Positions 1 to 64,000 of a DNA stretch of 64,000 nucleotides are shown one piece after another; position 1 is the first letter of the stretch, and the number at the start of each line of letters is the position of its first letter. The translations under genes and the position numbers were made by a program. The notes under the pieces were generated by a model. It saw only the letters and a program-made list of their open reading frames with translations. It had not been told where the DNA came from and did no database searches. This stretch comes from Helicobacteraceae bacterium. GTDB taxonomy: Bacteria; Campylobacterota; Campylobacteria; Campylobacterales; Sulfurimonadaceae. The stretch spans positions 1 through 64,000 of the forward strand of contig JALWGC010000009.1 in NCBI GenBank assembly GCA_027038835.1, given 5' to 3'.

Positions 1-74
1 TTAAGCTATTTGGATATTTAGACGAGGTTGAGGTTATCGGCAATATCTACGAAAACGAGGAGCTACTAAAATGA
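1..74 (+). CDS. YopX family protein, C-terminal fragment
   Basis: Reading from base 3 gives 23 codons and a TGA at 72-74; the rest lies left of the window. The visible end contains EVEVIGNIYENEELL, which matches the characteristic C-terminus of YopX-family phage proteins (the usual form is close to EVIGNIYENPELL). YopX proteins are common in temperate phages of Firmicutes and Campylobacterota and have no established biochemical role. The stop overlaps the next start by four bases (ATGA), so the two are probably translationally coupled. The family assignment rests only on this short tail. Confidence 0.6.
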   Translation, partial: KLFGYLDEVEVIGNIYENEELLK

Positions 75-346
75 CAAGAGAAGAAGCAAAAAAAATAGCG
101 GACTTATCAATTTCAACAATAAAACGATATTCAGATTTGACAAAAAGATTTAATGGATTAATAGATGAAATCTACGACGACTTTGAGAGTAGAGTGTGTG
201 AGAATTGTAAATATTTCGATTTTCCCTATCCAAAACGAATTAGAGGTTTATGCACTAAAGAAACAGAAGATGTTGATGAATTAGTTAAAAAAGATTTTGG
301 TTGCATCCATTTTGAAAGGAGAGAAGATGAAGCAAATGATGTTTAA
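71..346 (+). CDS. Phage-type hypothetical protein with four-Cys (zinc-finger-like) pattern
   Basis: 91 aa and highly charged. I do not recognise the family. The N-terminal half is predicted helical. The C-terminal half carries CxxC at residues 43-46, a Cys at 61 and a Cys at 78 (GCIHF), a spacing that could bind one Zn ion. Its start overlaps the YopX stop (ATGA), and its last 20 bases overlap the start of the downstream ASCH gene, as in a compact phage early operon. The function is unknown; Zn binding is inferred from cysteine spacing only. Confidence 0.6.
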   Translation: MTREEAKKIADLSISTIKRYSDLTKRFNGLIDEIYDDFESRVCENCKYFDFPYPKRIRGLCTKETEDVDELVKKDFGCIHFERREDEANDV

Positions 347-878
347 CGCAAGAATGACAAAAGCTATTCTTGATGGTCGAAAAACTCAAACGAGAAGAGC
401 TATGAAAGCAGACCTAACAAATACGCTTAATATCGAAAAAGGCAAGTACAAAAAAGGCGAAATCGTTTGGGTAAGAGAACCTGCTAAAGTTGAGGATGTT
501 TCAAGCGACGGATTGGCTATTGTTTGTGAGTATAAAGCCGATGGAAAGCGAATAGAAATAGATACGCCAGAGAGATTTTTGCCAGATATGAAAACAGGCA
601 AAATGAAAAGATGGATAGAAGAACGACAGAGCGTGCCAAATGGGTGTATAAAAGAGATGGCTCGCATCTTTTTGGAAATTACCGATGTGAGAGTTGAGAG
701 ACTGCGAGATATTGAAAAAGAAGACTACGAGAGAGAGGGGTATCCAAAATTTTTTTGCAATAAAAATCCATTAAATTGGTTCGCAGAGCAATGGGATAAA
801 ACAGCACCATATGGCTACAAATGGAAAGACAATCCGTATGTATTTGTTTATTCGTTTAAAAGGAGAGAAGATGTTTAA
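327..878 (+). CDS. ASCH domain-containing phage protein
   Basis: 183 aa from ATG 327, which I prefer over an in-frame TTG at 297 because the sequence AAGGAGAGAAG sits directly before it. The N-terminus (MMFNARMTKAILDGRKTQTRR) is the typical opening of phage ASCH proteins: a short beta strand, then LDGRKTQTRR, part of the putative nucleic-acid-binding pocket of this PUA-like beta-barrel fold. Related proteins occur in many prophages and some ASCH proteins act on or bind modified RNA; the activity here is not known. It overlaps dut by eight bases, and an identical ribosome-binding sequence is reused before dut. Confidence 0.75.
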   Translation: MKQMMFNARMTKAILDGRKTQTRRAMKADLTNTLNIEKGKYKKGEIVWVREPAKVEDVSSDGLAIVCEYKADGKRIEIDTPERFLPDMKTGKMKRWIEERQSVPNGCIKEMARIFLEITDVRVERLRDIEKEDYEREGYPKFFCNKNPLNWFAEQWDKTAPYGYKWKDNPYVFVYSFKRREDV

Positions 879-1416
879 AGTATTAACAAAAGGCTGTGAG
901 CCTACACGAGGAAGTAAATACAGTGCTTGTGTCGATTTGTACGCAAGTGAGGATGTCGTTATAGGTGCAGGAGATACGAAGCTTGTCGGGCTTGGTGTGG
1001 CGATAGATTTAAACGAAAAAAAATACTTCATTCAAAACTATCTCGAAAAGCAGTTCAGTATCGTAGATAGAGCCGATGAGGAATACTTTTTCAACCACTT
1101 CTTAAGATCGCACTACCTCCAACTTATGCTACGAAGCTCTTTGGCGAAAAAAGGATTGATTATCGCAAACGGCGTGGGAGTTATAGACCTTGATTTTAGA
1201 GACGAAATCAAGATAGCGATACATAACCCGATAACTGAGCAAAATTTTATTCAAGATGACAATGCTTATATCACCGACCCTTTTGAGCACACAGAATATA
1301 AAATCAAAAAAGGCGACCGCATAGCTCAAATAGCGCTACTTGAACACAAAAGCCACCTTTTCGGTATCGAGAGTGACGAAGAGCGAAAAGGCGGTTTCGG
1401 AAGTACGGGAGGATGA
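871..1416 (+). CDS. dut: dUTP diphosphatase (trimeric dUTPase), phage type with insertion
   Basis: 181 aa from ATG 871 (preceded by AAAGGAGAGAAG). It hydrolyses dUTP to dUMP and pyrophosphate, keeping uracil out of replicating DNA. All five trimeric dUTPase motifs can be found: I around CVDLYASED, II at LRSSLAKKG, III at GVIDLDFRDEI (commonly GVIDxDYRGEI), IV at KKGDRIAQI and V at RKGGFGSTGG near the C-terminus. An insert of roughly 35-40 residues between motifs I and II makes it longer than the usual ~145-150 aa. Phages often carry dut, and it belongs to the operon running into the AlpA-like gene. Catalytic residues look intact, so it is probably active. Confidence 0.85.
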   Translation: MFKVLTKGCEPTRGSKYSACVDLYASEDVVIGAGDTKLVGLGVAIDLNEKKYFIQNYLEKQFSIVDRADEEYFFNHFLRSHYLQLMLRSSLAKKGLIIANGVGVIDLDFRDEIKIAIHNPITEQNFIQDDNAYITDPFEHTEYKIKKGDRIAQIALLEHKSHLFGIESDEERKGGFGSTGG

Positions 1417-1417
1417 T

Positions 1418-1597
1418 ATGCAAAAACGACTACTAAAAGACAAAGAAGCAGCGGCGTATTTAGGTGTCGGCGTAACTAAATTTTGGGAGCTTGTTAAAGA
1501 AGTTCCATTTCAAGCCATAAAAATCGGCTCGAAAATGACACGCTTCGATATCGAGGACCTTAAAGATTATGTGGACTATCTCAAAGCGCAAAGATGA
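1418..1597 (+). CDS. AlpA/excisionase-type helix-turn-helix protein
   Basis: 59 aa from ATG 1418, which lies one base after the dut stop and has GGAGG in the right place; an in-frame upstream start at 1340 would read back into dut and is rejected. The sequence LLKDKEAAAYLGVGVTKFWELV followed by KIGSKMTRFDIEDLKDYV is the MerR-like winged helix of the HTH_17/AlpA group, which includes excisionases (Xis) and activators of P4-type integrases. It is convergent with the integrase, and their 3' ends overlap by 22 bases. It is probably the recombination directionality factor or an integrase regulator of this element. Confidence 0.75.
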   Translation: MQKRLLKDKEAAAYLGVGVTKFWELVKEVPFQAIKIGSKMTRFDIEDLKDYVDYLKAQR

Positions 1598-2754
1598 TCG
1601 CTCCACCATTGCATCAGCTTCGCGCGCTCTTTCAGATGCTTCGCGCGGTTGTACGCTCGTGATACACTGCTTCCGACACTATGCGCCAAAGCGGACTCGA
1701 TGACATCATGAGAAAATCCGCTCTTTTCATGAGCGATTGTGCTGAACATCGAGCGAAATCCGTGCGCGGTCATATCCTCTTTTTCAAATCCTAATCTTCT
1801 TAGAGCAGTATTTACCGTATTTTCACTCATACAACGGTCATAATAGACGCTGTTTGGAAACACATACACATCTTTACCGCTTAAAGAGCGCAACTCCTCC
1901 AAATATCCCAACACCTGATCGCTTATAGGAACGATATGCTCTTCTCTCATCTTCATCTCTTCAGCCGGTATAACGATCTTTCTATTCTCAAAATCGACAT
2001 ATGCCCACTTCATACACCTGATCTCTTTTGGGCGTAGTGCAAGGTGCGCAGATAGCCGCAAAGCGTTCTTTGTAAGCGGATTTACATACTCCTCTATCGC
2101 ACGCATCAAAACGGCGATATCCTTCTCATCGGTCAAAGCAGCTCTATGTTTTGTCGGTATCTTCTTCAGCAGCATGCTTTTGTCGAGATCGGCTATAACA
2201 TTTCTTTCCGCATACCCTTTCGTTACAGCATATTTCATCATCCGCTCTATCAGGTTCAGCGTTTTTTTTGCGCTCTCGTAGATTCCTTTTTTCTTCATAG
2301 CATCCATCACATCGATGATATCGAGTCGATCAACTTTTTCAACAGGCTTTGTACCTAAAAACGGTCGCACATGAACATTATAGTACCCAAACAGCTTTTT
2401 TTGGTACTTATCGGTTACGCTCTCACTTATATGTTCTTGAAATTCCTCAGCGATCTCGTTAAGTGTTTTCTCCTCTTGCTTGACGCGCAAACGAGCCGGA
2501 TCATCGCCATTTGCCAGCATTTCCCTAAACTCCGCCCGCTTCTCCCGCGCAGCCTTGAGAGTGACTATCGGGTACTCTCCTATCGTAATCTTCTTTGTCT
2601 TTCCCTGATACTTATAGCGAAACTTCCACCGCTTCGACCCGCTCGGGGATACAAGTAAAAACAACCCTCCCCCGTCAAAAAGACTCTGCTCTTTATCGGT
2701 CGGCTTCACGCTCTTGATCCTCGAGTCCGTAAGCGGCACAACACTCCTTGCCAT
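1576..2754 (-). CDS. int: P4-type tyrosine recombinase/integrase
   Basis: 392 aa. Residues 1-90 form the N-terminal arm-binding DUF4102-type domain (LTDSRIKSVKP, GGGLFLLVSPSGSKRWKFRY), then a SAM-like core-binding domain (about 95-190) and the catalytic domain. Catalytic residues visible are Arg241 (ALRPKE), His331 and Arg334 (HGFR), His358 (LAHS) and nucleophile Tyr368 (AYNRA). Family members integrate islands and satellite phages into tRNA 3' ends. Here the gene starts 190 bases from the 3' end of tRNA-Arg(CCT) and reads away from it, the classic layout for an element inserted in that tRNA. The gene appears intact. Confidence 0.92.
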   Translation of the reverse strand: MARSVVPLTDSRIKSVKPTDKEQSLFDGGGLFLLVSPSGSKRWKFRYKYQGKTKKITIGEYPIVTLKAAREKRAEFREMLANGDDPARLRVKQEEKTLNEIAEEFQEHISESVTDKYQKKLFGYYNVHVRPFLGTKPVEKVDRLDIIDVMDAMKKKGIYESAKKTLNLIERMMKYAVTKGYAERNVIADLDKSMLLKKIPTKHRAALTDEKDIAVLMRAIEEYVNPLTKNALRLSAHLALRPKEIRCMKWAYVDFENRKIVIPAEEMKMREEHIVPISDQVLGYLEELRSLSGKDVYVFPNSVYYDRCMSENTVNTALRRLGFEKEDMTAHGFRSMFSTIAHEKSGFSHDVIESALAHSVGSSVSRAYNRAKHLKERAKLMQWWSDHLCALR

Positions 2755-2773
2755 AGCACTTCCTTTTGTCTAT

Positions 2774-2835
2774 AAGTACCAAATCGCATAGCAAAAGTAC
2801 TTTTTTGGAATTTAGGTACTTTTGTAGGTACTCAT
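2774..2835. repeat. Cluster of four RGTACY motifs upstream of integrase
   Basis: Four copies of a GTAC-centred motif: AAGTACC at 2774-2780, AAAAGTACTTTT at 2793-2804 (palindromic), TAGGTACTTTTG at 2813-2824 and TAGGTACTCAT at 2825-2835. They lie between the integrase start and tRNA-Arg, where arm-type integrase sites or operators for the integrase promoter are expected. Function is inferred from position only. The rest of the 2755-2946 gap is AT-rich with no gene. Confidence 0.45.
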
Positions 2836-2915
2836 TTTTTGCGGATTATAATAAACTAATACGAATTACAATGAACTTAAAAAGCAGTTATATTGCCTAT
2901 TTTATGGGGTTTTAT

Positions 2916-2935
2916 GAAGTATAACGAAGTGTAAC
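2916..2935. repeat. Tandem 10-bp repeat near the attachment site
   Basis: GAAGTATAAC and GAAGTGTAAC sit back to back (one mismatch), 11 bases from the tRNA-Arg 3' end. It may be a site for the integrase or a directionality factor. The evidence is positional only. Confidence 0.35.
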
Positions 2936-2946
2936 ATATTGATAAC

Positions 2947-2970
2947 TGGTCTCCCCAGGAGGACTCGAAC
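2947..2970 (-). other. Putative attachment site (att) at tRNA-Arg 3' end
   Basis: The T-arm and acceptor 3' strand of tRNA-Arg(CCT) border the integrase-bearing element directly. P4-type integrases recombine within the 3' half of a tRNA, rebuilding it at one end. The partner copy should lie at the far end of the element, left of this window, so the exact core cannot be delimited here. Confidence 0.5.
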
Positions 2971-3022
2971 CTCCAGCTATCCCTTAGGAGGGGACTGCTT
3001 TATCCGGTTAAGCGATGGGGAG
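2947..3022 (-). tRNA. tRNA-Arg(CCT)
   Basis: 76 nt, read on the minus strand. Acceptor CTCCCCA pairs with TGGGGAG; D-stem is GCTT/AAGC; anticodon stem GTCCC/GGGAT encloses loop CTCCTAA, so the anticodon is CCT (decodes AGG). T-stem GGAGG/CCTCC encloses loop TTCGAGT, followed by discriminator A and an encoded CCA. It starts 24 nt after the serS stop on the same strand and is probably made from a serS read-through transcript. Its 3' end serves as the integration target. Confidence 0.95.
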
Positions 3023-3028
3023 AGGGGT

Positions 3029-3050
3029 GTAACCGCTTTTTTGCGGTTAC
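3029..3050 (-). terminator. Hairpin overlapping the serS stop
   Basis: A perfect 8-bp stem GTAACCGC/GCGGTTAC with a six-base loop covers the serS stop codon. On the minus strand it is followed by ACCCCTC, not a T-run, so it is a poor intrinsic terminator and may instead be a processing signal between serS and tRNA-Arg. Confidence 0.4.
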
Positions 3051-4291
3051 ATGTAAGGTTCTAGGGCTTTTGGAATGGTGATGGAGCCGTCTTCGTTTTG
3101 GTAGTTCTCCATAATCGCCACCATCGTTCTACCAACCGCCAACGACGAGCCGTTTAGCGTATGAACGAGAGTGTTTTTCTTGCCGTCTTTGTAACGAATT
3201 TTAGCACGTCTTGCTTGAAAATCTCTTGTATTGGAGACCGAAGAGATTTCACGGTAGGTATTTTGCCCCGGTAGCCACACTTCCAAATCGACCGTTTTGG
3301 CGGCACTAAAACCAAGATCGCCCGTACACAGTTGCACCAATCTGTGAGGCAACCCCAATTCCGTAAGAATACCCGATGCGGTTTCGACCATCTCATCGAA
3401 AACTTTGTCGCTCTCTTCAGGCTTGGTTATACACACAAGTTCCACTTTCGGGAACTGGTGTTGTCTTATAATCCCTCTGGTATCACGCCCCGCAGCACCC
3501 GCTTCTTTTCTAAAACACGCCGTAAATCCGGTCATCTTCAAAGGAAGCATCTCTTCTTGAAGGATTTCGTCGCTAAAGAGGTTCGTAAGAGGCACTTCCG
3601 CCGTTGGAATCAAAAAGAGCTCTTGATTTTCGATTTTATACAAATCCTCTTCGAACTTCGGTAACTGTCCAGTCCCCTCAAGTGCTCTTCTATTGACGAT
3701 GTGAGGTACGCTCACCTCGATAAAACCACGTTTTCTATTGTAGTCAAGCATAAAGTTTATGAGTGCGCGCTCGAGTCTAGCTCCCATATCGTACACGACG
3801 CTAAAACGGCTCGATGCTATCTTCACGCCCCGCTCGAAATCGATCCAACGGTTCTGCTCGGCAAGCTCCCAGTGCTCTTTTGGGGTAAAGTCGAACTCTC
3901 TTGGCTCAAGCACCTTCTTGATTTCGACATTGTCCTCTTCATCTTCACCGTCTGGAACATCCGGGTCGGGTAGGTTAGGGATGCTCATAGCGAGTTTTTC
4001 AAGCTCCTCTTGGCGCTGACGCTGCACTTCCAAAGCGTCGGCGATTTTGCGTTTGTTTTCATCGACCCTTTTTTTGAGTTCGCTTATATCCTTCCCTTCT
4101 CTTTTGTATATACCGAACTCTTTACTCATCGCGTTTTGTGCGGCTTGCAGCGTCTCGTAAGCCATTTTGGCTTCTTTTAGTTTCTCGTTTTTGATTTTGA
4201 GCTCTTCTATGAGTTTCTCATCGACTCCGCGCCGAAGAAGCGCTTTTTTGACACCTTCGAAATCTTTTTGCAAAAGTTTTAAATCGATCAT
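3047..4291 (-). CDS. serS: Seryl-tRNA synthetase
   Basis: 414 aa, normal length. It charges tRNA-Ser (and tRNA-Sec where present) with serine using ATP. Residues ~1-105 form the long antiparallel coiled-coil arm that grips the tRNA-Ser variable arm. The class II catalytic core follows: TAEVPLTN at 230-237, motif 2 [14 protein letters not shown] at 260-273, and motif 3 near the C-terminus ([17 protein letters not shown]). A TATAAT -10 lies at 4320-4325 on the minus strand. It is divergent from the TPR gene; serS next to pflB is the arrangement I recall from Campylobacter jejuni. Confidence 0.97.
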
Positions 4292-4319
4292 TTTCCATCC
4301 ATCGTGAAAGTTTTGTGAA

Positions 4320-4325
4320 ATTATA
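4320..4325 (-). promoter_or_regulatory. Putative serS -10 element
   Basis: TATAAT on the minus strand, about 29 bases before the serS ATG, in the 91-bp divergent gap. No clear -35 box is visible, which is common for Campylobacterota sigma-70 promoters. Confidence 0.55.
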
Positions 4326-4332
4326 CCCTAAT

Positions 4333-4378
4333 GGTACTATTTTTGCTATACTATCAAGAAAAAAAAGAGCATAGTACC
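4333..4378 (+). promoter_or_regulatory. Putative pflB promoter within an inverted repeat
   Basis: An extended -10, TGCTATACT (core 4347-4352), lies 31 bases before the pflB ATG. It is bracketed by an 8-bp inverted repeat, GGTACTAT (4333-4340) and ATAGTACC (4371-4378), which could be an operator or an mRNA hairpin near the start codon. There is no good Shine-Dalgarno before the ATG. Confidence 0.45.
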
Positions 4379-4382
4379 TTCA

Positions 4383-6761
4383 ATGGCAGAAGAAGCGAAA
4401 ACACAAGAGCAAGAAGAAGAAATAGTCATCATCGAAGACAGCGACGCCGCCGCGCAATCGAGCGTCGAAGAGGAAGTCGAAGAGATATCCGATACAAACG
4501 CGAACGAGGATGAACAAAACCGTAAAAAACTTTTGATATTCGGCGGTATCGCCATCGTATTGGTACTTGTGCTAACCGTACTTGTCGTACTGCTGGTCGT
4601 CAAATCGAAGAAAAAAGAAAAACCCACCACCCTCTCAACCGCTTCGATAGAAAAACGGTTGGAGAAAAAACGAAAAATCGAACCGAGCAAACTCGAACAC
4701 CTCATAGCCAAAGCGAACTACCTCTACACAAGCGGACAAAAAGAACAGGCTCTCAAACTTTACGAATATATAGCACAATACAGCGAAGCGATTTCACAAT
4801 ACAACCTCGGAGTGGCACGACTCAAAAACAAACAGTACGAAGCGGCACTACAAAGTTTCAACAACGCCATAGCCAACGGAGAAAAACGGTGTGTCAGCGC
4901 ACTTGATGCCGCCGTATGCGCCTTGCATCTTGGGAAAAAAGAGGAGTTTCGCTACTACATCGACCTTGCCGAAGCGTACCTTCCAAACGAAGTGGAAGCA
5001 CCCCTTTACTCCTACTACTACGCGCTTATAAAATTCTACCGCCAAAACTACTACGAGTCTTTGGTCGCTTTGACAAAAACCGACAATCCCGAATATATCA
5101 AGAAAAAAAGCGAACTCCAAACGAAACTTTTCGCGCTTTTTAACGACAACTACCACGCCTTGGAATCGATAGAAACCCTAAACGGCGACGAAAACGCGTT
5201 TAGCAAAGCGCTACTCTACGCAAGAGTCGGTGATCTCATACTTGCCAAAGCCAACTTCGAAACAGCCCTTTCAAAAGGGTTCCATCCAAAACAATCGACC
5301 CTTGGGCTTGTCTATACCGAACTCAAGCTCGGCCGCATCGACGATGCCGCACGAGAACTGAAAAACGGCAACGATACGTTTGGAGAAGAACTACTTGGTG
5401 CATACCCAATCAACGTCTTTCTTAGAAAATCCCTTTTTGACCCATACCGTTTCCAAAGCCATTTTCGAGAAGCGTTCACCAAAGACGAATTTATCATCTT
5501 TTCCGAAATCTTCTACTTCTCCCCATACAAAATTTTCAACGCCAACCAAACCATCAACTACATCCGAAAAGGGAATGCCGCTTCCTACATAGACAGCGTC
5601 GATAGTGCAGAAGGTTTTTTACAAAAAAGCGCCTCTACATCCAAAGCGAACAAAGGGATAGCTCAAGCTATCCGTCTGGCTTTGCGCTTTCGCATAAGAG
5701 AAGCCAACGCCCTGCTTCAAAAGATGGTCAAAGTACAGCCAAAACACGCTATCTTACACTACAATCTCGCTTTGACATACGCACAACTTGGCGATATGCA
5801 CAAAGCGTACAAACATTTCTTGTGGTCTTATCATCTCGATGCCAAAAACTATCTACCGGGTATATACGCCTACATGACATCCAGACTTATCCACAAAGAA
5901 GACACCAAACTCCTTTCCTCGCTCAAAGAAGCACTCTCACTCGAAGAGGACAACGAAAGAAGCGATTTTCTGCGACACCTTCTCCACCTCGCACAGGGTC
6001 ACTACATGACCGCAGTCGATTGGCTCGATAACACTTACAAAACAAAACCGGTCTATCTCATCATGGGCAACATCATAGCGCTTGAGCTCAAAAACCACGA
6101 CAAAGCGCTCAAATACGCTCAAAAACTACTCGCCCTACTCCCCGAAGAGATACTACCAAACATCATCTACTTAAATACGAAAAACGCTTCACTTCCAAAA
6201 CCCGATTATGCCAAGGAAGCTTCGAAATACCTAAAAACGAAACATTTTAGCTTCAAAGACCTCTACCACGGTGCGGAAATCACGAGAAACCTCACGACCA
6301 AACTCTACATGATAACGGGAAAAACACTCCAGCTCACCCGCACTTTACGCCGCTACTTGGACACTACGACAGACACTCACACGACCGATGCGGAGCTCTC
6401 CTTGGCGTATGCCTTGTTCTTCAACCAAAATTTCGAAGAATCGTATGTACTTTACAACCAACTCATAGACAATGAACACATCCAAGACCCCCGCACCCTT
6501 TTCTTGGCGGCTCTTGCCTCCATAGAGGCATCGCACCACGCAAACGCCATCGCACTGATAGAACTTGCCAAACTCAAAGACAGACGGTTTTTGGAAGGTC
6601 GCTACGCACTTGGGCTACTCTATCTCGAAGTGGGCAATCCACGAGGTGCGCAAATCGAGTTTGCGAATATGCGCACCAACAACTTCCACTCGAACTATTT
6701 CAACTTCGACATCGATTTAGAAAAACTCACATTCAAAAAGCAGCATCCAAACGCGAAATAA
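4383..6761 (+). CDS. pflB: PflB-type TPR motility protein (flagellar motor medial-disk scaffold)
   Basis: 792 aa. A highly acidic cytoplasmic N-terminus (1-48) is followed by one membrane segment (about 50-74, IFGGIAIVLVLVLTVLVVLL), a basic stop and then tetratricopeptide-type helical repeats to the C-terminus (for example YNLGVARLKNKQYEAALQSF and YNLALTYAQLGDMHKAY). The architecture and the position beside serS match PflB of C. jejuni. There PflB, with PflA, builds the disks that fix motor stators at a wide radius; losing it leaves a paralysed flagellum. Most of the protein should be periplasmic. The symbol is by architecture and synteny; sequence conservation in this family is weak. Confidence 0.8.
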   Translation: MAEEAKTQEQEEEIVIIEDSDAAAQSSVEEEVEEISDTNANEDEQNRKKLLIFGGIAIVLVLVLTVLVVLLVVKSKKKEKPTTLSTASIEKRLEKKRKIEPSKLEHLIAKANYLYTSGQKEQALKLYEYIAQYSEAISQYNLGVARLKNKQYEAALQSFNNAIANGEKRCVSALDAAVCALHLGKKEEFRYYIDLAEAYLPNEVEAPLYSYYYALIKFYRQNYYESLVALTKTDNPEYIKKKSELQTKLFALFNDNYHALESIETLNGDENAFSKALLYARVGDLILAKANFETALSKGFHPKQSTLGLVYTELKLGRIDDAARELKNGNDTFGEELLGAYPINVFLRKSLFDPYRFQSHFREAFTKDEFIIFSEIFYFSPYKIFNANQTINYIRKGNAASYIDSVDSAEGFLQKSASTSKANKGIAQAIRLALRFRIREANALLQKMVKVQPKHAILHYNLALTYAQLGDMHKAYKHFLWSYHLDAKNYLPGIYAYMTSRLIHKEDTKLLSSLKEALSLEEDNERSDFLRHLLHLAQGHYMTAVDWLDNTYKTKPVYLIMGNIIALELKNHDKALKYAQKLLALLPEEILPNIIYLNTKNASLPKPDYAKEASKYLKTKHFSFKDLYHGAEITRNLTTKLYMITGKTLQLTRTLRRYLDTTTDTHTTDAELSLAYALFFNQNFEESYVLYNQLIDNEHIQDPRTLFLAALASIEASHHANAIALIELAKLKDRRFLEGRYALGLLYLEVGNPRGAQIEFANMRTNNFHSNYFNFDIDLEKLTFKKQHPNAK

Positions 6762-6788
6762 GACTCCACACTTAGTGGGTCTTTTTTT
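6762..6788 (+). terminator. Intrinsic terminator of pflB
   Basis: A stem formed by GACTCCAC and GTGGGTC (one bulge) with a short loop, followed by seven T residues. It begins right after the pflB stop and overlaps the last codons of convergent pssA. Confidence 0.75.
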
Positions 6789-7485
6789 GCAAATTGTACA
6801 ATGCGCGGATAGGTCCATAAAGGATATAGAGGGTAAAAAGAAGCGCTATGGCTTCTATGGGGTAGATAAATATCAATAAAAACGCCGCCGTTACGGCTAT
6901 GAAGAAACGGCGGATATGTTTTTTGTCCATATCGAGCTTTTTAAAACTCGGATAGCGGATATTGCTAACCATAAGCAGTGCCACAGCAACCGAAGCAAGG
7001 AGCAAGAAAACGCCGCTGTTTATCTCTTGGTACTTGTCAAAAAGCAGTACCAGTAGCGAAACGAAAACCGCAGCGGTCGGAATGGGTACGCCGATAAATA
7101 CGGAAGGTTCGCTCGTGGCACTCATGACATTGAAGCGTGCCAGTCTGATAGCACCGAAAATCACGAACAAAGCACTTACCACCACCCCAAAACGCCCATA
7201 TGCATGTCCAACAAAAAGGTACAGCAACATCGCCGGAGCGACACCGAAAGATACGATATCGGCCAAAGAGTCGAACTCCACGCCGAATTTAGAACAACTG
7301 TTCGTCAGTCTGGCGACCCGCCCGTCAAGCCCATCGAAAACAAGCGCTAGAAAAATAAGCCAAGCGGCTTTGACAAAATCGCCTTGAGTAGCGTTGATGA
7401 TACTAAAAACCCCCGAAAATATCGACGCGGAGGTTAGAAGGTTTGGAAAGATATATGCGAGATTGTAAGGTCGTTTTTGCTTCAT
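6772..7485 (-). CDS. pssA: CDP-diacylglycerol--serine O-phosphatidyltransferase
   Basis: 237 aa, multi-pass membrane enzyme. It joins CDP-diacylglycerol and serine to make phosphatidylserine and CMP. The CDP-alcohol phosphatidyltransferase signature is present: D51-G52, D54-G55-R56-x2-R59, then G68, D72 and D76 (FDGLDGRVAR...GVEFDSLAD). It lies 8 bases after psd, whose product converts phosphatidylserine to phosphatidylethanolamine, so the two steps are encoded together at the end of a long minus-strand operon. Confidence 0.95.
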   Translation of the reverse strand: MKQKRPYNLAYIFPNLLTSASIFSGVFSIINATQGDFVKAAWLIFLALVFDGLDGRVARLTNSCSKFGVEFDSLADIVSFGVAPAMLLYLFVGHAYGRFGVVVSALFVIFGAIRLARFNVMSATSEPSVFIGVPIPTAAVFVSLLVLLFDKYQEINSGVFLLLASVAVALLMVSNIRYPSFKKLDMDKKHIRRFFIAVTAAFLLIFIYPIEAIALLFTLYILYGPIRALYNLQKKTH

Positions 7486-7493
7486 GTAAAAGC

Positions 7494-8123
7494 CTAAGCG
7501 CTAAAATACCCCACGATTGTTTGTGAGCCTACGAGTTTTTCTCCGCTTTTTACATTCAGGCGAAACGACTTGGGTAGGGTGATTTCGGTTACGCAATTAT
7601 GCGCAAATCCAAGCGGTTGCGCACAAAAGAGATTTTGTCCGTTTCGAACCAGCCTCTGCATATCGTACGGAGTGCGTTTGGTTATCTGCGTCATACCGAT
7701 AGTTCCGTTTTCGCTCTCCCACTCGATAGCCACACGTTCGTTGAGTTTTTCAAAAAGCATGGAATGTTTGGGCAATCTCGTTCCCTTTTGAAAAACTATC
7801 GAACTTATTTTCCCATCGACGGGAGCGTAAACGACACCGCTCATAAACGGCGAAGACTCCAAAACGAGCTTGTAACCGTCTTGCTCTTCATCGATTCTAA
7901 GCACTTTCGCATCGACGGGACTGACAACCCCTTTACCATCAAGCGAAGCGGCGAAACGTTTCGGTTTTGCATAAACATACAGGGTAAAAAGTGCGAAAAC
8001 AAAAGCCAAAAACGAAACTGTTTCAAAGTCCAAAATCGCCAGCACGACCGCTACTACGACAGCTATAAAAGCTTTTTTCACTCCGGCTTGGAAAAAGTAG
8101 TTCTCCAACATCTCAGTCATCAC
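7494..8123 (-). CDS. psd: Phosphatidylserine decarboxylase (short form)
   Basis: 209 aa with an N-terminal membrane hairpin (about 15-50). It makes phosphatidylethanolamine from phosphatidylserine using a pyruvoyl cofactor produced by self-cleavage. The C-terminal motif LVGSQTIV places cleavage between Gly199 and Ser200, leaving a very short alpha chain, typical of the archaeal-type/short Psd group. The start overlaps the ftsH end by 11 bases, indicating coupled translation; pssA follows directly. Confidence 0.9.
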
Positions 8124-10098
8124 TTCTTTCGTCGTTTTTGTTCGATGGCTTCATCTGCGCATCCTCTTCGAGCTCTTTTTCTATTTCATCTCTTTCGTCA
8201 TGCACTTTACTTTGTAAGCCGTTTCTCTCTTCGAACTCTTTAATGATACGTCTGACGTCTTCACCTGTGATATTCTCTTTTTCGTACAAGAGTTTGACCA
8301 TATCTTCGATAGCTTCACGGTACTCTTCCAAACGCGCTTTGACTTGTTTGTAATGTTCATCGAGCGAAGATTTGATAAACTCATCCATCGCTTCGGCGGT
8401 TTTTTCGCTAAACTCTCTCGCGCCTCCGCCGGTAGGTCCCAAGAAGGACTGGCGTTGTTTTTCAAGCACCATCAACCCCGCGACATCGGTCATACCGTAC
8501 ACTTCCACCATCGACTTGATGATGTCCGTAGCACGCTCGAGGTCGTTACCCGCTCCCGTACTTATCTCACCCAAGAACACCTCTTCAGCAGCCCTTCCGC
8601 CCAAAAGTACGTCCACTTCCGCCCAGAGTTCATGGCGTTGCATCATAAACTTGTCTTCTTCAGGCTTGTTAAGCGTGTATCCAAGTGCGGCAAGTCCACG
8701 TGGAACGATGGAAACTTTGGAAACTTTTTTCGCCCCTTCGGTCGTCTCGGCAATGAGTGCATGACCGCTTTCGTGATAGGCGACAATTTTTTTCTCTTTC
8801 GGATTGATACGGCGCGATTTTTTCGCAAGCCCCGCAAGCGCTCTCTCGACCGCTTCGTAAAGGTCTTGTTGATGTACCTCTTTTTGGTTTTTACGTCCTG
8901 CTAACAAAGCCGCTTCGTTGACGATGTTCGCCAAGTCCGCACCCGCAAGCCCTGCCGTCAAACGCGCGACCTCTTCCAAATCGACATCACGTGCTATCTT
9001 GACGTTTTTGACATGCACTTTGAGTATCTTCACACGCCCTTCGAAATCCGGTTTATCGACAAGCACTTGTCTGTCGAAACGTCCCGGTCTAAGGAGTGCG
9101 GGGTCGAGAATTTCAGGTCGGTTCGTCGCTGCAAGTACGATGACCGGCGTATCGGTTCCAAAACCGTCCATCTCGGCAAGAAGCTGATTGAGCGTTTGCT
9201 CCCGCTCGTCGTTGCCGCCCATCATGCCGTTTGCCGCACGACTTTTTCCTATGGCGTCGATTTCATCGATAAAAATGATACTCGGCGCATCTTTTTTGGC
9301 TTGCTCGAACAGATCACGCACACGCGCAGCCCCGACACCGACGAACATTTCGATAAAACTCGAACCCGAAACCGAGAAAAACGGAACATCCGCTTCACCC
9401 GCGACCGCTTTTGCAAGCAGGGTTTTACCCGTACCCGGACTTCCGACAAGAAGTACCCCTTTTGGTATTTTCGCTCCAAGTTCGACGTAACGTCCGGGAT
9501 ATTTGAGAAAATCGACGATCTCTTGTACTTCCTCTTTGGCTTCTTCGACACCTGCGACATCGTCGAACTTGACGTTTGGTTTTTCGCTGTTGATGAGCTT
9601 TTTGGAGTTGCCTATACCAAGCAATCCTCCGCCCATGCTTTTTTGCATCCGACTCGCAAAGAGCATCCAAAGCCCCATGATTATCAAAAACGGCAGCATC
9701 CAGCCAAACATCTCGGTAAACCAGTTCGTTTCGCTAAAGCCCGTATATTCTATTTTGTTCTTATCGAGTTCTTTTATCAAATCACTATCGCCTCTTACGA
9801 CGCGTGTAGTGTAGATAATACGTCCGTCACTCGATACGGCACGGATGTATTGCTGTCCGATTTCCACTTTTTTAAGCGCTTTTTCCTTGACCAAGTCTTT
9901 CAAGTCGGAATAGCTAATCTCTTTTACGCGAACGTTCGGTCCGACGTTCTCTTTGAGTGTTCCGCTATCGCCTACCAATGTTTTGAATATCAAAATGACG
10001 ATAGCCGAAAACAAAGCGAACGTCAACAAAGGGTTGTTGTTGAAAAAATTGTTATCCGGTGGCTGATTGTTTGGGTTTTGATTGTTCGGATTTGCCAT
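8113..10098 (-). CDS. ftsH: ATP-dependent zinc metalloprotease FtsH
   Basis: 661 aa, normal length. It is a membrane-anchored AAA+ protease that extracts and degrades unassembled membrane proteins and short-lived cytosolic proteins. An Asn-rich N-terminus precedes transmembrane segment 1 (~24-42), a periplasmic domain and segment 2 (~130-148). The AAA module has Walker A GSPGTGKT (219-226), Walker B IDEID (~277-281) and the pore residues FVGVGA; the zinc site is HESGH (442-446). It starts 3 bases after prmA and overlaps psd. FtsH controlling lipid metabolism in other bacteria makes this neighbourhood of interest, but no direct link is shown. Confidence 0.97.
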
Positions 10099-10101
10099 CT
10101 A

Positions 10102-10941
10102 CTATGTTTCCTTCCTTCTTTTTACGACGAGTGTTACCCACTCCTCTTTGACTATTCTATCTACAATATCGAAATCGCTATATCGTTTGAGCACTTTCGC
10201 TTCATATTTGTCCATAATCCCCGAAAGCACCAAAAGCGACGTTTCGTTTTTGAGTTTTTCTTTTAAATCGTTGTGTAAAAATATCAAGACATCAGCTACG
10301 ATGTTGGCTATGATAACATCGTAATCGGTTTGCGCTTGCGTGATGGAACCTTCCCATAAATTTCGAAACTCCACACCGTTTAAGGAGCAGTTTTTTCGCG
10401 TATTTTCTATGCTGAGCGCGTCTGTATCACATGCATCTACAATAGCACCGAGTTTCGCTGCTGCTATACCCAAAATACCGCTGCCGCACCCTACATCGCA
10501 CACTTCCATCCCCTCTTGAACGTACTTCGAAACCGCTTCGAGGCAGGTAGAAGTGGTAGGATGGTGTCCCGTACCAAAAGCAAGAGCTGGGTCGATGGCT
10601 ATGTTCACGCTTCCCTCTTTTGGCTTCTCCCAAGTCGGATGAACGTAAAACTTACCTATCGAAACGGGGGTAACGCTCTTTTGGTACTCTTCTATCCAGT
10701 CGGTATTTTTATGTTTGGTAATGTCGCTTTCTATCTCTACGGGCTGACCCGTCGCTTTCGAAAGCGCTTCGGCGAACTGTTCCACACCCCAAAGAATCGT
10801 TTCGGGATTCTCTTCGGTGCGAACGACGAAACTCTCTTCCCTCTCTTCGTATCCCAAAGGCAAAATATCGTTCAAAAAATCTTCGAAGAGAGCAAAATGG
10901 GCGCTTGGCTTGATAACAAGCTCGTAATAGTACTCGCTCAT
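10102..10941 (-). CDS. prmA: Ribosomal protein L11 methyltransferase
   Basis: 279 aa. It methylates amino groups of ribosomal protein L11 using S-adenosylmethionine. The Rossmann-type SAM motif DVGCGSGILGIAAAKLGA is clear, as are the upstream DPALAFGTGHHPTT signature and the NIVADVL catalytic-region motif. It sits between cheY (3-base gap) and ftsH (3-base gap). The prmA-ftsH pairing is, to my knowledge, conserved in Campylobacter. Confidence 0.95.
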   Translation of the reverse strand: MSEYYYELVIKPSAHFALFEDFLNDILPLGYEEREESFVVRTEENPETILWGVEQFAEALSKATGQPVEIESDITKHKNTDWIEEYQKSVTPVSIGKFYVHPTWEKPKEGSVNIAIDPALAFGTGHHPTTSTCLEAVSKYVQEGMEVCDVGCGSGILGIAAAKLGAIVDACDTDALSIENTRKNCSLNGVEFRNLWEGSITQAQTDYDVIIANIVADVLIFLHNDLKEKLKNETSLLVLSGIMDKYEAKVLKRYSDFDIVDRIVKEEWVTLVVKRRKET

Positions 10942-10944
10942 ATA

Positions 10945-11319
10945 CTATTGGGCTTCACCCATTACAGCTTGTAGTTTCTCTTTAAGCACTTGTGGAGTGA
11001 ACGGTTTGACAATGTAGTTGTTCACACCCGCTTTAAGAGCGGTGATAACTTCCGCTTTTCCACCTTCTGTCGTTACCATGATAATAGGCAGGTCTTCAAA
11101 TCTTTCATCGGCACGAACTTTTTTCACAAGCTCCAAGCCGTTCATTTCCGGCATATTCCAGTCGGTTATAAGCATCTCGATATCAGGGTTCGCATCGAGT
11201 TGTGCCCAACCTTCCACACCGTCTCCCGCTTCCAAAACATCTTTATATCCAAGTCTAGCCAGTGTATTTTTAATAATACGACGCATCGTTGAGCTGTCAT
11301 CAACTACGAGAATTTTCAC
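10945..11319 (-). CDS. cheY: Chemotaxis response regulator CheY
   Basis: 124 aa, a stand-alone receiver domain. Acidic pocket Asp7-Asp8, phosphoacceptor Asp53 (ITDWNMP), Thr83 and Lys105 (VKPF) are all present, matching CheY rather than a DNA-binding regulator. Phosphorylated by CheA, it binds the flagellar switch and changes rotation. It has its own -10 (TATTAT at 11356-11361, minus) and Shine-Dalgarno AAAGGA, and is followed within three bases by prmA. No other chemotaxis core genes are in this window. Confidence 0.95.
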   Translation of the reverse strand: MKILVVDDSSTMRRIIKNTLARLGYKDVLEAGDGVEGWAQLDANPDIEMLITDWNMPEMNGLELVKKVRADERFEDLPIIMVTTEGGKAEVITALKAGVNNYIVKPFTPQVLKEKLQAVMGEAQ

Positions 11320-11355
11320 ATCGATTCCTTTACTTACATTAATTCTAATCGGCTA

Positions 11356-11361
11356 ATAATA
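11356..11361 (-). promoter_or_regulatory. Putative cheY -10 element
   Basis: TGCTATTAT on the minus strand, 36 bases before the cheY start, in the 80-bp gap after hisA. It suggests cheY-prmA-ftsH-psd-pssA can be transcribed apart from hisHA. Confidence 0.45.
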
Positions 11362-11399
11362 GCAAATTTTTCGTTGATTTACGATTAAACCTTCTTTTG

Positions 11400-12110
11400 C
11401 TAATCCACAAGCTTGAAAAGCTTTTCCAAATCGATACGCCCTTCATAGTATGCTTTCCCTATGATAACACCATCGATTTTTCCCGTTTTTTGGAGTTTGA
11501 AGATATCTTCACTATCTTTGACACCGCCGCTGGCGATGGTGCTCACACCGCTCGCCTCGGCGATAGAGAGGGTGAAGTCGACATTCACCCCGCTTAATGT
11601 TCCATCTTTGCCTACATCGGTACAGATAATCGCTTCCACACCCGCATCGGCGAACTCTTTGGCCAAATCGGTCGCTTTCATCGAGCTTACTTCACCCCAT
11701 CCTTCAACCGCGACATAGCCGTCTATCGCGTCTATCCCCACGGCGATTGGGTATTTTTTCGCCATCGCTTTGACAAAATCTGGGTCTTTGACGGCGATCG
11801 AGCCTAAAATCACTCTATCGATTCCGATATCAAGCATCTTTTGAATCGTCGCTTCATCTCTTATGCCGCCACCGAGTTCGAGTTTTACCGAGGAGTTCTC
11901 TCTAATTTTCACGATCTGTTCGAGGTTTTTCGGCTCCCCTGCGAACGCTCCGTTTAAATCGACCAAATGCACCCAAGTCGCTCCCATCGACTCGAACTTT
12001 TTTACCAGTTCGTACGGTTCGTCCGAATATACCTTCGCACTTTCCATCAACCCTTTTGTCAGTCTTACCGCTTTGCCGTCTTTCAAATCGATCGCCGGAT
12101 ATAGTGTCAT
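11400..12110 (-). CDS. hisA: Phosphoribosylformimino-5-aminoimidazole carboxamide ribotide isomerase
   Basis: 236 aa (beta-alpha)8 barrel. It catalyses the Amadori rearrangement of ProFAR to PRFAR in histidine synthesis. The N-terminal signature [14 protein letters not shown] carries the catalytic Asp8. The symmetric halves show [17 protein letters not shown] and ASGGVKD phosphate-binding loops. It follows hisH by 10 bases; the remaining his genes are elsewhere in the genome. Confidence 0.96.
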
Positions 12111-12120
12111 CGTTTTCCTT

Positions 12121-12732
12121 TTAGAGTTTTGTAAAATTTTCTATAATCTTCAAGCCGTTTTTATGGCTTTTTTCAGGGTGAGGCTGAATCCCCAAAACGT
12201 TTTCTTCGGCTATCGCACTTGAAAAAGCGTAACCGTAGAAGCTTTTGCCTATTTCGTTTCGCTCATCTCCCACTTGCGCATGAAAAGAGTGCACGAAGTA
12301 GAGATAATGCTCCTCATCCAAACCCTCAAAAAGGGGATGTTGTTTTGTGAACATCCTGTTCCATCCCATATGGGGTACTTTTAGCGGTGTTTCGAACTTC
12401 GAGGTATCAAAAGCGACCACTTCCCCTTCTATCAGCCCAAGCCCTTCGTGTTTTCCGAACTCTTCGCTGGAGTTGAGCAAAAGTTGCATCCCAAGACAAA
12501 TCCCCATCATGTAACGCCCGCTTTTGGCGTACTCTTTTATCGCTTCATCCATCCCGCGCTGTACTAGATGCTCCATAGCATCACCGAACGCACCGACACC
12601 CGGCAAAACCAACTTGTCGTACTCTTTGAACTTATTGGCATCTTCGACCACTTCCGCTTTTGCGCCCACTTTGTCAAACGCGTTCAAAACGCTTGCGAGG
12701 TTCCCCATGTTGTAGTTTATGATTCCTATCAT
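12121..12732 (-). CDS. hisH: Imidazole glycerol phosphate synthase glutaminase subunit
   Basis: 203 aa class I glutamine amidotransferase. It supplies ammonia to HisF in the fifth step of histidine synthesis. Nucleophile Cys79 (MGICLGMQ) and the His185/Glu187 pair (QPHPEK) complete the triad. It overlaps the PDC-domain gene by 4 bases upstream and precedes hisA. No hisF is visible, so the partner must lie elsewhere. Confidence 0.95.
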
Positions 12733-13634
12733 TGTTCATCCACTCTCAGTTTTGTAAATTTGATGTATATAGCGAGTGTCAAAAGGAGTAACGACACCCC
12801 TATCATAATGTATAACGAATAAATCAGCTTGTTCGGGTCGGTTATGGCGAACTTGAACACCAGCATCAGCGCCTCGATAGAAAGCGCTATGATGATAGAG
12901 CCTAAAAAGCGCACCATCGTTTTATGGGGACCGGAGACATTATGTTCCTTGTGGCGACCCAAAATCTCCTCTTCGACGATCGTTTTGACAAGGTCGAAAA
13001 TAGCCAAGGAGAGTGTAAGCAAAATCGTCGCTTCGAACATATCTTTTATCTTGAAATGTCCCGGTGAAATCTCCGTTACGAAATTTTGCAACGCTTTGAA
13101 AAAGAGTAAGAACGCAACTGCGAAAAGTGCGAAAGAAAACGCTCCGTAAGCGTATTTGAAAAACCTGTTCGAAAACCGATCGACAGGTGTCGGATGCGCA
13201 ACTTTTATCACCTCTTCAAACGGCATATCCAAACACGCGACATATTTGAGCTCTTCGTTCTCGTCGTAAATCGGCATCGAAACGGTAATGGTCAAATCAC
13301 CCGTAATCAATGAAGGATACGGATCGGTCAATGTACAGCGTTTCTCTTTTACCGCTCTGTAATAGTACGCTCTATCGGCTCGAATACGCCCTATATCTTC
13401 ATCTATCTGCTTCGTTTTCGTGTATGTCGGCGATATCTGCACCCCCCTATGGTCAAGCAGATACACCCCCTCACATTCATCGAGTTCCGATTTGATGCGA
13501 AGCAACTTCGGAACGATCATCTCGGGAGAAACCGAGGGGAGCCGATCTGGGATGTTTTTATGGAACAAATAGCAAAAATAGGCTCTGGCTTTCGTTCTAC
13601 TTTCCGAAAACGCTTGAATATCTGAAGGTACCAT
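12729..13634 (-). CDS. PDC sensor-domain membrane protein
   Basis: 301 aa. Residues ~20-135 look like an extracytoplasmic PDC/Cache-type ligand-binding fold (GVYLLDHRGVQISPTYT; YYYRAVKEKRCTLTDPYPS; ITVSMPIYDENEELKYVACLDM). The rest has about four membrane helices (near 160-180, 198-220, 238-262, 270-293). No kinase, GGDEF or methyl-accepting domain follows, so the output is unknown. There is no clear N-terminal membrane anchor, which is odd for a periplasmic sensor. A strong Shine-Dalgarno (GGGAGAAAGAG) supports the start. The gene overlaps hisH by 4 bases, and a MITE-like element lies 30 bases upstream. Confidence 0.75.
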   Translation of the reverse strand: MVPSDIQAFSESRTKARAYFCYLFHKNIPDRLPSVSPEMIVPKLLRIKSELDECEGVYLLDHRGVQISPTYTKTKQIDEDIGRIRADRAYYYRAVKEKRCTLTDPYPSLITGDLTITVSMPIYDENEELKYVACLDMPFEEVIKVAHPTPVDRFSNRFFKYAYGAFSFALFAVAFLLFFKALQNFVTEISPGHFKIKDMFEATILLTLSLAIFDLVKTIVEEEILGRHKEHNVSGPHKTMVRFLGSIIIALSIEALMLVFKFAITDPNKLIYSLYIMIGVSLLLLTLAIYIKFTKLRVDEQ

Positions 13635-13664
13635 CTCTTTCTCCCGTATAAATAAGTGCTATAT

Positions 13665-13935
13665 TAGACTTCTTGCAAAACTCCTAAACAGTCTCAGAGG
13701 AGCTAAAAGCAAGAGATTTTGCAAAACAAATTTTCAAGCCTAGCCGTAGCTAAGTTTGGAAATTTTTTTGTGAAATGTCGCAGACTTTTCACTTCTCCCG
13801 TAGGGCGCTAACAAGAGAGCTTTACTCTTCGTTAGATAACCTTCACCGTAGCGTTGGCTACGCTAAAGAACATCTGCCTTGATTAAAACTCTCTTGTTAG
13901 CGCTGAGACTACTTAGGAGTTTTGCAAGAAGTCTA
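13665..13935. mobile_element. MITE-like element, 271 bp, with 33-bp terminal inverted repeats
   Basis: The ends 13665-13697 and 13903-13935 are inverted copies with 31 of 33 bases identical, beginning TAGACTTCTTGCAAAAC. Inside, GCGCTAACAAGAGAG (13805-13819) and its perfect complement (13889-13903) form a second nested pair, and GTAGC/GCTAC makes a small hairpin near 13849. There is no coding capacity. TA at both outer edges could be a TA target duplication, or part of the repeat. It behaves like a non-autonomous element mobilised by a transposase encoded elsewhere. It separates the PDC gene from any upstream promoter and ends 5 bases from the ymdB stop. Confidence 0.8.
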
Positions 13936-13940
13936 TTATA

Positions 13941-14750
13941 TTATTTTTCCATAAACGCATCAGTTCTAACGACCTCGCCGCTGTCGTAGAGTTTGAGTTT
14001 GAAACCGCTTAGGGCTTTACCCTCTTTCATCTCCATCACGACACATTGCATGATCTTTTTACACTTTTTCGGCACGTCGAAATGGGCTTTCAAACCGGTC
14101 GTAAACTGCTTCAATGGCGCACTTGATTCCATCCCGATGACGTTGTCTCTGCACCCGCTCATCCCGACATCGCTAAGATAAAGCGTACCGTTTGCTATTT
14201 GCAAATCATCACTTCCGACATGGGTGTGTGTCCCCACTATGGCACTCGCTTTTCCTTGCAAAAGCATCATCATCCCGCGTTTCTCGGCACTCGCTTCTGC
14301 ATGAAAATCGATAAAAATATTTTTCACTCCATCCTCTATCAGGCGTTCCACTTCATCGTTCGCGGCTCGAAACGGGTTTTCGCACATAGGCATCCCGTAA
14401 TGTCCCATCACATTCAAAACCGCCAAGCGTTCATCCCCTACTTTAAACACCATCACACCTTTTCCGGGTACTTCTGTGGGGTAATTCAGCGGTCGCAAAA
14501 TCGGCTCGCTTTGCAAAAGCGGCAAAAGCTCCTTTTTGTCCCACGTATGGTTTCCGCCTGTCATGCAATCGACCCCGTAATCAAAAAGCTCTTTGGCGTT
14601 TTTCGGGGTCATTCCAAAACCGTGCGAGGCGTTTTCGTAGTTGGCGACGACGAAATCGATGCCGTATTGTTCTCGCAACGTTTTTAGATGGTTTTTGAGC
14701 ATTTCACGGCCGGGACGACCGACGATATCGCCTATAAAAAGTAGTTTCAT
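13941..14750 (-). CDS. YmdB-family metallophosphoesterase (TIGR00282)
   Basis: 269 aa. It has the calcineurin-like fold with IGDIVGRPGR at the N-terminus, NYENASHGFG, GGNHTWDKKE, FIDFHAEASAEK and GTHTHVGSDD, which together supply the two-metal site. Bacillus YmdB is a 2',3'-cyclic nucleotide phosphodiesterase affecting biofilm and motility decisions; Deinococcus and Mycoplasma homologues are similar. Length is standard. It stands alone between the MITE and the ars-like operon, on the same strand. Confidence 0.88.
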   Translation of the reverse strand: MKLLFIGDIVGRPGREMLKNHLKTLREQYGIDFVVANYENASHGFGMTPKNAKELFDYGVDCMTGGNHTWDKKELLPLLQSEPILRPLNYPTEVPGKGVMVFKVGDERLAVLNVMGHYGMPMCENPFRAANDEVERLIEDGVKNIFIDFHAEASAEKRGMMMLLQGKASAIVGTHTHVGSDDLQIANGTLYLSDVGMSGCRDNVIGMESSAPLKQFTTGLKAHFDVPKKCKKIMQCVVMEMKEGKALSGFKLKLYDSGEVVRTDAFMEK

Positions 14751-14775
14751 GTAATTTCCGTAAATTTTTAGCGAA

Positions 14776-15174
14776 TTATACCAAAGCGGCGACGATTTTT
14801 GGCAAAAGTACGGTTTTTATCTCTTTATACGTTTTTTCAAACGCCGCGAAATCTTTACCGTCAGGGTCTTCGAAACCGACATGTATTTTCTTTAGAGGCT
14901 TTGGAAAAACAGGACAAGTCTCTTTTGCATGATCACACACCGTTACGACAAGGTCGAAATCTTCATCGATCACCTCATCGAGATGTTTCGAGTAGTACTT
15001 CTCATCCCATATGCCGTTTCGTTCCAGCACCTTTTTCGCATTGGGATTGACCCTCCCACTTGGTGCGACTCCGCAACTTTTCGCTTCTATTCCATCCAAA
15101 AAAGCCTCTACAAGTGCCTCGGCGATTATACTTCGGCAACTGTTTCCCGTACACATAATCAAAACTTTTTTCAT
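14776..15174 (-). CDS. arsC: Thioredoxin-coupled arsenate reductase (LMW-PTPase fold)
   Basis: 132 aa. The P-loop CTGNSCRS (Cys8 to Arg14) and the redox pair Cys80/Cys87 (VCDHAKETCP) match the Staphylococcus pI258/Bacillus ArsC type, which reduces arsenate to arsenite by a triple-cysteine relay to thioredoxin. That pair separates it from plain tyrosine phosphatases. It is the last gene of a four-gene operon and overlaps the permease by 4 bases, so arsenite would be exported by that permease or by a transporter elsewhere. Confidence 0.9.
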   Translation of the reverse strand: MKKVLIMCTGNSCRSIIAEALVEAFLDGIEAKSCGVAPSGRVNPNAKKVLERNGIWDEKYYSKHLDEVIDEDFDLVVTVCDHAKETCPVFPKPLKKIHVGFEDPDGKDFAAFEKTYKEIKTVLLPKIVAALV

Positions 15175-16214
15175 ACCGTTTCTTTATCGTTTCTTTTTTT
15201 CATTATAATAAAAAAATATCCCATCAAACCAAGCATCACAACGGCTGCAGCGGTATGAAACACACTGAAATTTTCATCATGGGCGAACATCTCTTTCGTT
15301 ACCACCGAACCGAAATAGAAATCGAACAAATACCCAAATCCAAGCGACATCACACCGATAGTTCCAAGGTAAATCCAAAGCGCACGTTTCCCAAGAGTCG
15401 AAAGCACGACCCCCATCGTTACGCTATTGGTCGCAGGACCGGCACTCAGCAGTACAAACGCCGCTCCGGGGCTTATGCCTGCAGCTATAAGTCCTGCGGC
15501 TATGGGGAGCGAAGCGGTAGCACAAATATACATAGGCAACGAAACGAGCAAAATCAAAAAATACACGCTCCAGCTCGCATCTCCCAGATACTCCATCAAA
15601 TTTTCAGGCAAAAGCGCCGTTATAAGCGCGCCGATTGCAAGCCCCCAAAAAAGCGGTTTGGCAAAATCTTTGAAAATGTCGAACACCGCATAATGAAACG
15701 CTTGTTTGAAAGAAAACTTTTTGCTTGTTCCGCTTTGACAACTCTCGCCGCTACAACAGCAACTACCGCTTTCTTGCTTTTGCGCATCAGCTACGACTTC
15801 ATGTCCGAAAAAATTTTGAAAAATTCCGGCTACAATCGCTATGAGAAACGAAGAGACGACACGATATATCGTAAATATCCAGCCAAAAAAACCGTAAGTC
15901 GCCAAAATACTATCGACCCCGGTTATCGGGGTGGAGATAAGAAAACTAAGTACACTCCCGCTACTTGCACCCTCTTTTTTCAATGTTGTCGCAAAGGGGA
16001 TGACACTACATGAACAAAGCGGCAAAGGGATACCGAACACCGAAGCTTTAAGTACGCTTCCTACGCTACTTCGACCAAGATGTTTCGCTACGAACCCTTC
16101 TGGAATAACCTGCTTCAAAATCCCCGCAACACTCACCCCAAAGAGTATATATATCGCCATGTCGTTGGCAAGCGACCAAAAACTCGATAAAAATCGTTCT
16201 ATCCACTCCACCAC
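15171..16214 (-). CDS. ArsP/SO_0444-type permease (DUF318 family)
   Basis: 347 aa with eight to ten membrane segments. The first half has the diagnostic GIPLPLCSCSVIPF (Cys67, Cys69) and TPITGVDS; the second half repeats the fold (SLPMYICATASLPIAAGLI, SPGAAFVLLSAGPATN). This is the ArsP/DUF318 permease family: some members export trivalent organoarsenicals, others are annotated as Cu/Zn efflux (SO_0444). A soluble loop between the halves is Cys-rich (Cys152-154, Cys159), suggesting a soft-metal or metalloid site. It overlaps arsR by 1 base and arsC by 4. The exact substrate cannot be read from sequence. Confidence 0.82.
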   Translation of the reverse strand: MVEWIERFLSSFWSLANDMAIYILFGVSVAGILKQVIPEGFVAKHLGRSSVGSVLKASVFGIPLPLCSCSVIPFATTLKKEGASSGSVLSFLISTPITGVDSILATYGFFGWIFTIYRVVSSFLIAIVAGIFQNFFGHEVVADAQKQESGSCCCSGESCQSGTSKKFSFKQAFHYAVFDIFKDFAKPLFWGLAIGALITALLPENLMEYLGDASWSVYFLILLVSLPMYICATASLPIAAGLIAAGISPGAAFVLLSAGPATNSVTMGVVLSTLGKRALWIYLGTIGVMSLGFGYLFDFYFGSVVTKEMFAHDENFSVFHTAAAVVMLGLMGYFFIIMKKRNDKETV

Positions 16215-16522
16215 TATACCTTACAACCGTGTACCAACTTTGGAAGTTCCATCTCCAAAGATGCTATTTTTTTCACCATCTCTTCCCTAAAAGGGTCGAG
16301 TTCGCCCAGCTGAAAGTACGCCCATCTCCCTTGGCGCTCCACAACCAAGAAACCGGCGTCTTTGAGTATTTTCAAATGTCGCGAAACACGAGACTGTATC
16401 ATACCAAACGAATTTTCTACATCGCAAACGCAAACACGTCCGTTTCGCTTGATAAAAGCTAAAAAAAGCACTCTCGTTTCATCATTGAGTGCGGAAACGA
16501 CTTGCAAAAACTCCTGCATCAA
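16214..16522 (-). CDS. arsR: ArsR/SmtB-family metalloregulator
   Basis: 102 aa winged-helix repressor. The recognition helix region is MIQSRVSRHLKILKDAGFL, and the sensor motif VCVCDVE (Cys31, Cys33) is the classic As(III)/Sb(III) site of ArsR proteins, which release DNA on metalloid binding. A matching ATCAA-N6-TTGAT operator lies upstream of the operon at 16829-16844. It starts 4 bases inside the 85-aa gene and ends on the permease start, so repressor and pump are made together. Confidence 0.93.
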   Translation of the reverse strand: MMQEFLQVVSALNDETRVLFLAFIKRNGRVCVCDVENSFGMIQSRVSRHLKILKDAGFLVVERQGRWAYFQLGELDPFREEMVKKIASLEMELPKLVHGCKV

Positions 16523-16776
16523 TTCACCACTTTGGAGCGCGACAACGCTTCTTTTATCTCCTCTTCACTCACCTTTCCTTTGAGCTCGAGCGTAACGGCA
16601 CCGTCTTCACCGCTTACGACCATATCTTCGACCTTTTTCTTCGTTTCGTCGCTCATACATTCACATTTACCAGTAGCACAATTTTGCACCATCGTAAAAA
16701 CGGTATCTTTGGCGATAGCTCCGCTAAAATCTATACTTACACCCGCTTGCGTCTTTTTTACCTCTTTTTTTATCAT
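16519..16776 (-). CDS. Small CxxxxCxC protein opening the ars-like operon
   Basis: 85 aa. I do not recognise the family. A central cluster, NCATGKCECM (Cys38, Cys43, Cys45 by my count), sits between a short strand-rich N-terminus (TQAGVSIDFSGAI) and a mixed, acidic C-terminal half (VTLELKGKVSEEEIKEAL). No signal peptide or membrane helix is seen, so it is probably cytoplasmic. It is the first gene after the ArsR operator and overlaps arsR by 4 bases, so expression should follow arsenite or metal exposure. A metallochaperone or buffering role is an inference from cysteines and position. Confidence 0.7.
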   Translation of the reverse strand: MIKKEVKKTQAGVSIDFSGAIAKDTVFTMVQNCATGKCECMSDETKKKVEDMVVSGEDGAVTLELKGKVSEEEIKEALSRSKVVN

Positions 16777-16828
16777 AATGCATCCTTATCTATTTCGATG
16801 ACGTATGGTACTCTTTTCAAATAAACAT

Positions 16829-16844
16829 ATCAAGATATATTGAT
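16829..16844 (-). promoter_or_regulatory. ArsR operator box
   Basis: ATCAA-GATATA-TTGAT, a perfect 5-bp inverted repeat with a 6-bp spacer, matches the known ArsR/SmtB operator pattern (ATCAA-N6-TTGAT). It lies 53 bases before the first gene of the operon, and the AT-rich TATAATATT context around it could include the promoter. The remainder of 16777-16894 shows no gene. Confidence 0.85.
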
Positions 16845-16894
16845 ATATAATATTCTCATTTATTTTTCGTTTAAGGATTCTCCTGTTGGAGTCC

Positions 16895-18652
16895 TCAAAC
16901 TTTCGATTGGATAACCACCCTTTTTGCTTCGAAAAGCTCCAACGCTTTTTGCACCATCTCTTCTTGCATGATGTCGTTTACCTCCGCTTTTGGCTCATCC
17001 AACCCGTTACATGATGCTACACAGCTCGAAGCGTTGATCGCTTCGGCTTCTTCGATGGTCGTAGCGGACTGTGGAGGTTGCTGCGGCGGCATACTTCGCT
17101 CTTGCGTGGCCTCATCGTTTTTCACGGAGGTTTCTTTCGCTCTTTCTCGTGTCATCTCTTTCGTGCAGTCGAGTTTTTTTATCTTCGTCTCGAAACCGAA
17201 AACATCTTTGACAAGCATCTTGATAACCGAAAATCCATGCTTCAAACGCTCTTTACACGCCTCATCTACGCAACTTTCCCAGCTAAGTACACCTTCATCG
17301 AAGCTTTTGTACTCTATTTGTTTTTCGAAACACTCCCACAATTCGTAACTTCTGTCTTTGATCTTCCCAAGAAGCTGTACGTAAAGCGCTTTTCCCTTCT
17401 CGTTCGCTTCTTCGATAACACTTGAAGGTACGTCCATCTTGGTTTCTTGCATCGGTTGGCTCAGAGCTTCTTTGGGTTGTGGCTGTTTTGGTTGCTCTTG
17501 TGTCGCCATATCCTTGCTTAACGGCTCACTTTTAGCTTGAAGCGGCTTTTCTTCCAAGGTGCGAGTCGCCATCTCCCCCACCCCTTTTTCGAACTCCGCT
17601 ATAAGCGTGTCTATCTCTTTTATTTTCAGCGCTTCGATCATTTTGAAAAAGACGAGATTGAGCACGAAGCCACCGTCCGCATTGATCGAAAAAAGGTACT
17701 TGCTATCGCTTAAGATGCGGAAAAAACGCTCTATGACAAGCGGTGAAAATGCACCGTCTCCGTCAATCAGACGATCTTTTAGATACGCGATAAGCTCATC
17801 GACAACCATCTCCGCTTCGTACTCTTCCAAGATTTTCGCAAACTCGAGCACCCTTGTTGTATCTTTGGCGAAAATGGCGCTAAAAAGGTCCGCTATGAAT
17901 TTCGGATCGACAAGCCCGAGCATATCGGTTACCGTCGCGACGTCCACATGCCCTTTTGAGTAGATGATCGCTTGGTCCAAAAGCGTCAACGTATCGCGCA
18001 GACTTCCGTTCCCGCTGCGCGCTAAAATCTCGAGTGCTTCGGTGTCGTAACCGATATTTTCAAGCTCCAAAATATGTCGTAGATGCGCCGTTATCTTGTT
18101 CGTGGCGATTCTTTTGAAGCGAAAATGTTGCGTTCGCGAAAGGATGGTTGCAGGGAGTTTGAGCGGGTCGGTGGTTGCCAAGATGAACTTCACGAACTCC
18201 GGCGGCTCTTCGAGGGTTTTTAGCAGTGCGTTGAACGCCTCTTTGGTCAACATATGTACTTCGTCGATGATAAAGATTTTGAACCGTCCGACTGCCGGCT
18301 TGTACTTCGTTTGTTCTATGAGGTCGCGGATATCGTCTATCTTTCTCGAGCTTGCGGCATCCATCTCGATGATGTCCATGTGTCGCCCTTCTTTCGCCAT
18401 GACACAGTTTTCGCATACTTCGCACGGCTTGTGGCTGATACCTCGTTCACACAAAAGCGCTTTTGCGAATATTCTCGCCGTAGAGGTCTTCCCGCTCCCT
18501 CTTAAGCCCGAAAAAAGGTAGGCATGGGAAAGACGGTTGGAGTCAAGCGCCAACGAAAGGGTCTGCGCTACGCTCTCTTGACCGATAAGCTCTTCGAAAT
18601 TGGTCGGTCTGTATTTTCTAGCTAAAACTTCCGCCGCACTTTGCATCTTCAC
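16895..18652 (-). CDS. dnaX: DNA polymerase III subunits gamma/tau
   Basis: 585 aa. It is the clamp-loader ATPase of the replicase. Walker A GLRGSGKT (49-56), a four-Cys zinc module (Cys68, 77, 80, 83), DEVHML and the sensor region TTDPLKLPATILSRTQHF are present in the first 220 residues. The C-terminal part (~370-585), rich in Gln, Glu and Pro, is the tau-type extension. I saw no A-rich slippery site for gamma frameshifting, but did not check every position. It is the last gene of rho-gltB-like-murI-dnaX; an imperfect hairpin (16874-16895) overlaps its stop. Confidence 0.95.
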   Translation of the reverse strand: MKMQSAAEVLARKYRPTNFEELIGQESVAQTLSLALDSNRLSHAYLFSGLRGSGKTSTARIFAKALLCERGISHKPCEVCENCVMAKEGRHMDIIEMDAASSRKIDDIRDLIEQTKYKPAVGRFKIFIIDEVHMLTKEAFNALLKTLEEPPEFVKFILATTDPLKLPATILSRTQHFRFKRIATNKITAHLRHILELENIGYDTEALEILARSGNGSLRDTLTLLDQAIIYSKGHVDVATVTDMLGLVDPKFIADLFSAIFAKDTTRVLEFAKILEEYEAEMVVDELIAYLKDRLIDGDGAFSPLVIERFFRILSDSKYLFSINADGGFVLNLVFFKMIEALKIKEIDTLIAEFEKGVGEMATRTLEEKPLQAKSEPLSKDMATQEQPKQPQPKEALSQPMQETKMDVPSSVIEEANEKGKALYVQLLGKIKDRSYELWECFEKQIEYKSFDEGVLSWESCVDEACKERLKHGFSVIKMLVKDVFGFETKIKKLDCTKEMTRERAKETSVKNDEATQERSMPPQQPPQSATTIEEAEAINASSCVASCNGLDEPKAEVNDIMQEEMVQKALELFEAKRVVIQSKV

Positions 18653-18702
18653 CCTTTGAAAAAAACTGGAAGTATTTTACCCTTTTGTGTGTTACTCGAG
18701 GC

Positions 18703-19446
18703 TTAAGTATCCAACCAGCGTTTTGCGACACTTTTCAAAAAGCTCGGATTGTCGCTGGCGAAAAAACGCAAACGTGTCGAAGCGAATCTCGAATCGAAAA
18801 CGAAGTCGCGCTCAAGCAACTCGACTATCGCTTCTCCGGAATGTACCAAAACCGGTTCGTTGTCGAAATACCCGCCGATAGCCTCGCTGATAAGGGGAAA
18901 GTGGGTACACCCAAGAATGATGGCGCTTGGCTTTTTCAAAGGTTTGAAATAGTGTTCAAGCGTCGCTTCAAGCACCTTTCCGCCAAATATCCCCTCCTCC
19001 ACCAAAGGAACGAACAACGGTGTCGCTTGCGCGACCAAGGAGTGAAATCCAAGCTCTTTCAACCCCTTTTCGTACGCCTTGGAAGCTACGGTCGCTTTCG
19101 TACCGATAATGAGGATTTCATCGTTTTTGTTTTGTATCTTTTTCGCAGTTGCCGCGACCCCCGCTTCGACGACACCGACAACGGGGATGTCGCTTACCTC
19201 TTGCATCTCCGCAAGCGCATACGCACTCACGCTGTTACAAGCGACTATGATGATATCAAGCTCGAAATTTTTGAAAAACTCCACCGCTTCGATGGCATAG
19301 CGGATGATGGTGTTTTTGTCCTTGCTGCCGTAAGGAACGCGCGCCGTATCGCCGTAATAGACAATCTCTTCGAAAAGTTTGTGTTCTATCAGGGACTTCA
19401 CAACCGTCAGTCCCCCTATGCCGCTATCGAAAACCCCTGCTTTCAC
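18703..19446 (-). CDS. murI: Glutamate racemase
   Basis: 247 aa. It interconverts L- and D-glutamate, providing D-Glu for peptidoglycan. Catalytic cysteines are Cys70 (VACNSVSA) and Cys180 (LGCTHFPL); Asp7 and Ser8 lie in the N-terminal FDSGIGGLTV motif. It overlaps the upstream FMN protein gene by 4 bases. Pairing with a glutamate-synthase-like protein may be coincidental or may reflect glutamate supply. Confidence 0.96.
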   Translation of the reverse strand: MKAGVFDSGIGGLTVVKSLIEHKLFEEIVYYGDTARVPYGSKDKNTIIRYAIEAVEFFKNFELDIIIVACNSVSAYALAEMQEVSDIPVVGVVEAGVAATAKKIQNKNDEILIIGTKATVASKAYEKGLKELGFHSLVAQATPLFVPLVEEGIFGGKVLEATLEHYFKPLKKPSAIILGCTHFPLISEAIGGYFDNEPVLVHSGEAIVELLERDFVFDSRFASTRLRFFASDNPSFLKSVAKRWLDT

Positions 19447-21176
19447 GATTCTATCTTTTGCTCCATGTAGCGGTTGACGTTCTCGTAAACGTATCCGTTT
19501 TTATCTATGAAACTTATATGCTCTTTGGAAAACTCGTCTTTATGGCGCAGCCCCATGACTGCCATTATGGTTTTTATCCCTTTGATGAGATTTTTATGGT
19601 AGTTGGCGACCTCTTTGGACTGTTTGTACACCAAGTAGCTACGGCGACGTTTTTTATCTTGCGTAGCCAGACCTACCGGACATTGGTGGCTGCCCTCGCC
19701 CGAACACAGCCGCGCTCGAATACATCCGGCACTTAACATGAATCCGCGTGCAATCTGAATGAAATCGGCTCCCAAACACATCGTGATGACGACATCGTCG
19801 GGAGTGAGAATCTTCGAGCTCGCGACCAACTTCACTTTATCACGCACGCCGTACTCTTTCAAAACGGTATCGGCTATATACACGGCATCTTTGACATGCA
19901 ACCCGACCCTATCCATCAAGTATAGCGGCGCAGTCGCACTCCCGCCGTCCCCTCCGTCGATGGAGATGAAATCGGGTACACCCTCCATCCCCTCAAGCAC
20001 TCTCTTTTTGATTTCGTTGGCGTATTCGAGGAAATTTTTCTTCGACGATATCACTATTTTTATCCCAACGGGCTTGCCGGAGAGTTTTTGCAGCCTTGCG
20101 ACAAAATCGAAAAGCTCCGAAACGGTGTGCGCGAAAGGGAAACGGTTTGGAGAGTAGAGGTTTTTATACGGTTCGACACCGCGGTAATAAGCGATGGCTG
20201 GAGTGACTTTCTTCGCGACAAGTTTTCCCCCTGTTTGTTTCGCTCCTTGGGCGAGTTTGATTTCGGTCATTTTACAAAACGCCATCGTCTTTTTATAACG
20301 CTCCTCGTCGAAATTTCCCTCTTTGTCCCTCGCACCGTAAAGCCCCGAGCTAAGCTGAAAGATAATATCAGGCATATCTTCGGGAACCTCTTTTGGGAAA
20401 TCCTCAAGCGGAGCGTCCCAGTTCGGACGGAAAAACACCATCTCCTCATCGTCGAAAATGTAGGTATCTTCGAAATTGGTCGGCAAAACCATCTTTTTTG
20501 CCAGATTGATGGCTATATAGCGGTTACCGAAAAGTTTGGTGATTGCGTAGATGAACTTGTAAAACGCCGGGAGGGGGATTATCTCCATATATTTTTTTTC
20601 GTTTGGACAACTTTTTTCGTAACATTTGTGCGTGAAGAAAAAGTTCGTCGTAACACTTCCCTCCCCGCTGTTTATAGGAAAACCGCCAAGATACGCTCCG
20701 CGAACGAACGCTCTAGTTCCCTCGGGCGATATAGCCCCATCGCTCATAGCACTCCTACCGATGACGCTTTTGGTTCGAAAAGGGTGCGGCTTGTCTTCTC
20801 CGAAAGTCACGCTGAAATCATCGCTCACTTCATCGTCGTTTAGCGGTGCGTTTGCGTTTTGGATAAGAAATTTCGGATTGGGTTGGGGTTGGGCGGGAGC
20901 GAAAGAAACAAAACCGTTCTTGTCTTTCGATGCGCTATAGACCCAGTCGATTTTATCGCGCGATTCGTAGAAATCTTCGTTGGCGAAATATTGGCGAAAC
21001 GGCTCGCGTACCGCTTCGAAAAAATAGCGAAACCGCCCTATAAAAGGGTAGTTTATAAGCAACTGGTGCTTTCTTTGGATGAAGCGGTCGTAAAACGCGA
21101 CGGAGATAACGATAAATATCACAAAAGCGATCAACTCCAAAAAAAACTCACCTAAAAAATCGGTAAAATGCTCCAT
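19443..21176 (-). CDS. FMN-binding glutamate synthase-family protein
   Basis: 577 aa. An N-terminal membrane segment (~14-29) precedes the glutamate synthase central domain (Glu_synthase): KLVAKKVTPAIAYYRGV, DFISIDGGDGGSATAPLYLMD, VKLVASSKILTPDDV and CIRARLCSGEGSHQCPVGLATQD, whose three cysteines fit the 3Fe-4S site of GltB. It lacks the N-terminal glutaminase domain of true GltB, so it is not a complete GOGAT. Such stand-alone archaeal-type proteins are widespread, and their reaction is poorly established. It follows rho by 26 bases and overlaps murI. Confidence 0.85.
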   Translation of the reverse strand: MEHFTDFLGEFFLELIAFVIFIVISVAFYDRFIQRKHQLLINYPFIGRFRYFFEAVREPFRQYFANEDFYESRDKIDWVYSASKDKNGFVSFAPAQPQPNPKFLIQNANAPLNDDEVSDDFSVTFGEDKPHPFRTKSVIGRSAMSDGAISPEGTRAFVRGAYLGGFPINSGEGSVTTNFFFTHKCYEKSCPNEKKYMEIIPLPAFYKFIYAITKLFGNRYIAINLAKKMVLPTNFEDTYIFDDEEMVFFRPNWDAPLEDFPKEVPEDMPDIIFQLSSGLYGARDKEGNFDEERYKKTMAFCKMTEIKLAQGAKQTGGKLVAKKVTPAIAYYRGVEPYKNLYSPNRFPFAHTVSELFDFVARLQKLSGKPVGIKIVISSKKNFLEYANEIKKRVLEGMEGVPDFISIDGGDGGSATAPLYLMDRVGLHVKDAVYIADTVLKEYGVRDKVKLVASSKILTPDDVVITMCLGADFIQIARGFMLSAGCIRARLCSGEGSHQCPVGLATQDKKRRRSYLVYKQSKEVANYHKNLIKGIKTIMAVMGLRHKDEFSKEHISFIDKNGYVYENVNRYMEQKIES

Positions 21177-21202
21177 CGCTCGCCTTTGTGTAATGTAAAA
21201 AT

Positions 21203-22564
21203 TTAAGAATCGGCGTTCATACTCGCCAAAAACTCTTCATTGGTCGGTTTTTTCTTCATGATGTTGTAAATGAATTTCAGCGCTTCGACTTCGTTTTCCT
21301 GTTTTTGTAGCATCTGTCTGAGAATATACACTTTTTGCAACACCTCTTTACCGATGAGCAACTCGTCTTTACGCGTACCCGATTTTAGGATGTCGATAGC
21401 AGGGAAGATTCTGCGTTCGGCTATTTTTCTATCAAGAACCACTTCGCTGTTACCCGTACCTTTGAACTCTTCGAAAATCACTTCGTCCATCCTGCTTCCC
21501 GTATCGACAAGCGCAGTCGCGATAATGGTCAAGCTTCCGCCGTTTTCGATATTTCGAGCCGCACCGAAAAACCGTTTTGGTTTATGCAGTGCATTCGCAT
21601 CGACACCACCTGAGAGCACTTTACCGCTCGAAGGGGTTACGGTGTTGTACGCACGAGCCAAACGGGTGATGGAATCCAGCAGTATCACGACATCTTTACC
21701 CTGTTCCACTTGACGTTTCGCGCGCTCTATCACCATCTCGGCGACTTTGACATGGTTTTTTGCCGGCATATCGAACGTCGAACTATATACCTCGCCTTTG
21801 ACGCTTCGCTCCATGTCGGTAACCTCTTCGGGGCGCTCATCGACCAACAGCACCATCAAGTTGATCTCCGGATGGTTATGGCTGATACCATGCGCTATCT
21901 CTTTGAGAAGCTCCGTTTTACCGCTTCTTGGAGGCGCGACGACAAGCCCTCTTTGCCCTTTCCCAATAGGTGCGAAAAGATCCATCATCCGACCGGTTAT
22001 GCCGTCTTCACGGTATTCGAGCTTGATTTGGTCTGTCGCATAAAGCGGTGTGAGGTTTTCAAAAAGGGGACGCTTTTTACTCTCCTCTGGCGGGAGGTAG
22101 TTGATGGCTTCTATTTTGATAAGTGCGTAGTAACGCTCTTGCTCTTTGGGCGGTCTGACCTGCCCCGTTACCACATCCCCGTTTCTAAGAGCGAAACGGC
22201 GTATCTGCGTATTGGAAACATACGCATCATGCACGCTGTCGCTGAAACTTTTGTCTATGCTTCGCATAAACCCGTAACCATCGGGCATGATTTCCAGGAT
22301 GCCGGTAAAGAGGATGTATCCGCCTTGCGCAGTTTGCGCTTTGAGAATCTCGAAAATCAAATCTTGACGTTTAAGGTCGTTGGGATTTTCTATCCCTATT
22401 TTCGTCGCTATCTCTACAAGCTCTTCGATAGGCTTCGTGCGAAGTTCTTCGATCGTTACGCCTTGAACCGGCGTGTGAGTTCTTTGAGAGCCGTTGTTAG
22501 CGTTGTTTTGTTTTTGATTTTTGTTTTGTTTTCTATTGCCGTTTTGTGAAGTCGGTTCACTCAT
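21203..22564 (-). CDS. rho: Transcription termination factor Rho
   Basis: 453 aa hexameric RNA helicase. An Asn/Gln/Lys-rich N-terminal extension (1-35) precedes the Rho N domain and the CSD-like RNA-binding fold (DGYGFMRS at 95-102). The ATPase has Walker A APPRSGKT (210-217), [11 protein letters not shown] and the Q-loop/R-loop region ([20 protein letters not shown]). It is first in a four-gene operon and has a good promoter with a leader of roughly 105 bases. Confidence 0.97.
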
Positions 22565-22676
22565 TGATGATATACCTTTTTTCGTGTAGGATAAAGCAAG
22601 AAATTGCAGAACTATACCTTGGGATTTTTGAACTTTTGCAAATCTTGTTGCAAAGCCGAGATTAAAAAGATGCGTA

Positions 22677-22706
22677 ATTTTACTATATTCAAGCGGCGAT
22701 TGTCAA
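22677..22706 (-). promoter_or_regulatory. rho promoter and long leader
   Basis: On the minus strand, -35 TTGACA (22701-22706) and -10 TAAAAT (22677-22682) are separated by 18 bases. Transcription would start near 22670, leaving about 105 nt before the rho ATG at 22564. The leader has two direct TTTGCAA copies; rho genes elsewhere are autoregulated through long leaders, so the same may hold here (inference). Confidence 0.65.
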
Positions 22707-22736
22707 GAAAAGAGGCTCAATCTTGCAAACTGGGAA

Positions 22737-23495
22737 TTAGTTGTCGATGGCATAACGTATGGGAATCGTTATATCGATAGCTTCTTTCGGTTTTGGCAAT
22801 TCACTCTCTATGCTTCGTAAAGTCTTGATCGAAGCCTCTTGCAAAATCCGCGGAGCGTTCGATTTGGAAGTGATTTTTTCTATTTTTCCATCTGGAGACA
22901 AACGGATAGAGAGTGTTACCACCCCTTCTATTTTTCTCCTTCTCGCCTTTCTTGGATAATAAAGGTTTCGCTCGATAAGTCGTCGAATCTTTTCCAAATT
23001 TTCATCTTTGTATTGCCGTTTATAATCGACTCTTTCGCTATTTCGACATACGTTTTTTTTCACCGCCTCATGGGGTGTCGTTTTTTTCTCAAGTGGCTCG
23101 GCAGATGTTTTTAGCGCTGATGTTACAGCTTGTTTTTGGAGTGTTTTTTGCGGCTTTGGAGGTACTTGTTTGCAACAAGGAGGTTGTTTGCTCGTAACTT
23201 TTGGCTTGTTTTTCGGTTTTGGGCGGTCAAGTTTCTTTACCTTTTTTTTATGAACCCGTTTCACCTTCTTGGCCGGGACTTTTTTCTCTACTTTTCGTAC
23301 CGGAAGCTCTTTTTTTCGCCCTTTTACACATTGCTGCGAAGAAACCCTGAAACTCTCCAACTTCACACAAAGAATTTTTTGCTTTTTTACTGTTTCTTGC
23401 TCGTTTCGTTGCAAGTTGAAGTACGCCAAAAACGCGCCTACGAACACTACCGCATGAATGACAACGGAAAGAACGAGCGGGGAGAGTTTTTTCAT
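22737..23495 (-). CDS. tonB: TonB-family energy transducer
   Basis: 252 aa. There is one N-terminal membrane helix (~7-26), a long Lys/Pro-rich periplasmic spacer (KKVKKLDRPKPKNKPK) and a C-terminal TonB domain (~165-250: YYPRKARRRKIEGVVTLSI then IRYAIDN). It transmits proton-motive force from ExbB/ExbD to outer-membrane receptors. No exbBD or receptor lies nearby. The periplasmic spacer holds several cysteines, including a CC pair, which is uncommon. It is monocistronic between rho and glnB. Confidence 0.85.
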   Translation of the reverse strand: MKKLSPLVLSVVIHAVVFVGAFLAYFNLQRNEQETVKKQKILCVKLESFRVSSQQCVKGRKKELPVRKVEKKVPAKKVKRVHKKKVKKLDRPKPKNKPKVTSKQPPCCKQVPPKPQKTLQKQAVTSALKTSAEPLEKKTTPHEAVKKNVCRNSERVDYKRQYKDENLEKIRRLIERNLYYPRKARRRKIEGVVTLSIRLSPDGKIEKITSKSNAPRILQEASIKTLRSIESELPKPKEAIDITIPIRYAIDN

Positions 23496-23565
23496 AAACG
23501 AAATAGTAACGAAGTGGGTGTTAAAAGAATGTTAAAACGAAGAAAGCGAAAAAGAAGGAAGGAAG

Positions 23566-23907
<342 letters not shown>

Positions 23908-23922
23908 TTACTCCATTCGTTC

Positions 23923-23945
23923 AAGAGCCAAAAGGCTCTTTTTTT
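23923..23945 (+). terminator. Palindromic hairpin between amt and glnB
   Basis: AAGAGCC-AAAA-GGCTCTT followed by T5 on the plus strand. Both flanking genes are on the minus strand, where the stem is preceded by A-runs and lacks a T-tail, so it cannot be a normal terminator for amt. It may stop antisense transcription or act as an RNA processing/stability element between the two cistrons. Confidence 0.5.
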
Positions 23946-23964
23946 GTAATTGTACCTTAAATTT

Positions 23965-25257
23965 TTATACGTGAAGAACTTTCTCACCGTGAACAGCTTC
24001 GTCAAGTCCGACTTGTTCTGTTTCTTCATCGACTCTGCCGCCGCCTGTAAGTGCCGAAGCTATGAAGTAAACAATCGCCGTTCCGACCAATGTGTAGATA
24101 CCGACAATCGCTACCGATTCCACTTGAACCATGAACTGACCGAATCTGTCACCGGATTCTTTAAGCGGACCGTCCCAAAGAAGGTCTTTGTCGTTGAGTG
24201 CAAGCACACCTGTAGCAAGCGCACCCCAAAGACCCGAAAGAAAGTGGATACCGAAAGCATCGAGAGAATCGTCGTAACCGAGTTTCTTTTTCAAAACCGC
24301 TACACCGAAGAAACCGACAACGGAACCGACACCGCCGACGATGATAGCACCGCTTACGTCAACGAAACCGGCTGCAGGGGTAATAGCTACGAGACCGGCT
24401 ACCACACCTGAAGCCGCACCGAGAAGTGTCGGCTTTTTATATACTGCCCATTCGATGAGTACCCAAACAAGAGCCGCAACCGCAGTTGCAAGAGTCGTCG
24501 TCAAGTAAGCAAGACCGGCGATTTCGTTCGCACCGAACGCACTACCGCCGTTGAATCCGTACCAACCGAACCATAAGAGTGCAGCACCGAGAGCCGTCAG
24601 CATAACCGACATAGGTTTCATAGCGATTTTTGGATAGCCGTGTCTTTTTCCAACCAAAAACGCCAACACGAGACCAGCCAAACCACCATTCATGTGAACG
24701 ACCGTACCACCGGCGAAATCAAGTGCACCCGCATCGAAAAGCAACGCACCGTCACCGCCCCATACCATGTGAGTGATAGGACCGTAAACGACGATCGTCC
24801 AGATAGCTACGAATACCAACCAAGTAGAGAACTTCATACGCTCGATAACCGAACCGGAAGCGATAGCCACGGTAATAGCAGCGAATGTTCCTTGGAAAAC
24901 GACAAATACATAAGTCGGATACGTTCCGCTTAGGTCGTTCCAGTTGATTCCGCTAAGAAACGCGTTGCCAAAACCTCCCATGAAGCTTTGCATGCTACCG
25001 CCATCACCAAACGCCATAGAGTAACCCGCAACAATCCAAGCGATAAACGCCACCGCAAAAGCACCAAGAACCATAGAATAGGTATTGAGCACGTTTTTGC
25101 TACGTGTCATACCTCCGTAAAAAAGCGCCAAACCTGCCGGCGTCATCAACAAAACGAGTGCGGTCGAGACCATCATCCAAGCGGTATCGCCCGTATCGAG
25201 CTTATCTTCGGCAAAAGCCGGAATAGCAAAAAGCAATGCAAGAAGCCATTTCTTCAT
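23965..25257 (-). CDS. amt: Ammonium transporter
   Basis: 430 aa. A cleavable signal peptide (MKKWLLALLFAIPAFA) and eleven membrane helices form the Amt/MEP/Rh fold. Conserved features are the Asp of the MVWGGD motif near the entry and the twin pore histidines (one near THMVWGG, one in FGIHFLSGLWG). It imports ammonium for assimilation and is paired with glnB. A TATGAT -10 appears upstream on the minus strand near 25296; no convincing sigma-54 (GG-N10-GC) site was found. Confidence 0.95.
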   Translation of the reverse strand: MKKWLLALLFAIPAFAEDKLDTGDTAWMMVSTALVLLMTPAGLALFYGGMTRSKNVLNTYSMVLGAFAVAFIAWIVAGYSMAFGDGGSMQSFMGGFGNAFLSGINWNDLSGTYPTYVFVVFQGTFAAITVAIASGSVIERMKFSTWLVFVAIWTIVVYGPITHMVWGGDGALLFDAGALDFAGGTVVHMNGGLAGLVLAFLVGKRHGYPKIAMKPMSVMLTALGAALLWFGWYGFNGGSAFGANEIAGLAYLTTTLATAVAALVWVLIEWAVYKKPTLLGAASGVVAGLVAITPAAGFVDVSGAIIVGGVGSVVGFFGVAVLKKKLGYDDSLDAFGIHFLSGLWGALATGVLALNDKDLLWDGPLKESGDRFGQFMVQVESVAIVGIYTLVGTAIVYFIASALTGGGRVDEETEQVGLDEAVHGEKVLHV

Positions 25258-25397
25258 ATCGTGTCCTTTTGAAATTTTTCTTGGCGAAATTGTATCATAG
25301 CATTAAATTTTATTATGGAAGAAACTGATTAAAAAATAAGCAATTGCAAATTGTTGTCTATTTGCCCCTTTTTAGAAGAATGTTAGAGATTTTTGGA

Positions 25398-25403
25398 TAT
25401 TAT
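25398..25403 (+). promoter_or_regulatory. Putative gyrA -10 element
   Basis: TATTAT, 36 bases before the gyrA ATG in the 181-bp divergent gap with amt. No clear -35. The rest of the gap is AT-rich without a gene. Confidence 0.4.
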
Positions 25404-25438
25404 TAGCACGAAAAACTCAAATATTAGGTGTTATAGCT

Positions 25439-27931
25439 ATGGCAAATTTGCTCAACAACGAAGATGTAGAAATTATAAATATAGAAGACACGCTAAAAAG
25501 CAGCTACCTAGACTACTCCATGAGTGTTATCGTAGGACGTGCGCTTCCGGACGTGCGAGATGGTCTCAAACCCGTACACAGAAGAATCCTCTACGCGATG
25601 GACAAACTCAACCTCTCTTACGGAGCGAAGTACAAGAAATCGGCTCGTATCGTCGGAGACGTCATCGGACAGTACCACCCACACGGCGATACGGCGGTTT
25701 ACGACGCACTTGTAAGGATGGCGCAAGATTTCTCCATGAGAATGCCTTTGGTGGACGGACAGGGGAACTTCGGTTCTATCGACGGCGATAGCGCGGCGGC
25801 GATGCGTTATACCGAAGCGAGAATGACGAAGTACGCAGGCGAACTCCTTAAAGACCTCGAGAAAAACACCGTCAACATGATTGACAACTACGACGCGACG
25901 ACCAAAGAGCCCGAAGTGCTGCCAACACGCGTTCCAAACCTTCTTATAAACGGTTCGAGCGGAATCGCCGTCGGTATGGCGACGAACATCCCGCCGCACA
26001 ACCCAAAAGAGGTGATGGAAGCGTTAAAAGCGGTACTTGACAACCCCGACATCGAGTTAAACGAGCTTATGGAGTACATCCCCGCTCCCGATTTTCCGAC
26101 CGGCGGGACGATTTTCGGTAAAAAAGGGATCATAGACGCCTACTCCACCGGACGCGGTCGCATCAAAGTAAGAGCCAAAACACACATTGAGAAAAAAGGG
26201 AACAAAGATGTCATCGTCATCGACGAGTTGCCTTATCAGGTGAACAAAGCTCGTCTTATCGAAAACATAGCATCACTGGTCAAAGACAAACAGATAGAAG
26301 GGATTAGCGAGATTCGAGACGAATCGGACCGCGACGGTATCCGCGTGGTGATAGAGTTGAAAAAAGACGCCATGAGCGAAATCGTTTTGAACAATCTGTT
26401 CAAACAAACGGCGATGCAAATCACCTTCGGTATCATCATGCTCTCGATTCTCAACCAAGAACCGCGCATCTTCGGTCTTATAGATATCCTCAAGCAGTTT
26501 ATCAACCATAGAAAAACGATCATCATCCGTCGCACCATTTTCGACCTCGAGAAAGCCAAAGCCAGAGCGCACATCTTAGAGGGTCTCAAAAAAGCGATCG
26601 ACATCATCGACGATGTTATCCGTGTCATTCGTGCATCAGATAGCGAAGAGCTTGCAAAACAAAACCTTGTAAGCGAATTTGATTTCAGCGAAATCCAAGC
26701 CGCAAGCATCGTCGCTATGCGCCTTGGACGCCTTACCGGCCTTGAAATAGAAAAAATAGAGAACGAACTCGCCGAACTTCTAAAACAGATAGAATATCTC
26801 GAATCGATCCTCAAAAGCGAAGAGGTGCTCCATGGCATCATCAAAGAGGAGTTCGATGAAATCATCGAAACATATCCGACAAAACGCCTTACCGATGTTG
26901 AGGACGACTACGACGACATCGACATCGAAGACCTCATTCCTAACGAACCGATGGTGGTCACCATCACACACAGAGGCTACATCAAACGTGTCGCGCTCTC
27001 CAACTACGAAAAACAGCGCCGTGGCGGCAAGGGGAAAACTGCCGTAACGACCTACGAAGACGATTTTATAGAAAACTTCTTCACCTGCAACACCCATGAT
27101 ACGCTTCTTTTCATAACCGACAGAGGACAGTTGCACTGGCTCAAGGTTTATCGCATCCCTGAAGGTACGAGAACCGCAAAAGGGAAAGCGGTCGTGAACC
27201 TGCTCAAACTCGAAGCGGACGAAAAAATCCGCTCCATCATCCCGACCACCGATTTCAGCGAAGAGAAATCGCTCGTGTTCTTCACCAAAAACGGTATCGT
27301 AAAACGAACCAACTTGAGTGAATTTAGCAACATCCGTAGCAACGGAGTCAGAGCTATCGTACTCGATGAGGGTGATACGCTCATAACTGCGAAAATCGCC
27401 GACAAAGACGTACAATACCTCTTTATCGTTACCAAAATGGCACAGTGCATCAAGTTCGAAATCAACAAAACGAGAGAGCAAGGAAGAAGCACTCGCGGTG
27501 TCCGCGGTATCAAGTTCAAATACGACGGCGACGAAGTGGTTGACGGTAACGTCATCAAAGACGACAGCGAAGAGATTCTCATCGTGAGTGAAAAAGGGAT
27601 CGGTAAACGAACCGAAGCGGCGGAATACCGCCTTACAAACCGTGGCGGTAGCGGTGTTATCGCTATGAAAATGACCAACAAAACCGGCAAATATGTCGTC
27701 GGATGTTTGATGGTCGATGAAGCGATGGATATGATGGCACTTACAAAAAGTGGAAAAATGATACGCGTCGATATGCAGTCTATCTCCAAATCGGGTAGAA
27801 ACACAAGTGGCGTTTACATCGTCAAAGGGGACGATGTCGTAAGCATTTCCAGATGTCCGAAAGAGGAAAAAGAGGAAGAGGAACAAGCGCAAGAGGGGCA
27901 ACAAACGATCATAGACACGGAAGTGGAATAG
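25439..27931 (+). CDS. gyrA: DNA gyrase subunit A
   Basis: 830 aa. It is the breakage-reunion subunit of gyrase, which introduces negative supercoils. Catalytic Tyr124 lies in [10 protein letters not shown]. The quinolone-resistance region reads [11 protein letters not shown]; Thr85 and Asp89 are the wild-type residues at the positions corresponding to C. jejuni Thr86 and Asp90, so no classical resistance change is seen. Six beta-pinwheel repeats follow, including the GyrA box (QRRGGKGK near residue 520), which separates it from ParC. The tail is acidic. flgP follows after 43 bases. Confidence 0.98.
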
Positions 27932-27974
27932 TTTGTGCTTGCAATCTGACAAGAGATTAAACAAGGGATGAACG

Positions 27975-28490
27975 ATGAAATATCTACTGCTGTTTGCAAG
28001 TTTGCTTAGCCTTGAGCTTTTCGCTGCCGATGCGCCAAAAAACGATGCCTGTGCACCGCAAAACTGCACAACGACGCAACAAAACACGGCAAAAACCACG
28101 GCGAAAGATTCCGCTTCTATGCAAACGATAGAAACGAGTGTCGATGAGAGCCAAAACGAACATATCGTCCTCAAACCCAACCGCGCGGTGATAATAAGCG
28201 TCGTCGGTCAGGGAGTCGCTCCGACCAATACCACTTCACCCGCCCAAGCGTATGCGCTGGCAAAACGTGCCGCCATCGCCGATGGGTATAGACTCATAGC
28301 CGAAAAACTAAGAGGAGTCGAAGTAGAAGGGCAAGACCTCATCAAAAACATGATGGTAGAGCGCTCGACCGTAAGAACCGCCGTTTACGCACTTGTCAAA
28401 CAAGCCAACGTGGTCGAAACCAATTTCCGTGACGGGCTTTGCGAAGTGGAAATGGAGATAAGGTTATCGTACGACTCTTTGCCTCACTGA
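27975..28490 (+). CDS. flgP: FlgP, LPP20-family outer-membrane motility protein
   Basis: 171 aa. A signal peptide (MKYLLLFASLLSLELFA) and a low-complexity Thr/Gln/Asn stretch precede an LPP20-type domain (~90-165: PAQAYALAKRAAIADGYRLIAEKL). The order gyrA-flgP-flgQ-flgR-asd is the one I recall from C. jejuni, where FlgP builds the basal disk under the outer membrane and is needed for motility. There is no lipobox Cys right after the signal sequence; the first Cys is about ten residues on, so lipidation is doubtful. Confidence 0.85.
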   Translation: MKYLLLFASLLSLELFAADAPKNDACAPQNCTTTQQNTAKTTAKDSASMQTIETSVDESQNEHIVLKPNRAVIISVVGQGVAPTNTTSPAQAYALAKRAAIADGYRLIAEKLRGVEVEGQDLIKNMMVERSTVRTAVYALVKQANVVETNFRDGLCEVEMEIRLSYDSLPH

Positions 28491-28882
28491 TTTTCATAAC
28501 CGCATTGTATGGAGAGCTCTTGGCCAAAGAGTATCTCCTCTCTTACGACTATACGGTCAAAAACGCTATCATCTACAACGAAAAACTACTCATCTCCCCG
28601 GCTATGACGAAATGTAAAGGTAAACCGACCGGGAAGCCTCTCCTCCTCCCTTACGATGCCAATAGCGACAAAAACGACTTTCGCTCTGTCGTTACGAAAC
28701 ATTTCGATCGCTTTTTCGCATATCTTGCAACGCTAGGGTTTGCCATACATGAACGCTCAACTACACAAAACTTCCAAAACACATCCACCGCGCACCTTGA
28801 GTTTCCGACAACTTGTTTCAAAGTCGATTTTAATGATAGTTTCGTTACAATCACTGCGATAAAACAGGGGGAAAAACGTTGA
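28439..28882 (+). CDS. flgQ: FlgQ motility protein
   Basis: 147 aa from a TTG at 28439, overlapping flgP by 52 bases; no better start gives a full export signal. The N-terminus (DKVIVRLFASLIFITALYG) reads as a signal peptide or membrane anchor. The remainder is a small domain with two cysteines and no motif known to me. In C. jejuni FlgQ stabilises FlgP and both are required for motility. The assignment rests mainly on position between flgP and flgR plus size. The stop overlaps flgR by four bases (TTGA). Confidence 0.72.
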   Translation: MRSGNGDKVIVRLFASLIFITALYGELLAKEYLLSYDYTVKNAIIYNEKLLISPAMTKCKGKPTGKPLLLPYDANSDKNDFRSVVTKHFDRFFAYLATLGFAIHERSTTQNFQNTSTAHLEFPTTCFKVDFNDSFVTITAIKQGEKR

Positions 28883-30177
28883 AAATAGCGATAGTCGAAG
28901 ATGATATCAATATGCGTAAATCGCTTGAGATCGCCATGAGCGATTTTAGCGAATACGAAATAAAAAGCTTCAAAAACGCCAAAGACGCACTCAAAGCGTT
29001 AGATGAGAGTTTCGATCTTGTCATTACCGATATCAACATGCCCGGGATGGATGGAATCGAGTTTATCAAAAAACTCGGCGGTAAATACGAAGTTATCATC
29101 ATGACCGGAAACGCTACGCTTCAGCGAGCCATAGAATCGATCCATCTCGGAGTCAAAGATTTCCTTCTAAAACCGTTCGAAATAGACACCCTCATAAAAG
29201 CGATAGAACGCGAAAACAAACTCCAAGCGGTGAAAAAAACCGCACCGAAAAAAACAAAAGAGCAAAAAGGGGCGTTCATAGCCACTTCCAAAGCGCTCGA
29301 ATCGGTCTTACACTTGGCGAAAAAAGCGGCGAAAACCGATGCGAGTGTTTTGCTTTTAGGAGAAAGCGGCGTAGGAAAAGAGGTTTTTGCGAACTACATC
29401 CACAACAACTCCCCGAGAGCCGCAAAACCGTTTGTCGCCATCAACATGGCCGCAATCCCGGAAAACTTGATAGAAAGCGAGCTTTTCGGGTTTGTCAAAG
29501 GAGCTTTTACCGATGCACAAGCCGACAAGGCTGGGCAGTTCGAACTTGCAAACGGGGGAACGATATTTCTCGATGAAATCGGTGAAATGCCCTACCACCT
29601 CCAAGCAAAACTTCTGCGGGCACTGCAAGAAAAAGAGATTCGCCGTTTAGGCTCGCAAAAAAGCGTCAAAATCGACGTGCGCGTCATCTCCGCAACAAAC
29701 GCCAACCTTCAAGAAAAGATAAACAACGGCGAGTTTCGAGAAGACCTTTATTACAGACTCAACACAATTCCTTTGCAAATCCCCCCTCTTCGAGAAAGAA
29801 AAGAGGAGATTTTACAAATAGCCGATACAATTCTACAACAGGTTTGCACCAAATACGAACTACCTCCCAAAACATTCGACGAAGATGCCAAAGAACAGCT
29901 TCTTGCATACGAATGGCCGGGAAACATTCGTGAGCTTATCAGTGTCGTCGAGCGTGCGGCGATACTAAGTGACGGCGATGCGATAACCCCGCAAGACCTC
30001 TTTTTGGAATCAAGAGGGGTCAAACAAAAAACAAACACCATCGAAGAGATGGAAAAAGAGCTTATAACACAAGTGCTCGACTCCAACGGCGGCGATATAG
30101 AAGCCAGTGCCAAAACACTTGGTATGAGCAAAACGGTGCTGAATAAAAAAATAAAACACTACAATTTAGGAGAATAG
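28879..30177 (+). CDS. flgR: FlgR sigma-54-dependent response regulator
   Basis: 432 aa from TTG 28879 (preceded by GGGGGAAAAA). Receiver domain: phosphoacceptor Asp51 (VITDINMP). AAA+ domain: Walker [17 protein letters not shown] and the sigma-54 contact loop, which reads GAFTDA rather than the usual GAFTGA. The C-terminal Fis-type helix-turn-helix ([22 protein letters not shown]) is intact. With kinase FlgS (not in the window), FlgR activates RpoN-dependent middle flagellar genes in Campylobacter and Helicobacter. The stop abuts the asd ATG. Confidence 0.9.
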
Positions 30178-31209
30178 ATGAAAAAATACACAGTAGCAGT
30201 TGTCGGCGCGAACGGCGCGGTCGGTGAAGAGATGTTGGAAATCCTCGAAGAGGTCGATTTTCCCATAAGCAAACTCGTTCCACTTGCAAGTGCGAGAAGT
30301 GCCGGTAAAACGGTAGAGTTCAAAGGTGAAGAGCTCACCATCGAAGAGCTAACTGAAGAGAGTTTCGCAAAACACAACGTCGAGATAGCTCTTTTTAGCG
30401 CCGGTGGAAGCGTGAGTGCAAAATTCGCTCCTTTTGCCGTCGAAGCAGGAGCGGTCGTCATAGACAACACCAGCCACTTTAGAATGGATGAAGATGTTCC
30501 CCTTGTCGTCCCTGAAGTCAATCCGGAAGATATCGCTTTGTGGGAGAAAAAAGGGATTATCGCCAACCCCAACTGCTCCACTATCCAAATGGTTCAAGCA
30601 CTCAAGCCGCTCGATACCGCTTACGGCATCAAAAGGGTCGATGTAGCGACCTACCAAGCGACAAGCGGTGCGGGTAAAAGTGCGATGGATGAACTTGTCA
30701 ACCAGATGCAGGCGTTTTTCGCTTTCAAACTCGACGATGCCGAACACAAAGCGTTCGCGCACCAAATAGCGCTCAACGTCATTCCGCAAATCGACAAATT
30801 CATGGACAACGGTTTTACAAAAGAAGAGATGAAAATGGTCAACGAAACCTCTAAAATCATGCACAAAAACATCGCCCTTGCGGCTACATGTGTGCGTGTA
30901 CCGGTACTTCGCGGACATAGCGAAGCGGTAACGGTAACATTCGAGCAGGAAGTGGATGCCGCAAAAGCCAAAGAGGTACTCCAAGGTGCACCCAATATCG
31001 TCATAGAGGACGACCCGCAAAACGCCATCTACCCTATGCCGTTTCTTGCAACAGGAAAAGACGAAACATTCGTTGGAAGAATTAGAAACGACGTTTTTGA
31101 CAAGCATATACTGCATATGTTCGTAGTAGCGGACAACTTACGTGTCGGTGCGGCGACCAATGCTGTTAGAATCGCTCAAAAATGGATAGAGATGGAGGAG
31201 GCAAAATAG
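30178..31209 (+). CDS. asd: Aspartate-semialdehyde dehydrogenase
   Basis: 343 aa. It reduces aspartyl phosphate to aspartate semialdehyde for lysine, diaminopimelate, threonine and methionine synthesis. NADP-binding GANGAVG (10-16), catalytic Cys133 (ANPNCSTIQM) and the RGHSEAV region with the catalytic His are present. It begins immediately after the flgR stop and shares one base with the yqhA start. Confidence 0.96.
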   Translation: MKKYTVAVVGANGAVGEEMLEILEEVDFPISKLVPLASARSAGKTVEFKGEELTIEELTEESFAKHNVEIALFSAGGSVSAKFAPFAVEAGAVVIDNTSHFRMDEDVPLVVPEVNPEDIALWEKKGIIANPNCSTIQMVQALKPLDTAYGIKRVDVATYQATSGAGKSAMDELVNQMQAFFAFKLDDAEHKAFAHQIALNVIPQIDKFMDNGFTKEEMKMVNETSKIMHKNIALAATCVRVPVLRGHSEAVTVTFEQEVDAAKAKEVLQGAPNIVIEDDPQNAIYPMPFLATGKDETFVGRIRNDVFDKHILHMFVVADNLRVGAATNAVRIAQKWIEMEEAK

Positions 31210-31721
31210 TGTTTGAAAAAGTTTTCGAAGGGGGGCTTTGGGGTTCTCGATTCATCGTTATTTTGGCGGTTTTTTTCGGACTTATAGGTGCGATAGCGCT
31301 CTTTGCGGTTGCGAGTGTCGATGTTTATAACGTTTCAGCCTACATCATCGATACGTACGCCAACCACCATCATCCGGCAAAGTTCCATGAAATGGTGGTC
31401 GGCGAGATAATAGGCGCGGTAGATTTGTACCTCATCGGGGTCGTGATGCTTCTTTTTAGTTTCGGTTTGTACGAGCTTTTCATTTCCGAAATCGACCCGG
31501 CACGTGAAGAAGAGAACGCCAACAAAATCCTCTCTATCCATTCACTCGACCAACTCAAAGACAAAATATCCAAAGTTATCGTGATGGTGCTTGTGGTCGG
31601 ATTTTTCAAAAAAGTCGGTTTGGCGGAGTTCACGACACCGCTTGAGCTTTTGTACTTGGCACTCTCCATCACCGCCGTTTCCGTCGGTTTATACTTTTTG
31701 AGTAAAGTAGGACACCATTAA
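31209..31721 (+). CDS. yqhA: YqhA family (UPF0114) membrane protein
   Basis: 170 aa from GTG 31209, whose G is the last base of the asd stop; in-frame starts upstream lie within asd. Four membrane helices are predicted (~14-35, 62-85, 118-135, 145-163) with the family's GEIIGAVDLYLIGVVMLLFSFGLYELFIS core. The function of YqhA/UPF0114 is unknown. It is cotranscribed with asd and just upstream of hemE, and is annotated at this place in several Campylobacterota as I recall. Confidence 0.85.
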   Translation: MFEKVFEGGLWGSRFIVILAVFFGLIGAIALFAVASVDVYNVSAYIIDTYANHHHPAKFHEMVVGEIIGAVDLYLIGVVMLLFSFGLYELFISEIDPAREEENANKILSIHSLDQLKDKISKVIVMVLVVGFFKKVGLAEFTTPLELLYLALSITAVSVGLYFLSKVGHH

Positions 31722-31739
31722 AAATCGAAAAGGTAAAAA

Positions 31740-32777
31740 ATGAGTAAAATTTTCGTCGATGCATGTTTTGGAAAAGAAACCCCCTACACACCTGTTTGGA
31801 TGATGCGCCAAGCGGGACGTTATTTGCCGGAATATATGGCTGTAAGAGAAAAAGCGGGAAATTTTCTCAACCTTTGCCACAACCCGGAAATGGCTTGCGA
31901 GGTAACATTGCAACCCGTTGACATTTTGGGTGTCGATGCGGCTATCCTCTTTAGCGACATTTTGGTTATCCCCGATGAAATGGGGATGGACTTGAGTTTC
32001 GTCAAAGGGGAAGGACCTGTTTTTAGCGACCCGATTAGAACACAAGAAGATTTGGAGCGTCTTGTAGGCGGTGAAGAAGCGGCGAACAAGCTTACGTACG
32101 TGTATGACACCATCAAGCTTATCAAAGAGCGCCTTAGCGAAGACAAAGCCCTTATAGGTTTTACCGGTGCACCTTGGACGCTCGCAACTTACATGATAGA
32201 AGGACAAGGAACAAAAACCTACAATATATGCAAGAAAATGATGTACTCCAATCCTGAGCTTCTTCATGCGATCTTGCGAAAAGTTACCGACGTCGTCAAG
32301 CTTTATATGGAAAAACAGATCAAATCGGGCGTGGATGTCGTACAGATTTTCGACAGCTGGGCAAGCGCGATAGAACCGAGCAAATATGATGAATTCAGCT
32401 GGAAATATATGGTCGAAATTGCCCACTACCTCAAAGCCAAATATCCACACATCCCAATCATAATGTTCCCAAAAGGGATCGCGTCTTTCATAGAGCGCGG
32501 TTTTGTGTATGGGGATTTTGATGTTTTTGGAGTTGACTGGGGAACACCGATGGCTTTGGCGAAAGAGAAACTCGGAGAAAAATATGTCCTCCAAGGTAAC
32601 ATGGAACCGTGTCGCCTCTACTCCAAAGAAGCGACCACCGAATGTGTCGAAGCGCTCCAAGAGATCATGGGAGGCAAACGCCATATTTTCAACTTGGGTC
32701 ATGGGATTTTGCCCGACGTACCGGTTGAAAACGCGAAGCATTTCATCGACGAATGTCATAGAGTCAGCAAAAAATAG
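31740..32777 (+). CDS. hemE: Uroporphyrinogen decarboxylase
   Basis: 345 aa. It removes four carboxyl groups from uroporphyrinogen III to give coproporphyrinogen III in haem synthesis. The N-terminal signature [16 protein letters not shown] (substrate-binding Arg residues) and the conserved [22 protein letters not shown] and [12 protein letters not shown] motifs are all intact. The stop TAG is followed at once by the ATG of the radical SAM gene. Confidence 0.97.
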
Positions 32778-33719
32778 ATGCAAACCATCTTCGGCCCTGT
32801 AAGCTCGAGACGCTTTGGCACCTCTTTGGGTGTCGATCTCTCCCCTGCTTTGAAACAATGCAACTTCGACTGCCTTTACTGTGAACTAGCACCCGCACAA
32901 CCTGTAACGAAACAAAAAGAGGTCGTCGCAGTCAAAACGGTAGTGGACGAACTCAAAAAGCACCTAAACGACGAGATAGATGTCATCACGCTTACCGCCA
33001 ACGGTGAACCGACACTCTACCCTCACTTAAGAGAACTCATAAAAGAGATCGACAAAATCAAAAAAAACACGAAAACGCTCATACTTACAAACTCATCGAC
33101 CCTCACCGACTCGAGGGTGTTCGAAACGCTCAAACTCCTTGACCAAGTCAAACTCTCGCTCGATGCCGTTTCCGCAAATGTATTCAAAAAAATAGACCGT
33201 CCCGCCAAAGACGTAAACATCGATGAAATCATAAAAGCCCTCCAACGCTTCAGCGAAGAATACACCAAAGAGCTTTTTATAGAAATCCTTTTTGTCAAAG
33301 GACTAAACGACACAAAAGAGGAGATAACCAAGCTCAACGAAACTCTGCTTCGTCTTCATAACGTCAAACGGATCGACATAGGCACCATCGACCGCCCGCC
33401 GGCATACCCCGTAGAAGCACTCGAGTTCAACCAACTTCACGCCATCGCCGAGCTTTTCGATGCTTCCCTACCTATCCACATAGCAAGTAGAAAATCGACA
33501 AAACCGACCCAAAGAAGCTACACCCAAGAAGAGATACTCAACACATTGGACAAACGCCCCCTAACCAAAGAAGACATAGAACTCCTTTTTGACGTTTCAA
33601 GCCAAGAAATCTTCCAAAAACTTCTTCAAAACGGACAAATAACGACAAAAAAAGTGGATAAAATCGAGTTCTTTCTTCCGAGTAAAAATTTTTTACGAAA
33701 AAGAGCGAAAAACTCTTGA
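32778..33719 (+). CDS. Radical SAM protein (MoaA/NifB-like, unknown substrate)
   Basis: 313 aa. The cluster-binding motif CNFDCLYC is at residues 28-35 (CxxxCxxC), followed by the SAM glycine-type motif LTANGEPTLYPHL. The C-terminal ~70 residues resemble a small winged-helix-like extension. The substrate is unknown. It is fused to the hemE operon with no gap, the order I recall for C. jejuni Cj1243-Cj1244, so a haem- or iron-sulfur-related role is possible but unproven. Confidence 0.82.
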   Translation: MQTIFGPVSSRRFGTSLGVDLSPALKQCNFDCLYCELAPAQPVTKQKEVVAVKTVVDELKKHLNDEIDVITLTANGEPTLYPHLRELIKEIDKIKKNTKTLILTNSSTLTDSRVFETLKLLDQVKLSLDAVSANVFKKIDRPAKDVNIDEIIKALQRFSEEYTKELFIEILFVKGLNDTKEEITKLNETLLRLHNVKRIDIGTIDRPPAYPVEALEFNQLHAIAELFDASLPIHIASRKSTKPTQRSYTQEEILNTLDKRPLTKEDIELLFDVSSQEIFQKLLQNGQITTKKVDKIEFFLPSKNFLRKRAKNS

Positions 33720-33744
33720 CATACACAAAAATTTTTACTATAAT
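33716..33744 (+). promoter_or_regulatory. Strong sigma-70 promoter of tRNA-Asn
   Basis: TTGACA (33716-33721), 17-base spacer, TATAAT (33739-33744): both boxes are perfect consensus. Expected start is near 33751, about 27 bases before the tRNA. The -35 box overlaps the stop of the radical SAM gene. Confidence 0.85.
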
Positions 33745-33777
33745 TCCGCCAACTTAACAGCAATGTTAAGCCCACAT

Positions 33778-33852
33778 TCCGGATTAGCTCAGCGGTAGAG
33801 TAGGTGACTGTTAATCACTTGGTCACTGGTTCGAATCCAGTATCCGGAGCCA
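33778..33852 (+). tRNA. tRNA-Asn(GTT)
   Basis: 75 nt. Acceptor TCCGGAT/ATCCGGA, D-arm GCTC-AGCGGTA-GAGT, anticodon stem GGTGA/TCACT with loop CTGTTAA (anticodon GTT), T-arm ACTGG-TTCGAAT-CCAGT, discriminator G and an encoded CCA. The last bases open a ~112-bp sequence that recurs after the toxin-antitoxin-like genes. Confidence 0.96.
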
Positions 33853-33948
33853 TTTCTTTTTAACCCCCAAAATTACGAACTTTCAAGCGATAATTTTTCC
33901 AAATGTGCCCAAGTTCAACTATAAAATTTCCCCTAAAAATGTAGCTCT
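33837..33948 (+). repeat. Left ~112-bp direct repeat overlapping tRNA-Asn 3' end
   Basis: It starts in the T-stem of tRNA-Asn (CCAGTATCCGGAGCC) and continues through ATTTCTTTTTAA, AATTACGAACTTTCAAGCG and AAATTTCCCCTAAAAATGTA. The right copy is at 34921-35031 with about 90% identity. The following stretch to 34161 has no gene but carries an inverted repeat GGTTAACTG/CAGTTAACC (34005-34013 and 34074-34082) enclosing a CTCTTTT/AAAAGAG hairpin. Confidence 0.85.
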
Positions 33949-34110
33949 CTCTTTTTGTGAACATCTTTGCTTTTTTAAAGCCAAAATTGGTATCGTTTCG
34001 ATAAGGTTAACTGGGTTTTATTGCATGCAACTCTCTTTTGTTTTGGTCGATAAAAGAGTACACTAATTTCGCTCAGTTAACCCTTTAATCGACTTTCTTG
34101 AAAATTGCAC

Positions 34111-34140
34111 TTGTTTTTAGAATTGGCGATATGCTATAAT
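34111..34140 (+). promoter_or_regulatory. Putative promoter of the GNAT toxin-antitoxin module
   Basis: TTGTTT (34111-34116), 18-base spacer, TATAAT (34135-34140), then GAGAGGA ahead of the ATG at 34162. The inverted repeat just upstream could be an operator. Confidence 0.55.
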
Positions 34141-34161
34141 TGCGAGAAGAGAGGACAAAGA

Positions 34162-34320
34162 ATGACAAAAGTATTTACAGAAAGTATAAGATTGTCGGAT
34201 GCATCTGTTAAAGGATTTGAAGAAGCAGAGAAGGTTGCAAATTCTTCTATACGCAAGGAAGAAGAACTCGCTCGTAAAAAGCGAAGAGAGCGAATAAACA
34301 AACTGCGAAAATCTGCATAG
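34162..34320 (+). CDS. Putative antitoxin of a GNAT toxin-antitoxin pair
   Basis: 52 aa from ATG 34162 (Shine-Dalgarno GAGAGGAC); an upstream in-frame ATG at 34105 lies before the -10 box and is rejected. Residues 1-25 could form a short strand-helix DNA-binding unit (VFTESIRLSDASVKGF), then a helix ending in a strongly basic tail (ARKKRRERINKLRKSA). The size, charge and zero-gap junction (TAG then ATG) with the acetyltransferase gene suggest an antitoxin. It is shorter than the usual ~90-aa DUF1778 partners of GNAT toxins, and I do not recognise the family. Confidence 0.55.
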   Translation: MTKVFTESIRLSDASVKGFEEAEKVANSSIRKEEELARKKRRERINKLRKSA

Positions 34321-34875
34321 ATGACAGAAAACGAAAAAGAAGCGTTATACGCTACTTTTAAACTCTGTTCGATCAGAGAGATTGAACCCTCTTTGATCCA
34401 AACCTTTCAATGTGAGCTCAATCAAGACTTAACCAGTTTTATCCACAACACGGCAATCGATTATGAAAAAAGAAAAATCGCGCGGACTTTTGTCCTTGTC
34501 GATGAAGCTCTAAAACAAATTGTTGGATACTTCACTTTATCGATCAAATCATTAAGTACAAAAGGAATGTCAAATTCAAGTATCAAAAAAATAGATGGAA
34601 TCTCAAGTAATAGAGATTGTATCCATAGTTTTTTGATCGGACAGCTTGGAATTTCAGACAAGTATGCACACTACAGATTTGGGACATATCTTTTAGATGA
34701 TGCCTTTTTTCAAATTGAGACAGCTCACAATATCGTTGCAGGCAGATATATATTGGTCGATGCTATTAACAATGAAAAAGTAATAGATTTTTATATGAGA
34801 CATGGATTTAGATTGTTAGATACCTATATGGAAGAATCTAAGAACGATAGTATTAGGATGATTTACAAAATATAA
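34321..34875 (+). CDS. GNAT-fold acetyltransferase, putative toxin
   Basis: 184 aa. The GNAT elements are visible: a beta strand VGYFTLSIKSLS, then LIGQLGISDKYAHYRFGTYLLDDA (motif A, with the acetyl-CoA pyrophosphate loop in the YAHYRFG region) and VDAINNEKVIDFYMRHGFRLL (motif B). This layout resembles TacT/AtaT-type toxins that acetylate aminoacyl-tRNA and block translation, usually with a small antitoxin just upstream, as here. Toxin activity is an inference. AT-rich codon use and the flanking direct repeats argue for recent acquisition. Confidence 0.7.
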   Translation: MTENEKEALYATFKLCSIREIEPSLIQTFQCELNQDLTSFIHNTAIDYEKRKIARTFVLVDEALKQIVGYFTLSIKSLSTKGMSNSSIKKIDGISSNRDCIHSFLIGQLGISDKYAHYRFGTYLLDDAFFQIETAHNIVAGRYILVDAINNEKVIDFYMRHGFRLLDTYMEESKNDSIRMIYKI

Positions 34876-34920
34876 AAAAATATTTTCTCGGTGCCAATGT
34901 GGGAGTTTAATCAATGGTTT

Positions 34921-35031
34921 CCAGTACCGGGAGCCATTTCTTTTTAAGCTAAAAATTACGAACTTTCAAGCGATAATTTTCTCAAATGTGCCCAAGTGTA
35001 ACTATAAAATTTCCCCTAAAAATGTAGCTCT
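34921..35031 (+). repeat. Right ~111-bp direct repeat with tRNA-Asn 3' remnant
   Basis: It opens with CCAGTACCGGGAGCCA (34921-34936), a degenerate copy of the tRNA-Asn 3' end, and continues with the same tail as 33837-33948. Differences are confined to a few positions, including two missing bases. The rest of the tRNA is absent, so it is not a functional gene. It is probably the displaced original end, or the right junction, of a small integrated segment. Confidence 0.85.
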
Positions 35032-35049
35032 TTTTTTCTCTTTTGGTTT

Positions 35050-35058
35050 CCCCCCCCC
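35050..35058. repeat. Homopolymeric C9 tract
   Basis: Nine consecutive C residues on the plus strand, three bases beyond the sel1 stop codon. In Campylobacter such tracts vary in length and switch genes on and off; this one is outside any reading frame, so an effect could only be on the transcript end. Confidence 0.7.
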
Positions 35059-35061
35059 ATT

Positions 35062-35808
35062 TTAATACCGCTTACAAACCCATGGACTTTGCATGCAAAG
35101 AATCTCCAAGTTGTGTTGTGCATCGACATTGCCTTGTTTTGCTGCACTGCGCCACAACTTGTAAGTCATAGTTTTATCTTGAGCGACTCCTTGCGCGTTG
35201 TAATACATCAAACCCAAGTTTAGCTTCGCTTGCGGCACACCTTGCTTAGCGGCAAGCGTGTACCATCTAAGCGCTTCTTTGTAATCACGCCTTGTTCCTT
35301 CCCCTCTTTGGTATTTAAGCGCTAAATTGTATTGAGCTAGTGGGTTGCCCCCTTTGGCGGCAAGTTCGAACCAATGAACCGCTTTTGCGTAATCGGCCGG
35401 AAAACAATCACTGTCGTTGTACATATCTGCAATGTTGTATTGCGCTTTTGGATAATTTTGTTTAGCGGCAAGTTTATACCATCTAAGCGCTTCTTTACAA
35501 TCACGTTTCACCCCTTGTCCATCTGCATAAAGAGTACCAAGATTGTTTTGAGCTTGAGGAAGCCCTCCTTTTGCGGCAAGTGTGTACCATTTCGCCGCTT
35601 TTTCGTAGTTTTGTCTTACACCGTACCCATTTTCATAGAAAAACCCGATGTTATGCTGAGCGTTGACGTTTCCTTTTTGTGCAAGCGGCTCCCAATATTT
35701 CAAAGCGGTTTTGTAATCACCGCTACGCGCAGCTTGCATCCCTTTTTCAAAATCTCCTGCAAACAAAACGCTACATACCAACAAAATTGCTACCACTATC
35801 ACTTTCAT
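35062..35808 (-). CDS. Sel1-like repeat secreted protein
   Basis: 248 aa. A signal peptide (MKVIVVAILLVCSVLFA) precedes about six ~36-residue Sel1 repeats, for example NAQHNIGFFYENGYGVRQNY and QAQNNLGTLYADGQGVKRD. Such alpha-solenoids mediate protein contacts; Helicobacter Hcp proteins are relatives, but those have regularly spaced disulfide cysteines and this one has only a few. It is likely periplasmic. A TATAAT -10 at 35840-35845 (minus) makes it monocistronic. Partner and function are unknown. Confidence 0.85.
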   Translation of the reverse strand: MKVIVVAILLVCSVLFAGDFEKGMQAARSGDYKTALKYWEPLAQKGNVNAQHNIGFFYENGYGVRQNYEKAAKWYTLAAKGGLPQAQNNLGTLYADGQGVKRDCKEALRWYKLAAKQNYPKAQYNIADMYNDSDCFPADYAKAVHWFELAAKGGNPLAQYNLALKYQRGEGTRRDYKEALRWYTLAAKQGVPQAKLNLGLMYYNAQGVAQDKTMTYKLWRSAAKQGNVDAQHNLEILCMQSPWVCKRY

Positions 35809-35839
35809 ATGTTACCTTTTTATATAAATAAAGTGAGAA

Positions 35840-35845
35840 ATTATA
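35840..35845 (-). promoter_or_regulatory. Putative sel1 -10 element
   Basis: GTATAAT on the minus strand, 32 bases before the sel1 start, in an AT-rich 102-bp gap downstream of murD. Confidence 0.5.
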
Positions 35846-35910
35846 CAAAAAATAGTATAAAACAACTATTAATTCGGTTTAAGTATTCTATTTTAAAAGT
35901 CGAAAATCTT

Positions 35911-37113
35911 TTAACGATTTTTACGCAACACCGCTTCTTTGAAGCGTTCTCCACGTTGGGCATAGGAGCAAAACTGATCCAAACTCGCAGCCGCAGGCGA
36001 AAGAAGCGCCACTTCGTTTTTTTGCAGATTCTCCCCTATTTTCTCTACGGCAACATCCAAAATGCCACATGAATGATACACGATACCATTTTTTTTCGCC
36101 AAATCATCCAGCCGTTTTTGGTTCGAACCTATATGGTAGGTCTCTACTTGCAACCCTTGCAAATACTCAAAAAGCTCATCGAGCTCCACCCCCTTGTCGT
36201 CACCGCCGAGGATAAGGTGGATTTTTCTCTCTTTGTAGCGCTTGAGTGCCGCCAAAGTCGCATCGACATTGGTCGCTTTGGTGTCGTTGACCCAAAGTCT
36301 CCCTTGGAGGTCGAAAAACTCCTCTTGTCGGTGCGGATCGAGCTTGAAAGTGTTTATTTTTTCGTACGAAATCGTATCGTAAAGGATCTTCTCCACCGCC
36401 AAAGCGAGCATGGCATCGAGTAAAAAAGCTCCCTTGAAGCACACTTTTTCACTCTCTATCCCAAAACGGCGCTCCAAACTTGCAACATCGTCGTACCCGA
36501 TAACCAAAGCGTCGCTATCGATGTTCGCAAGCTCGTTTGGAACTATCGCCGCTTCCCCCTCTCGCATCGTATTTAGAGGTTTGAGTTTCGCTTTTTCATA
36601 CGCTTCTACACTTCCATGCCAACTTATATGGTCGGGGCGTACGGGAAGAAGCACATACACGTCCGGCTTTGCGGTGTTAGTGTAATGGAGCGTAAAAGAG
36701 CTGGTTTCAAGTATCCAAAGCGGTGCGTTTATGTCCAGATTTGCCAAAGGTGTTCCTATATTCCCCCCGCTTAGTGCACCTTTGTCTTGCAGCAGATGGG
36801 TCAGCATCTGCGTTGTGGTGGTTTTCCCGTTCGTTCCGCTTATCCACACGCTACGCGGCATCGACGATGCGAAATAGTCGTACTCGCTTAGAAGATTTTT
36901 CGCTTTTTGTATAAGGGGATTGTCTGGAGCGATACCGGGCGATGGTATCTCCAAATCGGAGTACTTCGGTTCGAAATCGCTCGAGGGACGTACAAGATAG
37001 CCCTCTTCGTCCCGAAACGGCTTGAGACATTTGTCGTCGTAAAAAATAGGGTTTTGAAACTTTTTGGCAAGTGCGCGGGTCGTCTTACCGTAACCAAACA
37101 ACGAAACTCGCAT
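35911..37113 (-). CDS. murD: UDP-N-acetylmuramoylalanine--D-glutamate ligase
   Basis: 400 aa, slightly shorter than the ~440 of E. coli, as usual in Campylobacterota. It adds D-glutamate to UDP-MurNAc-L-Ala. The ATP loop SGTNGKTTTTQ, LETSSFTL, the DHISWHGS region and the C-terminal NDTKATNVDATLAAL and LILGGDDKG motifs mark a Mur ligase of the MurD type. It follows mraY by 4 bases. D-glutamate is supplied by MurI, encoded in this window. Confidence 0.95.
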   Translation of the reverse strand: MRVSLFGYGKTTRALAKKFQNPIFYDDKCLKPFRDEEGYLVRPSSDFEPKYSDLEIPSPGIAPDNPLIQKAKNLLSEYDYFASSMPRSVWISGTNGKTTTTQMLTHLLQDKGALSGGNIGTPLANLDINAPLWILETSSFTLHYTNTAKPDVYVLLPVRPDHISWHGSVEAYEKAKLKPLNTMREGEAAIVPNELANIDSDALVIGYDDVASLERRFGIESEKVCFKGAFLLDAMLALAVEKILYDTISYEKINTFKLDPHRQEEFFDLQGRLWVNDTKATNVDATLAALKRYKERKIHLILGGDDKGVELDELFEYLQGLQVETYHIGSNQKRLDDLAKKNGIVYHSCGILDVAVEKIGENLQKNEVALLSPAAASLDQFCSYAQRGERFKEAVLRKNR

Positions 37114-37117
37114 CTGC

Positions 37118-38179
37118 CTACCTGATTTTAAGGGTGATAAGCGCCAATATATTCGAAAGGACCGCTATCATCCAAAAGCGAACGATTATCTTGCTTTCAG
37201 CCCATTTTTTCATCTCGAAATGGTGGTGGATAGGCGCCATAAGGAAAATACGCTTTTTTCTAAGTTTGAAACTCCCCACTTGCAAAATGACCGACAGCGT
37301 TTCGATAACGAATATAGAGCCTATAAGCACCAAAAGGATCTCACTTTTGGATATGATGGAGAGATACCCCAAAAACGCTCCCGCGGTCAAAGAGCCGCTA
37401 TCTCCCATGAATACCTCCGCCGGGTAGCAGTTGTACCACAAAAAGCCCGCAAGCGCGCCCATAAGTGCCGTTGCGACTATCACCACCTCTCCGACATTGA
37501 AATGGGGCAAAAGCAAATAAGAGCTGAATTTCACGTTCCCCGTAACGTAGATGATAATCACGAACGTTCCCAAAGCGGCGATGGAAGGAACCGTAGCCAA
37601 ACCGTCAAGCCCGTCTGTCAGATTCACCGCATTCGAAGCCGCCACTATGACGAAAATCCAAAACAACACCGCAAAATACCCCATGTCAAAAAGCGGAGTT
37701 TTCAAAAACGGAACGTACAATTCGGTATTGAACCCGTTTAACATACACAGATAACACGCTATCAAAGCCGCCGATGCAACCTGCAAAATCAGTTTCGTTC
37801 GCGCTTTGAGACCGGCGAGATTTTCATCTGCTCGAACTTTGGCGTAGTCGTCTTTGAAACCGATGAACATAAACAGCACCAAAGTCAAAACGGCACCCCA
37901 AGCGTAAGGGTTTGCGAAATTGAACGTCAAAACGGAAGCGACAATAGCGCTCGTTACAAACACCATCCCTCCCATCGTCGGGGTTTTGGCTTTTTCTTGA
38001 TGGCGCTCGGGCGCCCACTCGTTGATCGGCTGTGTAGAGGAGGTACGCTTTGCCCAAGCGATGAACTTCGGCATCAGCCACAAAGTCAAAAACAACGCTA
38101 TGAAAAACGAAACGCCGGCTCGAAACGTGATATACCCAAAAAGGTTGATATGAAAAAGTTGATGTAGATAATAAAGCAA
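37118..38179 (-). CDS. mraY: Phospho-N-acetylmuramoyl-pentapeptide transferase
   Basis: 353 aa with about ten membrane helices. It transfers phospho-MurNAc-pentapeptide to undecaprenyl phosphate, giving lipid I. Signature motifs: [41 protein letters not shown] and the MAPIHHHFE histidine cluster. The start codon is TTG at 38179, with GGGAAG in place. murD follows directly; a TATAAT (38215-38220, minus) drives the pair. Confidence 0.96.
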
Positions 38180-38214
38180 GTGCTATCTTCCCGTCTAATA
38201 AATTTTAAATCGCA

Positions 38215-38227
38215 ATTATAGTATAAT
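38215..38227. promoter_or_regulatory. Back-to-back divergent -10 boxes of mraY and gpmI
   Basis: The palindromic ATTATA-G-TATAAT carries a consensus -10 on each strand, one base apart: minus TATAAT at 38215-38220 for mraY-murD and plus TATAAT at 38222-38227 for gpmI. Polymerase binding to one should exclude the other. Confidence 0.6.
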
Positions 38228-38260
38228 CCGCCAAATTTTTCGTTTAAAAAGGAAAACAAA

Positions 38261-39736
38261 TTGCCAAAAAAAGCGATCCTTGTTATAACCGACGGTATCG
38301 GATTTAGTCAAAAAACCGAGTACAACGCCTTTTATAACGCGACAAAACCGACCTACGACAAGCTTTTTGCCTCCACACCCCACTCCCTTATCGACACTTT
38401 CGGTTTGAGTGTAGGACTCCCCGAAGGGCAAATGGGCAACAGCGAAGTCGGACACATGACTATCGGTAGCGGAAGAATCCTCTACCAAGATCTGGTCAAA
38501 ATCTCCCTCGCACTCCAAGAACACACACTCGAACAAAACGAAGTGTTCAAAAATCTACTCGATTCCAGCCAACGACTCCATCTTATCGGTCTGATGAGCG
38601 ATGGCGGCGTTCATTCCCACATCGACCATCTCATAGGTATAGCCGAAATAGCCGCACAAAACGGTAAAGAGGTGTTTTTACACCTGATAACCGACGGAAG
38701 AGACGTCAGTCCCACTTCTGCGCAAAGCTACATCGAACAGATAAAAAAACACCTCAAACCCAACATCCACATAGCCACGCTCGGCGGACGTTTTTACACG
38801 ATGGACAGAGACAATAGATGGGAAAGAGTCGAAAAAGGGTACAGAGCCATCGTCGAAGCGACTCCAAAAACCGACCTTTCACCCGAAGCTTACATCGGCG
38901 AGTCCTACCGACAAGGTGTGACGGACGAGTTTATAGAGCCTGTGGCGTTTGCGGATTATGACGGTTTCAAAGACGGTGATGCGGTTTTGACCATCAACTT
39001 CAGAAGCGATCGCATGAGAGAGATCGTAACGGCGATAGGTGCGAAAGATTTCGACGGGTTTGCGCGAAAAACACTCGATGTGCGCCTTGCCACTATCACC
39101 GAGTACGACAAAAACTTCCCATACCCGGTGATGTTCCCAAAAGAAGCGCCCAAAAACACGTTAGCAGAAGTGATAGCGAATGCCGGTTTGACACAACTTC
39201 ATACTGCAGAAACCGAAAAATACGCCCATGTCACTTTCTTTTTGAACGGCGGCGTGGAAGAGCCCTTCAAAAACGAAACACGCGTGCTCATCCCTTCTCC
39301 AAAAGTCAAAACCTACGATATGCAACCGCAAATGAGCGCGCCTGAAGTAGGCGAAGCGGTTCGCAAAGCGATGGATGAGGAGTACGATTTTATCGTCGTG
39401 AATTTCGCAAACGGCGACATGGTCGGTCATACGGGTAACTTCGAAGCGGCCATCAAGGCGGTCGAAGCGGTCGATAAAGAGCTTGGAGCGATTTTGGAAA
39501 AAGCGAAAGAAAAAGATTACGCTTTCGTTTTGACAAGCGATCATGGGAACTGCGAAGAGATGCGCGACGAAGCAGGAAACATACTGACAAACCATACCGT
39601 CGGTAAAGTTTGGTGTTTCGTAGAAGCAGAGGGCGTAGAAAAAGTTGAAAACGGCGGTCTGAACAACATAGCTCCCACAATACTCAAACTTATGGAACTT
39701 GAAATCCCAAAAGAGATGGATCATCCATTAATCTAA
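38261..39736 (+). CDS. gpmI: 2,3-bisphosphoglycerate-independent phosphoglycerate mutase
   Basis: 491 aa from TTG 38261, preceded by AAAAGGAAAAC. It interconverts 3- and 2-phosphoglycerate using two Mn ions and a phosphoserine intermediate. LVITDGIG at the N-terminus, catalytic Ser61 in [39 protein letters not shown] and [10 protein letters not shown] are all present. fabG starts 16 bases later, so a transcript into the fatty acid cluster is possible. Confidence 0.95.
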
Positions 39737-39752
39737 CACAAAGGAAGAAACG

Positions 39753-40499
39753 ATGCAATTTAGCGGAAAAAACGTACTTGTAACAGGTGCAAGCAGAGGA
39801 ATAGGCGCGGAGATAGCCAAAGTGTTGGCAGGATACGGTCTGAAAGTATGGATCAACTACCGCAGCGGCGCCGAAGCCGCAGACAACGTCAAAGCCGAGA
39901 TCGAAGCCGCAGGCGGTGAAGCGGCGGTTATCGGTTTCGATGTAAGTGATGAAGCGGCGTTTGTCGATGCGATCAAAACGATCATCGATAGCGACGGAGA
40001 ACTAAGCTACCTTGTCAACAATGCGGGTATAACCAAAGACAAACTCGCACTTCGCATGAAAACACAAGAGTTTATGGATGTTATAAATGCGAACCTCACT
40101 TCGGCATTCATTGGATGTAGAGAGTTTTTCAAAGCCGCAAGAAAGAAAAAATTCGGTTCCGTCGTCAACATCGCAAGCATTGTCGGAGAAACCGGAAACG
40201 GCGGTCAAACGAACTACTCCGCCAGCAAAGGCGGTATGATAGCGATGACGAAAAGCTTCGCTATCGAAGCGGCGACAAGCGGCATCAGATACAACAGCGT
40301 AACTCCGGGTTTCATCGCTACCGACATGACCGATGAGCTTAGCGATGAAATCAAAAAGAGCTTCACGGACAAAATCCCGATGAACCGCTTTGGAGAAGCA
40401 AAAGAGGTTGCAGAAGCGGTAGCGTTTCTACTTAGCGACAGCGCAAGCTACATTACGGGAGAAACACTCAAAGTAAACGGCGGAATGAATATGGCATAA
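39753..40499 (+). CDS. fabG: 3-oxoacyl-ACP reductase
   Basis: 248 aa short-chain dehydrogenase. NADPH-binding GASRGIG (12-18), NNAGI, catalytic Ser142 and Tyr155-x3-Lys159 (NYSASKGG) are intact. It reduces 3-ketoacyl-ACP in fatty acid elongation. Followed by acpP, fabF and accA, it forms a fatty acid synthesis cluster. Shine-Dalgarno AAGGAAGAAACG precedes the ATG. Confidence 0.95.
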   Translation: MQFSGKNVLVTGASRGIGAEIAKVLAGYGLKVWINYRSGAEAADNVKAEIEAAGGEAAVIGFDVSDEAAFVDAIKTIIDSDGELSYLVNNAGITKDKLALRMKTQEFMDVINANLTSAFIGCREFFKAARKKKFGSVVNIASIVGETGNGGQTNYSASKGGMIAMTKSFAIEAATSGIRYNSVTPGFIATDMTDELSDEIKKSFTDKIPMNRFGEAKEVAEAVAFLLSDSASYITGETLKVNGGMNMA

Positions 40500-40575
40500 A
40501 TTTGTCCATATTTCTATTCTTTTAAGATAAATATGTTACAATTTCGAGAATTTACATTAAGAAACAGGAGCTATA

Positions 40576-40806
40576 ATGGCAATATTTGATGACGTTAAAG
40601 AAGTAGTAGTTGAACAACTAAGCGTAAGCCCGGACGAAGTAAAAGAGGATTCTAAATTCGTTGAAGACCTCGGTGCGGACAGCCTTGACGTAGTTGAGCT
40701 CGTAATGGCACTCGAAGAAAAATTCGATATCGAAATCCCTGACGACGAAGCGGAAAAAATCCAAACTGTCAAAGACGTTATCGATTACATCGAATCACAC
40801 AAGTAG
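40576..40806 (+). CDS. acpP: Acyl carrier protein
   Basis: 76 aa, acidic. Ser36 in [10 protein letters not shown] receives the 4'-phosphopantetheine arm. It carries acyl chains for FabG, FabF and the rest of the pathway. It has its own likely promoter (TACAAT at 40537-40542) and an intrinsic terminator after it, so it can be expressed at a higher level than its neighbours. Confidence 0.98.
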
Positions 40807-40810
40807 TTCT

Positions 40811-40842
40811 AAAAAGCCCTTCTACTTTGGAAGCGGCTTTTT
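40811..40842 (+). terminator. Intrinsic terminator after acpP
   Basis: AAAAAGCC-CTTC paired with GAAG-GGCTTTTT (one bulged C) around a TACTTTG loop, with the T-run completing the stem. It begins 4 bases after the acpP stop and probably attenuates read-through into fabF. Confidence 0.75.
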
Positions 40843-40930
40843 ACAAATCGAACTTTCGATGTTTTTAAGAGTTGCCTTGAAAGAAGCCGGCTTTTAAGAA
40901 CATGACAACCTATCAAAAACGGAGCAATGA

Positions 40931-42145
40931 ATGAGAAGAGTGGTAGTTACGGGTCTTGGTATGATAAACTCTGTCGGACATGACAAAGAAAGCGCATTCA
41001 AAGCGATATGCGAAGGTGAATGCGGTATCGACACCATCACCATTTTCGACATAGAAAAATACAGCGTGAAAATAGCGGGTGAAGTCAAAGATTTCGACCC
41101 GACAACCGTAATGGATGCAAAAGAGGTGAAAAAAGCGGACCGATTCATCCATCTTGGTCTAAAAGCGGCTCAAGAAGCGATAGAAGACGCGCAATGCGAC
41201 GAGCTTGACAAAGAGCGTTTCGGTATCAGCGCCGCTTCGGGAATCGGCGGTCTTCCGGCGATCGAGAAAAACTCTATCATTATAGAAACTCGCGGACCAA
41301 GACGAATATCTCCGTTTTTTATCCCTTCCGCACTTGTCAACATGCTTGGCGGATTCGTTTCGATCGATCATGGGCTAAAAGGTCCCAACCTCTCAAGCGT
41401 TACGGCTTGTGCGGCAGGTACACACGCCATCGGTGAAGCGTTCAAAACCATAGCGCTCGGCGGCGCGGATGCGATGCTCGTCGTAGCGGCTGAAAGCGCG
41501 ATTACGGGTGCCGGTATCGGCGGTTTCGCGGCGATGAAAGCACTATCGACAAGAAACGACGACCCAAAACACGCTTCACGCCCCTTCGATGCAGGTCGTG
41601 ACGGCTTTGTCATGGGAGAAGGTGCAGGTGCGCTTGTGTTGGAAGAGTATGAAAGCGCGAAAAAAAGAGGTGCGAAAATTTATGCCGAGATTATCGGTAT
41701 CGGCGAAAGTGGAGATGCGAACCACATCACGACACCAAGCTTGGACGGTCCGGCACGCGCTATGAAAGCCGCTTACGAAATGGCAGGTCGTCCAAAGCTC
41801 GACTATATCAACGCACACGGTACATCTACGCCAATCAACGATAAAAACGAAACTGCCGCTATCAAAGAGCTGCTTGGCGGCAAAGAGAACTGCCCTCCGG
41901 TAACTTCCATCAAAGGTCAGATAGGACACTGCCTTGGAGCCGCAGGAGGCATAGAAGCGGTAACGACACTTATGGCTATGCGGGATGGCATTATCCCGCC
42001 GACAATCAACTACGAAACACCGGATGAAAACTGCGACCTCGATTATGTTCCAAACGAAGCGAGAAAAGCGAACATCGACGTCGCGATGAGCAACTCGTTC
42101 GGTTTTGGCGGAACCAACGGCGTCGTCATTTTCAAAAAAATCTAA
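40931..42145 (+). CDS. fabF: 3-oxoacyl-ACP synthase II
   Basis: 404 aa thiolase-fold condensing enzyme. Nucleophile Cys160 (VTACAAGTHAI) and the two histidines in NAHGTST and GQIGHCLGAAGG form the Cys-His-His triad. It elongates acyl-ACP with malonyl-ACP. The 124-bp gap from acpP contains the terminator and possibly a weak promoter. accA follows after 17 bases, linking malonyl-CoA formation with its use. Confidence 0.96.
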   Translation: MRRVVVTGLGMINSVGHDKESAFKAICEGECGIDTITIFDIEKYSVKIAGEVKDFDPTTVMDAKEVKKADRFIHLGLKAAQEAIEDAQCDELDKERFGISAASGIGGLPAIEKNSIIIETRGPRRISPFFIPSALVNMLGGFVSIDHGLKGPNLSSVTACAAGTHAIGEAFKTIALGGADAMLVVAAESAITGAGIGGFAAMKALSTRNDDPKHASRPFDAGRDGFVMGEGAGALVLEEYESAKKRGAKIYAEIIGIGESGDANHITTPSLDGPARAMKAAYEMAGRPKLDYINAHGTSTPINDKNETAAIKELLGGKENCPPVTSIKGQIGHCLGAAGGIEAVTTLMAMRDGIIPPTINYETPDENCDLDYVPNEARKANIDVAMSNSFGFGGTNGVVIFKKI

Positions 42146-42162
42146 ACAAATAGGGATCGATT

Positions 42163-43107
42163 TTGGCTACCTACTTAGAGTTCGAAAAAAAGATCAAAGA
42201 GATTCAAGACAACATCATCGCCGCAGAAGTCAGACGTGACGAAGCGGCCATCGAGATACTGCAAAAGCAGCTTGAAAAAGAGGTCGCCAAAACCTACAAG
42301 AACCTCTCTCCATACCAGAAACTCCAGCTTGCACGCCATCAAGACCGCCCTTACGCGCTTGATTATATCAACATGATTTTAGAAGACAAGTACGAGCTTC
42401 ATGGGGACAGACACTTCAGAGACGACCCTGCCATCATCTGCTACATAGGCTACATAAACGGAGAAAAAACGGTCGTCATAGGCGAGCAAAAAGGGAGAGG
42501 AACGAAAAACAAAATCCGAAGAAACTTCGGTATGCCACATCCCGAGGGGTACAGAAAAGCGCTACGTGTCGCTAAAATGGCGGAAAAATTCAACCTTCCG
42601 CTTCTTATGCTTATAGACACTCCGGGAGCGTACCCGGGACTTGGAGCGGAAGAGCGAAACCAAAGTGAAGCGATTGCGAGAAACCTTCTTGAGCTTGCCG
42701 AACTCGACACACCGAGTGTTTCTATCGTAATCGGTGAAGGGGGAAGCGGTGGTGCGCTTGCAATAGGTGTCGCGGACAAGTTGGCGATGATGCGCTACTC
42801 CGTCTTTAGCGTCATCTCTCCCGAAGGATGTGCGGCAATCTTGTGGAACGACCCGGCAAAGGTCGAAGCTGCGACCAATGCACTCAAAATCACCAGTGAA
42901 GACCTAAAAGAGCTCGGCCTCATAGACGATGTCATAGATGAGCCGCTTATCGGTGCTCATAGAGATAAAGAAGGTGCTGCAAACGCTTTGAAAAATTACT
43001 ATCTTGAGCAACTCCAAGAGCTCAAAGGGCTTTCCAAAGAAGAGCGTATGCAAAAGCGCTACGAAAAACTCACACAAGTCGGAGCGTTCAAAGAAGCTTC
43101 GAAATAA
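42163..43107 (+). CDS. accA: Acetyl-CoA carboxylase carboxyltransferase subunit alpha
   Basis: 314 aa from TTG 42163 (AGGGATCG upstream). With AccD it transfers carboxyl from biotin to acetyl-CoA. The N-terminal helical [12 protein letters not shown] domain and the crotonase-fold motifs [38 protein letters not shown]-like [25 protein letters not shown] and [13 protein letters not shown] are conserved. It is the last gene of the plus-strand fatty acid cluster. Confidence 0.96.
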
Positions 43108-43111
43108 GCCT

Positions 43112-43136
43112 CAAAAAACAAGCCTGAAAAGGCTTG
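43112..43136 (-). terminator. Terminator between accA and the dnaQ-like gene
   Basis: CAAGCC-TTTTCA-GGCTTG followed by TTTTTT on the minus strand, just past the dnaQ-like stop. The same hairpin may also stop accA transcripts on the plus strand, though less well, since no T-run follows there. Confidence 0.7.
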
Positions 43137-43145
43137 GTGTCTTCT

Positions 43146-43940
43146 TCACTCCTCTTTTTCCGCTAAAGGGTCCAACTTCGGTCTTTTAAGCCGTTTTGCA
43201 TTTTTTGAAAACTCTATCAGTTCTTCGACACTCTTTATCTCAGTAGGCAGATTTTGCATCGATTTGACAAAAAGTCTATATGTGGTAATGACGTCACTCA
43301 TCGCTCTATGGTGCGTAGCCTCGGGATGGAGATGAAAATAATCGTTGAGGTATTTCAACCCGTAGCGGTAAGAAACAAGCGTACGTTCAGCCAAATCGAT
43401 AGAACACAAGCTTCTGTTCGTTAGCCCCATAAGCCCCATTTTCTCCAACGTGCCGGAAATGAAGCCGTAGTCGAACTTGACATCATGCGCGACAAAAACG
43501 CTCTCCCCTAAAAAGGTTTTAAAAGAGCGCATGACATCTTCGAGTTTTGGTGCGGTTTTCGTATCTTTACATCCTATACCGGTTATTTCGGTTATATGCG
43601 GGTTGATTTCGTCGCAACGAACAAGGGTTTCGAAGCTATCGAGAATTTCGAAATTTTTAATCTTGAGTGCGGCTATTTCTATAATCTGGTGCTTTTCTAT
43701 TTTACTACCGTTGGTTTCGATATCTACGATGCAAAACGTCGCATCTTCGATAGGAGTGAATTTCGTACCGTAATAATACAGCGCGTTTTTTTTCACCACT
43801 TCGAGTCCGCGCGCTCGCAACAGTTCCAATTCGAGTTCGTACTCCTCTCCGAGTTCTTGGATGAGCGTATCTCTGCTTAGCCCTTTAGTGGCAAGTTTAT
43901 GTTGCGATTTTTGTGAAAAGGGGAGATTATTTTGTGGCAT
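43146..43940 (-). CDS. DnaQ-like 3'-5' exonuclease
   Basis: 264 aa. The DEDDh exonuclease domain starts near residue 68: Exo I VDIETNG (Asp73, Glu75), Exo II HDVKFDYGF and Exo III HRAMSDVITT. The first 60 residues form a separate helical region also seen in Campylobacter homologues. It may act as the proofreading epsilon subunit of DNA polymerase III or as a general exonuclease; a second dnaQ elsewhere would decide. It overlaps trpF by 14 bases. Confidence 0.85.
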   Translation of the reverse strand: MPQNNLPFSQKSQHKLATKGLSRDTLIQELGEEYELELELLRARGLEVVKKNALYYYGTKFTPIEDATFCIVDIETNGSKIEKHQIIEIAALKIKNFEILDSFETLVRCDEINPHITEITGIGCKDTKTAPKLEDVMRSFKTFLGESVFVAHDVKFDYGFISGTLEKMGLMGLTNRSLCSIDLAERTLVSYRYGLKYLNDYFHLHPEATHHRAMSDVITTYRLFVKSMQNLPTEIKSVEELIEFSKNAKRLKRPKLDPLAEKEE

Positions 43941-44514
43941 TTTGAATGAACTTTCTCACTTTCTCGTAATCTTTTTTCCCTTTTTCCCGTTCGACGCCGC
44001 TGCTGACATCAACACCGTAAAAACCGAACTTTTTCACACTTTGCACATTGTTTGGCGCAAGTCCACCGGCTAGAATTATCTTCGAGCAGTCCACCCCTTC
44101 GAACCACTCCAGATTCAACCTTTTACCGCTCCCGCCGTATGCTTCGCAGTAAGCATCGACTAAGCGGTATTCCTCCGCATAACGTAAAACATCCTCTTTT
44201 TTCGCCGCTCTTACCACTTTCAAATGGGGAGTTTGGAGTTGTTCATAGAGACTCTCTTGCGCTTCGAAGTGGATTTGCGCCAGCGTCGCACCGCAAAATC
44301 GGCAAATCTCATCGATAGTGGCAGCGTCTTCATTGACGAACAAGGCGACTTTCTCGACAAAAGGGGGAAGTTTTTCTATGATAAGGCGCGCTTGTTCTTT
44401 CGAAACGTAACGGGGCGATTTTTCGTAAAACACGAACCCAAGCGCGTCCGCTCCCGCTTCTATAGCCGCCATAGCGTCTTCATAAGAGGTGATACCGCAG
44501 ATTTTAACCCGCAT
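43927..44514 (-). CDS. trpF: Phosphoribosylanthranilate isomerase
   Basis: 195 aa (beta-alpha)8 barrel. It catalyses the third step of tryptophan synthesis. VKICGIT (catalytic Cys7), ADALGFVFYEKSPRYV, LAGGLAPNNV and YGVDVSSGVE are the family motifs. It stands apart from other trp genes, inside rpe-trpF-dnaQ; the gap to rpe is a single base. Confidence 0.93.
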   Translation of the reverse strand: MRVKICGITSYEDAMAAIEAGADALGFVFYEKSPRYVSKEQARLIIEKLPPFVEKVALFVNEDAATIDEICRFCGATLAQIHFEAQESLYEQLQTPHLKVVRAAKKEDVLRYAEEYRLVDAYCEAYGGSGKRLNLEWFEGVDCSKIILAGGLAPNNVQSVKKFGFYGVDVSSGVEREKGKKDYEKVRKFIQNATK

Positions 44515-44515
44515 A

Positions 44516-45157
44516 CTACACTTTCAAAGATTCGATAGCTTCTTTGTAAGAGGCGTGTTTGAAAACGTAACTACCCGCTACAACGACATCGACACCTGCC
44601 TCTTTCAAAGCACCGACATTCTTGTCGTTGACTCCTCCATCGACTTCTATGAGACACTCAGGATTGAGTTCGTCTCTTAGTTTGGCAAGGCGCGCAGCTT
44701 TTTTGATAACGCTTGGGATAAAGCTTTGCCCGCCAAATCCCGGGTTGACGCTCATAAGAAGTACCATGTCAAGCTCTTCGAGCAGATACTCGACCGATTC
44801 GGGGCGTGTGTGGGGGTTGAGCACGATTCCGGCTTTGATGCCGTACGTTTTTATCTTTTGGATAAGCCTGTGGGGGTGTTTTTCCTCTTCTATATGAAAG
44901 GTGATATAGCGTGGTTTCAAAGGTGCGAAAAGCTCCACAAAGAAGGTGTTGTTCTCCACCATCAAATGGATATCGAGCGGTTTTGTCGCCGCTTTGGCTA
45001 CGCTTTCGACCACTACCGGACCTATGGTAAGGTTAGGAACGAAATGTCCGTCCATCACATCTACATGAACCAAATCACAACCCGCATCGCAAATCGCCTT
45101 GACATCACGAGCGAGATTTCCGAAATCCGCCGACAATATACTCGGTGCTACCAACAT
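44516..45157 (-). CDS. rpe: Ribulose-phosphate 3-epimerase
   Basis: 213 aa TIM barrel. It interconverts ribulose 5-phosphate and xylulose 5-phosphate. Signature motifs: PSILSADFGNL, VHVDVMDGHFVPNLTIG, HLMVENN, VNPGFGGQSFIP and EVDGGVNDKN, containing the metal-binding His and Asp residues. It is first in rpe-trpF-dnaQ. Confidence 0.96.
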   Translation of the reverse strand: MLVAPSILSADFGNLARDVKAICDAGCDLVHVDVMDGHFVPNLTIGPVVVESVAKAATKPLDIHLMVENNTFFVELFAPLKPRYITFHIEEEKHPHRLIQKIKTYGIKAGIVLNPHTRPESVEYLLEELDMVLLMSVNPGFGGQSFIPSVIKKAARLAKLRDELNPECLIEVDGGVNDKNVGALKEAGVDVVVAGSYVFKHASYKEAIESLKV

Positions 45158-45191
45158 CGCTTTTCCTGAAAATTTTTTCGCTATGATACTA

Positions 45192-46586
45192 TCATCTCGT
45201 TAAGAAAAAGGTAAAATGATCGTTTGCGAACATCAAATCGACTTGAACCCCTTTTCGCTCCCCTATCACTTCCAGTACGTCATCGATTTGGTTGTAGGTT
45301 CTTGGCAGCGTGATACTCACGTTTACTTTCGCATCGCTAAGAAGCGTTTTTAGTTTACCGCCGACTATATTGACAAGCTCCGCCAACGAATCGAGAATCA
45401 ACGTTTCGTCGTCGGTTTCCTCCCCTATGAGCAATTCACACGCTTTTTTCGCTATGGTGCTTGGAAACACAAGCACTATCATGCCGTCGATATCACCGTA
45501 AAATCCAATCGAACTTGCCAGAAGTTCCTTACCTTTGACGACGTTGATTCGCTCGACTTTGGCTTGTTCTTTGATAGCCTTGGCATTGGTCATCATCTCC
45601 AAAGTTTCGACTATCGCATCGACGAAATGGGGTAATTGCGAAACAATCTGCTTTGTCAGCACCCTTTTGTTTTTCACTACGGCGGCGGAAGATGCACCAA
45701 GCTCTTCCAACACCTCTTTGTTACCGAGGATATCCTCCATCTTCTCAAAAAACATTATCCCCGCATCTTCAAGCTCTTCTTTGAAATGGGGCGGCGTTTT
45801 TTCGAAATTGAAACCGACAAAACAGATGGTTGCGTTGTATTCGGCAGCGGAAGAAGCGAGTTTGGCGAAAAAATTGAGCGCATGAACGTTCATGCTAACC
45901 ACTTTGTACGCATCGAAAATAAAGAGTCTGAACCCTACGTTAAGGGAATTGTTGTGGTACTCGAGATTGAATTTGTTGCTGATTTCGTTGTCTAAAAATC
46001 CGCCTACGGTGTATATGACGGCATTGGAAGTTACGCGCGCGGCTACTTGTTGCCCCATATCTCCCAAATACGTCTCTTCTATGACAACATCGAAACTTTC
46101 GCTTTTTTGTTTTTTCTCCAAAAAGTCCTGCAATGTCTGCGCCACTATCGGGTTGTGTCCTCTGTCATGCAGTTCTATCGCCATCGCGGCTCGCTGCGAT
46201 TTGTCTTCGCTGTAAACGAGTACCGTTTTGTCTTGGTTGTTGTAACCGTTGGAGAAAAGTTGCGCTATCTCGTAATCTTTAAAAAGGGAAAACACCATCT
46301 CCTTTTCATAGAATTTTCTAATGGTGTCGAACTTCTTTTTGTCGTAGTCGCAAAAACCGACCACTATATGTTTTTGTTGTCTAACCTTCGTGAAAAGTTT
46401 AACGAACTGGTCCAAGCCGTTTCGGTTGAAGAAGATGACACGCTTGAGCGACACGAGAATCATATCGACATTCAAACGCAACGTCGCTTCGATATCGTCA
46501 ATACCAAGAAGCGACGACGCGCTGTTTCCGTCCAAAAACCCTTGTGGGTGGAACACCCCTATTCCCCCTTTTACGACCGCTCTCAA
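45192..46586 (-). CDS. CheX-like chemophosphatase-domain protein
   Basis: 464 aa. The N-terminal ~110 residues resemble a STAS/anti-anti-sigma-like fold (GVFHPQGFLDGNSASSLLG; VDMILVSLKRVIFFNRNGLDQFVKLF). The middle part holds receiver-like strands (KTVLVYSEDKSQRAAMAIELH) without a clear phosphoacceptor pocket. Residues ~310-464 look like CheX: FVDAIVETLEMMTNAKA, then the phosphatase-type region DETLILDSLAELVNIVGGKLKTLL (E-x2-N type). CheX removes phosphate from CheY-P, and cheY lies in this window. It overlaps the HDOD gene by 4 bases. The N-terminal fold assignments are tentative. Confidence 0.65.
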   Translation of the reverse strand: MRAVVKGGIGVFHPQGFLDGNSASSLLGIDDIEATLRLNVDMILVSLKRVIFFNRNGLDQFVKLFTKVRQQKHIVVGFCDYDKKKFDTIRKFYEKEMVFSLFKDYEIAQLFSNGYNNQDKTVLVYSEDKSQRAAMAIELHDRGHNPIVAQTLQDFLEKKQKSESFDVVIEETYLGDMGQQVAARVTSNAVIYTVGGFLDNEISNKFNLEYHNNSLNVGFRLFIFDAYKVVSMNVHALNFFAKLASSAAEYNATICFVGFNFEKTPPHFKEELEDAGIMFFEKMEDILGNKEVLEELGASSAAVVKNKRVLTKQIVSQLPHFVDAIVETLEMMTNAKAIKEQAKVERINVVKGKELLASSIGFYGDIDGMIVLVFPSTIAKKACELLIGEETDDETLILDSLAELVNIVGGKLKTLLSDAKVNVSITLPRTYNQIDDVLEVIGERKGVQVDLMFANDHFTFFLTR

Positions 46587-47386
46587 CTTTCCATCTCCAT
46601 CACTTTGGTAAAATCTTCATAGATATCTTCCACGAACTCTATGTGAAACTCCAAAAAATCGTTCAGCCCTGCATCGATATATTCCGGTTTGGAAAAAATA
46701 TAAAACAGCAACAGGTGCATCCATTTGCCATATCGCACCGCTTCTTCTTCGAGGCTTTGCACCTCTTTACCGCTTGCGGCTTTGAGAATCTGTGCGACAA
46801 TCTCGTCCATCTCCCATCTTTTCGCTATCATCGCGGCGATATCGAAAAGGGAATATCCGCTAAGGCGTATCAAAATAGTGTTTAGGTCTATATCTTTCGC
46901 ACTTCGTATAAGTTCGACATCGTTTTTGTGCGCATTAAAAAGCGCTTCGCTGATTATCACCGCCGAGGGAAGCAGCGTTATGGAAGTTTCTATCTCTTTG
47001 TCACGAACATCGAGAAAAGAGAGTATCTTGTTCCACGCTACGGTCAGTTCAGCTTGCAAATCGCCAAACGATTTTCCGTTCAAAAAGAAAAAATGCCACT
47101 CTTTAGGGGAAAGCACTTGCAGCAAATAATTATACACCGCTTGCAAACTACCAGAAACCCCAAGCACCATGAATATTTGCGCGACATCTTTGATTTCGTT
47201 ACGAAAACCGTAAACCGGCCTGTTGACAAGCTCTTTGAGATAACTCAAAAGCGCTCTGTCTTCACTTGCGGCTTTTGCGGCTTTGGGTATCTCTCCCGCT
47301 TGCAAAAACCGTAACGTTTCTCGAACCGCTTCTGGGGTCGGAGGGATTTTCGCTATATAATGTTCGATATCTTGTTTCGTTATCAC
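46583..47386 (-). CDS. HDOD-domain protein
   Basis: 267 aa from GTG 47386, preferred because AAGG lies about ten bases before it; an in-frame ATG at 47434 has no ribosome-binding site. The opening KQDIEHYIAKIPPTPEAVRETL and the later LRFLQAG...LLSYLKELVN, IFMVLGVSGSLQAVYNYLL and LIRLSGYSLFDIAAMIAKRW match HDOD proteins, which are HD-related folds lacking catalytic residues and often involved in motility or stress signalling. It overlaps the CheX-like gene by 4 bases, suggesting a joint signalling role. Confidence 0.75.
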   Translation of the reverse strand: MITKQDIEHYIAKIPPTPEAVRETLRFLQAGEIPKAAKAASEDRALLSYLKELVNRPVYGFRNEIKDVAQIFMVLGVSGSLQAVYNYLLQVLSPKEWHFFFLNGKSFGDLQAELTVAWNKILSFLDVRDKEIETSITLLPSAVIISEALFNAHKNDVELIRSAKDIDLNTILIRLSGYSLFDIAAMIAKRWEMDEIVAQILKAASGKEVQSLEEEAVRYGKWMHLLLFYIFSKPEYIDAGLNDFLEFHIEFVEDIYEDFTKVMEMES

Positions 47387-47512
47387 GCTGTTTTTACCTT
47401 GTCTGCACACATTTTTCAATCGATTATATCCCATCGATGTTAAAAGGAAGCTAAAAAAACCAACTTCTCCAAAAATGGATTTACCTTAAGGGATACTTTT
47501 GTTTTTGTTTGG

Positions 47513-47518
47513 TATAAT
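47513..47518 (+). promoter_or_regulatory. rpmB -10 element
   Basis: TGGTATAAT, 42 bases upstream of the rpmB ATG; TG before the box makes it near an extended -10. Shine-Dalgarno AAAGGAAGC follows. Confidence 0.6.
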
Positions 47519-47559
47519 TCGCCACTTTTATATCCTAAACATAGACAAAGGAAGCAACA

Positions 47560-47748
47560 ATGGCAAGAAGATGTGCTATAAGCGGCAAAGGGCCGATGAG
47601 CGGAAACAACGTTTCTCACGCGAAAAACAGAACGAAACGTCGTTTTTTACCAAACCTTAGAACGGTTCGCATCACACTCGATGACGGAACGACAAAAAAG
47701 ATAAAAATCTCTGCAAAAGAGCTTCGAACGCTTAAAAAGAACTCATAA
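47560..47748 (+). CDS. rpmB: 50S ribosomal protein L28
   Basis: 62 aa, basic. The N-terminus [26 protein letters not shown] is the L28 signature. Only one Cys (Cys5) is present, so this is the zinc-free form. It is followed after 9 bases by the potassium channel gene, an arrangement recalled from Campylobacter. Confidence 0.97.
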
Positions 47749-47757
47749 GCTCTTGCA

Positions 47758-48888
47758 ATGGGTCTTATCCGGAGGATTCAAAATTTTCTCCACTGGGAGA
47801 TAGCTCCCAAACCCGACAAGAGGGTGCTGCCCTCACTCTATCCACACCTAAAAGCTTTCCGTTTACCTCTTATCTTGACCGTAATCATCATGGTTATCGG
47901 TACCATCGGTTATATCGTCATAGACAAAATGTCGCTGATGGACGCTATCTATCAAACAGGTATAACTTTCACAACGGTCGGCTTTGGGGAGATCGCCCCG
48001 ATATCGCAACTTGGCAGAATCTTTACCATCACACTTATCATAACCGGATTCGCCGTTTTCTCTCTTGCTGTGGGTATCCTCGTCAACGAGATCAACAAAG
48101 GCTACATTTTCGCCATCCTCAAGGAGCGCCGCATGCTGTATAGAATAGCCAGACTCAAAAAACATTTTGTCGTATGCTACCACAACGACTACACCCTCGA
48201 AGTGACCAAAGAGCTTCGAAAAAACCACATTCCATTTGTCGTTATCGACCCAAGAGAGGAGATAGAAGAGTGGGCGAAAGAGTTCAAATACCCGTTTTAT
48301 CTCCACGCAGAACCCCACTCGGAGATGAGTATGCTCAAAGCACATCTCGCATCTGCTAAAGGGATCATCACCCTTTCCGATTCCATCTCCGACAACATCG
48401 CCATCATCGCTTCGGTGCGCCTTTTCGAAAAGGAACATTTCGTTCCCCGACCTTATTACATCATCTCCGCAGCAGAAAACCTCAGCGATGTGGAAAAACT
48501 GAAAAAACTCGGTGCCGACACGGTCGTCAGCCCGACAAAACTGACTGCACAAAGGGTAAGTGCCGTCGCTTCCAGACCCGATATGCAAAACCTCCTCGAG
48601 GAGTTTTTGTACCGAAGCGACACACCGCTTGCCATGGAGGAAATCACCGTGCCGAAATACAGTTGGGTGGTTTTGAAAAAACTCAAAGAAACCCATTTGA
48701 GAGAAATCACCAACACTTCGGTAGTAGGGATAACCAAAAAAGACGGCAAATTCATCTCGATGCCAAAAGGGGAAACGATAGTGACGAGCGAATCGAAACT
48801 GCTCGTTATTGGCAACCAAAACGGCATAAAAACAGCACGTGAACTACTCCACAAACGAATCAAACCTAAAGAGTTGAAATATGTATAA
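47758..48888 (+). CDS. Potassium channel with RCK (TrkA-N/TrkA-C) domains
   Basis: 376 aa. Two membrane helices (~37-56, ~86-110) flank a pore loop with selectivity filter TTVGFGE (72-78). A cytoplasmic Rossmann-type RCK domain follows (HFVVCYHNDYTLEVTKELRKNHIPFVVIDP), then a TrkA-C-like domain near the C-terminus (TSVVGITKKDGKFISMPKGETIVTSESKLLVIG). The nucleotide-binding strand reads VCYHND in place of a GxGxxG loop, so ligand preference may differ from typical RCK proteins. Its end overlaps the argJ start by 8 bases. Confidence 0.9.
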   Translation: MGLIRRIQNFLHWEIAPKPDKRVLPSLYPHLKAFRLPLILTVIIMVIGTIGYIVIDKMSLMDAIYQTGITFTTVGFGEIAPISQLGRIFTITLIITGFAVFSLAVGILVNEINKGYIFAILKERRMLYRIARLKKHFVVCYHNDYTLEVTKELRKNHIPFVVIDPREEIEEWAKEFKYPFYLHAEPHSEMSMLKAHLASAKGIITLSDSISDNIAIIASVRLFEKEHFVPRPYYIISAAENLSDVEKLKKLGADTVVSPTKLTAQRVSAVASRPDMQNLLEEFLYRSDTPLAMEEITVPKYSWVVLKKLKETHLREITNTSVVGITKKDGKFISMPKGETIVTSESKLLVIGNQNGIKTARELLHKRIKPKELKYV

Positions 48889-50068
48889 AATAGAAAAGAT
48901 ACAAGGCGGTGTCTGTGCCGCAAAAGGTTTTTACTCAAACGGCGTGAGCGCGGGTCTCAAACCGAACGCTCAAAAAGATATGGCTTTCATATACTGTGAA
49001 GAGCTTTGCGACATCGCTTCGAAATTCACGACCAACAAGATGCAAGCAGCTCCCATTCGCCATTTCAAAGCTAAAGGGGTGTTTCAAACCAATTTCGTTT
49101 TGATAAACTCCAAAAACGCAAACGCTATGACCGGCAAGGCGGGCATCGAAGATATAGAGGAGATTCTCTCCTTCGCACAGGAGCTGCACCAAAACTTGCA
49201 CAATCCCGTTATGAGCTCCACCGGTGTTATCGGCGTGAGGCTACCCAAAGAGAAACTCAAAAACGGAATCAAACTTTTCGAGCTAAAAACCGCAAACCCA
49301 ACCGCTGCAGCGGAAGCGATAATGACGACGGACACCTTCTCCAAAGAGATAGCGTATCGCATCACGCTCGATGACGGTTCAATCTTTCATATAGGCGCTA
49401 TGGCAAAGGGAGCGGGGATGATAAACCCGGCGATGGCGACGATGCTTTGCTTCATTACTACCGATGCCGATATAGATGCAAAAGAGATGCAACGACATCT
49501 CGATAAACTCACCCCCCTAACCTTCAATGCCGCAAGCGTCGATGGCGATACTTCGACAAACGATACGGTGATGCTTCTTTCCAATAAAAAAAGTGGCACG
49601 TACCATAAAGAAGCGTTCGAAAAAGCACTCTATGAGATTATGCTACATTTGGCGAAAATGATGGTAAAAGACGGTGAGGGAGCGACCAAACTCGTCACCT
49701 ACCGTGTCACGGGTGCGAGAAACGACGAAGAAGCGGAAAAAGTCGCAAAAGCGTTAAGCGACTCGCTGCTGGTAAAAACGGCTCTATACGGCGAAGACCC
49801 CAACTGGGGGAGAATCGCTTCGACCGTTGGAGCAAGCGGCGTAGAAGCGCATGAAGAAAAGCTCACCATCTCGTTCGAGGATGTATGCGTGTACAAGCAA
49901 GGGGAAAATCTCTTCGATGAAGCCAACGAAGCAAAAGCCGCAAAAGTGATGCAGCGCGACGAGTTTACCATCTACTGCGATTTAGGTATAGCCGATGGCA
50001 GCTTCGAAGCTTACGGATGCGATTTGGGATATGAGTACGTCAAAATCAACGCCGATTACAGAACTTAA
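48881..50068 (+). CDS. argJ: Bifunctional ornithine acetyltransferase/N-acetylglutamate synthase
   Basis: 395 aa. It transfers acetyl from N-acetylornithine to glutamate in the cyclic arginine pathway. The self-cleavage motif KGAGMINPAMATML places the cut between Ala186 and Thr187, giving the alpha and beta chains; DGDTSTNDTV and EDPNWGRIA are further family signatures. Ability to use acetyl-CoA (bifunctional) cannot be read off directly. It converges with the ABC permease gene, one base apart. Confidence 0.94.
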   Translation: MYKIEKIQGGVCAAKGFYSNGVSAGLKPNAQKDMAFIYCEELCDIASKFTTNKMQAAPIRHFKAKGVFQTNFVLINSKNANAMTGKAGIEDIEEILSFAQELHQNLHNPVMSSTGVIGVRLPKEKLKNGIKLFELKTANPTAAAEAIMTTDTFSKEIAYRITLDDGSIFHIGAMAKGAGMINPAMATMLCFITTDADIDAKEMQRHLDKLTPLTFNAASVDGDTSTNDTVMLLSNKKSGTYHKEAFEKALYEIMLHLAKMMVKDGEGATKLVTYRVTGARNDEEAEKVAKALSDSLLVKTALYGEDPNWGRIASTVGASGVEAHEEKLTISFEDVCVYKQGENLFDEANEAKAAKVMQRDEFTIYCDLGIADGSFEAYGCDLGYEYVKINADYRT

Positions 50069-50069
50069 A

Positions 50070-51029
50070 TCACCGCCTCATAAACGGATTGAGTTTCAAA
50101 AGTATCAAATCCGCAAGTACGTTTCCAAGGAGCGTCAAAAACGCTCCAATCATCAAAATCCCCATGATAACGGGGTAGTCCCTACTCATCGCACTACTGT
50201 AAAACAGTTGCCCCATACCGTCTATACCGAATATAGCCTCGAGAATGACGCTACCCCCAATGAGTCCGGGTAGTGAAAGTCCAAGAAGTGTAACGATAGG
50301 AGGCAAAAGGTTTGGAACGATATAGCGCCAAAACACCAGTTTGTCTTCTATACCTCTACTTTTTGCAAAAAAGAGATAATCGCTTTTTAAAATCTCCAAA
50401 GTCAAAGAGCGGATATAGATAATCATACTCCCTAAACTTACAAAAATTATGACAAATACCGGTAATGCTATATGCCAAAGCATATCGAGATAGTACGCTA
50501 TCCCCTCTTTTGGCTCGAGTGAATGCAACCCGGAGATAGGAAACCAACCAAGCTTCAAAGAAAAAAAGATAATCAACAACAACGCAAGATAGAACGAAGG
50601 CATCGAAAACGAAACAAGAGCGAGCTGGCGAATCGCCACGTCTTCTTTTTGTTCATACGCCAATGCCGCTTTGATACCAAGGTAAATGGAAAGTCCAAAC
50701 ACCGCTACCATCGCTAAAGCGTTCATAGCAAGCGTAATACCTATTCGTTTACCTATTTCATCTATAACCGCTTCGCCGGTAACGAAAGAAACACCGAAAT
50801 CGAACGTCAGAAGATTTTCTATCCAGTCGATATACTGCTCAAAAAGCGGTTTGTCAAGACCATACACCGCTTTAAGTGCGGCAATGGACTCCGGCGTCAT
50901 GTTAGGGTTGAGCTCACCACCGCTTAAAAAACTGTTAGGCGCAAGATGGATAGCTCCAAAAGAGATCAAGGAGATAAAAAAAAGCATAAAGACGATATAG
51001 AGGAGTTTTTTAAAAACCGCCTCTATCAT
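50070..51029 (-). CDS. Dipeptide/oligopeptide ABC transporter permease (DppB family)
   Basis: 319 aa with six membrane helices. The N-terminal LAPNSFLSGGELNPNMTPESIAALKAVYGLDKPL and the EAA loop (YLFFAKSRGIEDKLVFWRYIVPNLLP) are diagnostic of DppB/OppB-type permeases for peptides or nickel. The usual neighbours (DppC, DppD/F ATPases, binding protein) are absent here, so it is either an orphan or works with parts encoded elsewhere. It starts 6 bases after the upstream outer-membrane protein gene. Confidence 0.88.
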   Translation of the reverse strand: MIEAVFKKLLYIVFMLFFISLISFGAIHLAPNSFLSGGELNPNMTPESIAALKAVYGLDKPLFEQYIDWIENLLTFDFGVSFVTGEAVIDEIGKRIGITLAMNALAMVAVFGLSIYLGIKAALAYEQKEDVAIRQLALVSFSMPSFYLALLLIIFFSLKLGWFPISGLHSLEPKEGIAYYLDMLWHIALPVFVIIFVSLGSMIIYIRSLTLEILKSDYLFFAKSRGIEDKLVFWRYIVPNLLPPIVTLLGLSLPGLIGGSVILEAIFGIDGMGQLFYSSAMSRDYPVIMGILMIGAFLTLLGNVLADLILLKLNPFMRR

Positions 51030-51035
51030 CGTCTA

Positions 51036-51638
51036 TCAATCCATTTGGTATTTAAAAATGATACTTGCATATCCTGTTACAATATTGTCTATTTTGTATC
51101 GTGTCAATTTACCGGAAGCATCGTTTTGTGTACTTTCAGCATCGGTCGTTATGATGCGTCCGCCAAGTTCGATATCGATCGAGTCGGTAGCATGGATGTT
51201 GAATCCAAGATCACCTCCGAAATACGGGTCGGAAATATCTCTAGTAGTGACTTCTCCTCCGATTTTGAAACGTGCATCGAGCATACCTGCATTGAGACCG
51301 ACAAAAAAGTTCGCATATTTCGAAAAATTGAACATATACTGTAGTTCACCGCCATATGTCAAAAAGTAATCACTTCCATCCATAAAATAGTTACGAATCC
51401 CAAAAAACGCTCTGTAATTTTCCGTTTGCGCACCTATTTTCAATCCAACCAAAGCTTTATTATATGTTTTGGTAGCAACAGGCGCCCCGGGCTGGTTTCT
51501 TTCCATATCGAAAGAGCCCATACCACCCTCGATACCTACAAGTGAATCAACTTTGAACGCATACGGGTCGCTTTGCCCCGCATACACGCTAGATGCTATC
51601 ATCAAACCCGTCAAAGCGGTTACAATCTTTTTTTTCAT
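51036..51638 (-). CDS. Small outer-membrane beta-barrel protein
   Basis: 200 aa. A signal peptide (MKKKIVTALTGLMIASSVYA) precedes alternating amphipathic strands such as NYRAFFGIRNYFMDGSDYFLTYGGELQYMF and FVGLNAGMLDARFKIGG, ending in YASIIFKYQMD. The pattern suggests an 8-strand OmpW/OmpA-like barrel. Function is unknown. It lies directly upstream of the ABC permease gene, so a role in substrate entry is possible but not shown. Confidence 0.78.
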   Translation of the reverse strand: MKKKIVTALTGLMIASSVYAGQSDPYAFKVDSLVGIEGGMGSFDMERNQPGAPVATKTYNKALVGLKIGAQTENYRAFFGIRNYFMDGSDYFLTYGGELQYMFNFSKYANFFVGLNAGMLDARFKIGGEVTTRDISDPYFGGDLGFNIHATDSIDIELGGRIITTDAESTQNDASGKLTRYKIDNIVTGYASIIFKYQMD

Positions 51639-51716
51639 CGAATACCCTTTTATAAAATTTCAAGACCTAAAAAAGACCTTCTGTTTTGGAATTGAACAAT
51701 TCTATCTCAATAAATT

Positions 51717-52883
51717 TTAATCTAATATAAAACTCCCCCGATTTATCAAAAACTGCGCACAGATTTTACCGCTTCCAAACGCCCACTGAAAATTATAACC
51801 CCCTAATTCACCGGTTACATCGACACTTTCACCGATAAAATAGAGATTTTTCACCTTTTTTACCTCGAAATTCTCCGAAAGTTCTTGCGTTTTGACCCCT
51901 CCCGCACTCACTTCCGCTTTGGAAAAACCGAAATTTCCCGCCGGAGCGAAGCGGTAGGAGTGAAAATTTTCATACAACATAGAGAGTTCCTCTTTGGAAA
52001 CTTTTTTACACTCTTTATCTTCTATATCGAGATGTTTTAAGAACGCTTTGCTAAAACGTTTTGGTAGCGGCAAAACCGAAGAGATGAACCTCTTTTTACC
52101 GTTTTTCATCAGCTCGATGAGATTCGACTGCGGTAAAAAGTCAACCTCCAACACCCCTTTTTTCCAATATAGCGAACTATTGAGAACGACCGGACCGCTG
52201 ATACCCCGATGGGCAAACAGCATCGAGCCTTGAAGCTTTTTTTCCTCTACCGTTACCACAACATCGATAGAAACTCCGCTTAATTCCTTGAACCAAAACT
52301 GCTCTTTTTGGAGTGTAAAACCCACGAGTGCCGGACGAAACGGGGTATAGTCCAAACCGAAACTTCGCGCTATCTCCAAAGCGATATCGCTTGCACCCAG
52401 ATTTTTGAAACTCGCCCCGCCTGTCGCGACGACTACACTATGTGCTTTGTGAGTTCGTTTGTTAGTTCGAACGAAAAACACTTCTTCTTTCTTCTTCACC
52501 TCCAACACCGTTTCTCTCAAAGCGAAGCGATGTCGCTTGGTCAATTTTGCAAATATATCTATAAGCTGCTGCGAACTTTTGGGACAAAAATAAAACCGCC
52601 CTTTTTCCAACCTTGCATCGCAACCGTTTTGGGCTATGAACTCCAAAAGCTCATCGTTACCAAAACGCTGCAATACCTTTTGAACAAACGCTTTGTCACC
52701 CAGATAATTTTCACAACTGACGTATTTGTTGGTAACGTTGCATCTACCGCCACCCGAAATTTTTATCTTTTTCGCTATTTTTTCGTTTGTATCTACAAGG
52801 AGTGTTTTATGGTTTTTTGGCAGATGTGCAGCGCACATCAAAGCGCTTGCACCCGCACCGAGTATAATAGTGTCATATATCAT
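51717..52883 (-). CDS. HI0933-family flavoprotein (NAD(P)/FAD-dependent oxidoreductase)
   Basis: 388 aa. The FAD dinucleotide motif GAGASALMCAAHL begins at residue 9, then SGGGRCNVTN, VVATGGASFKNLGASD, FAHRGISGPVVL and the C-terminal GESVDVTGELGGYNFQWAFGSG. This is the HI0933/YhiN group, whose substrate is unknown. The FAD motif starting so near Met1 fixes the start codon. A consensus -10 lies only 7 bases upstream, so the transcript is probably leaderless or nearly so. Confidence 0.9.
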   Translation of the reverse strand: MIYDTIILGAGASALMCAAHLPKNHKTLLVDTNEKIAKKIKISGGGRCNVTNKYVSCENYLGDKAFVQKVLQRFGNDELLEFIAQNGCDARLEKGRFYFCPKSSQQLIDIFAKLTKRHRFALRETVLEVKKKEEVFFVRTNKRTHKAHSVVVATGGASFKNLGASDIALEIARSFGLDYTPFRPALVGFTLQKEQFWFKELSGVSIDVVVTVEEKKLQGSMLFAHRGISGPVVLNSSLYWKKGVLEVDFLPQSNLIELMKNGKKRFISSVLPLPKRFSKAFLKHLDIEDKECKKVSKEELSMLYENFHSYRFAPAGNFGFSKAEVSAGGVKTQELSENFEVKKVKNLYFIGESVDVTGELGGYNFQWAFGSGKICAQFLINRGSFILD

Positions 52884-52889
52884 AAAGGT

Positions 52890-52904
52890 ATTATACTGTA
52901 TAAT
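52890..52904. promoter_or_regulatory. Symmetric divergent -10 boxes of the flavoprotein gene and rimO
   Basis: ATTATA-CTG-TATAAT: a minus-strand TATAAT (52890-52895) facing the flavoprotein gene and a plus-strand TATAAT (52899-52904) for rimO, three bases apart. The plus start would be near 52911, the minus start near 52883. Confidence 0.6.
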
Positions 52905-52930
52905 TGTGCTTAAAAAACTAAAGTGGTCAA

Positions 52931-54244
52931 ATGGGAAACAAACTGCATATAGTCTCTTTGGGATGTACGAAAAACCTTGTCGATACCGAAGTGATGATGG
53001 GAAAACTCAAAAACTTCACACTTACCGATGAAAGTGAAGAAGCTGATGTCATCATCGTCAATACCTGCGGGTTCATAGAAGCGGCGAAAGAGGAGTCGCT
53101 AAACACCGTCTTGACACTCCACAGTCAACGTAAAGAAGACTCCGTTTTGGTGATGGCGGGGTGTTTGAGCGAACGATACAAAGAAGAACTCGCAAAAGCG
53201 CTTCCCGAAGTCGATATTTTTACGGGTGTAGGAGACTACGACCGTATAGACGAACTTTTACAAGAAAAACGAAGCAGCTTCAGTGACGAAGTGTTTCTCA
53301 TAGACGGACAAGAACGCGTGGTAACGGGCTCGACATACCATGCCTACATCAAACTTAGCGAAGGGTGCAACCAAACTTGCAGCTTTTGTGCCATCCCTTC
53401 GTTCAAAGGAAAACTCCATTCAAGAGACCTCGACTCGATAGCCAAAGAGGTGGAATCGCTTGTGGAAAAAGGGTACTACGACTTTAGCTTCGTTTCCCAA
53501 GACAGCTCTTCTTACCTGCGCGACCAAGGAGTTCGAGACGGTCTTAGCCTGCTAATCAAGCGCATAGAGCTCATAGAAGGGGTAAAAAGCGCGCGCATCC
53601 TCTACCTCTACCCATCGACCACGACAAAAGAGCTTATCGACAACATCGCAAACAGCCCTATTTTCCACAACTATTTCGACATGCCTATCCAGCATATCAA
53701 CGACGATATGCTCAAGATGATGAAGCGCGGCTTCGGCAAAAAGAAAACCATCGAACTTCTAGAGCACATGAAAAGCAAAAAAGACGCTTTCATTCGAACC
53801 AGCTTCATCGTCGGACATCCGCGAGAAACCAAAGAGATGTTCGATGAGATGTGCGATTTCGCCGCTTCGTTCGGGTTCGATCGTATCAACGTTTTTGCCT
53901 ACTCCGACGAAGAGGGAACCGATGCGTTCGAAGTCGCGGAGAAAATAGACCCGCTCATTATAGAAAAAAGAGCCGAAGTTTTGGGAGAGATAGCCAAAGA
54001 AGCGATGCAGAAATCTTTGGAAAAAGAGGTCGGCAAAATATGTGAAATCGTCATAGACGCTCCAAGTGAAGAACACGAAGCGCTTTTGAGTGCGAAAAAA
54101 CTGATGTGGGCGCCGGAAATCGATGGCGAAATCCTCGTCAACGACAAAGAGATCGAGGAAGAACTCGCTTTTGGTACCATCTACAAAGCCAAAATAACCG
54201 AAAAAGTCGCCGACATCCTCACCGCCACCGTTATAGAGCGCTAA
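52931..54244 (+). CDS. rimO: Ribosomal protein S12 methylthiotransferase RimO
   Basis: 437 aa. It adds a methylthio group to an aspartate of ribosomal protein S12. The N-terminal cluster cysteines are Cys12, Cys46 and Cys78 (LGCTKNLVD, NTCGFI, AGCLSERY); the radical SAM cluster is Cys146, Cys150, Cys153 (CNQTCSFC); the C-terminal TRAM-like segment ends the protein. The IPSFKGKLHSR motif after the radical SAM cluster is typical of RimO rather than MiaB. tilS follows after 3 bases. Confidence 0.95.
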   Translation: MGNKLHIVSLGCTKNLVDTEVMMGKLKNFTLTDESEEADVIIVNTCGFIEAAKEESLNTVLTLHSQRKEDSVLVMAGCLSERYKEELAKALPEVDIFTGVGDYDRIDELLQEKRSSFSDEVFLIDGQERVVTGSTYHAYIKLSEGCNQTCSFCAIPSFKGKLHSRDLDSIAKEVESLVEKGYYDFSFVSQDSSSYLRDQGVRDGLSLLIKRIELIEGVKSARILYLYPSTTTKELIDNIANSPIFHNYFDMPIQHINDDMLKMMKRGFGKKKTIELLEHMKSKKDAFIRTSFIVGHPRETKEMFDEMCDFAASFGFDRINVFAYSDEEGTDAFEVAEKIDPLIIEKRAEVLGEIAKEAMQKSLEKEVGKICEIVIDAPSEEHEALLSAKKLMWAPEIDGEILVNDKEIEEELAFGTIYKAKITEKVADILTATVIER

Positions 54245-54247
54245 CCC

Positions 54248-55246
54248 ATGATAGACAAGTCGCTTCTTGAGTGGCTCAAAACAAGAAAAAATCTTCTTGC
54301 TTTTTCGGGCGGAGGGGATTCGAGTGCTCTTTTTTTCCTTTTGGTTCAAAACGACATCCCTTTCGATATAGCCATAGTCGATTACGGCGTGCGTGAGCAA
54401 AGCAAAGCCGAAGTGGCATACGCCAAAGAACTTGCCAAGACCTACAACCTCCAATGTCACCATTTCGAAGCACAAAAGATACAAAGCAACTTCGAAGCAA
54501 AAGCGAGAGAAATCCGCTACGAGTTTTTCGACTCACTCATAACCACATACGCTTACGACACACTCCTTAGCGCACACCATCTAGGAGACAGGCTGGAGTG
54601 GTTCTTGATGCAGCTTTGTAAAGGTGCAGGATGTGTGGAGCTTGGCGGTATGCAAATGGTGGAAAAAAGAAAACACTACACCCTTGTTCGCCCCCTTTTG
54701 CAAACGACAAAAGAGGAGATTTACAACTTTTTACACACCAACAAGATCACTTACTTCGAAGATGAAACCAACGATGATACCACCATCAAACGTAACCGAT
54801 TTCGACATCACTTCGCCGCACCCCTTTTAGAACAATACACAGAGGGGATCAAGCGAAGTTTTCGCTATATCGACGAAGATATAAAAACACTGCTCCAAGA
54901 GTGCCAAACGACATATGTGAAAGAGCTTTGCATCTGCCAAAGCGACTCCAACAGGTCACTTGCCGTTTGTGTAGATAAAGAGCTCAAAAAAAAGGGAGTT
55001 GTAGCAGGCAGATTCGAAAAAGAAGCGCTAAAAAATAGAACTACCGCCGTTGTTGCGAGAAAATTCGTCGTCGCTTTTTACAAAGAAAGATACGCCCTTA
55101 TAGCACCCTACATCACACCCTCTTCCCCCTTAGAGAAAAAATTCAAAGAAGAATGCCGCCTTTTACAAATAGAGCCAAAACTCAGACCCTACCTTTTTAC
55201 ACACCAAGAAGCCTTCGACGCGGTTAAAAATCTAACGAAACAATAG
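54248..55246 (+). CDS. tilS: tRNA(Ile)-lysidine synthetase
   Basis: 332 aa. It converts C34 of tRNA-Ile(CAU) to lysidine so that it reads AUA. The PP-loop SGGGDSSAL (residues 20-28) and the SAHHLGDRLEWFLMQL and YFEDETNDDTTIKRNRFRH motifs are present. Length matches the short Campylobacterota form lacking the full C-terminal domains of E. coli TilS. It ends 17 bases from convergent hsdR. Confidence 0.93.
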   Translation: MIDKSLLEWLKTRKNLLAFSGGGDSSALFFLLVQNDIPFDIAIVDYGVREQSKAEVAYAKELAKTYNLQCHHFEAQKIQSNFEAKAREIRYEFFDSLITTYAYDTLLSAHHLGDRLEWFLMQLCKGAGCVELGGMQMVEKRKHYTLVRPLLQTTKEEIYNFLHTNKITYFEDETNDDTTIKRNRFRHHFAAPLLEQYTEGIKRSFRYIDEDIKTLLQECQTTYVKELCICQSDSNRSLAVCVDKELKKKGVVAGRFEKEALKNRTTAVVARKFVVAFYKERYALIAPYITPSSPLEKKFKEECRLLQIEPKLRPYLFTHQEAFDAVKNLTKQ

Positions 55247-55262
55247 AATCGTTCATTCTCCG

Positions 55263-58232
55263 TTACTGATTCATGCATAGAGCTTTCTCTATGCTATCCA
55301 ACATACCAGCTCTAAAAGCTTCATCTCCTGCAAATAGTTTATATAGTTCCAACTCTTTTTTCCTTTCTTGATTCATCACTTCCGATAAAATCTTTGTTAG
55401 AGCGAGTCTTTTGGTGTATTCGTCTTTATTTGCTTCAAATTTGGTTTTATAGTCTCTGTGAGTTTTTACTTTATTCACCAAATGGATAAACTTAACCCTT
55501 TGCTCTTCGGGAGTAGCTTCCCATCCTTGGAACCACTTTTCGTTGAAGTTTTTTATGATTTCATCTAACGGATCTTTCTCTTCATCACCGCCATACGCAC
55601 CTCTTGGGTTTGGGTTTTGTGCTTCAAGCTTTGTTTGGCTTTCATCAAGTTCAATTTTCGTGTTTAGCTGAACCCTTTGCAAACCGTAAGTGGAGAGATC
55701 GACCGTCTCGAGCAGTTCATCGAGCTTATCTTTATCTTTGTCGGTTATAACAAGCTTAGGGATTAAAAACTTCAAAAACCAGTAAAGTTTTTCCCATGCA
55801 AGTACTTCAAAAGGGATGATCGATGCCATTTGCGCATAGATTTTTACAAACTGTTTCGCTTTGATTTTAAAGTCCGCTTTTTCATCATCTTCAAGTTCCA
55901 AACTATGGTTAAAACGCTCTGCTGCCGTGTCGATGATGGGAGAGAGTTCACTTGCCTCTACACCTTTGAAATATTTCTCAAAAAACTCTTCCACTTCACC
56001 TTGTTCATACACACCTTGTTCATCCAAGACACTTTTTAACTCATGCAAAACATTGACATCTGTCGCTTCACTTAGCACCGTAGAGGTGTAAAAAGGGTCA
56101 AATGCCGCTTTGATATCTTCAACTTTATTGTAAAAATCCAGCACAAACAAATCTTCTGTTTTTTTGCCGTATTTTGGAGCGGCGCGGTTGAGCCTTGAGA
56201 GTGCTTGAACCGCTAAAACACCTTGGAGCTTTTTGTCGACATACATAGCACATAGTTTTGGTTGGTCAAACCCTGTTAAAAACTTGTTAGCTACAACTAA
56301 GATTTTATACTCGTCACTATCGAACTTTTCGGCGATATCTTTTGAAGCAAAACCGTTGATGCTCTCCTCGGTGTATTCTACGCCATCAAGCTCTTTTTTC
56401 CCGGAAAACGCAACGATAGCCCCAAAAGGCTCCCCCAAACTTTGCAGTTTTGTGACAATCGCTTTGTGGTATAAAATAGCGGTTTCGATGTTTGAGGTAA
56501 CCACCATAGCCTTGGCTTTGCCTTGAAGCTTCTTTGTTTTTACCACTTTTGAGATGAAATGATCGAGTATGATCTCAACTTTTGTAGCGATGGTAGAGGG
56601 GTGTTTCTCTACAAAACTGCGCAACTTTTTTTGTGCTTTGGTTGTATCAAAAAGCGGGTTGTCCGCTATCGACTTTTCGATCTCGTAGTAACTTTTATAT
56701 GTCGTGTAGTTGGCAAGCACATCTAAGATGAACCCCTCCTCTATGGCTTGTTTCATCGAGTAGAGATGAAACGGCTTGAAACTGCCGTCTTCTTGTTTGG
56801 TGCCAAACTTTTCAAGTGTGGCATTTTTTGGCGTTGCCGTAAAAGCAAAGTAAGAGGCATTGCCCTTCATCTTTCTTGATTTTAACACTTCAAGCACTAG
56901 ATCCTCAGCATCCATCTCTTCATCGAAATCTTTTTTTCCCATCGCTTCGTTCATCTTCGCATGGGAAGAGCCGCTTTGGGAGCTATGTGCTTCATCTATA
57001 ATGACTGCAAATCGTTTATCACTTAAATCGCCGATCCCATCGACAATAAAGGGAAACTTCTGGATAGTAGTGATGATGATCTTTTTACCGGCTTCTAAAT
57101 TTTCTTTGAGTTCGCCGGAACTATATGCCGGAGCAACAATGTTTTTGACCTCGCTAAAGCTTTTTATGTTCTCTCTTATCTGCTTATCGAGTATCTTTCT
57201 ATCAGTTACTACGATGACGCTGTCAAAAAGGGGATGATCAACCCCTTTGCTACCCGGCACATCATCGCTTTTCGGATACGCCTCTATAAGCCCGTAAGCA
57301 CTCCAAGTGATCGAGTTTGATTTCCCGCTTCCGGCACTATGTTGGATAAGATAGGTTTTCCCAACTCCATTTGCACTTACATCTTGGAGTATTTTCCTTA
57401 CGACATCGAGCTGGTGGTATCTTGGGAAAAAGAGAGTTTTTTTGCTTAGTCTCTCTTTTTCTTTTCCGCCAAGTCGAACAAAATGCTCTATAATGTCTGC
57501 TAAAGAGTTTTTAGAAAATATCTCCTCCCATATATACGCTGTTTTATGCCCGTTTGGATTTACCGGGTTTCCAGCTCCAAAGTTGCTGCCTTTGTTAAAC
57601 GGTAAAAAGATCGTTTTTTTACCCTCAAGCTTGGTTGTCATGTATGCATCATCGGTATCGATGGCAAAATGGACGATGCATCTAGCAAAGTTTAAAAGCG
57701 TCTCTTTTGGGTCTCTGTCTTCTTTGTATTGTTTGATGGCATGGTATTTTGCGTTTTGCCCCGTCCATGGGTTTTTTAGCTCCATTGTAACGATAGGTAA
57801 ACCGTTGATGAACAAAACCATATCAAGCTCTAAGCGGGGATTTTGCACCGAGTATGCTACCTGCCTTGTAACGCTAAATTCGTTTGAGGCGAACCGCTTT
57901 TGTATCATCTCGCCGCTTGAGGCTAAAGGAGCGGGATAAAAAAGGCTAAAATGGGCATCTTCTACATCGAGACCTTTTTTAAGAATCTTTAGCACCCCGT
58001 ATTTTTTTATCATCTTATCAAGACGGGAGATGATTTTGCGTTTATACTGCGGGTCTCTTTTTAGTTTTTCTAGCTCTTTTTCTTGAGTCGATTCTAAAAA
58101 ATGCCAAAATCGCTTCTCATCGATGGCATACTCTTTGTTAAAATCAGCTGGATAACCTTTGTAAAAACCTTGCTCTAAAAGAGAGTTCTCTATAGCACTT
58201 TCAAGTGCCTCTTCGTTTGTTTTACTTACCAT
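55263..58232 (-). CDS. hsdR: Type I restriction enzyme R subunit
   Basis: 989 aa. N-terminal endonuclease domain: RLELDMVLFINGLPIVTMELKN, giving Asp137, Glu151 and Lys153 of the PD-(D/E)xK site. SF2 translocase: Walker A HSAGSGKS (298-305), DEAH at 413-416, motif III FTATPK and the C-terminal RecA lobe (KILVVANKFLTGFDQPKL; VQALSRLNR). The C-terminal helical part binds the HsdM/HsdS core. It cleaves unmodified DNA after translocation. It is the last gene of the defence island, separated from rhuM by a 101-bp gap with two hairpins. No frameshift is seen. Confidence 0.95.
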   Translation of the reverse strand: MVSKTNEEALESAIENSLLEQGFYKGYPADFNKEYAIDEKRFWHFLESTQEKELEKLKRDPQYKRKIISRLDKMIKKYGVLKILKKGLDVEDAHFSLFYPAPLASSGEMIQKRFASNEFSVTRQVAYSVQNPRLELDMVLFINGLPIVTMELKNPWTGQNAKYHAIKQYKEDRDPKETLLNFARCIVHFAIDTDDAYMTTKLEGKKTIFLPFNKGSNFGAGNPVNPNGHKTAYIWEEIFSKNSLADIIEHFVRLGGKEKERLSKKTLFFPRYHQLDVVRKILQDVSANGVGKTYLIQHSAGSGKSNSITWSAYGLIEAYPKSDDVPGSKGVDHPLFDSVIVVTDRKILDKQIRENIKSFSEVKNIVAPAYSSGELKENLEAGKKIIITTIQKFPFIVDGIGDLSDKRFAVIIDEAHSSQSGSSHAKMNEAMGKKDFDEEMDAEDLVLEVLKSRKMKGNASYFAFTATPKNATLEKFGTKQEDGSFKPFHLYSMKQAIEEGFILDVLANYTTYKSYYEIEKSIADNPLFDTTKAQKKLRSFVEKHPSTIATKVEIILDHFISKVVKTKKLQGKAKAMVVTSNIETAILYHKAIVTKLQSLGEPFGAIVAFSGKKELDGVEYTEESINGFASKDIAEKFDSDEYKILVVANKFLTGFDQPKLCAMYVDKKLQGVLAVQALSRLNRAAPKYGKKTEDLFVLDFYNKVEDIKAAFDPFYTSTVLSEATDVNVLHELKSVLDEQGVYEQGEVEEFFEKYFKGVEASELSPIIDTAAERFNHSLELEDDEKADFKIKAKQFVKIYAQMASIIPFEVLAWEKLYWFLKFLIPKLVITDKDKDKLDELLETVDLSTYGLQRVQLNTKIELDESQTKLEAQNPNPRGAYGGDEEKDPLDEIIKNFNEKWFQGWEATPEEQRVKFIHLVNKVKTHRDYKTKFEANKDEYTKRLALTKILSEVMNQERKKELELYKLFAGDEAFRAGMLDSIEKALCMNQ

Positions 58233-58271
58233 TTTCCCACCTCAAAAATTCTATAAAATCTATTTTCTTTT

Positions 58272-58317
58272 AGTGGGACTAAAGTCCCACTTCCGGGAAG
58301 TGAGGCTTTAGCCTCAC
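58272..58317. repeat. REP-like double hairpin
   Basis: Two perfect palindromes, GTGGGACT-AAAGTCCCAC (58273-58290) and GTGAGGCT-TTAGCCTCAC (58300-58317), are joined by TTCCGGGAA. The paired 18-bp hairpins with a short linker resemble BIME/REP units mobilised by REP-associated transposases. It sits in the only real gap of the island and could shape mRNA stability or expression of hsdR. Confidence 0.75.
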
Positions 58318-58333
58318 AATTTTTGCAAGTTCA

Positions 58334-59347
58334 TTAATTTTTCTTGCCATCTTTTCCCCTTTTTGCGATGCTCTCTAATGCTTTGATGTTCTCAACCATC
58401 CCAAGAGCTTCCCGTTTTTCTCTTCTTTTTGCACTAAATTTTTTATACTCCTCTTTAGCTTTTTTATCTGCCTCTTTTTTGGAGATAGATCCAAAATTAT
58501 CAAGCACATCTCTGTCGTTAAATGCTAAAAACTCATCGAGCTTCTTTTCCCAATCTTTTAAAAATATCTGTTTTTTTCTTTTTGCTTGATCTTCCGCGTA
58601 GTCTAACCACATAACAACAATACGGTTGAGTTCGTCTATCTCTTCTTTGCTTAGGTAGTTTTTCGCAACGGTTACATCGGTGCTTTTTATCTGCTCTTCA
58701 TCTATGCATGTTATGCCCATATTTGGTTTTGTGGCATCTGCCCTTTGGGCTATAAGCTCTGCTGCCGTTTTGTGTGTTACGGCGTAGTGTAGTTTGTGTT
58801 GGATATGCTGGAAAAATCGTGTAGTTTCACTCCAAGATGGGTCATAATCACTTGCAAGTGCAAAAATTTCACGCACCCGTAGATACATCCGCCTTTCACT
58901 TGCACGAATGTCCCTGATGCGTTCAAGCAACTCATCAAAATAATCCGGCACTTTCGAGTTAGCTACAGGCGGGTTTTTTAGCCGCTCATCATCCATAGCA
59001 AACCCTTTGACAATATACTCTTTTAGTATAGCATTTGCCCACTTTCTAAACTGTACACCGCTTCTGCTTCGCACCTTAAATCCAAGAGCGATTATGACAT
59101 CAAGATTGTAGTATTCTACATTATAATTTTTCCCATCACTGGCAGTTGTTCGGAAATTCCGAACAACTGAATTTCTATTTAGCTCTTCATCATCAAATAT
59201 CGTTTTTAAATGCTCACTGATGGTTGATTTGGACTTACCGAAAAGCTCACAAAGTTGTTTTTGATTGAGCCACAATGTTTCATCTTCTAAAGTAACTTCG
59301 AGTTTTGTTTTGCCGTTTGGGGTTTGGTAGATGAGGATGTTAGTCAT
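58334..59347 (-). CDS. rhuM: RhuM family protein
   Basis: 337 aa. The N-terminal winged-helix-like region (LWLNQKQLCELFGKSKSTISEHLKTIF, VVRNFRTTASDGKNYNVEYYNLDVIIALGF) is the RhuM/KilA-N-related hallmark. The middle has a GVQFRKWANAILKEYIVKGF segment, and the C-terminus is charged coiled coil. RhuM was named from a Salmonella pathogenicity island; its activity is unknown, but genes of this family are often found inside type I restriction loci. It overlaps hamB by 8 bases, so it is translated from the same transcript. Confidence 0.9.
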   Translation of the reverse strand: MTNILIYQTPNGKTKLEVTLEDETLWLNQKQLCELFGKSKSTISEHLKTIFDDEELNRNSVVRNFRTTASDGKNYNVEYYNLDVIIALGFKVRSRSGVQFRKWANAILKEYIVKGFAMDDERLKNPPVANSKVPDYFDELLERIRDIRASERRMYLRVREIFALASDYDPSWSETTRFFQHIQHKLHYAVTHKTAAELIAQRADATKPNMGITCIDEEQIKSTDVTVAKNYLSKEEIDELNRIVVMWLDYAEDQAKRKKQIFLKDWEKKLDEFLAFNDRDVLDNFGSISKKEADKKAKEEYKKFSAKRREKREALGMVENIKALESIAKRGKDGKKN

Positions 59348-61442
59348 CTCTACTAATCCTTTCCACTTTTGTTATACCATCATAAAAATAATCTAATATA
59401 TATAAATCAAACTCATCAAAACTTTTAACCTCACTTTTTATTTTATTGATACCCAATTGATGAAATTTCTCAATCGCTAAATCTAAATTTAAATTTTCAT
59501 TAAAATCAATAATTTTTGAATGATGTATTTTTTTGGATAACATCCTTGGTAAACCATATTCTTCAAGTTGATAAACAACTGATGGCAAGAAAACATGAGA
59601 AAGTTTTGATACAAATGGGGATATGTCAATATTTTTATCTTTAAAGATAAATTTTTGTAATATATTAATATCCGATAATAAAACTGATAGCTTAAAGCTT
59701 GCATCTCTTTCAAGTCGAAAAAATTTATCAATACCAATTTCTTTTCGAGAGAGATGTGATAACAACTCTGGAATTGATTTTGTCCAATTGAAAGATAATA
59801 TTTGAATAAAATATACAAAATCGGAATATTTTACGCTTGACACATTTTGTAAGCTTAAAACTTTATACAATACACTTTCCCATTCTTTCGGATTTTTACT
59901 ATTTAAGTAAGCCAATCCATTCCACGAATCTGGATTTTCATTCATGTCTATGGCAATTTTTTCCAATATCTCTTTTTTAGACTGAAACACATCTTCCTTA
60001 AGTAACCTATCATAAGTATCCTGACCAATTATTTGATACATTATTTCTTTGTGTTCTATGATTTTTGATATTTGTTCTTTTGTGAGCTCGTTTTTGTATT
60101 CCTCTTCATCAATATTTGGAATACTGTTTTCTGGAAATTTTATTGTTAATTGAATATGTTCATCAATAGGTGGCTTTTCTAATAAGTAAACATTTCCTAC
60201 AAAATGTTTAAACATCCTTCCACCTCTTCCTATGATATTTTTATATGTAAAATTATTTAGTTTACTATTTCCATTTTTATTTTTCCAAACAATTACATTT
60301 TGAGCAGATGTATTTACACCTTCAATAATAGATGAAGTTGAGACAATATTATTTAATCCATCTTCATCTTCAAATAATTTTACTTGAATTTGACTCAATG
60401 AACGATGAAGACTGCCATTATGTATGCCTACTCCTCTTTTAATAGTTTGAATTAGATTCCAATTTTGATCATAATTAATACTTAACCATTCTGCAAATTG
60501 GTTCATTTTCATAGAGTTATTATTTGAAAAATTATTTATAATTAACTTTGAAATCTTTTCTATTTCTTTATAAGTTCCTGCATATATTAATGTTTTCTCT
60601 TCTCTATGTTGTCGTAGCAACTCTATCAGTATAGTATCTTTAGCATCACCTATAATATCTTTATACATCTCATGTATAGATAAATAAACCGTATTAAATG
60701 TTATTGATAAAAATTCCATCTCGTCAGTAAAAAAATTTTTATTTAATTTTTCTATATTTGGGGCAAGGTAATATTTTTGTTTTGCTTTTTTTCCTAATTT
60801 AAGCATAGCTTTTTGTAATGAAGGAGATCTTTCTTTATCAAAGTCGGAACTTGCTTTATAAAACTCATCAATTACAAGTAAATCTAAATGTTCTATAATG
60901 TCTATATAGCTAATAGCTCTTTCTTGTGGGAAAATAAAAATATTTTTATCTGAAAGTTCTACATCCGTTGTAGTAATAACTTTATATTCATTAGAAAATT
61001 TTTTATAAATTCTTCTTCTTATTTCATCCATTAATGCAATTGTTGGCACTATGATTAAAACATTATTGGGTTTTTTGATTGATATGTATGAATCTATTAT
61101 GAAACTTTTACCAAAACTTGTTGGGGCACTTATTGCTAAATTTTTACCTTCTAATAGTTTTTTCAATACATTAGATTGTTCTCTGTGCAATGTTACTGGC
61201 TTTGTATCACCTGTGTCAATTTTAAAAATATCGCAAATTAGTCTATCTTCAAAAATTGCACTTTCTGTATTTATGTATGGATACAATCCAGTTTCACGAA
61301 TTAAATGATTAATAAGCGGAGTATATTCCATTTTATTCTTTTTCATATAATCTAATAGTAAAATTAAATCATTCCTAGCATTATCATCATTTTTAAGCTC
61401 AATATCTTTATTTATTTTCTTACATTTTTCAAATATATCCAT
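59340..61442 (-). CDS. hamB: HamB, Hachiman anti-phage system helicase
   Basis: 700 aa superfamily 2 helicase. Motif I APTSFGKS (106-113), motif II DEFY (192-195), a VGIHNGSLHR motif near 338-347, TSSIIEGVN (369-377) and motif VI GRGGR (405-409), then a ~270-residue helical C-terminal region. In Hachiman, HamB senses aberrant DNA ends and releases the HamA nuclease, which degrades DNA in infected cells. It overlaps hamA by 1 base and rhuM by 8. Base composition is clearly more AT-rich than hsdR or the chromosome core, which suggests separate acquisition. Confidence 0.85.
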   Translation of the reverse strand: MDIFEKCKKINKDIELKNDDNARNDLILLLDYMKKNKMEYTPLINHLIRETGLYPYINTESAIFEDRLICDIFKIDTGDTKPVTLHREQSNVLKKLLEGKNLAISAPTSFGKSFIIDSYISIKKPNNVLIIVPTIALMDEIRRRIYKKFSNEYKVITTTDVELSDKNIFIFPQERAISYIDIIEHLDLLVIDEFYKASSDFDKERSPSLQKAMLKLGKKAKQKYYLAPNIEKLNKNFFTDEMEFLSITFNTVYLSIHEMYKDIIGDAKDTILIELLRQHREEKTLIYAGTYKEIEKISKLIINNFSNNNSMKMNQFAEWLSINYDQNWNLIQTIKRGVGIHNGSLHRSLSQIQVKLFEDEDGLNNIVSTSSIIEGVNTSAQNVIVWKNKNGNSKLNNFTYKNIIGRGGRMFKHFVGNVYLLEKPPIDEHIQLTIKFPENSIPNIDEEEYKNELTKEQISKIIEHKEIMYQIIGQDTYDRLLKEDVFQSKKEILEKIAIDMNENPDSWNGLAYLNSKNPKEWESVLYKVLSLQNVSSVKYSDFVYFIQILSFNWTKSIPELLSHLSRKEIGIDKFFRLERDASFKLSVLLSDINILQKFIFKDKNIDISPFVSKLSHVFLPSVVYQLEEYGLPRMLSKKIHHSKIIDFNENLNLDLAIEKFHQLGINKIKSEVKSFDEFDLYILDYFYDGITKVERISRDD

Positions 61443-62383
61443 TAATCTTCATCCCTTTCAAATATTGCTCTTTTATAAAATTTATCTACCAAAATAGATT
61501 TTTCAGGAACAGGAAATAAAATTAAATGAAATTTTATTTCCTGATAATTATAAATATCTTCAAACTTTTTATCTTGTTTTTTCATAAAAGTTTCAGCTTT
61601 TTTAATATGTTCTTCCTTTATCTTCTTTTTATATTCTTCATAGACATCTGTATTGTTTTTTGTAATATTACACTCATGAAGTATTAGTATAGGTACATGT
61701 AAATATTGTTTAATTTCATCAAGTGAAACACCATCTGAGAGCTTCTGTTTTACATTATAAAGTACATTCTCATCATCAATAAACAAGTCTAAATCTCTCA
61801 TTGATGTTACAATATTCAATTCTTTTCTAAGTTTGTCATTAATAAACATATTATGTACAGAATCGACAATAGAATTTAATCTACTATCATCTATGCTATT
61901 ATAAAATTTAGCTTCTCCTAACCAAAGAGAAAAAGTTTTATCATAATTGAGTGTAATGTGAACACTGTCCGCACCTTTTGCAAAATCTTGACGATTTTGT
62001 TTGTAAAATATTTTTGGCACTACAGGCAAAGCAGAATAATATTTTTTCATTATCCCATAAAGCAATATTTCTCCTATCTCCCCTCCGCTTTCTTCACCTT
62101 CTAATAATCTTAAATTTTTTACTGATTTCTCTAATATTGTTCGTTCATTTCCAATGTATGCTTCTTTTTCTGTTTGAGATAATGCTGTTTCTTTTATATT
62201 GTCCCAAATAAAATTTAAAAATTTTCTTCTTCTCCACTCTCCATCTTCATAGTCATTAACCAAACTTAAAAGTGCTTTATTATTGGGTTCAATATTTTCA
62301 GTAGATAAATTTTGCAAGATATCATCAATCACTACATCAAATTCTACAATTTTACCAGCATGTGTAGTATATGTTTTAGTCAT
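61442..62383 (-). CDS. hamA: HamA, Hachiman anti-phage system nuclease (DUF1837)
   Basis: 313 aa with the DUF1837 pattern. A PD-(D/E)xK-type site can be read: SGGEIGEILLYGIM (Glu102/Glu105), KGADSVHI (Asp139) and LWLGEAKFY (Glu157, Lys159). HamA is the effector nuclease of Hachiman and is held inactive by HamB. The hsdS stop and hamB start overlap it by 1 base each, so hamAB has been spliced precisely into the type I operon. Active-site residues look intact. Confidence 0.85.
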   Translation of the reverse strand: MTKTYTTHAGKIVEFDVVIDDILQNLSTENIEPNNKALLSLVNDYEDGEWRRRKFLNFIWDNIKETALSQTEKEAYIGNERTILEKSVKNLRLLEGEESGGEIGEILLYGIMKKYYSALPVVPKIFYKQNRQDFAKGADSVHITLNYDKTFSLWLGEAKFYNSIDDSRLNSIVDSVHNMFINDKLRKELNIVTSMRDLDLFIDDENVLYNVKQKLSDGVSLDEIKQYLHVPILILHECNITKNNTDVYEEYKKKIKEEHIKKAETFMKKQDKKFEDIYNYQEIKFHLILFPVPEKSILVDKFYKRAIFERDED

Positions 62384-63717
62384 TATTTTACCCTCACTTT
62401 TCCAGTTACTACACTGTCAATAAGCGTTGCCTTGTATTCTTTTAGTTTTTCTATATAGTTTTGTTGTAGTTGGATGGCTTTGTCTATTTTGGTTGTTTGG
62501 TTGTCTATGTATTCTACAATTTCTTCTTGTTCCTTTTGTGGTGGTATCCATAAAAATAAATCTTTTAAAATTGACTGAGTAATGCTAAAAACTTTAACAC
62601 CCTTTACTTTTCTTCTAACTTGATTTTTGAAATTTAAGGATGAAAACTCATAAGCAAAAAATCTTGAATTGATTTTAGATTTAGGTTTACAAATTATTGT
62701 ATGATAACCTGCAAATGTTTTTATATCGCTATTTATATATGTAAAATTGCCTGAACCTTCTATGTCTTCTGAAGTATCAGCAAAAACAAAATCACCATTA
62801 TCCAATAATGCATTTTGATTGCCCTCTAAATATACTTCACTAACACATTTTAGTTTATGAATTTCTGGGTTTAGTTCAAAACCAAATTTTGAATGAATTT
62901 CACCATAATTTACACAATATATTCCATCATCTTGTAAATTTTCTTTTGTAATTGTTAAGCCTTTATTGAAATTAAATAAATACTTCAACTTCCTAACTTC
63001 CCAATCCCTCGGAATCCTTCCTATCCACTCAATCCCGCTATCTTTAAAATCTCCATTATCAACTCTCAACTCTCCATTTTCATCAACTCCTTTGGTTACC
63101 GCTTCGTTGATGATGATTTGGCGATACTCTTTTAGTAGCTCTATAAGCTTTTCTTTTTGGTTGATCGCTTTGTCTATTTTGTTTGTTTGATTGTCTATGT
63201 ATTTTACGATTTGGATTTGTTCTTTTATCGATGGAAAAATGATATTTAAGCGTTTAAAATCATCAAAACTTAAATTCTGTCGCAATCCTGATCCCAGTTT
63301 ATAAATAGCCTTTGTAATATCCAAAACATGCAAAAGATAGTGTAAGTATTCTGGATAACCATCTTTTACATTTAAGTTTAAATATGCACTGGTAATGATT
63401 CCATCATCTTTTGCTAAGGCTGTTCTTAGGCTAGTTTTGTCATTTTGTAAATCGGTACACCTTATAATAATATCTCCGGCTTTTACTATTTGATATGTTT
63501 CAAAAGACTCCGGAACAAGACCTACTAGTTTTTCTTTTGCTTTTCTAACAATCTTTCCATAAGACAAAGATAAAACTCGATCATCAATCATTCCTATATT
63601 TTTTCTATTGTTTTCGCTAAAAACTTTAAGACCTGGAACAACATCCCAATGCTTTGGAATCCTCCCTATCCACTCAATCCCACTATCTTTATAAGCCGGA
63701 TATTTTTGCAATTTCAT
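62383..63717 (-). CDS. hsdS: Type I restriction enzyme S (specificity) subunit
   Basis: 444 aa from ATG 63717; an in-frame start 15 bases earlier overlaps the preceding ORF and is less likely. Two target-recognition domains each open with the same phrase, KDSGIEWIGRIP (near residue 10 and again near 230). Conserved coiled-coil regions follow each: YIDNQTNKIDKAINQKEKLIELLKEYR and YIDNQTTKIDKAIQLQQNYIEKLKEYK. These set the DNA sequence recognised by the whole enzyme. The near-identical halves could allow domain swapping. The stop overlaps the hamA start. Confidence 0.93.
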   Translation of the reverse strand: MKLQKYPAYKDSGIEWIGRIPKHWDVVPGLKVFSENNRKNIGMIDDRVLSLSYGKIVRKAKEKLVGLVPESFETYQIVKAGDIIIRCTDLQNDKTSLRTALAKDDGIITSAYLNLNVKDGYPEYLHYLLHVLDITKAIYKLGSGLRQNLSFDDFKRLNIIFPSIKEQIQIVKYIDNQTNKIDKAINQKEKLIELLKEYRQIIINEAVTKGVDENGELRVDNGDFKDSGIEWIGRIPRDWEVRKLKYLFNFNKGLTITKENLQDDGIYCVNYGEIHSKFGFELNPEIHKLKCVSEVYLEGNQNALLDNGDFVFADTSEDIEGSGNFTYINSDIKTFAGYHTIICKPKSKINSRFFAYEFSSLNFKNQVRRKVKGVKVFSITQSILKDLFLWIPPQKEQEEIVEYIDNQTTKIDKAIQLQQNYIEKLKEYKATLIDSVVTGKVRVK

Positions 63718-63962
63718 ATAAGCACCTCCCACCAGCCTCTTGTGCCTTTTGCTCTTTTGGCAATGTTAATTTGACTACCAATCTGACCACTTATTTGACC
63801 ACCCATTGAGCTACTCATTGAGCCACCTATTGAGCCACCTCCAAACTCAATAAAAAAGATATTTTGCATATTATAAAGTAGCTTAAAATTCTGAGATTGT
63901 GTCTCGGATTTTAAATATATAAATTCGCCAGACATTGTCTGTCGTTTTGTAGTTTTACTCAT
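63714..63962 (-). CDS. Small ORF with tetrapeptide repeats between hsdM and hsdS
   Basis: 82 aa from ATG 63962, which overlaps the hsdM stop (GATGAGTAA); an alternative ATG at 63968 adds two residues. Residues ~1-40 look like a small strand-rich domain (MSGEFIYLKSETQSQNFKLLYNMQNIFFIEF). Then come six tetrapeptides GGSI-GGSM-SSSM-GGQI-SGQI-GSQI encoded by a 12-bp tandem repeat, and a basic tail. The stop overlaps the hsdS start by four bases. I do not recognise the family. Tight coupling to both hsdM and hsdS argues that it is translated. Confidence 0.6.
   Translation of the reverse strand: MSKTTKRQTMSGEFIYLKSETQSQNFKLLYNMQNIFFIEFGGGSIGGSMSSSMGGQISGQIGSQINIAKRAKGTRGWWEVLI
63768..63839 (-). 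repeat. Six 12-bp tandem repeats inside the small ORF
   Basis: On the minus strand the units read GGTGGCTCAATA, GGTGGCTCAATG, AGTAGCTCAATG, GGTGGTCAAATA, AGTGGTCAGATT and GGTAGTCAAATT, in phase with codons. Loss or gain of a unit changes protein length by four residues without a frameshift. Confidence 0.85.
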
Positions 63963-64000
63963 CCCCAAACCCCAGTATCTCTTTTATAAGCCCCTCACTC
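63955..64000 (-). CDS. hsdM: Type I restriction enzyme M subunit, C-terminal fragment
   Basis: Only the last 14 codons and the TAA lie in the window, reading SEGLIKEILGFGDE. Position immediately before the small ORF and hsdS, and the lack of hsdM anywhere else in the locus, identify it as the end of the methyltransferase gene; the sequence itself is too short to prove that. Confidence 0.6.
   Translation of the reverse strand, partial: SEGLIKEILGFGDE

Follow-up and report, generated by a model that had tools for sequence, protein, structure and literature searches.

A class A MITE with a twin-hairpin core beside ymdB in a Helicobacteraceae bacterium and a probable superfamily of such elements in Campylobacterota

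The element between ymdB and a Cache-like gene

The window analysed here, a stretch of 64,000 nucleotides from a Helicobacteraceae bacterium, carries on its reverse strand ymdB (13941-14750; PF13277, 304 bits) and, downstream of it, a gene with a weakly PDC/Cache-like N-terminus (12729-13634), which according to the ORF list and Pfam is followed by ORFs resembling hisH and hisA in the same run, these two being assigned by eye. The designation of the downstream gene as a sensor gene proved weak, the dCache_1 score of 28.5 bits staying below the cut-off of 45; Cache models match the gene only under cut-off. Between the two genes lies a MITE with a twin-hairpin core, 30 bases from the start of the PDC/Cache-like gene and 5 bases past the ymdB stop at 13941, distances that agree with the original prediction. 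Its lack of coding capacity was borne out as well, no ORF of at least 80 aa, the size from which ORFs were listed, overlapping it.

Both pairs of repeats described before were recovered, the outer ones of 33 bp with 31 of 33 positions identical (13665-13697 and 13903-13935) and a perfect inner pair of 15 bp (13805-13819 and 13889-13903), but the proposed extent of 271 bp had to be shortened. Comparison of flanking copies revealed that the terminal T and A are target bases outside the element; the identical 3-bp flanks of class A insertions thus place the element proper at 13666-13934 (269 bp, + strand; repeats, flanks of copies, and full-length relatives) and identify ATT as its target duplication, at 13663-13665 on the left and 13935-13937 on the right. 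Our first reading, a 2-bp TA duplication, was replaced by the 3-bp AAT/ATT in this flank comparison. According to repeat comparison and end listing, the left terminal inverted repeat spans 13666-13697 on the + strand, closing with the junction CTCAG, and the right one 13903-13934 on the - strand, opening with CTGAG.

Inside these repeats, two large hairpins, A (13696-13797) and B (13805-13903), flank a hinge mini-hairpin CCC-GTA-GGG (13797-13805), all on the + strand; the paired columns of the hinge carry 1.7-2.0 bits each in alignment A3 (columns 3-14). Hairpin B has conserved internal loops (CTTCGTT / GCCTTGATTA), is supported by covariation and was matched at 13795-13907 by model R1, which was built from 25 hairpin B domains, with 124.4 bits, the window copy being itself part of the training set. 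Hairpin A, absent from the features originally listed, was recognised by its fold and as the mirror homologue of hairpin B, model R2 matching it on the - strand (13693-13807, 50.1 bits). Folding gave -126 kcal/mol for the + strand of the element, where shuffled sequences averaged -64.2 (z -13.3), and -133.3 for the - strand (z -13.0), and none of 200 shuffles reached the energy of either strand; the foldings bear out that a transcribed element would be predicted to form a long RNA hairpin. No Rfam family reached its gathering score on the window element, the best hits of 19.4 and 17 bits being far below.

With regard to the promoter, a -10-like hexamer, TATAGC (13658-13663, - strand), was read by eye 23 nt ahead of the start codon (ATG) of the PDC/Cache-like gene and directly adjoins the insertion, and in three congeners a TATAAT, likewise read by eye, lies 23, 23, and 26 nt ahead of the ATG. 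The idea that the element had replaced the native promoter therefore holds for the sequence upstream of the -10, whereas the -10 position was kept with its inherited spacing. Flank comparison uncovered a further hexamer, TCTAAT (13663-13668, - strand), which is formed at the junction of the element end and the target duplication, matches TATAAT at 5/6 positions and faces the PDC/Cache-like gene. This class of bacteria can manage without a -35 box. Among the 14 class A copies that have a gene start close by, TCTAAT faced the nearest start in 9, which was not significant in our tally, and a preference for facing genes was therefore dropped.

Copies, target sites, and a partner insertion sequence

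Searching the element's own genome (G000, 19 contigs) yielded 13 matches, among them one full copy and two short derivatives. The derivatives match the first 60 bases of the window element and share its closing end. They measure 65-66 bp (L002:1502-1567 on contig C6, L003:1502-1566 on contig C19), are flanked by AAT duplications and were apparently deleted between TTGCAA repeats. A palindrome of about 43 bp with class D ends only was also seen in this genome (L207:1746-1788, contig C16). A 16-mer search allowing up to three mismatches gave 35 forward and 45 reverse matches, while the reversed control gave 31 and 30, and most of these matches are background.

Within the family, 37 of 151 genomes revealed matches to the window element, including full-length copies of about 270 bp with identities down to 73-74%, and one congener (G032) had many copies. 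The PDC/Cache-like gene was retained in all three congeners searched, where only a short junction without the element separates it from ymdB, thus representing the empty site that had been suggested as a check. A single copy conserved at this exact place across distant relatives, which the original prediction had set against its own reading, was not what we found.

Identical 3-bp flanks were present in 18 of 25 distinct class A insertions, 17 of these 18 being AAT/ATT; the remaining seven insertions had no identical flanks, a point that we count against the explanation as a MITE. Shorter class A forms measured 65, 66, 182, and 256 bp. One class A copy occupies the same site in two genomes (L043 in G146, L044 in G080), where, read by eye, an upstream reading frame runs into the element end and would gain its last residues and stop codon from it. 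Signs of recent movement were displayed by class B, with six copies in G046, and by class C, with six copies in G358; in each case the copies occupied different places and five were highly identical to the sixth (97.4-98.9% and 97.5-98.2%, respectively). The plasmids and phages searched with the window element gave no match.

A full-length IS with the same ends, as had been asked for, was identified in another genus (G143). It has ends in common with the element (AGACTTCTTGCAAAACTC) and the same target choice, and the copy that could be read from end to end comprises 923 bp with ATT on both sides, its left end being one T short. Its two overlapping ORFs showed HTH_Tnp_4 and DDE_Tnp_4 above cut-off (DDE_Tnp_4 with 72.6 bits against 24.8), while the NCBIfam IS5 models stayed below theirs on these two ORFs (37.3 and 101.1 against 140), between which the protein is divided. 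A 3-bp A-N-T duplication is the rule for the ISL2 group of IS5, and the IS of G143 agrees with it in revealing A-N-T at 17 of 19 left flanks in addition to the complete ATT/ATT copy. The window element thus combines a non-coding interior and inverted ends with target duplication, scattered copies, empty sites, and the ends of a partner IS, and the proposal of a non-autonomous transposon is backed by these multiple copies, the duplication, the full-length IS, and the empty sites.

Among 18 genomes searched, DDE_Tnp_4 was encoded in two, G143 and G102. The 329-aa DDE_Tnp_4 transposase of G102 belongs to an IS present in many copies (L191, L192) whose ends are unlike those of any element class, and this IS was therefore rejected as a partner. 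No DDE_Tnp_4 gene was found in the element's own genome in the same search, so that the transposase is missing from this assembly, which we count against present-day mobility there. In G076, this left end recurs at contig ends with similar IS-like sequence behind it, and the DDE_Tnp_4 search gave nothing, which indicates that contig breaks can hide such transposase genes. No autonomous partner of class D was found at single ends in the 15 stretches read (ORFs being listed for three), where nothing but short palindromes, truncated copies, and ordinary genes lay near those ends, and for class B none was found, pairs of ends occurring only at the distance of a full element or shorter.

The twin-hairpin core under different ends and in a 16S rRNA

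The same interior was found in copies with quite different ends. The core consists of two mirror-image hairpins around a CCC-nnn-GGG hinge, and its stem sequence turns over with pairing kept while the internal loops are conserved. The alignment of 24 class A copies revealed 79 consensus pairs with compensatory change in 41. Taking hairpins of all classes together (n=70), 93.9% of cells were paired, 28 of 30 pairs showed double changes, and covariation reached 0.635 against 0.177 after shuffling and at most 0.119 with slid partners, figures that are flattered by the fitting of A3 to the model structure. In many elements, R1 gave a further match to hairpin A on the other strand, which identifies the two hairpins as mirror homologues.

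In a survey of the class, R1 matched 48 of 397 sampled genomes. These belong to several families of the order and to 15 of 68 genera; no more than nine candidates were scored per genome, so that copy counts are lower bounds. Within the genome of the window, 21 matches at E <=1 were merged by us into 11 elements with five kinds of ends, namely A (1), D (4), G (2), H (2), and I (2). The length was 262-278 bp in 52 of the 72 copies measured, the others being two with wrong pairing (L102, L161), two at contig edges (L065, L147), and 16 flank-extended ones, in which the aligned repeat ran into AT-rich flank.

Counted over 27 of the 30 pairs and leaving aside seven hairpin A rows, the stems displayed 34 G-U pairs against 30 A-C mismatches; G-U pairs being no commoner than A-C mismatches, selection for RNA over DNA pairing is not indicated. 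The gene context, assigned by a crude longest-ORF rule, was tandem for 30, divergent for 25, and convergent for 5 of 60 elements (out of 61, L050 being omitted with the gene on one side missing), and 80 of the 120 facing gene ends were 5' ends. In the tandem settings, the element was oriented with the genes in 17 cases and against them in 13, a tally without orientation bias. Neither RNA strand is singled out by the orientation or the wobble counts.

Altogether, about eleven kinds of ends accompany the core within the order, the classes A-K being assigned by eye and perhaps reflecting gradual divergence in part. When the eleven end labels were mapped onto a tree built from 68 cores, 12 changes were required, with a minimum of 10 and a shuffled mean of 41.2, so that ends and cores mostly travel together. 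Exceptions are class B, which falls inside class A, a B copy with an A-like core (L055), and a D copy that groups with G (L152); the ends of A and B are identical at 12 of 21 positions (by eye). Ends may have been exchanged between elements or may have diverged gradually. With one structured core kept under about eleven end types across the order, it is the core, rather than the ends, that defines the family. To our knowledge, descriptions of bacterial MITEs have mostly dealt with single genomes and relied on the ends.

In G198, a genome of the same order but another family, the R1 matches fall in 16S rRNA. Alignment to RF00177 revealed that 272 nt replace positions 208-214, which we take to be helix 10, as a structured insertion in all three 16S genes found (L237-L239, L241). 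The insertion of about 270 nt has both hairpins, the hinge, and a long inverted end, and it folds to the same shape as the elements (z -15.1). Model R2, built from A3 with no rRNA insertion included, matched these genes with 68.2 bits (E 3.0e-14) and the mirror hairpin with 48.2 bits. A 267-bp copy with B-like ends sits in the 23S-5S spacer of two of the three rRNA operons of this genome (L252, L254). In the tree, the 16S insertion joins this spacer copy (100/98), which forms a long branch, and the two lie within cores of other ends (98/89); the insertion shares 54% identity with its nearest relative over 201 columns. R2 matched 3 of 22 genomes of the family of G198, all of one genus. An Rfam scan of 19 further loci (L134-L152) and of L132 found no rRNA, and among 13 f8 loci scanned only the G198 copies sit in rRNA operons. 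The superfamily thus includes at least one rRNA intervening sequence, a link that rests on one genome.

Possible explanations and known relatives

The window element is very probably a class A MITE mobilised by an IS5-type transposase from elsewhere, and part of a Campylobacterota-wide superfamily with variable ends and a constant twin-hairpin core. The transposase would act in trans, recognising the element ends and inserting the element at A-N-T sites with a 3-bp duplication. The hairpins would be kept because an RNA carrying the insert folds it out and is cut by RNase III, so that insertion in transcribed DNA, even in rRNA, may be tolerated. This step is modelled on published rRNA insertions, and we infer by analogy that intergenic copies may be handled by RNase III too.

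Its strong fold, the position ahead of a gene, and the compensatory change could also befit a leader of the PDC-hisH-hisA genes that is a conserved regulatory RNA or resembles a riboswitch. However, the element is missing at the same junction in all three congeners, copies precede unrelated genes in both orientations, a target duplication is present, and Rfam gathering scores were not reached; on the basis of the empty sites and scattered contexts, we rejected this explanation, which has very little left to recommend it. The likeness of the 16S insertion could, on the other hand, be due to chance or to convergence of AT-rich hairpins, given the modest identity to its nearest relative and its occurrence in one genome only. 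Since a model without rRNA insertions nevertheless reached E 3.0e-14, the second mirror hairpin was matched as well, and hinge, approximate length, and fold shape are the same, we regard such a coincidence as improbable.

Two other explanations concern the role of the core. The stems may be a by-product of mutation, arising through template switching between the palindrome arms rather than through selection, with the core being inert filler of an ordinary MITE. The lack of strand preference among wobble pairs is consistent with this, as is the low information of the stems, which is 0.05-0.5 bits in most of helix 2 and little in most columns of the lower stem. Template switching should, however, erase the internal loops too, yet these stay unpaired and are the most conserved unpaired columns (for example 1.2-1.8 bits within GCCTTG), and the two hairpins with their hinge are retained under about eleven end types as well as in rRNA, which makes this explanation rather unlikely. 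Alternatively, the core may act as DNA, as a cruciform or protein-bound hairpin aiding several related transposases, with RNA having no part. Equal numbers of wobble pairs and A-C mismatches, the tally without orientation bias, and the near-constant length in 52 of the 72 copies would suit a function of this kind, which we consider somewhat unlikely, as the core-less derivatives of 65-66 bp also lie between target duplications, so that the core would not be strictly necessary unless they were deleted in place, and one core lies inside a transcribed 16S rRNA.

Regarded as a MITE, the window element belongs, in our judgement, to a known kind, and several systems resemble it. The Correia elements (CREE/NEMIS) of Neisseria are non-coding, with 26-bp inverted ends, a target duplication, a conserved core, and a location near genes; promoters arise at their ends, and their RNA is bound or cut by RNase III (PMC2649163). 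The window-type elements share the non-coding nature, inverted ends, target duplication, conserved core, and proximity to genes, but are about 270 bp long, while Correia elements typically measure 104-157 bp and have one end type. Membership among the Correia elements, considered for a likeness (CAAGGC...AACG), received no support from R1 or R2: on eight Correia-bearing viral contig stretches, R1 gave no match at E 10, and the best and only match of R2 was sub-threshold (13.6 bits, E 0.5); an exact 26-mer of the core was absent from the viral contigs. The R2 match (L204:208-313) falls on a Correia element, which neither demonstrates a distant relation nor speaks against one. Like MITEs of the IS5 family, the element has ends and target choice in common with an IS coding for DDE_Tnp_4; unlike an internally deleted IS, it has a large structured core that recurs under many end types. 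GTAG/CGTC REP palindromes are likewise dispersed hairpins outside genes; they are 20-40 bp long, GTAG REPs being associated with tyrosine transposases (PMC3733652). The present elements differ from them in their length of about 270 bp, their long inverted ends, and, for class A, their DDE transposase. No paper on Campylobacterota MITEs was found in our literature search, and we judge the core superfamily to be undescribed within the reach of the literature searched.

Helix 10 insertions of similar size have been reported from the 16S rRNA of several Campylobacter species, their role being given as undetermined (PMC11261738, PMC12453555), and in H. fennelliae an insertion of 355 bp has been described in the 16S and one of 271 bp with end stems in the 23S (PMC3335488). 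The insertion of G198 shares the twin-hairpin core and length of our elements, while the window copy differs from helix 10 intervening sequences in being intergenic. The origin of intervening sequences has been called unclear, one hypothesis seeing in them a remnant of transposition (PMC4990558); in the open-access literature we found no link in print between MITEs and rRNA intervening sequences. We tentatively put forward, as a possibility to be taken seriously, that the 16S and perhaps the 23S intervening sequences of Campylobacterota are insertions of this MITE superfamily and that the core serves as an RNA-processing module cut by RNase III.

For the window itself, the consequence is modest, namely a lineage-specific insertion beside the promoter of a Cache-like gene. 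Should the proposed relationship be true, a gene-less DNA transposon would, at the level of RNA, take the harm out of its insertions itself. Helix 10 insertions have been known for decades, and the shared core makes the question of their origin testable with a single covariance model.
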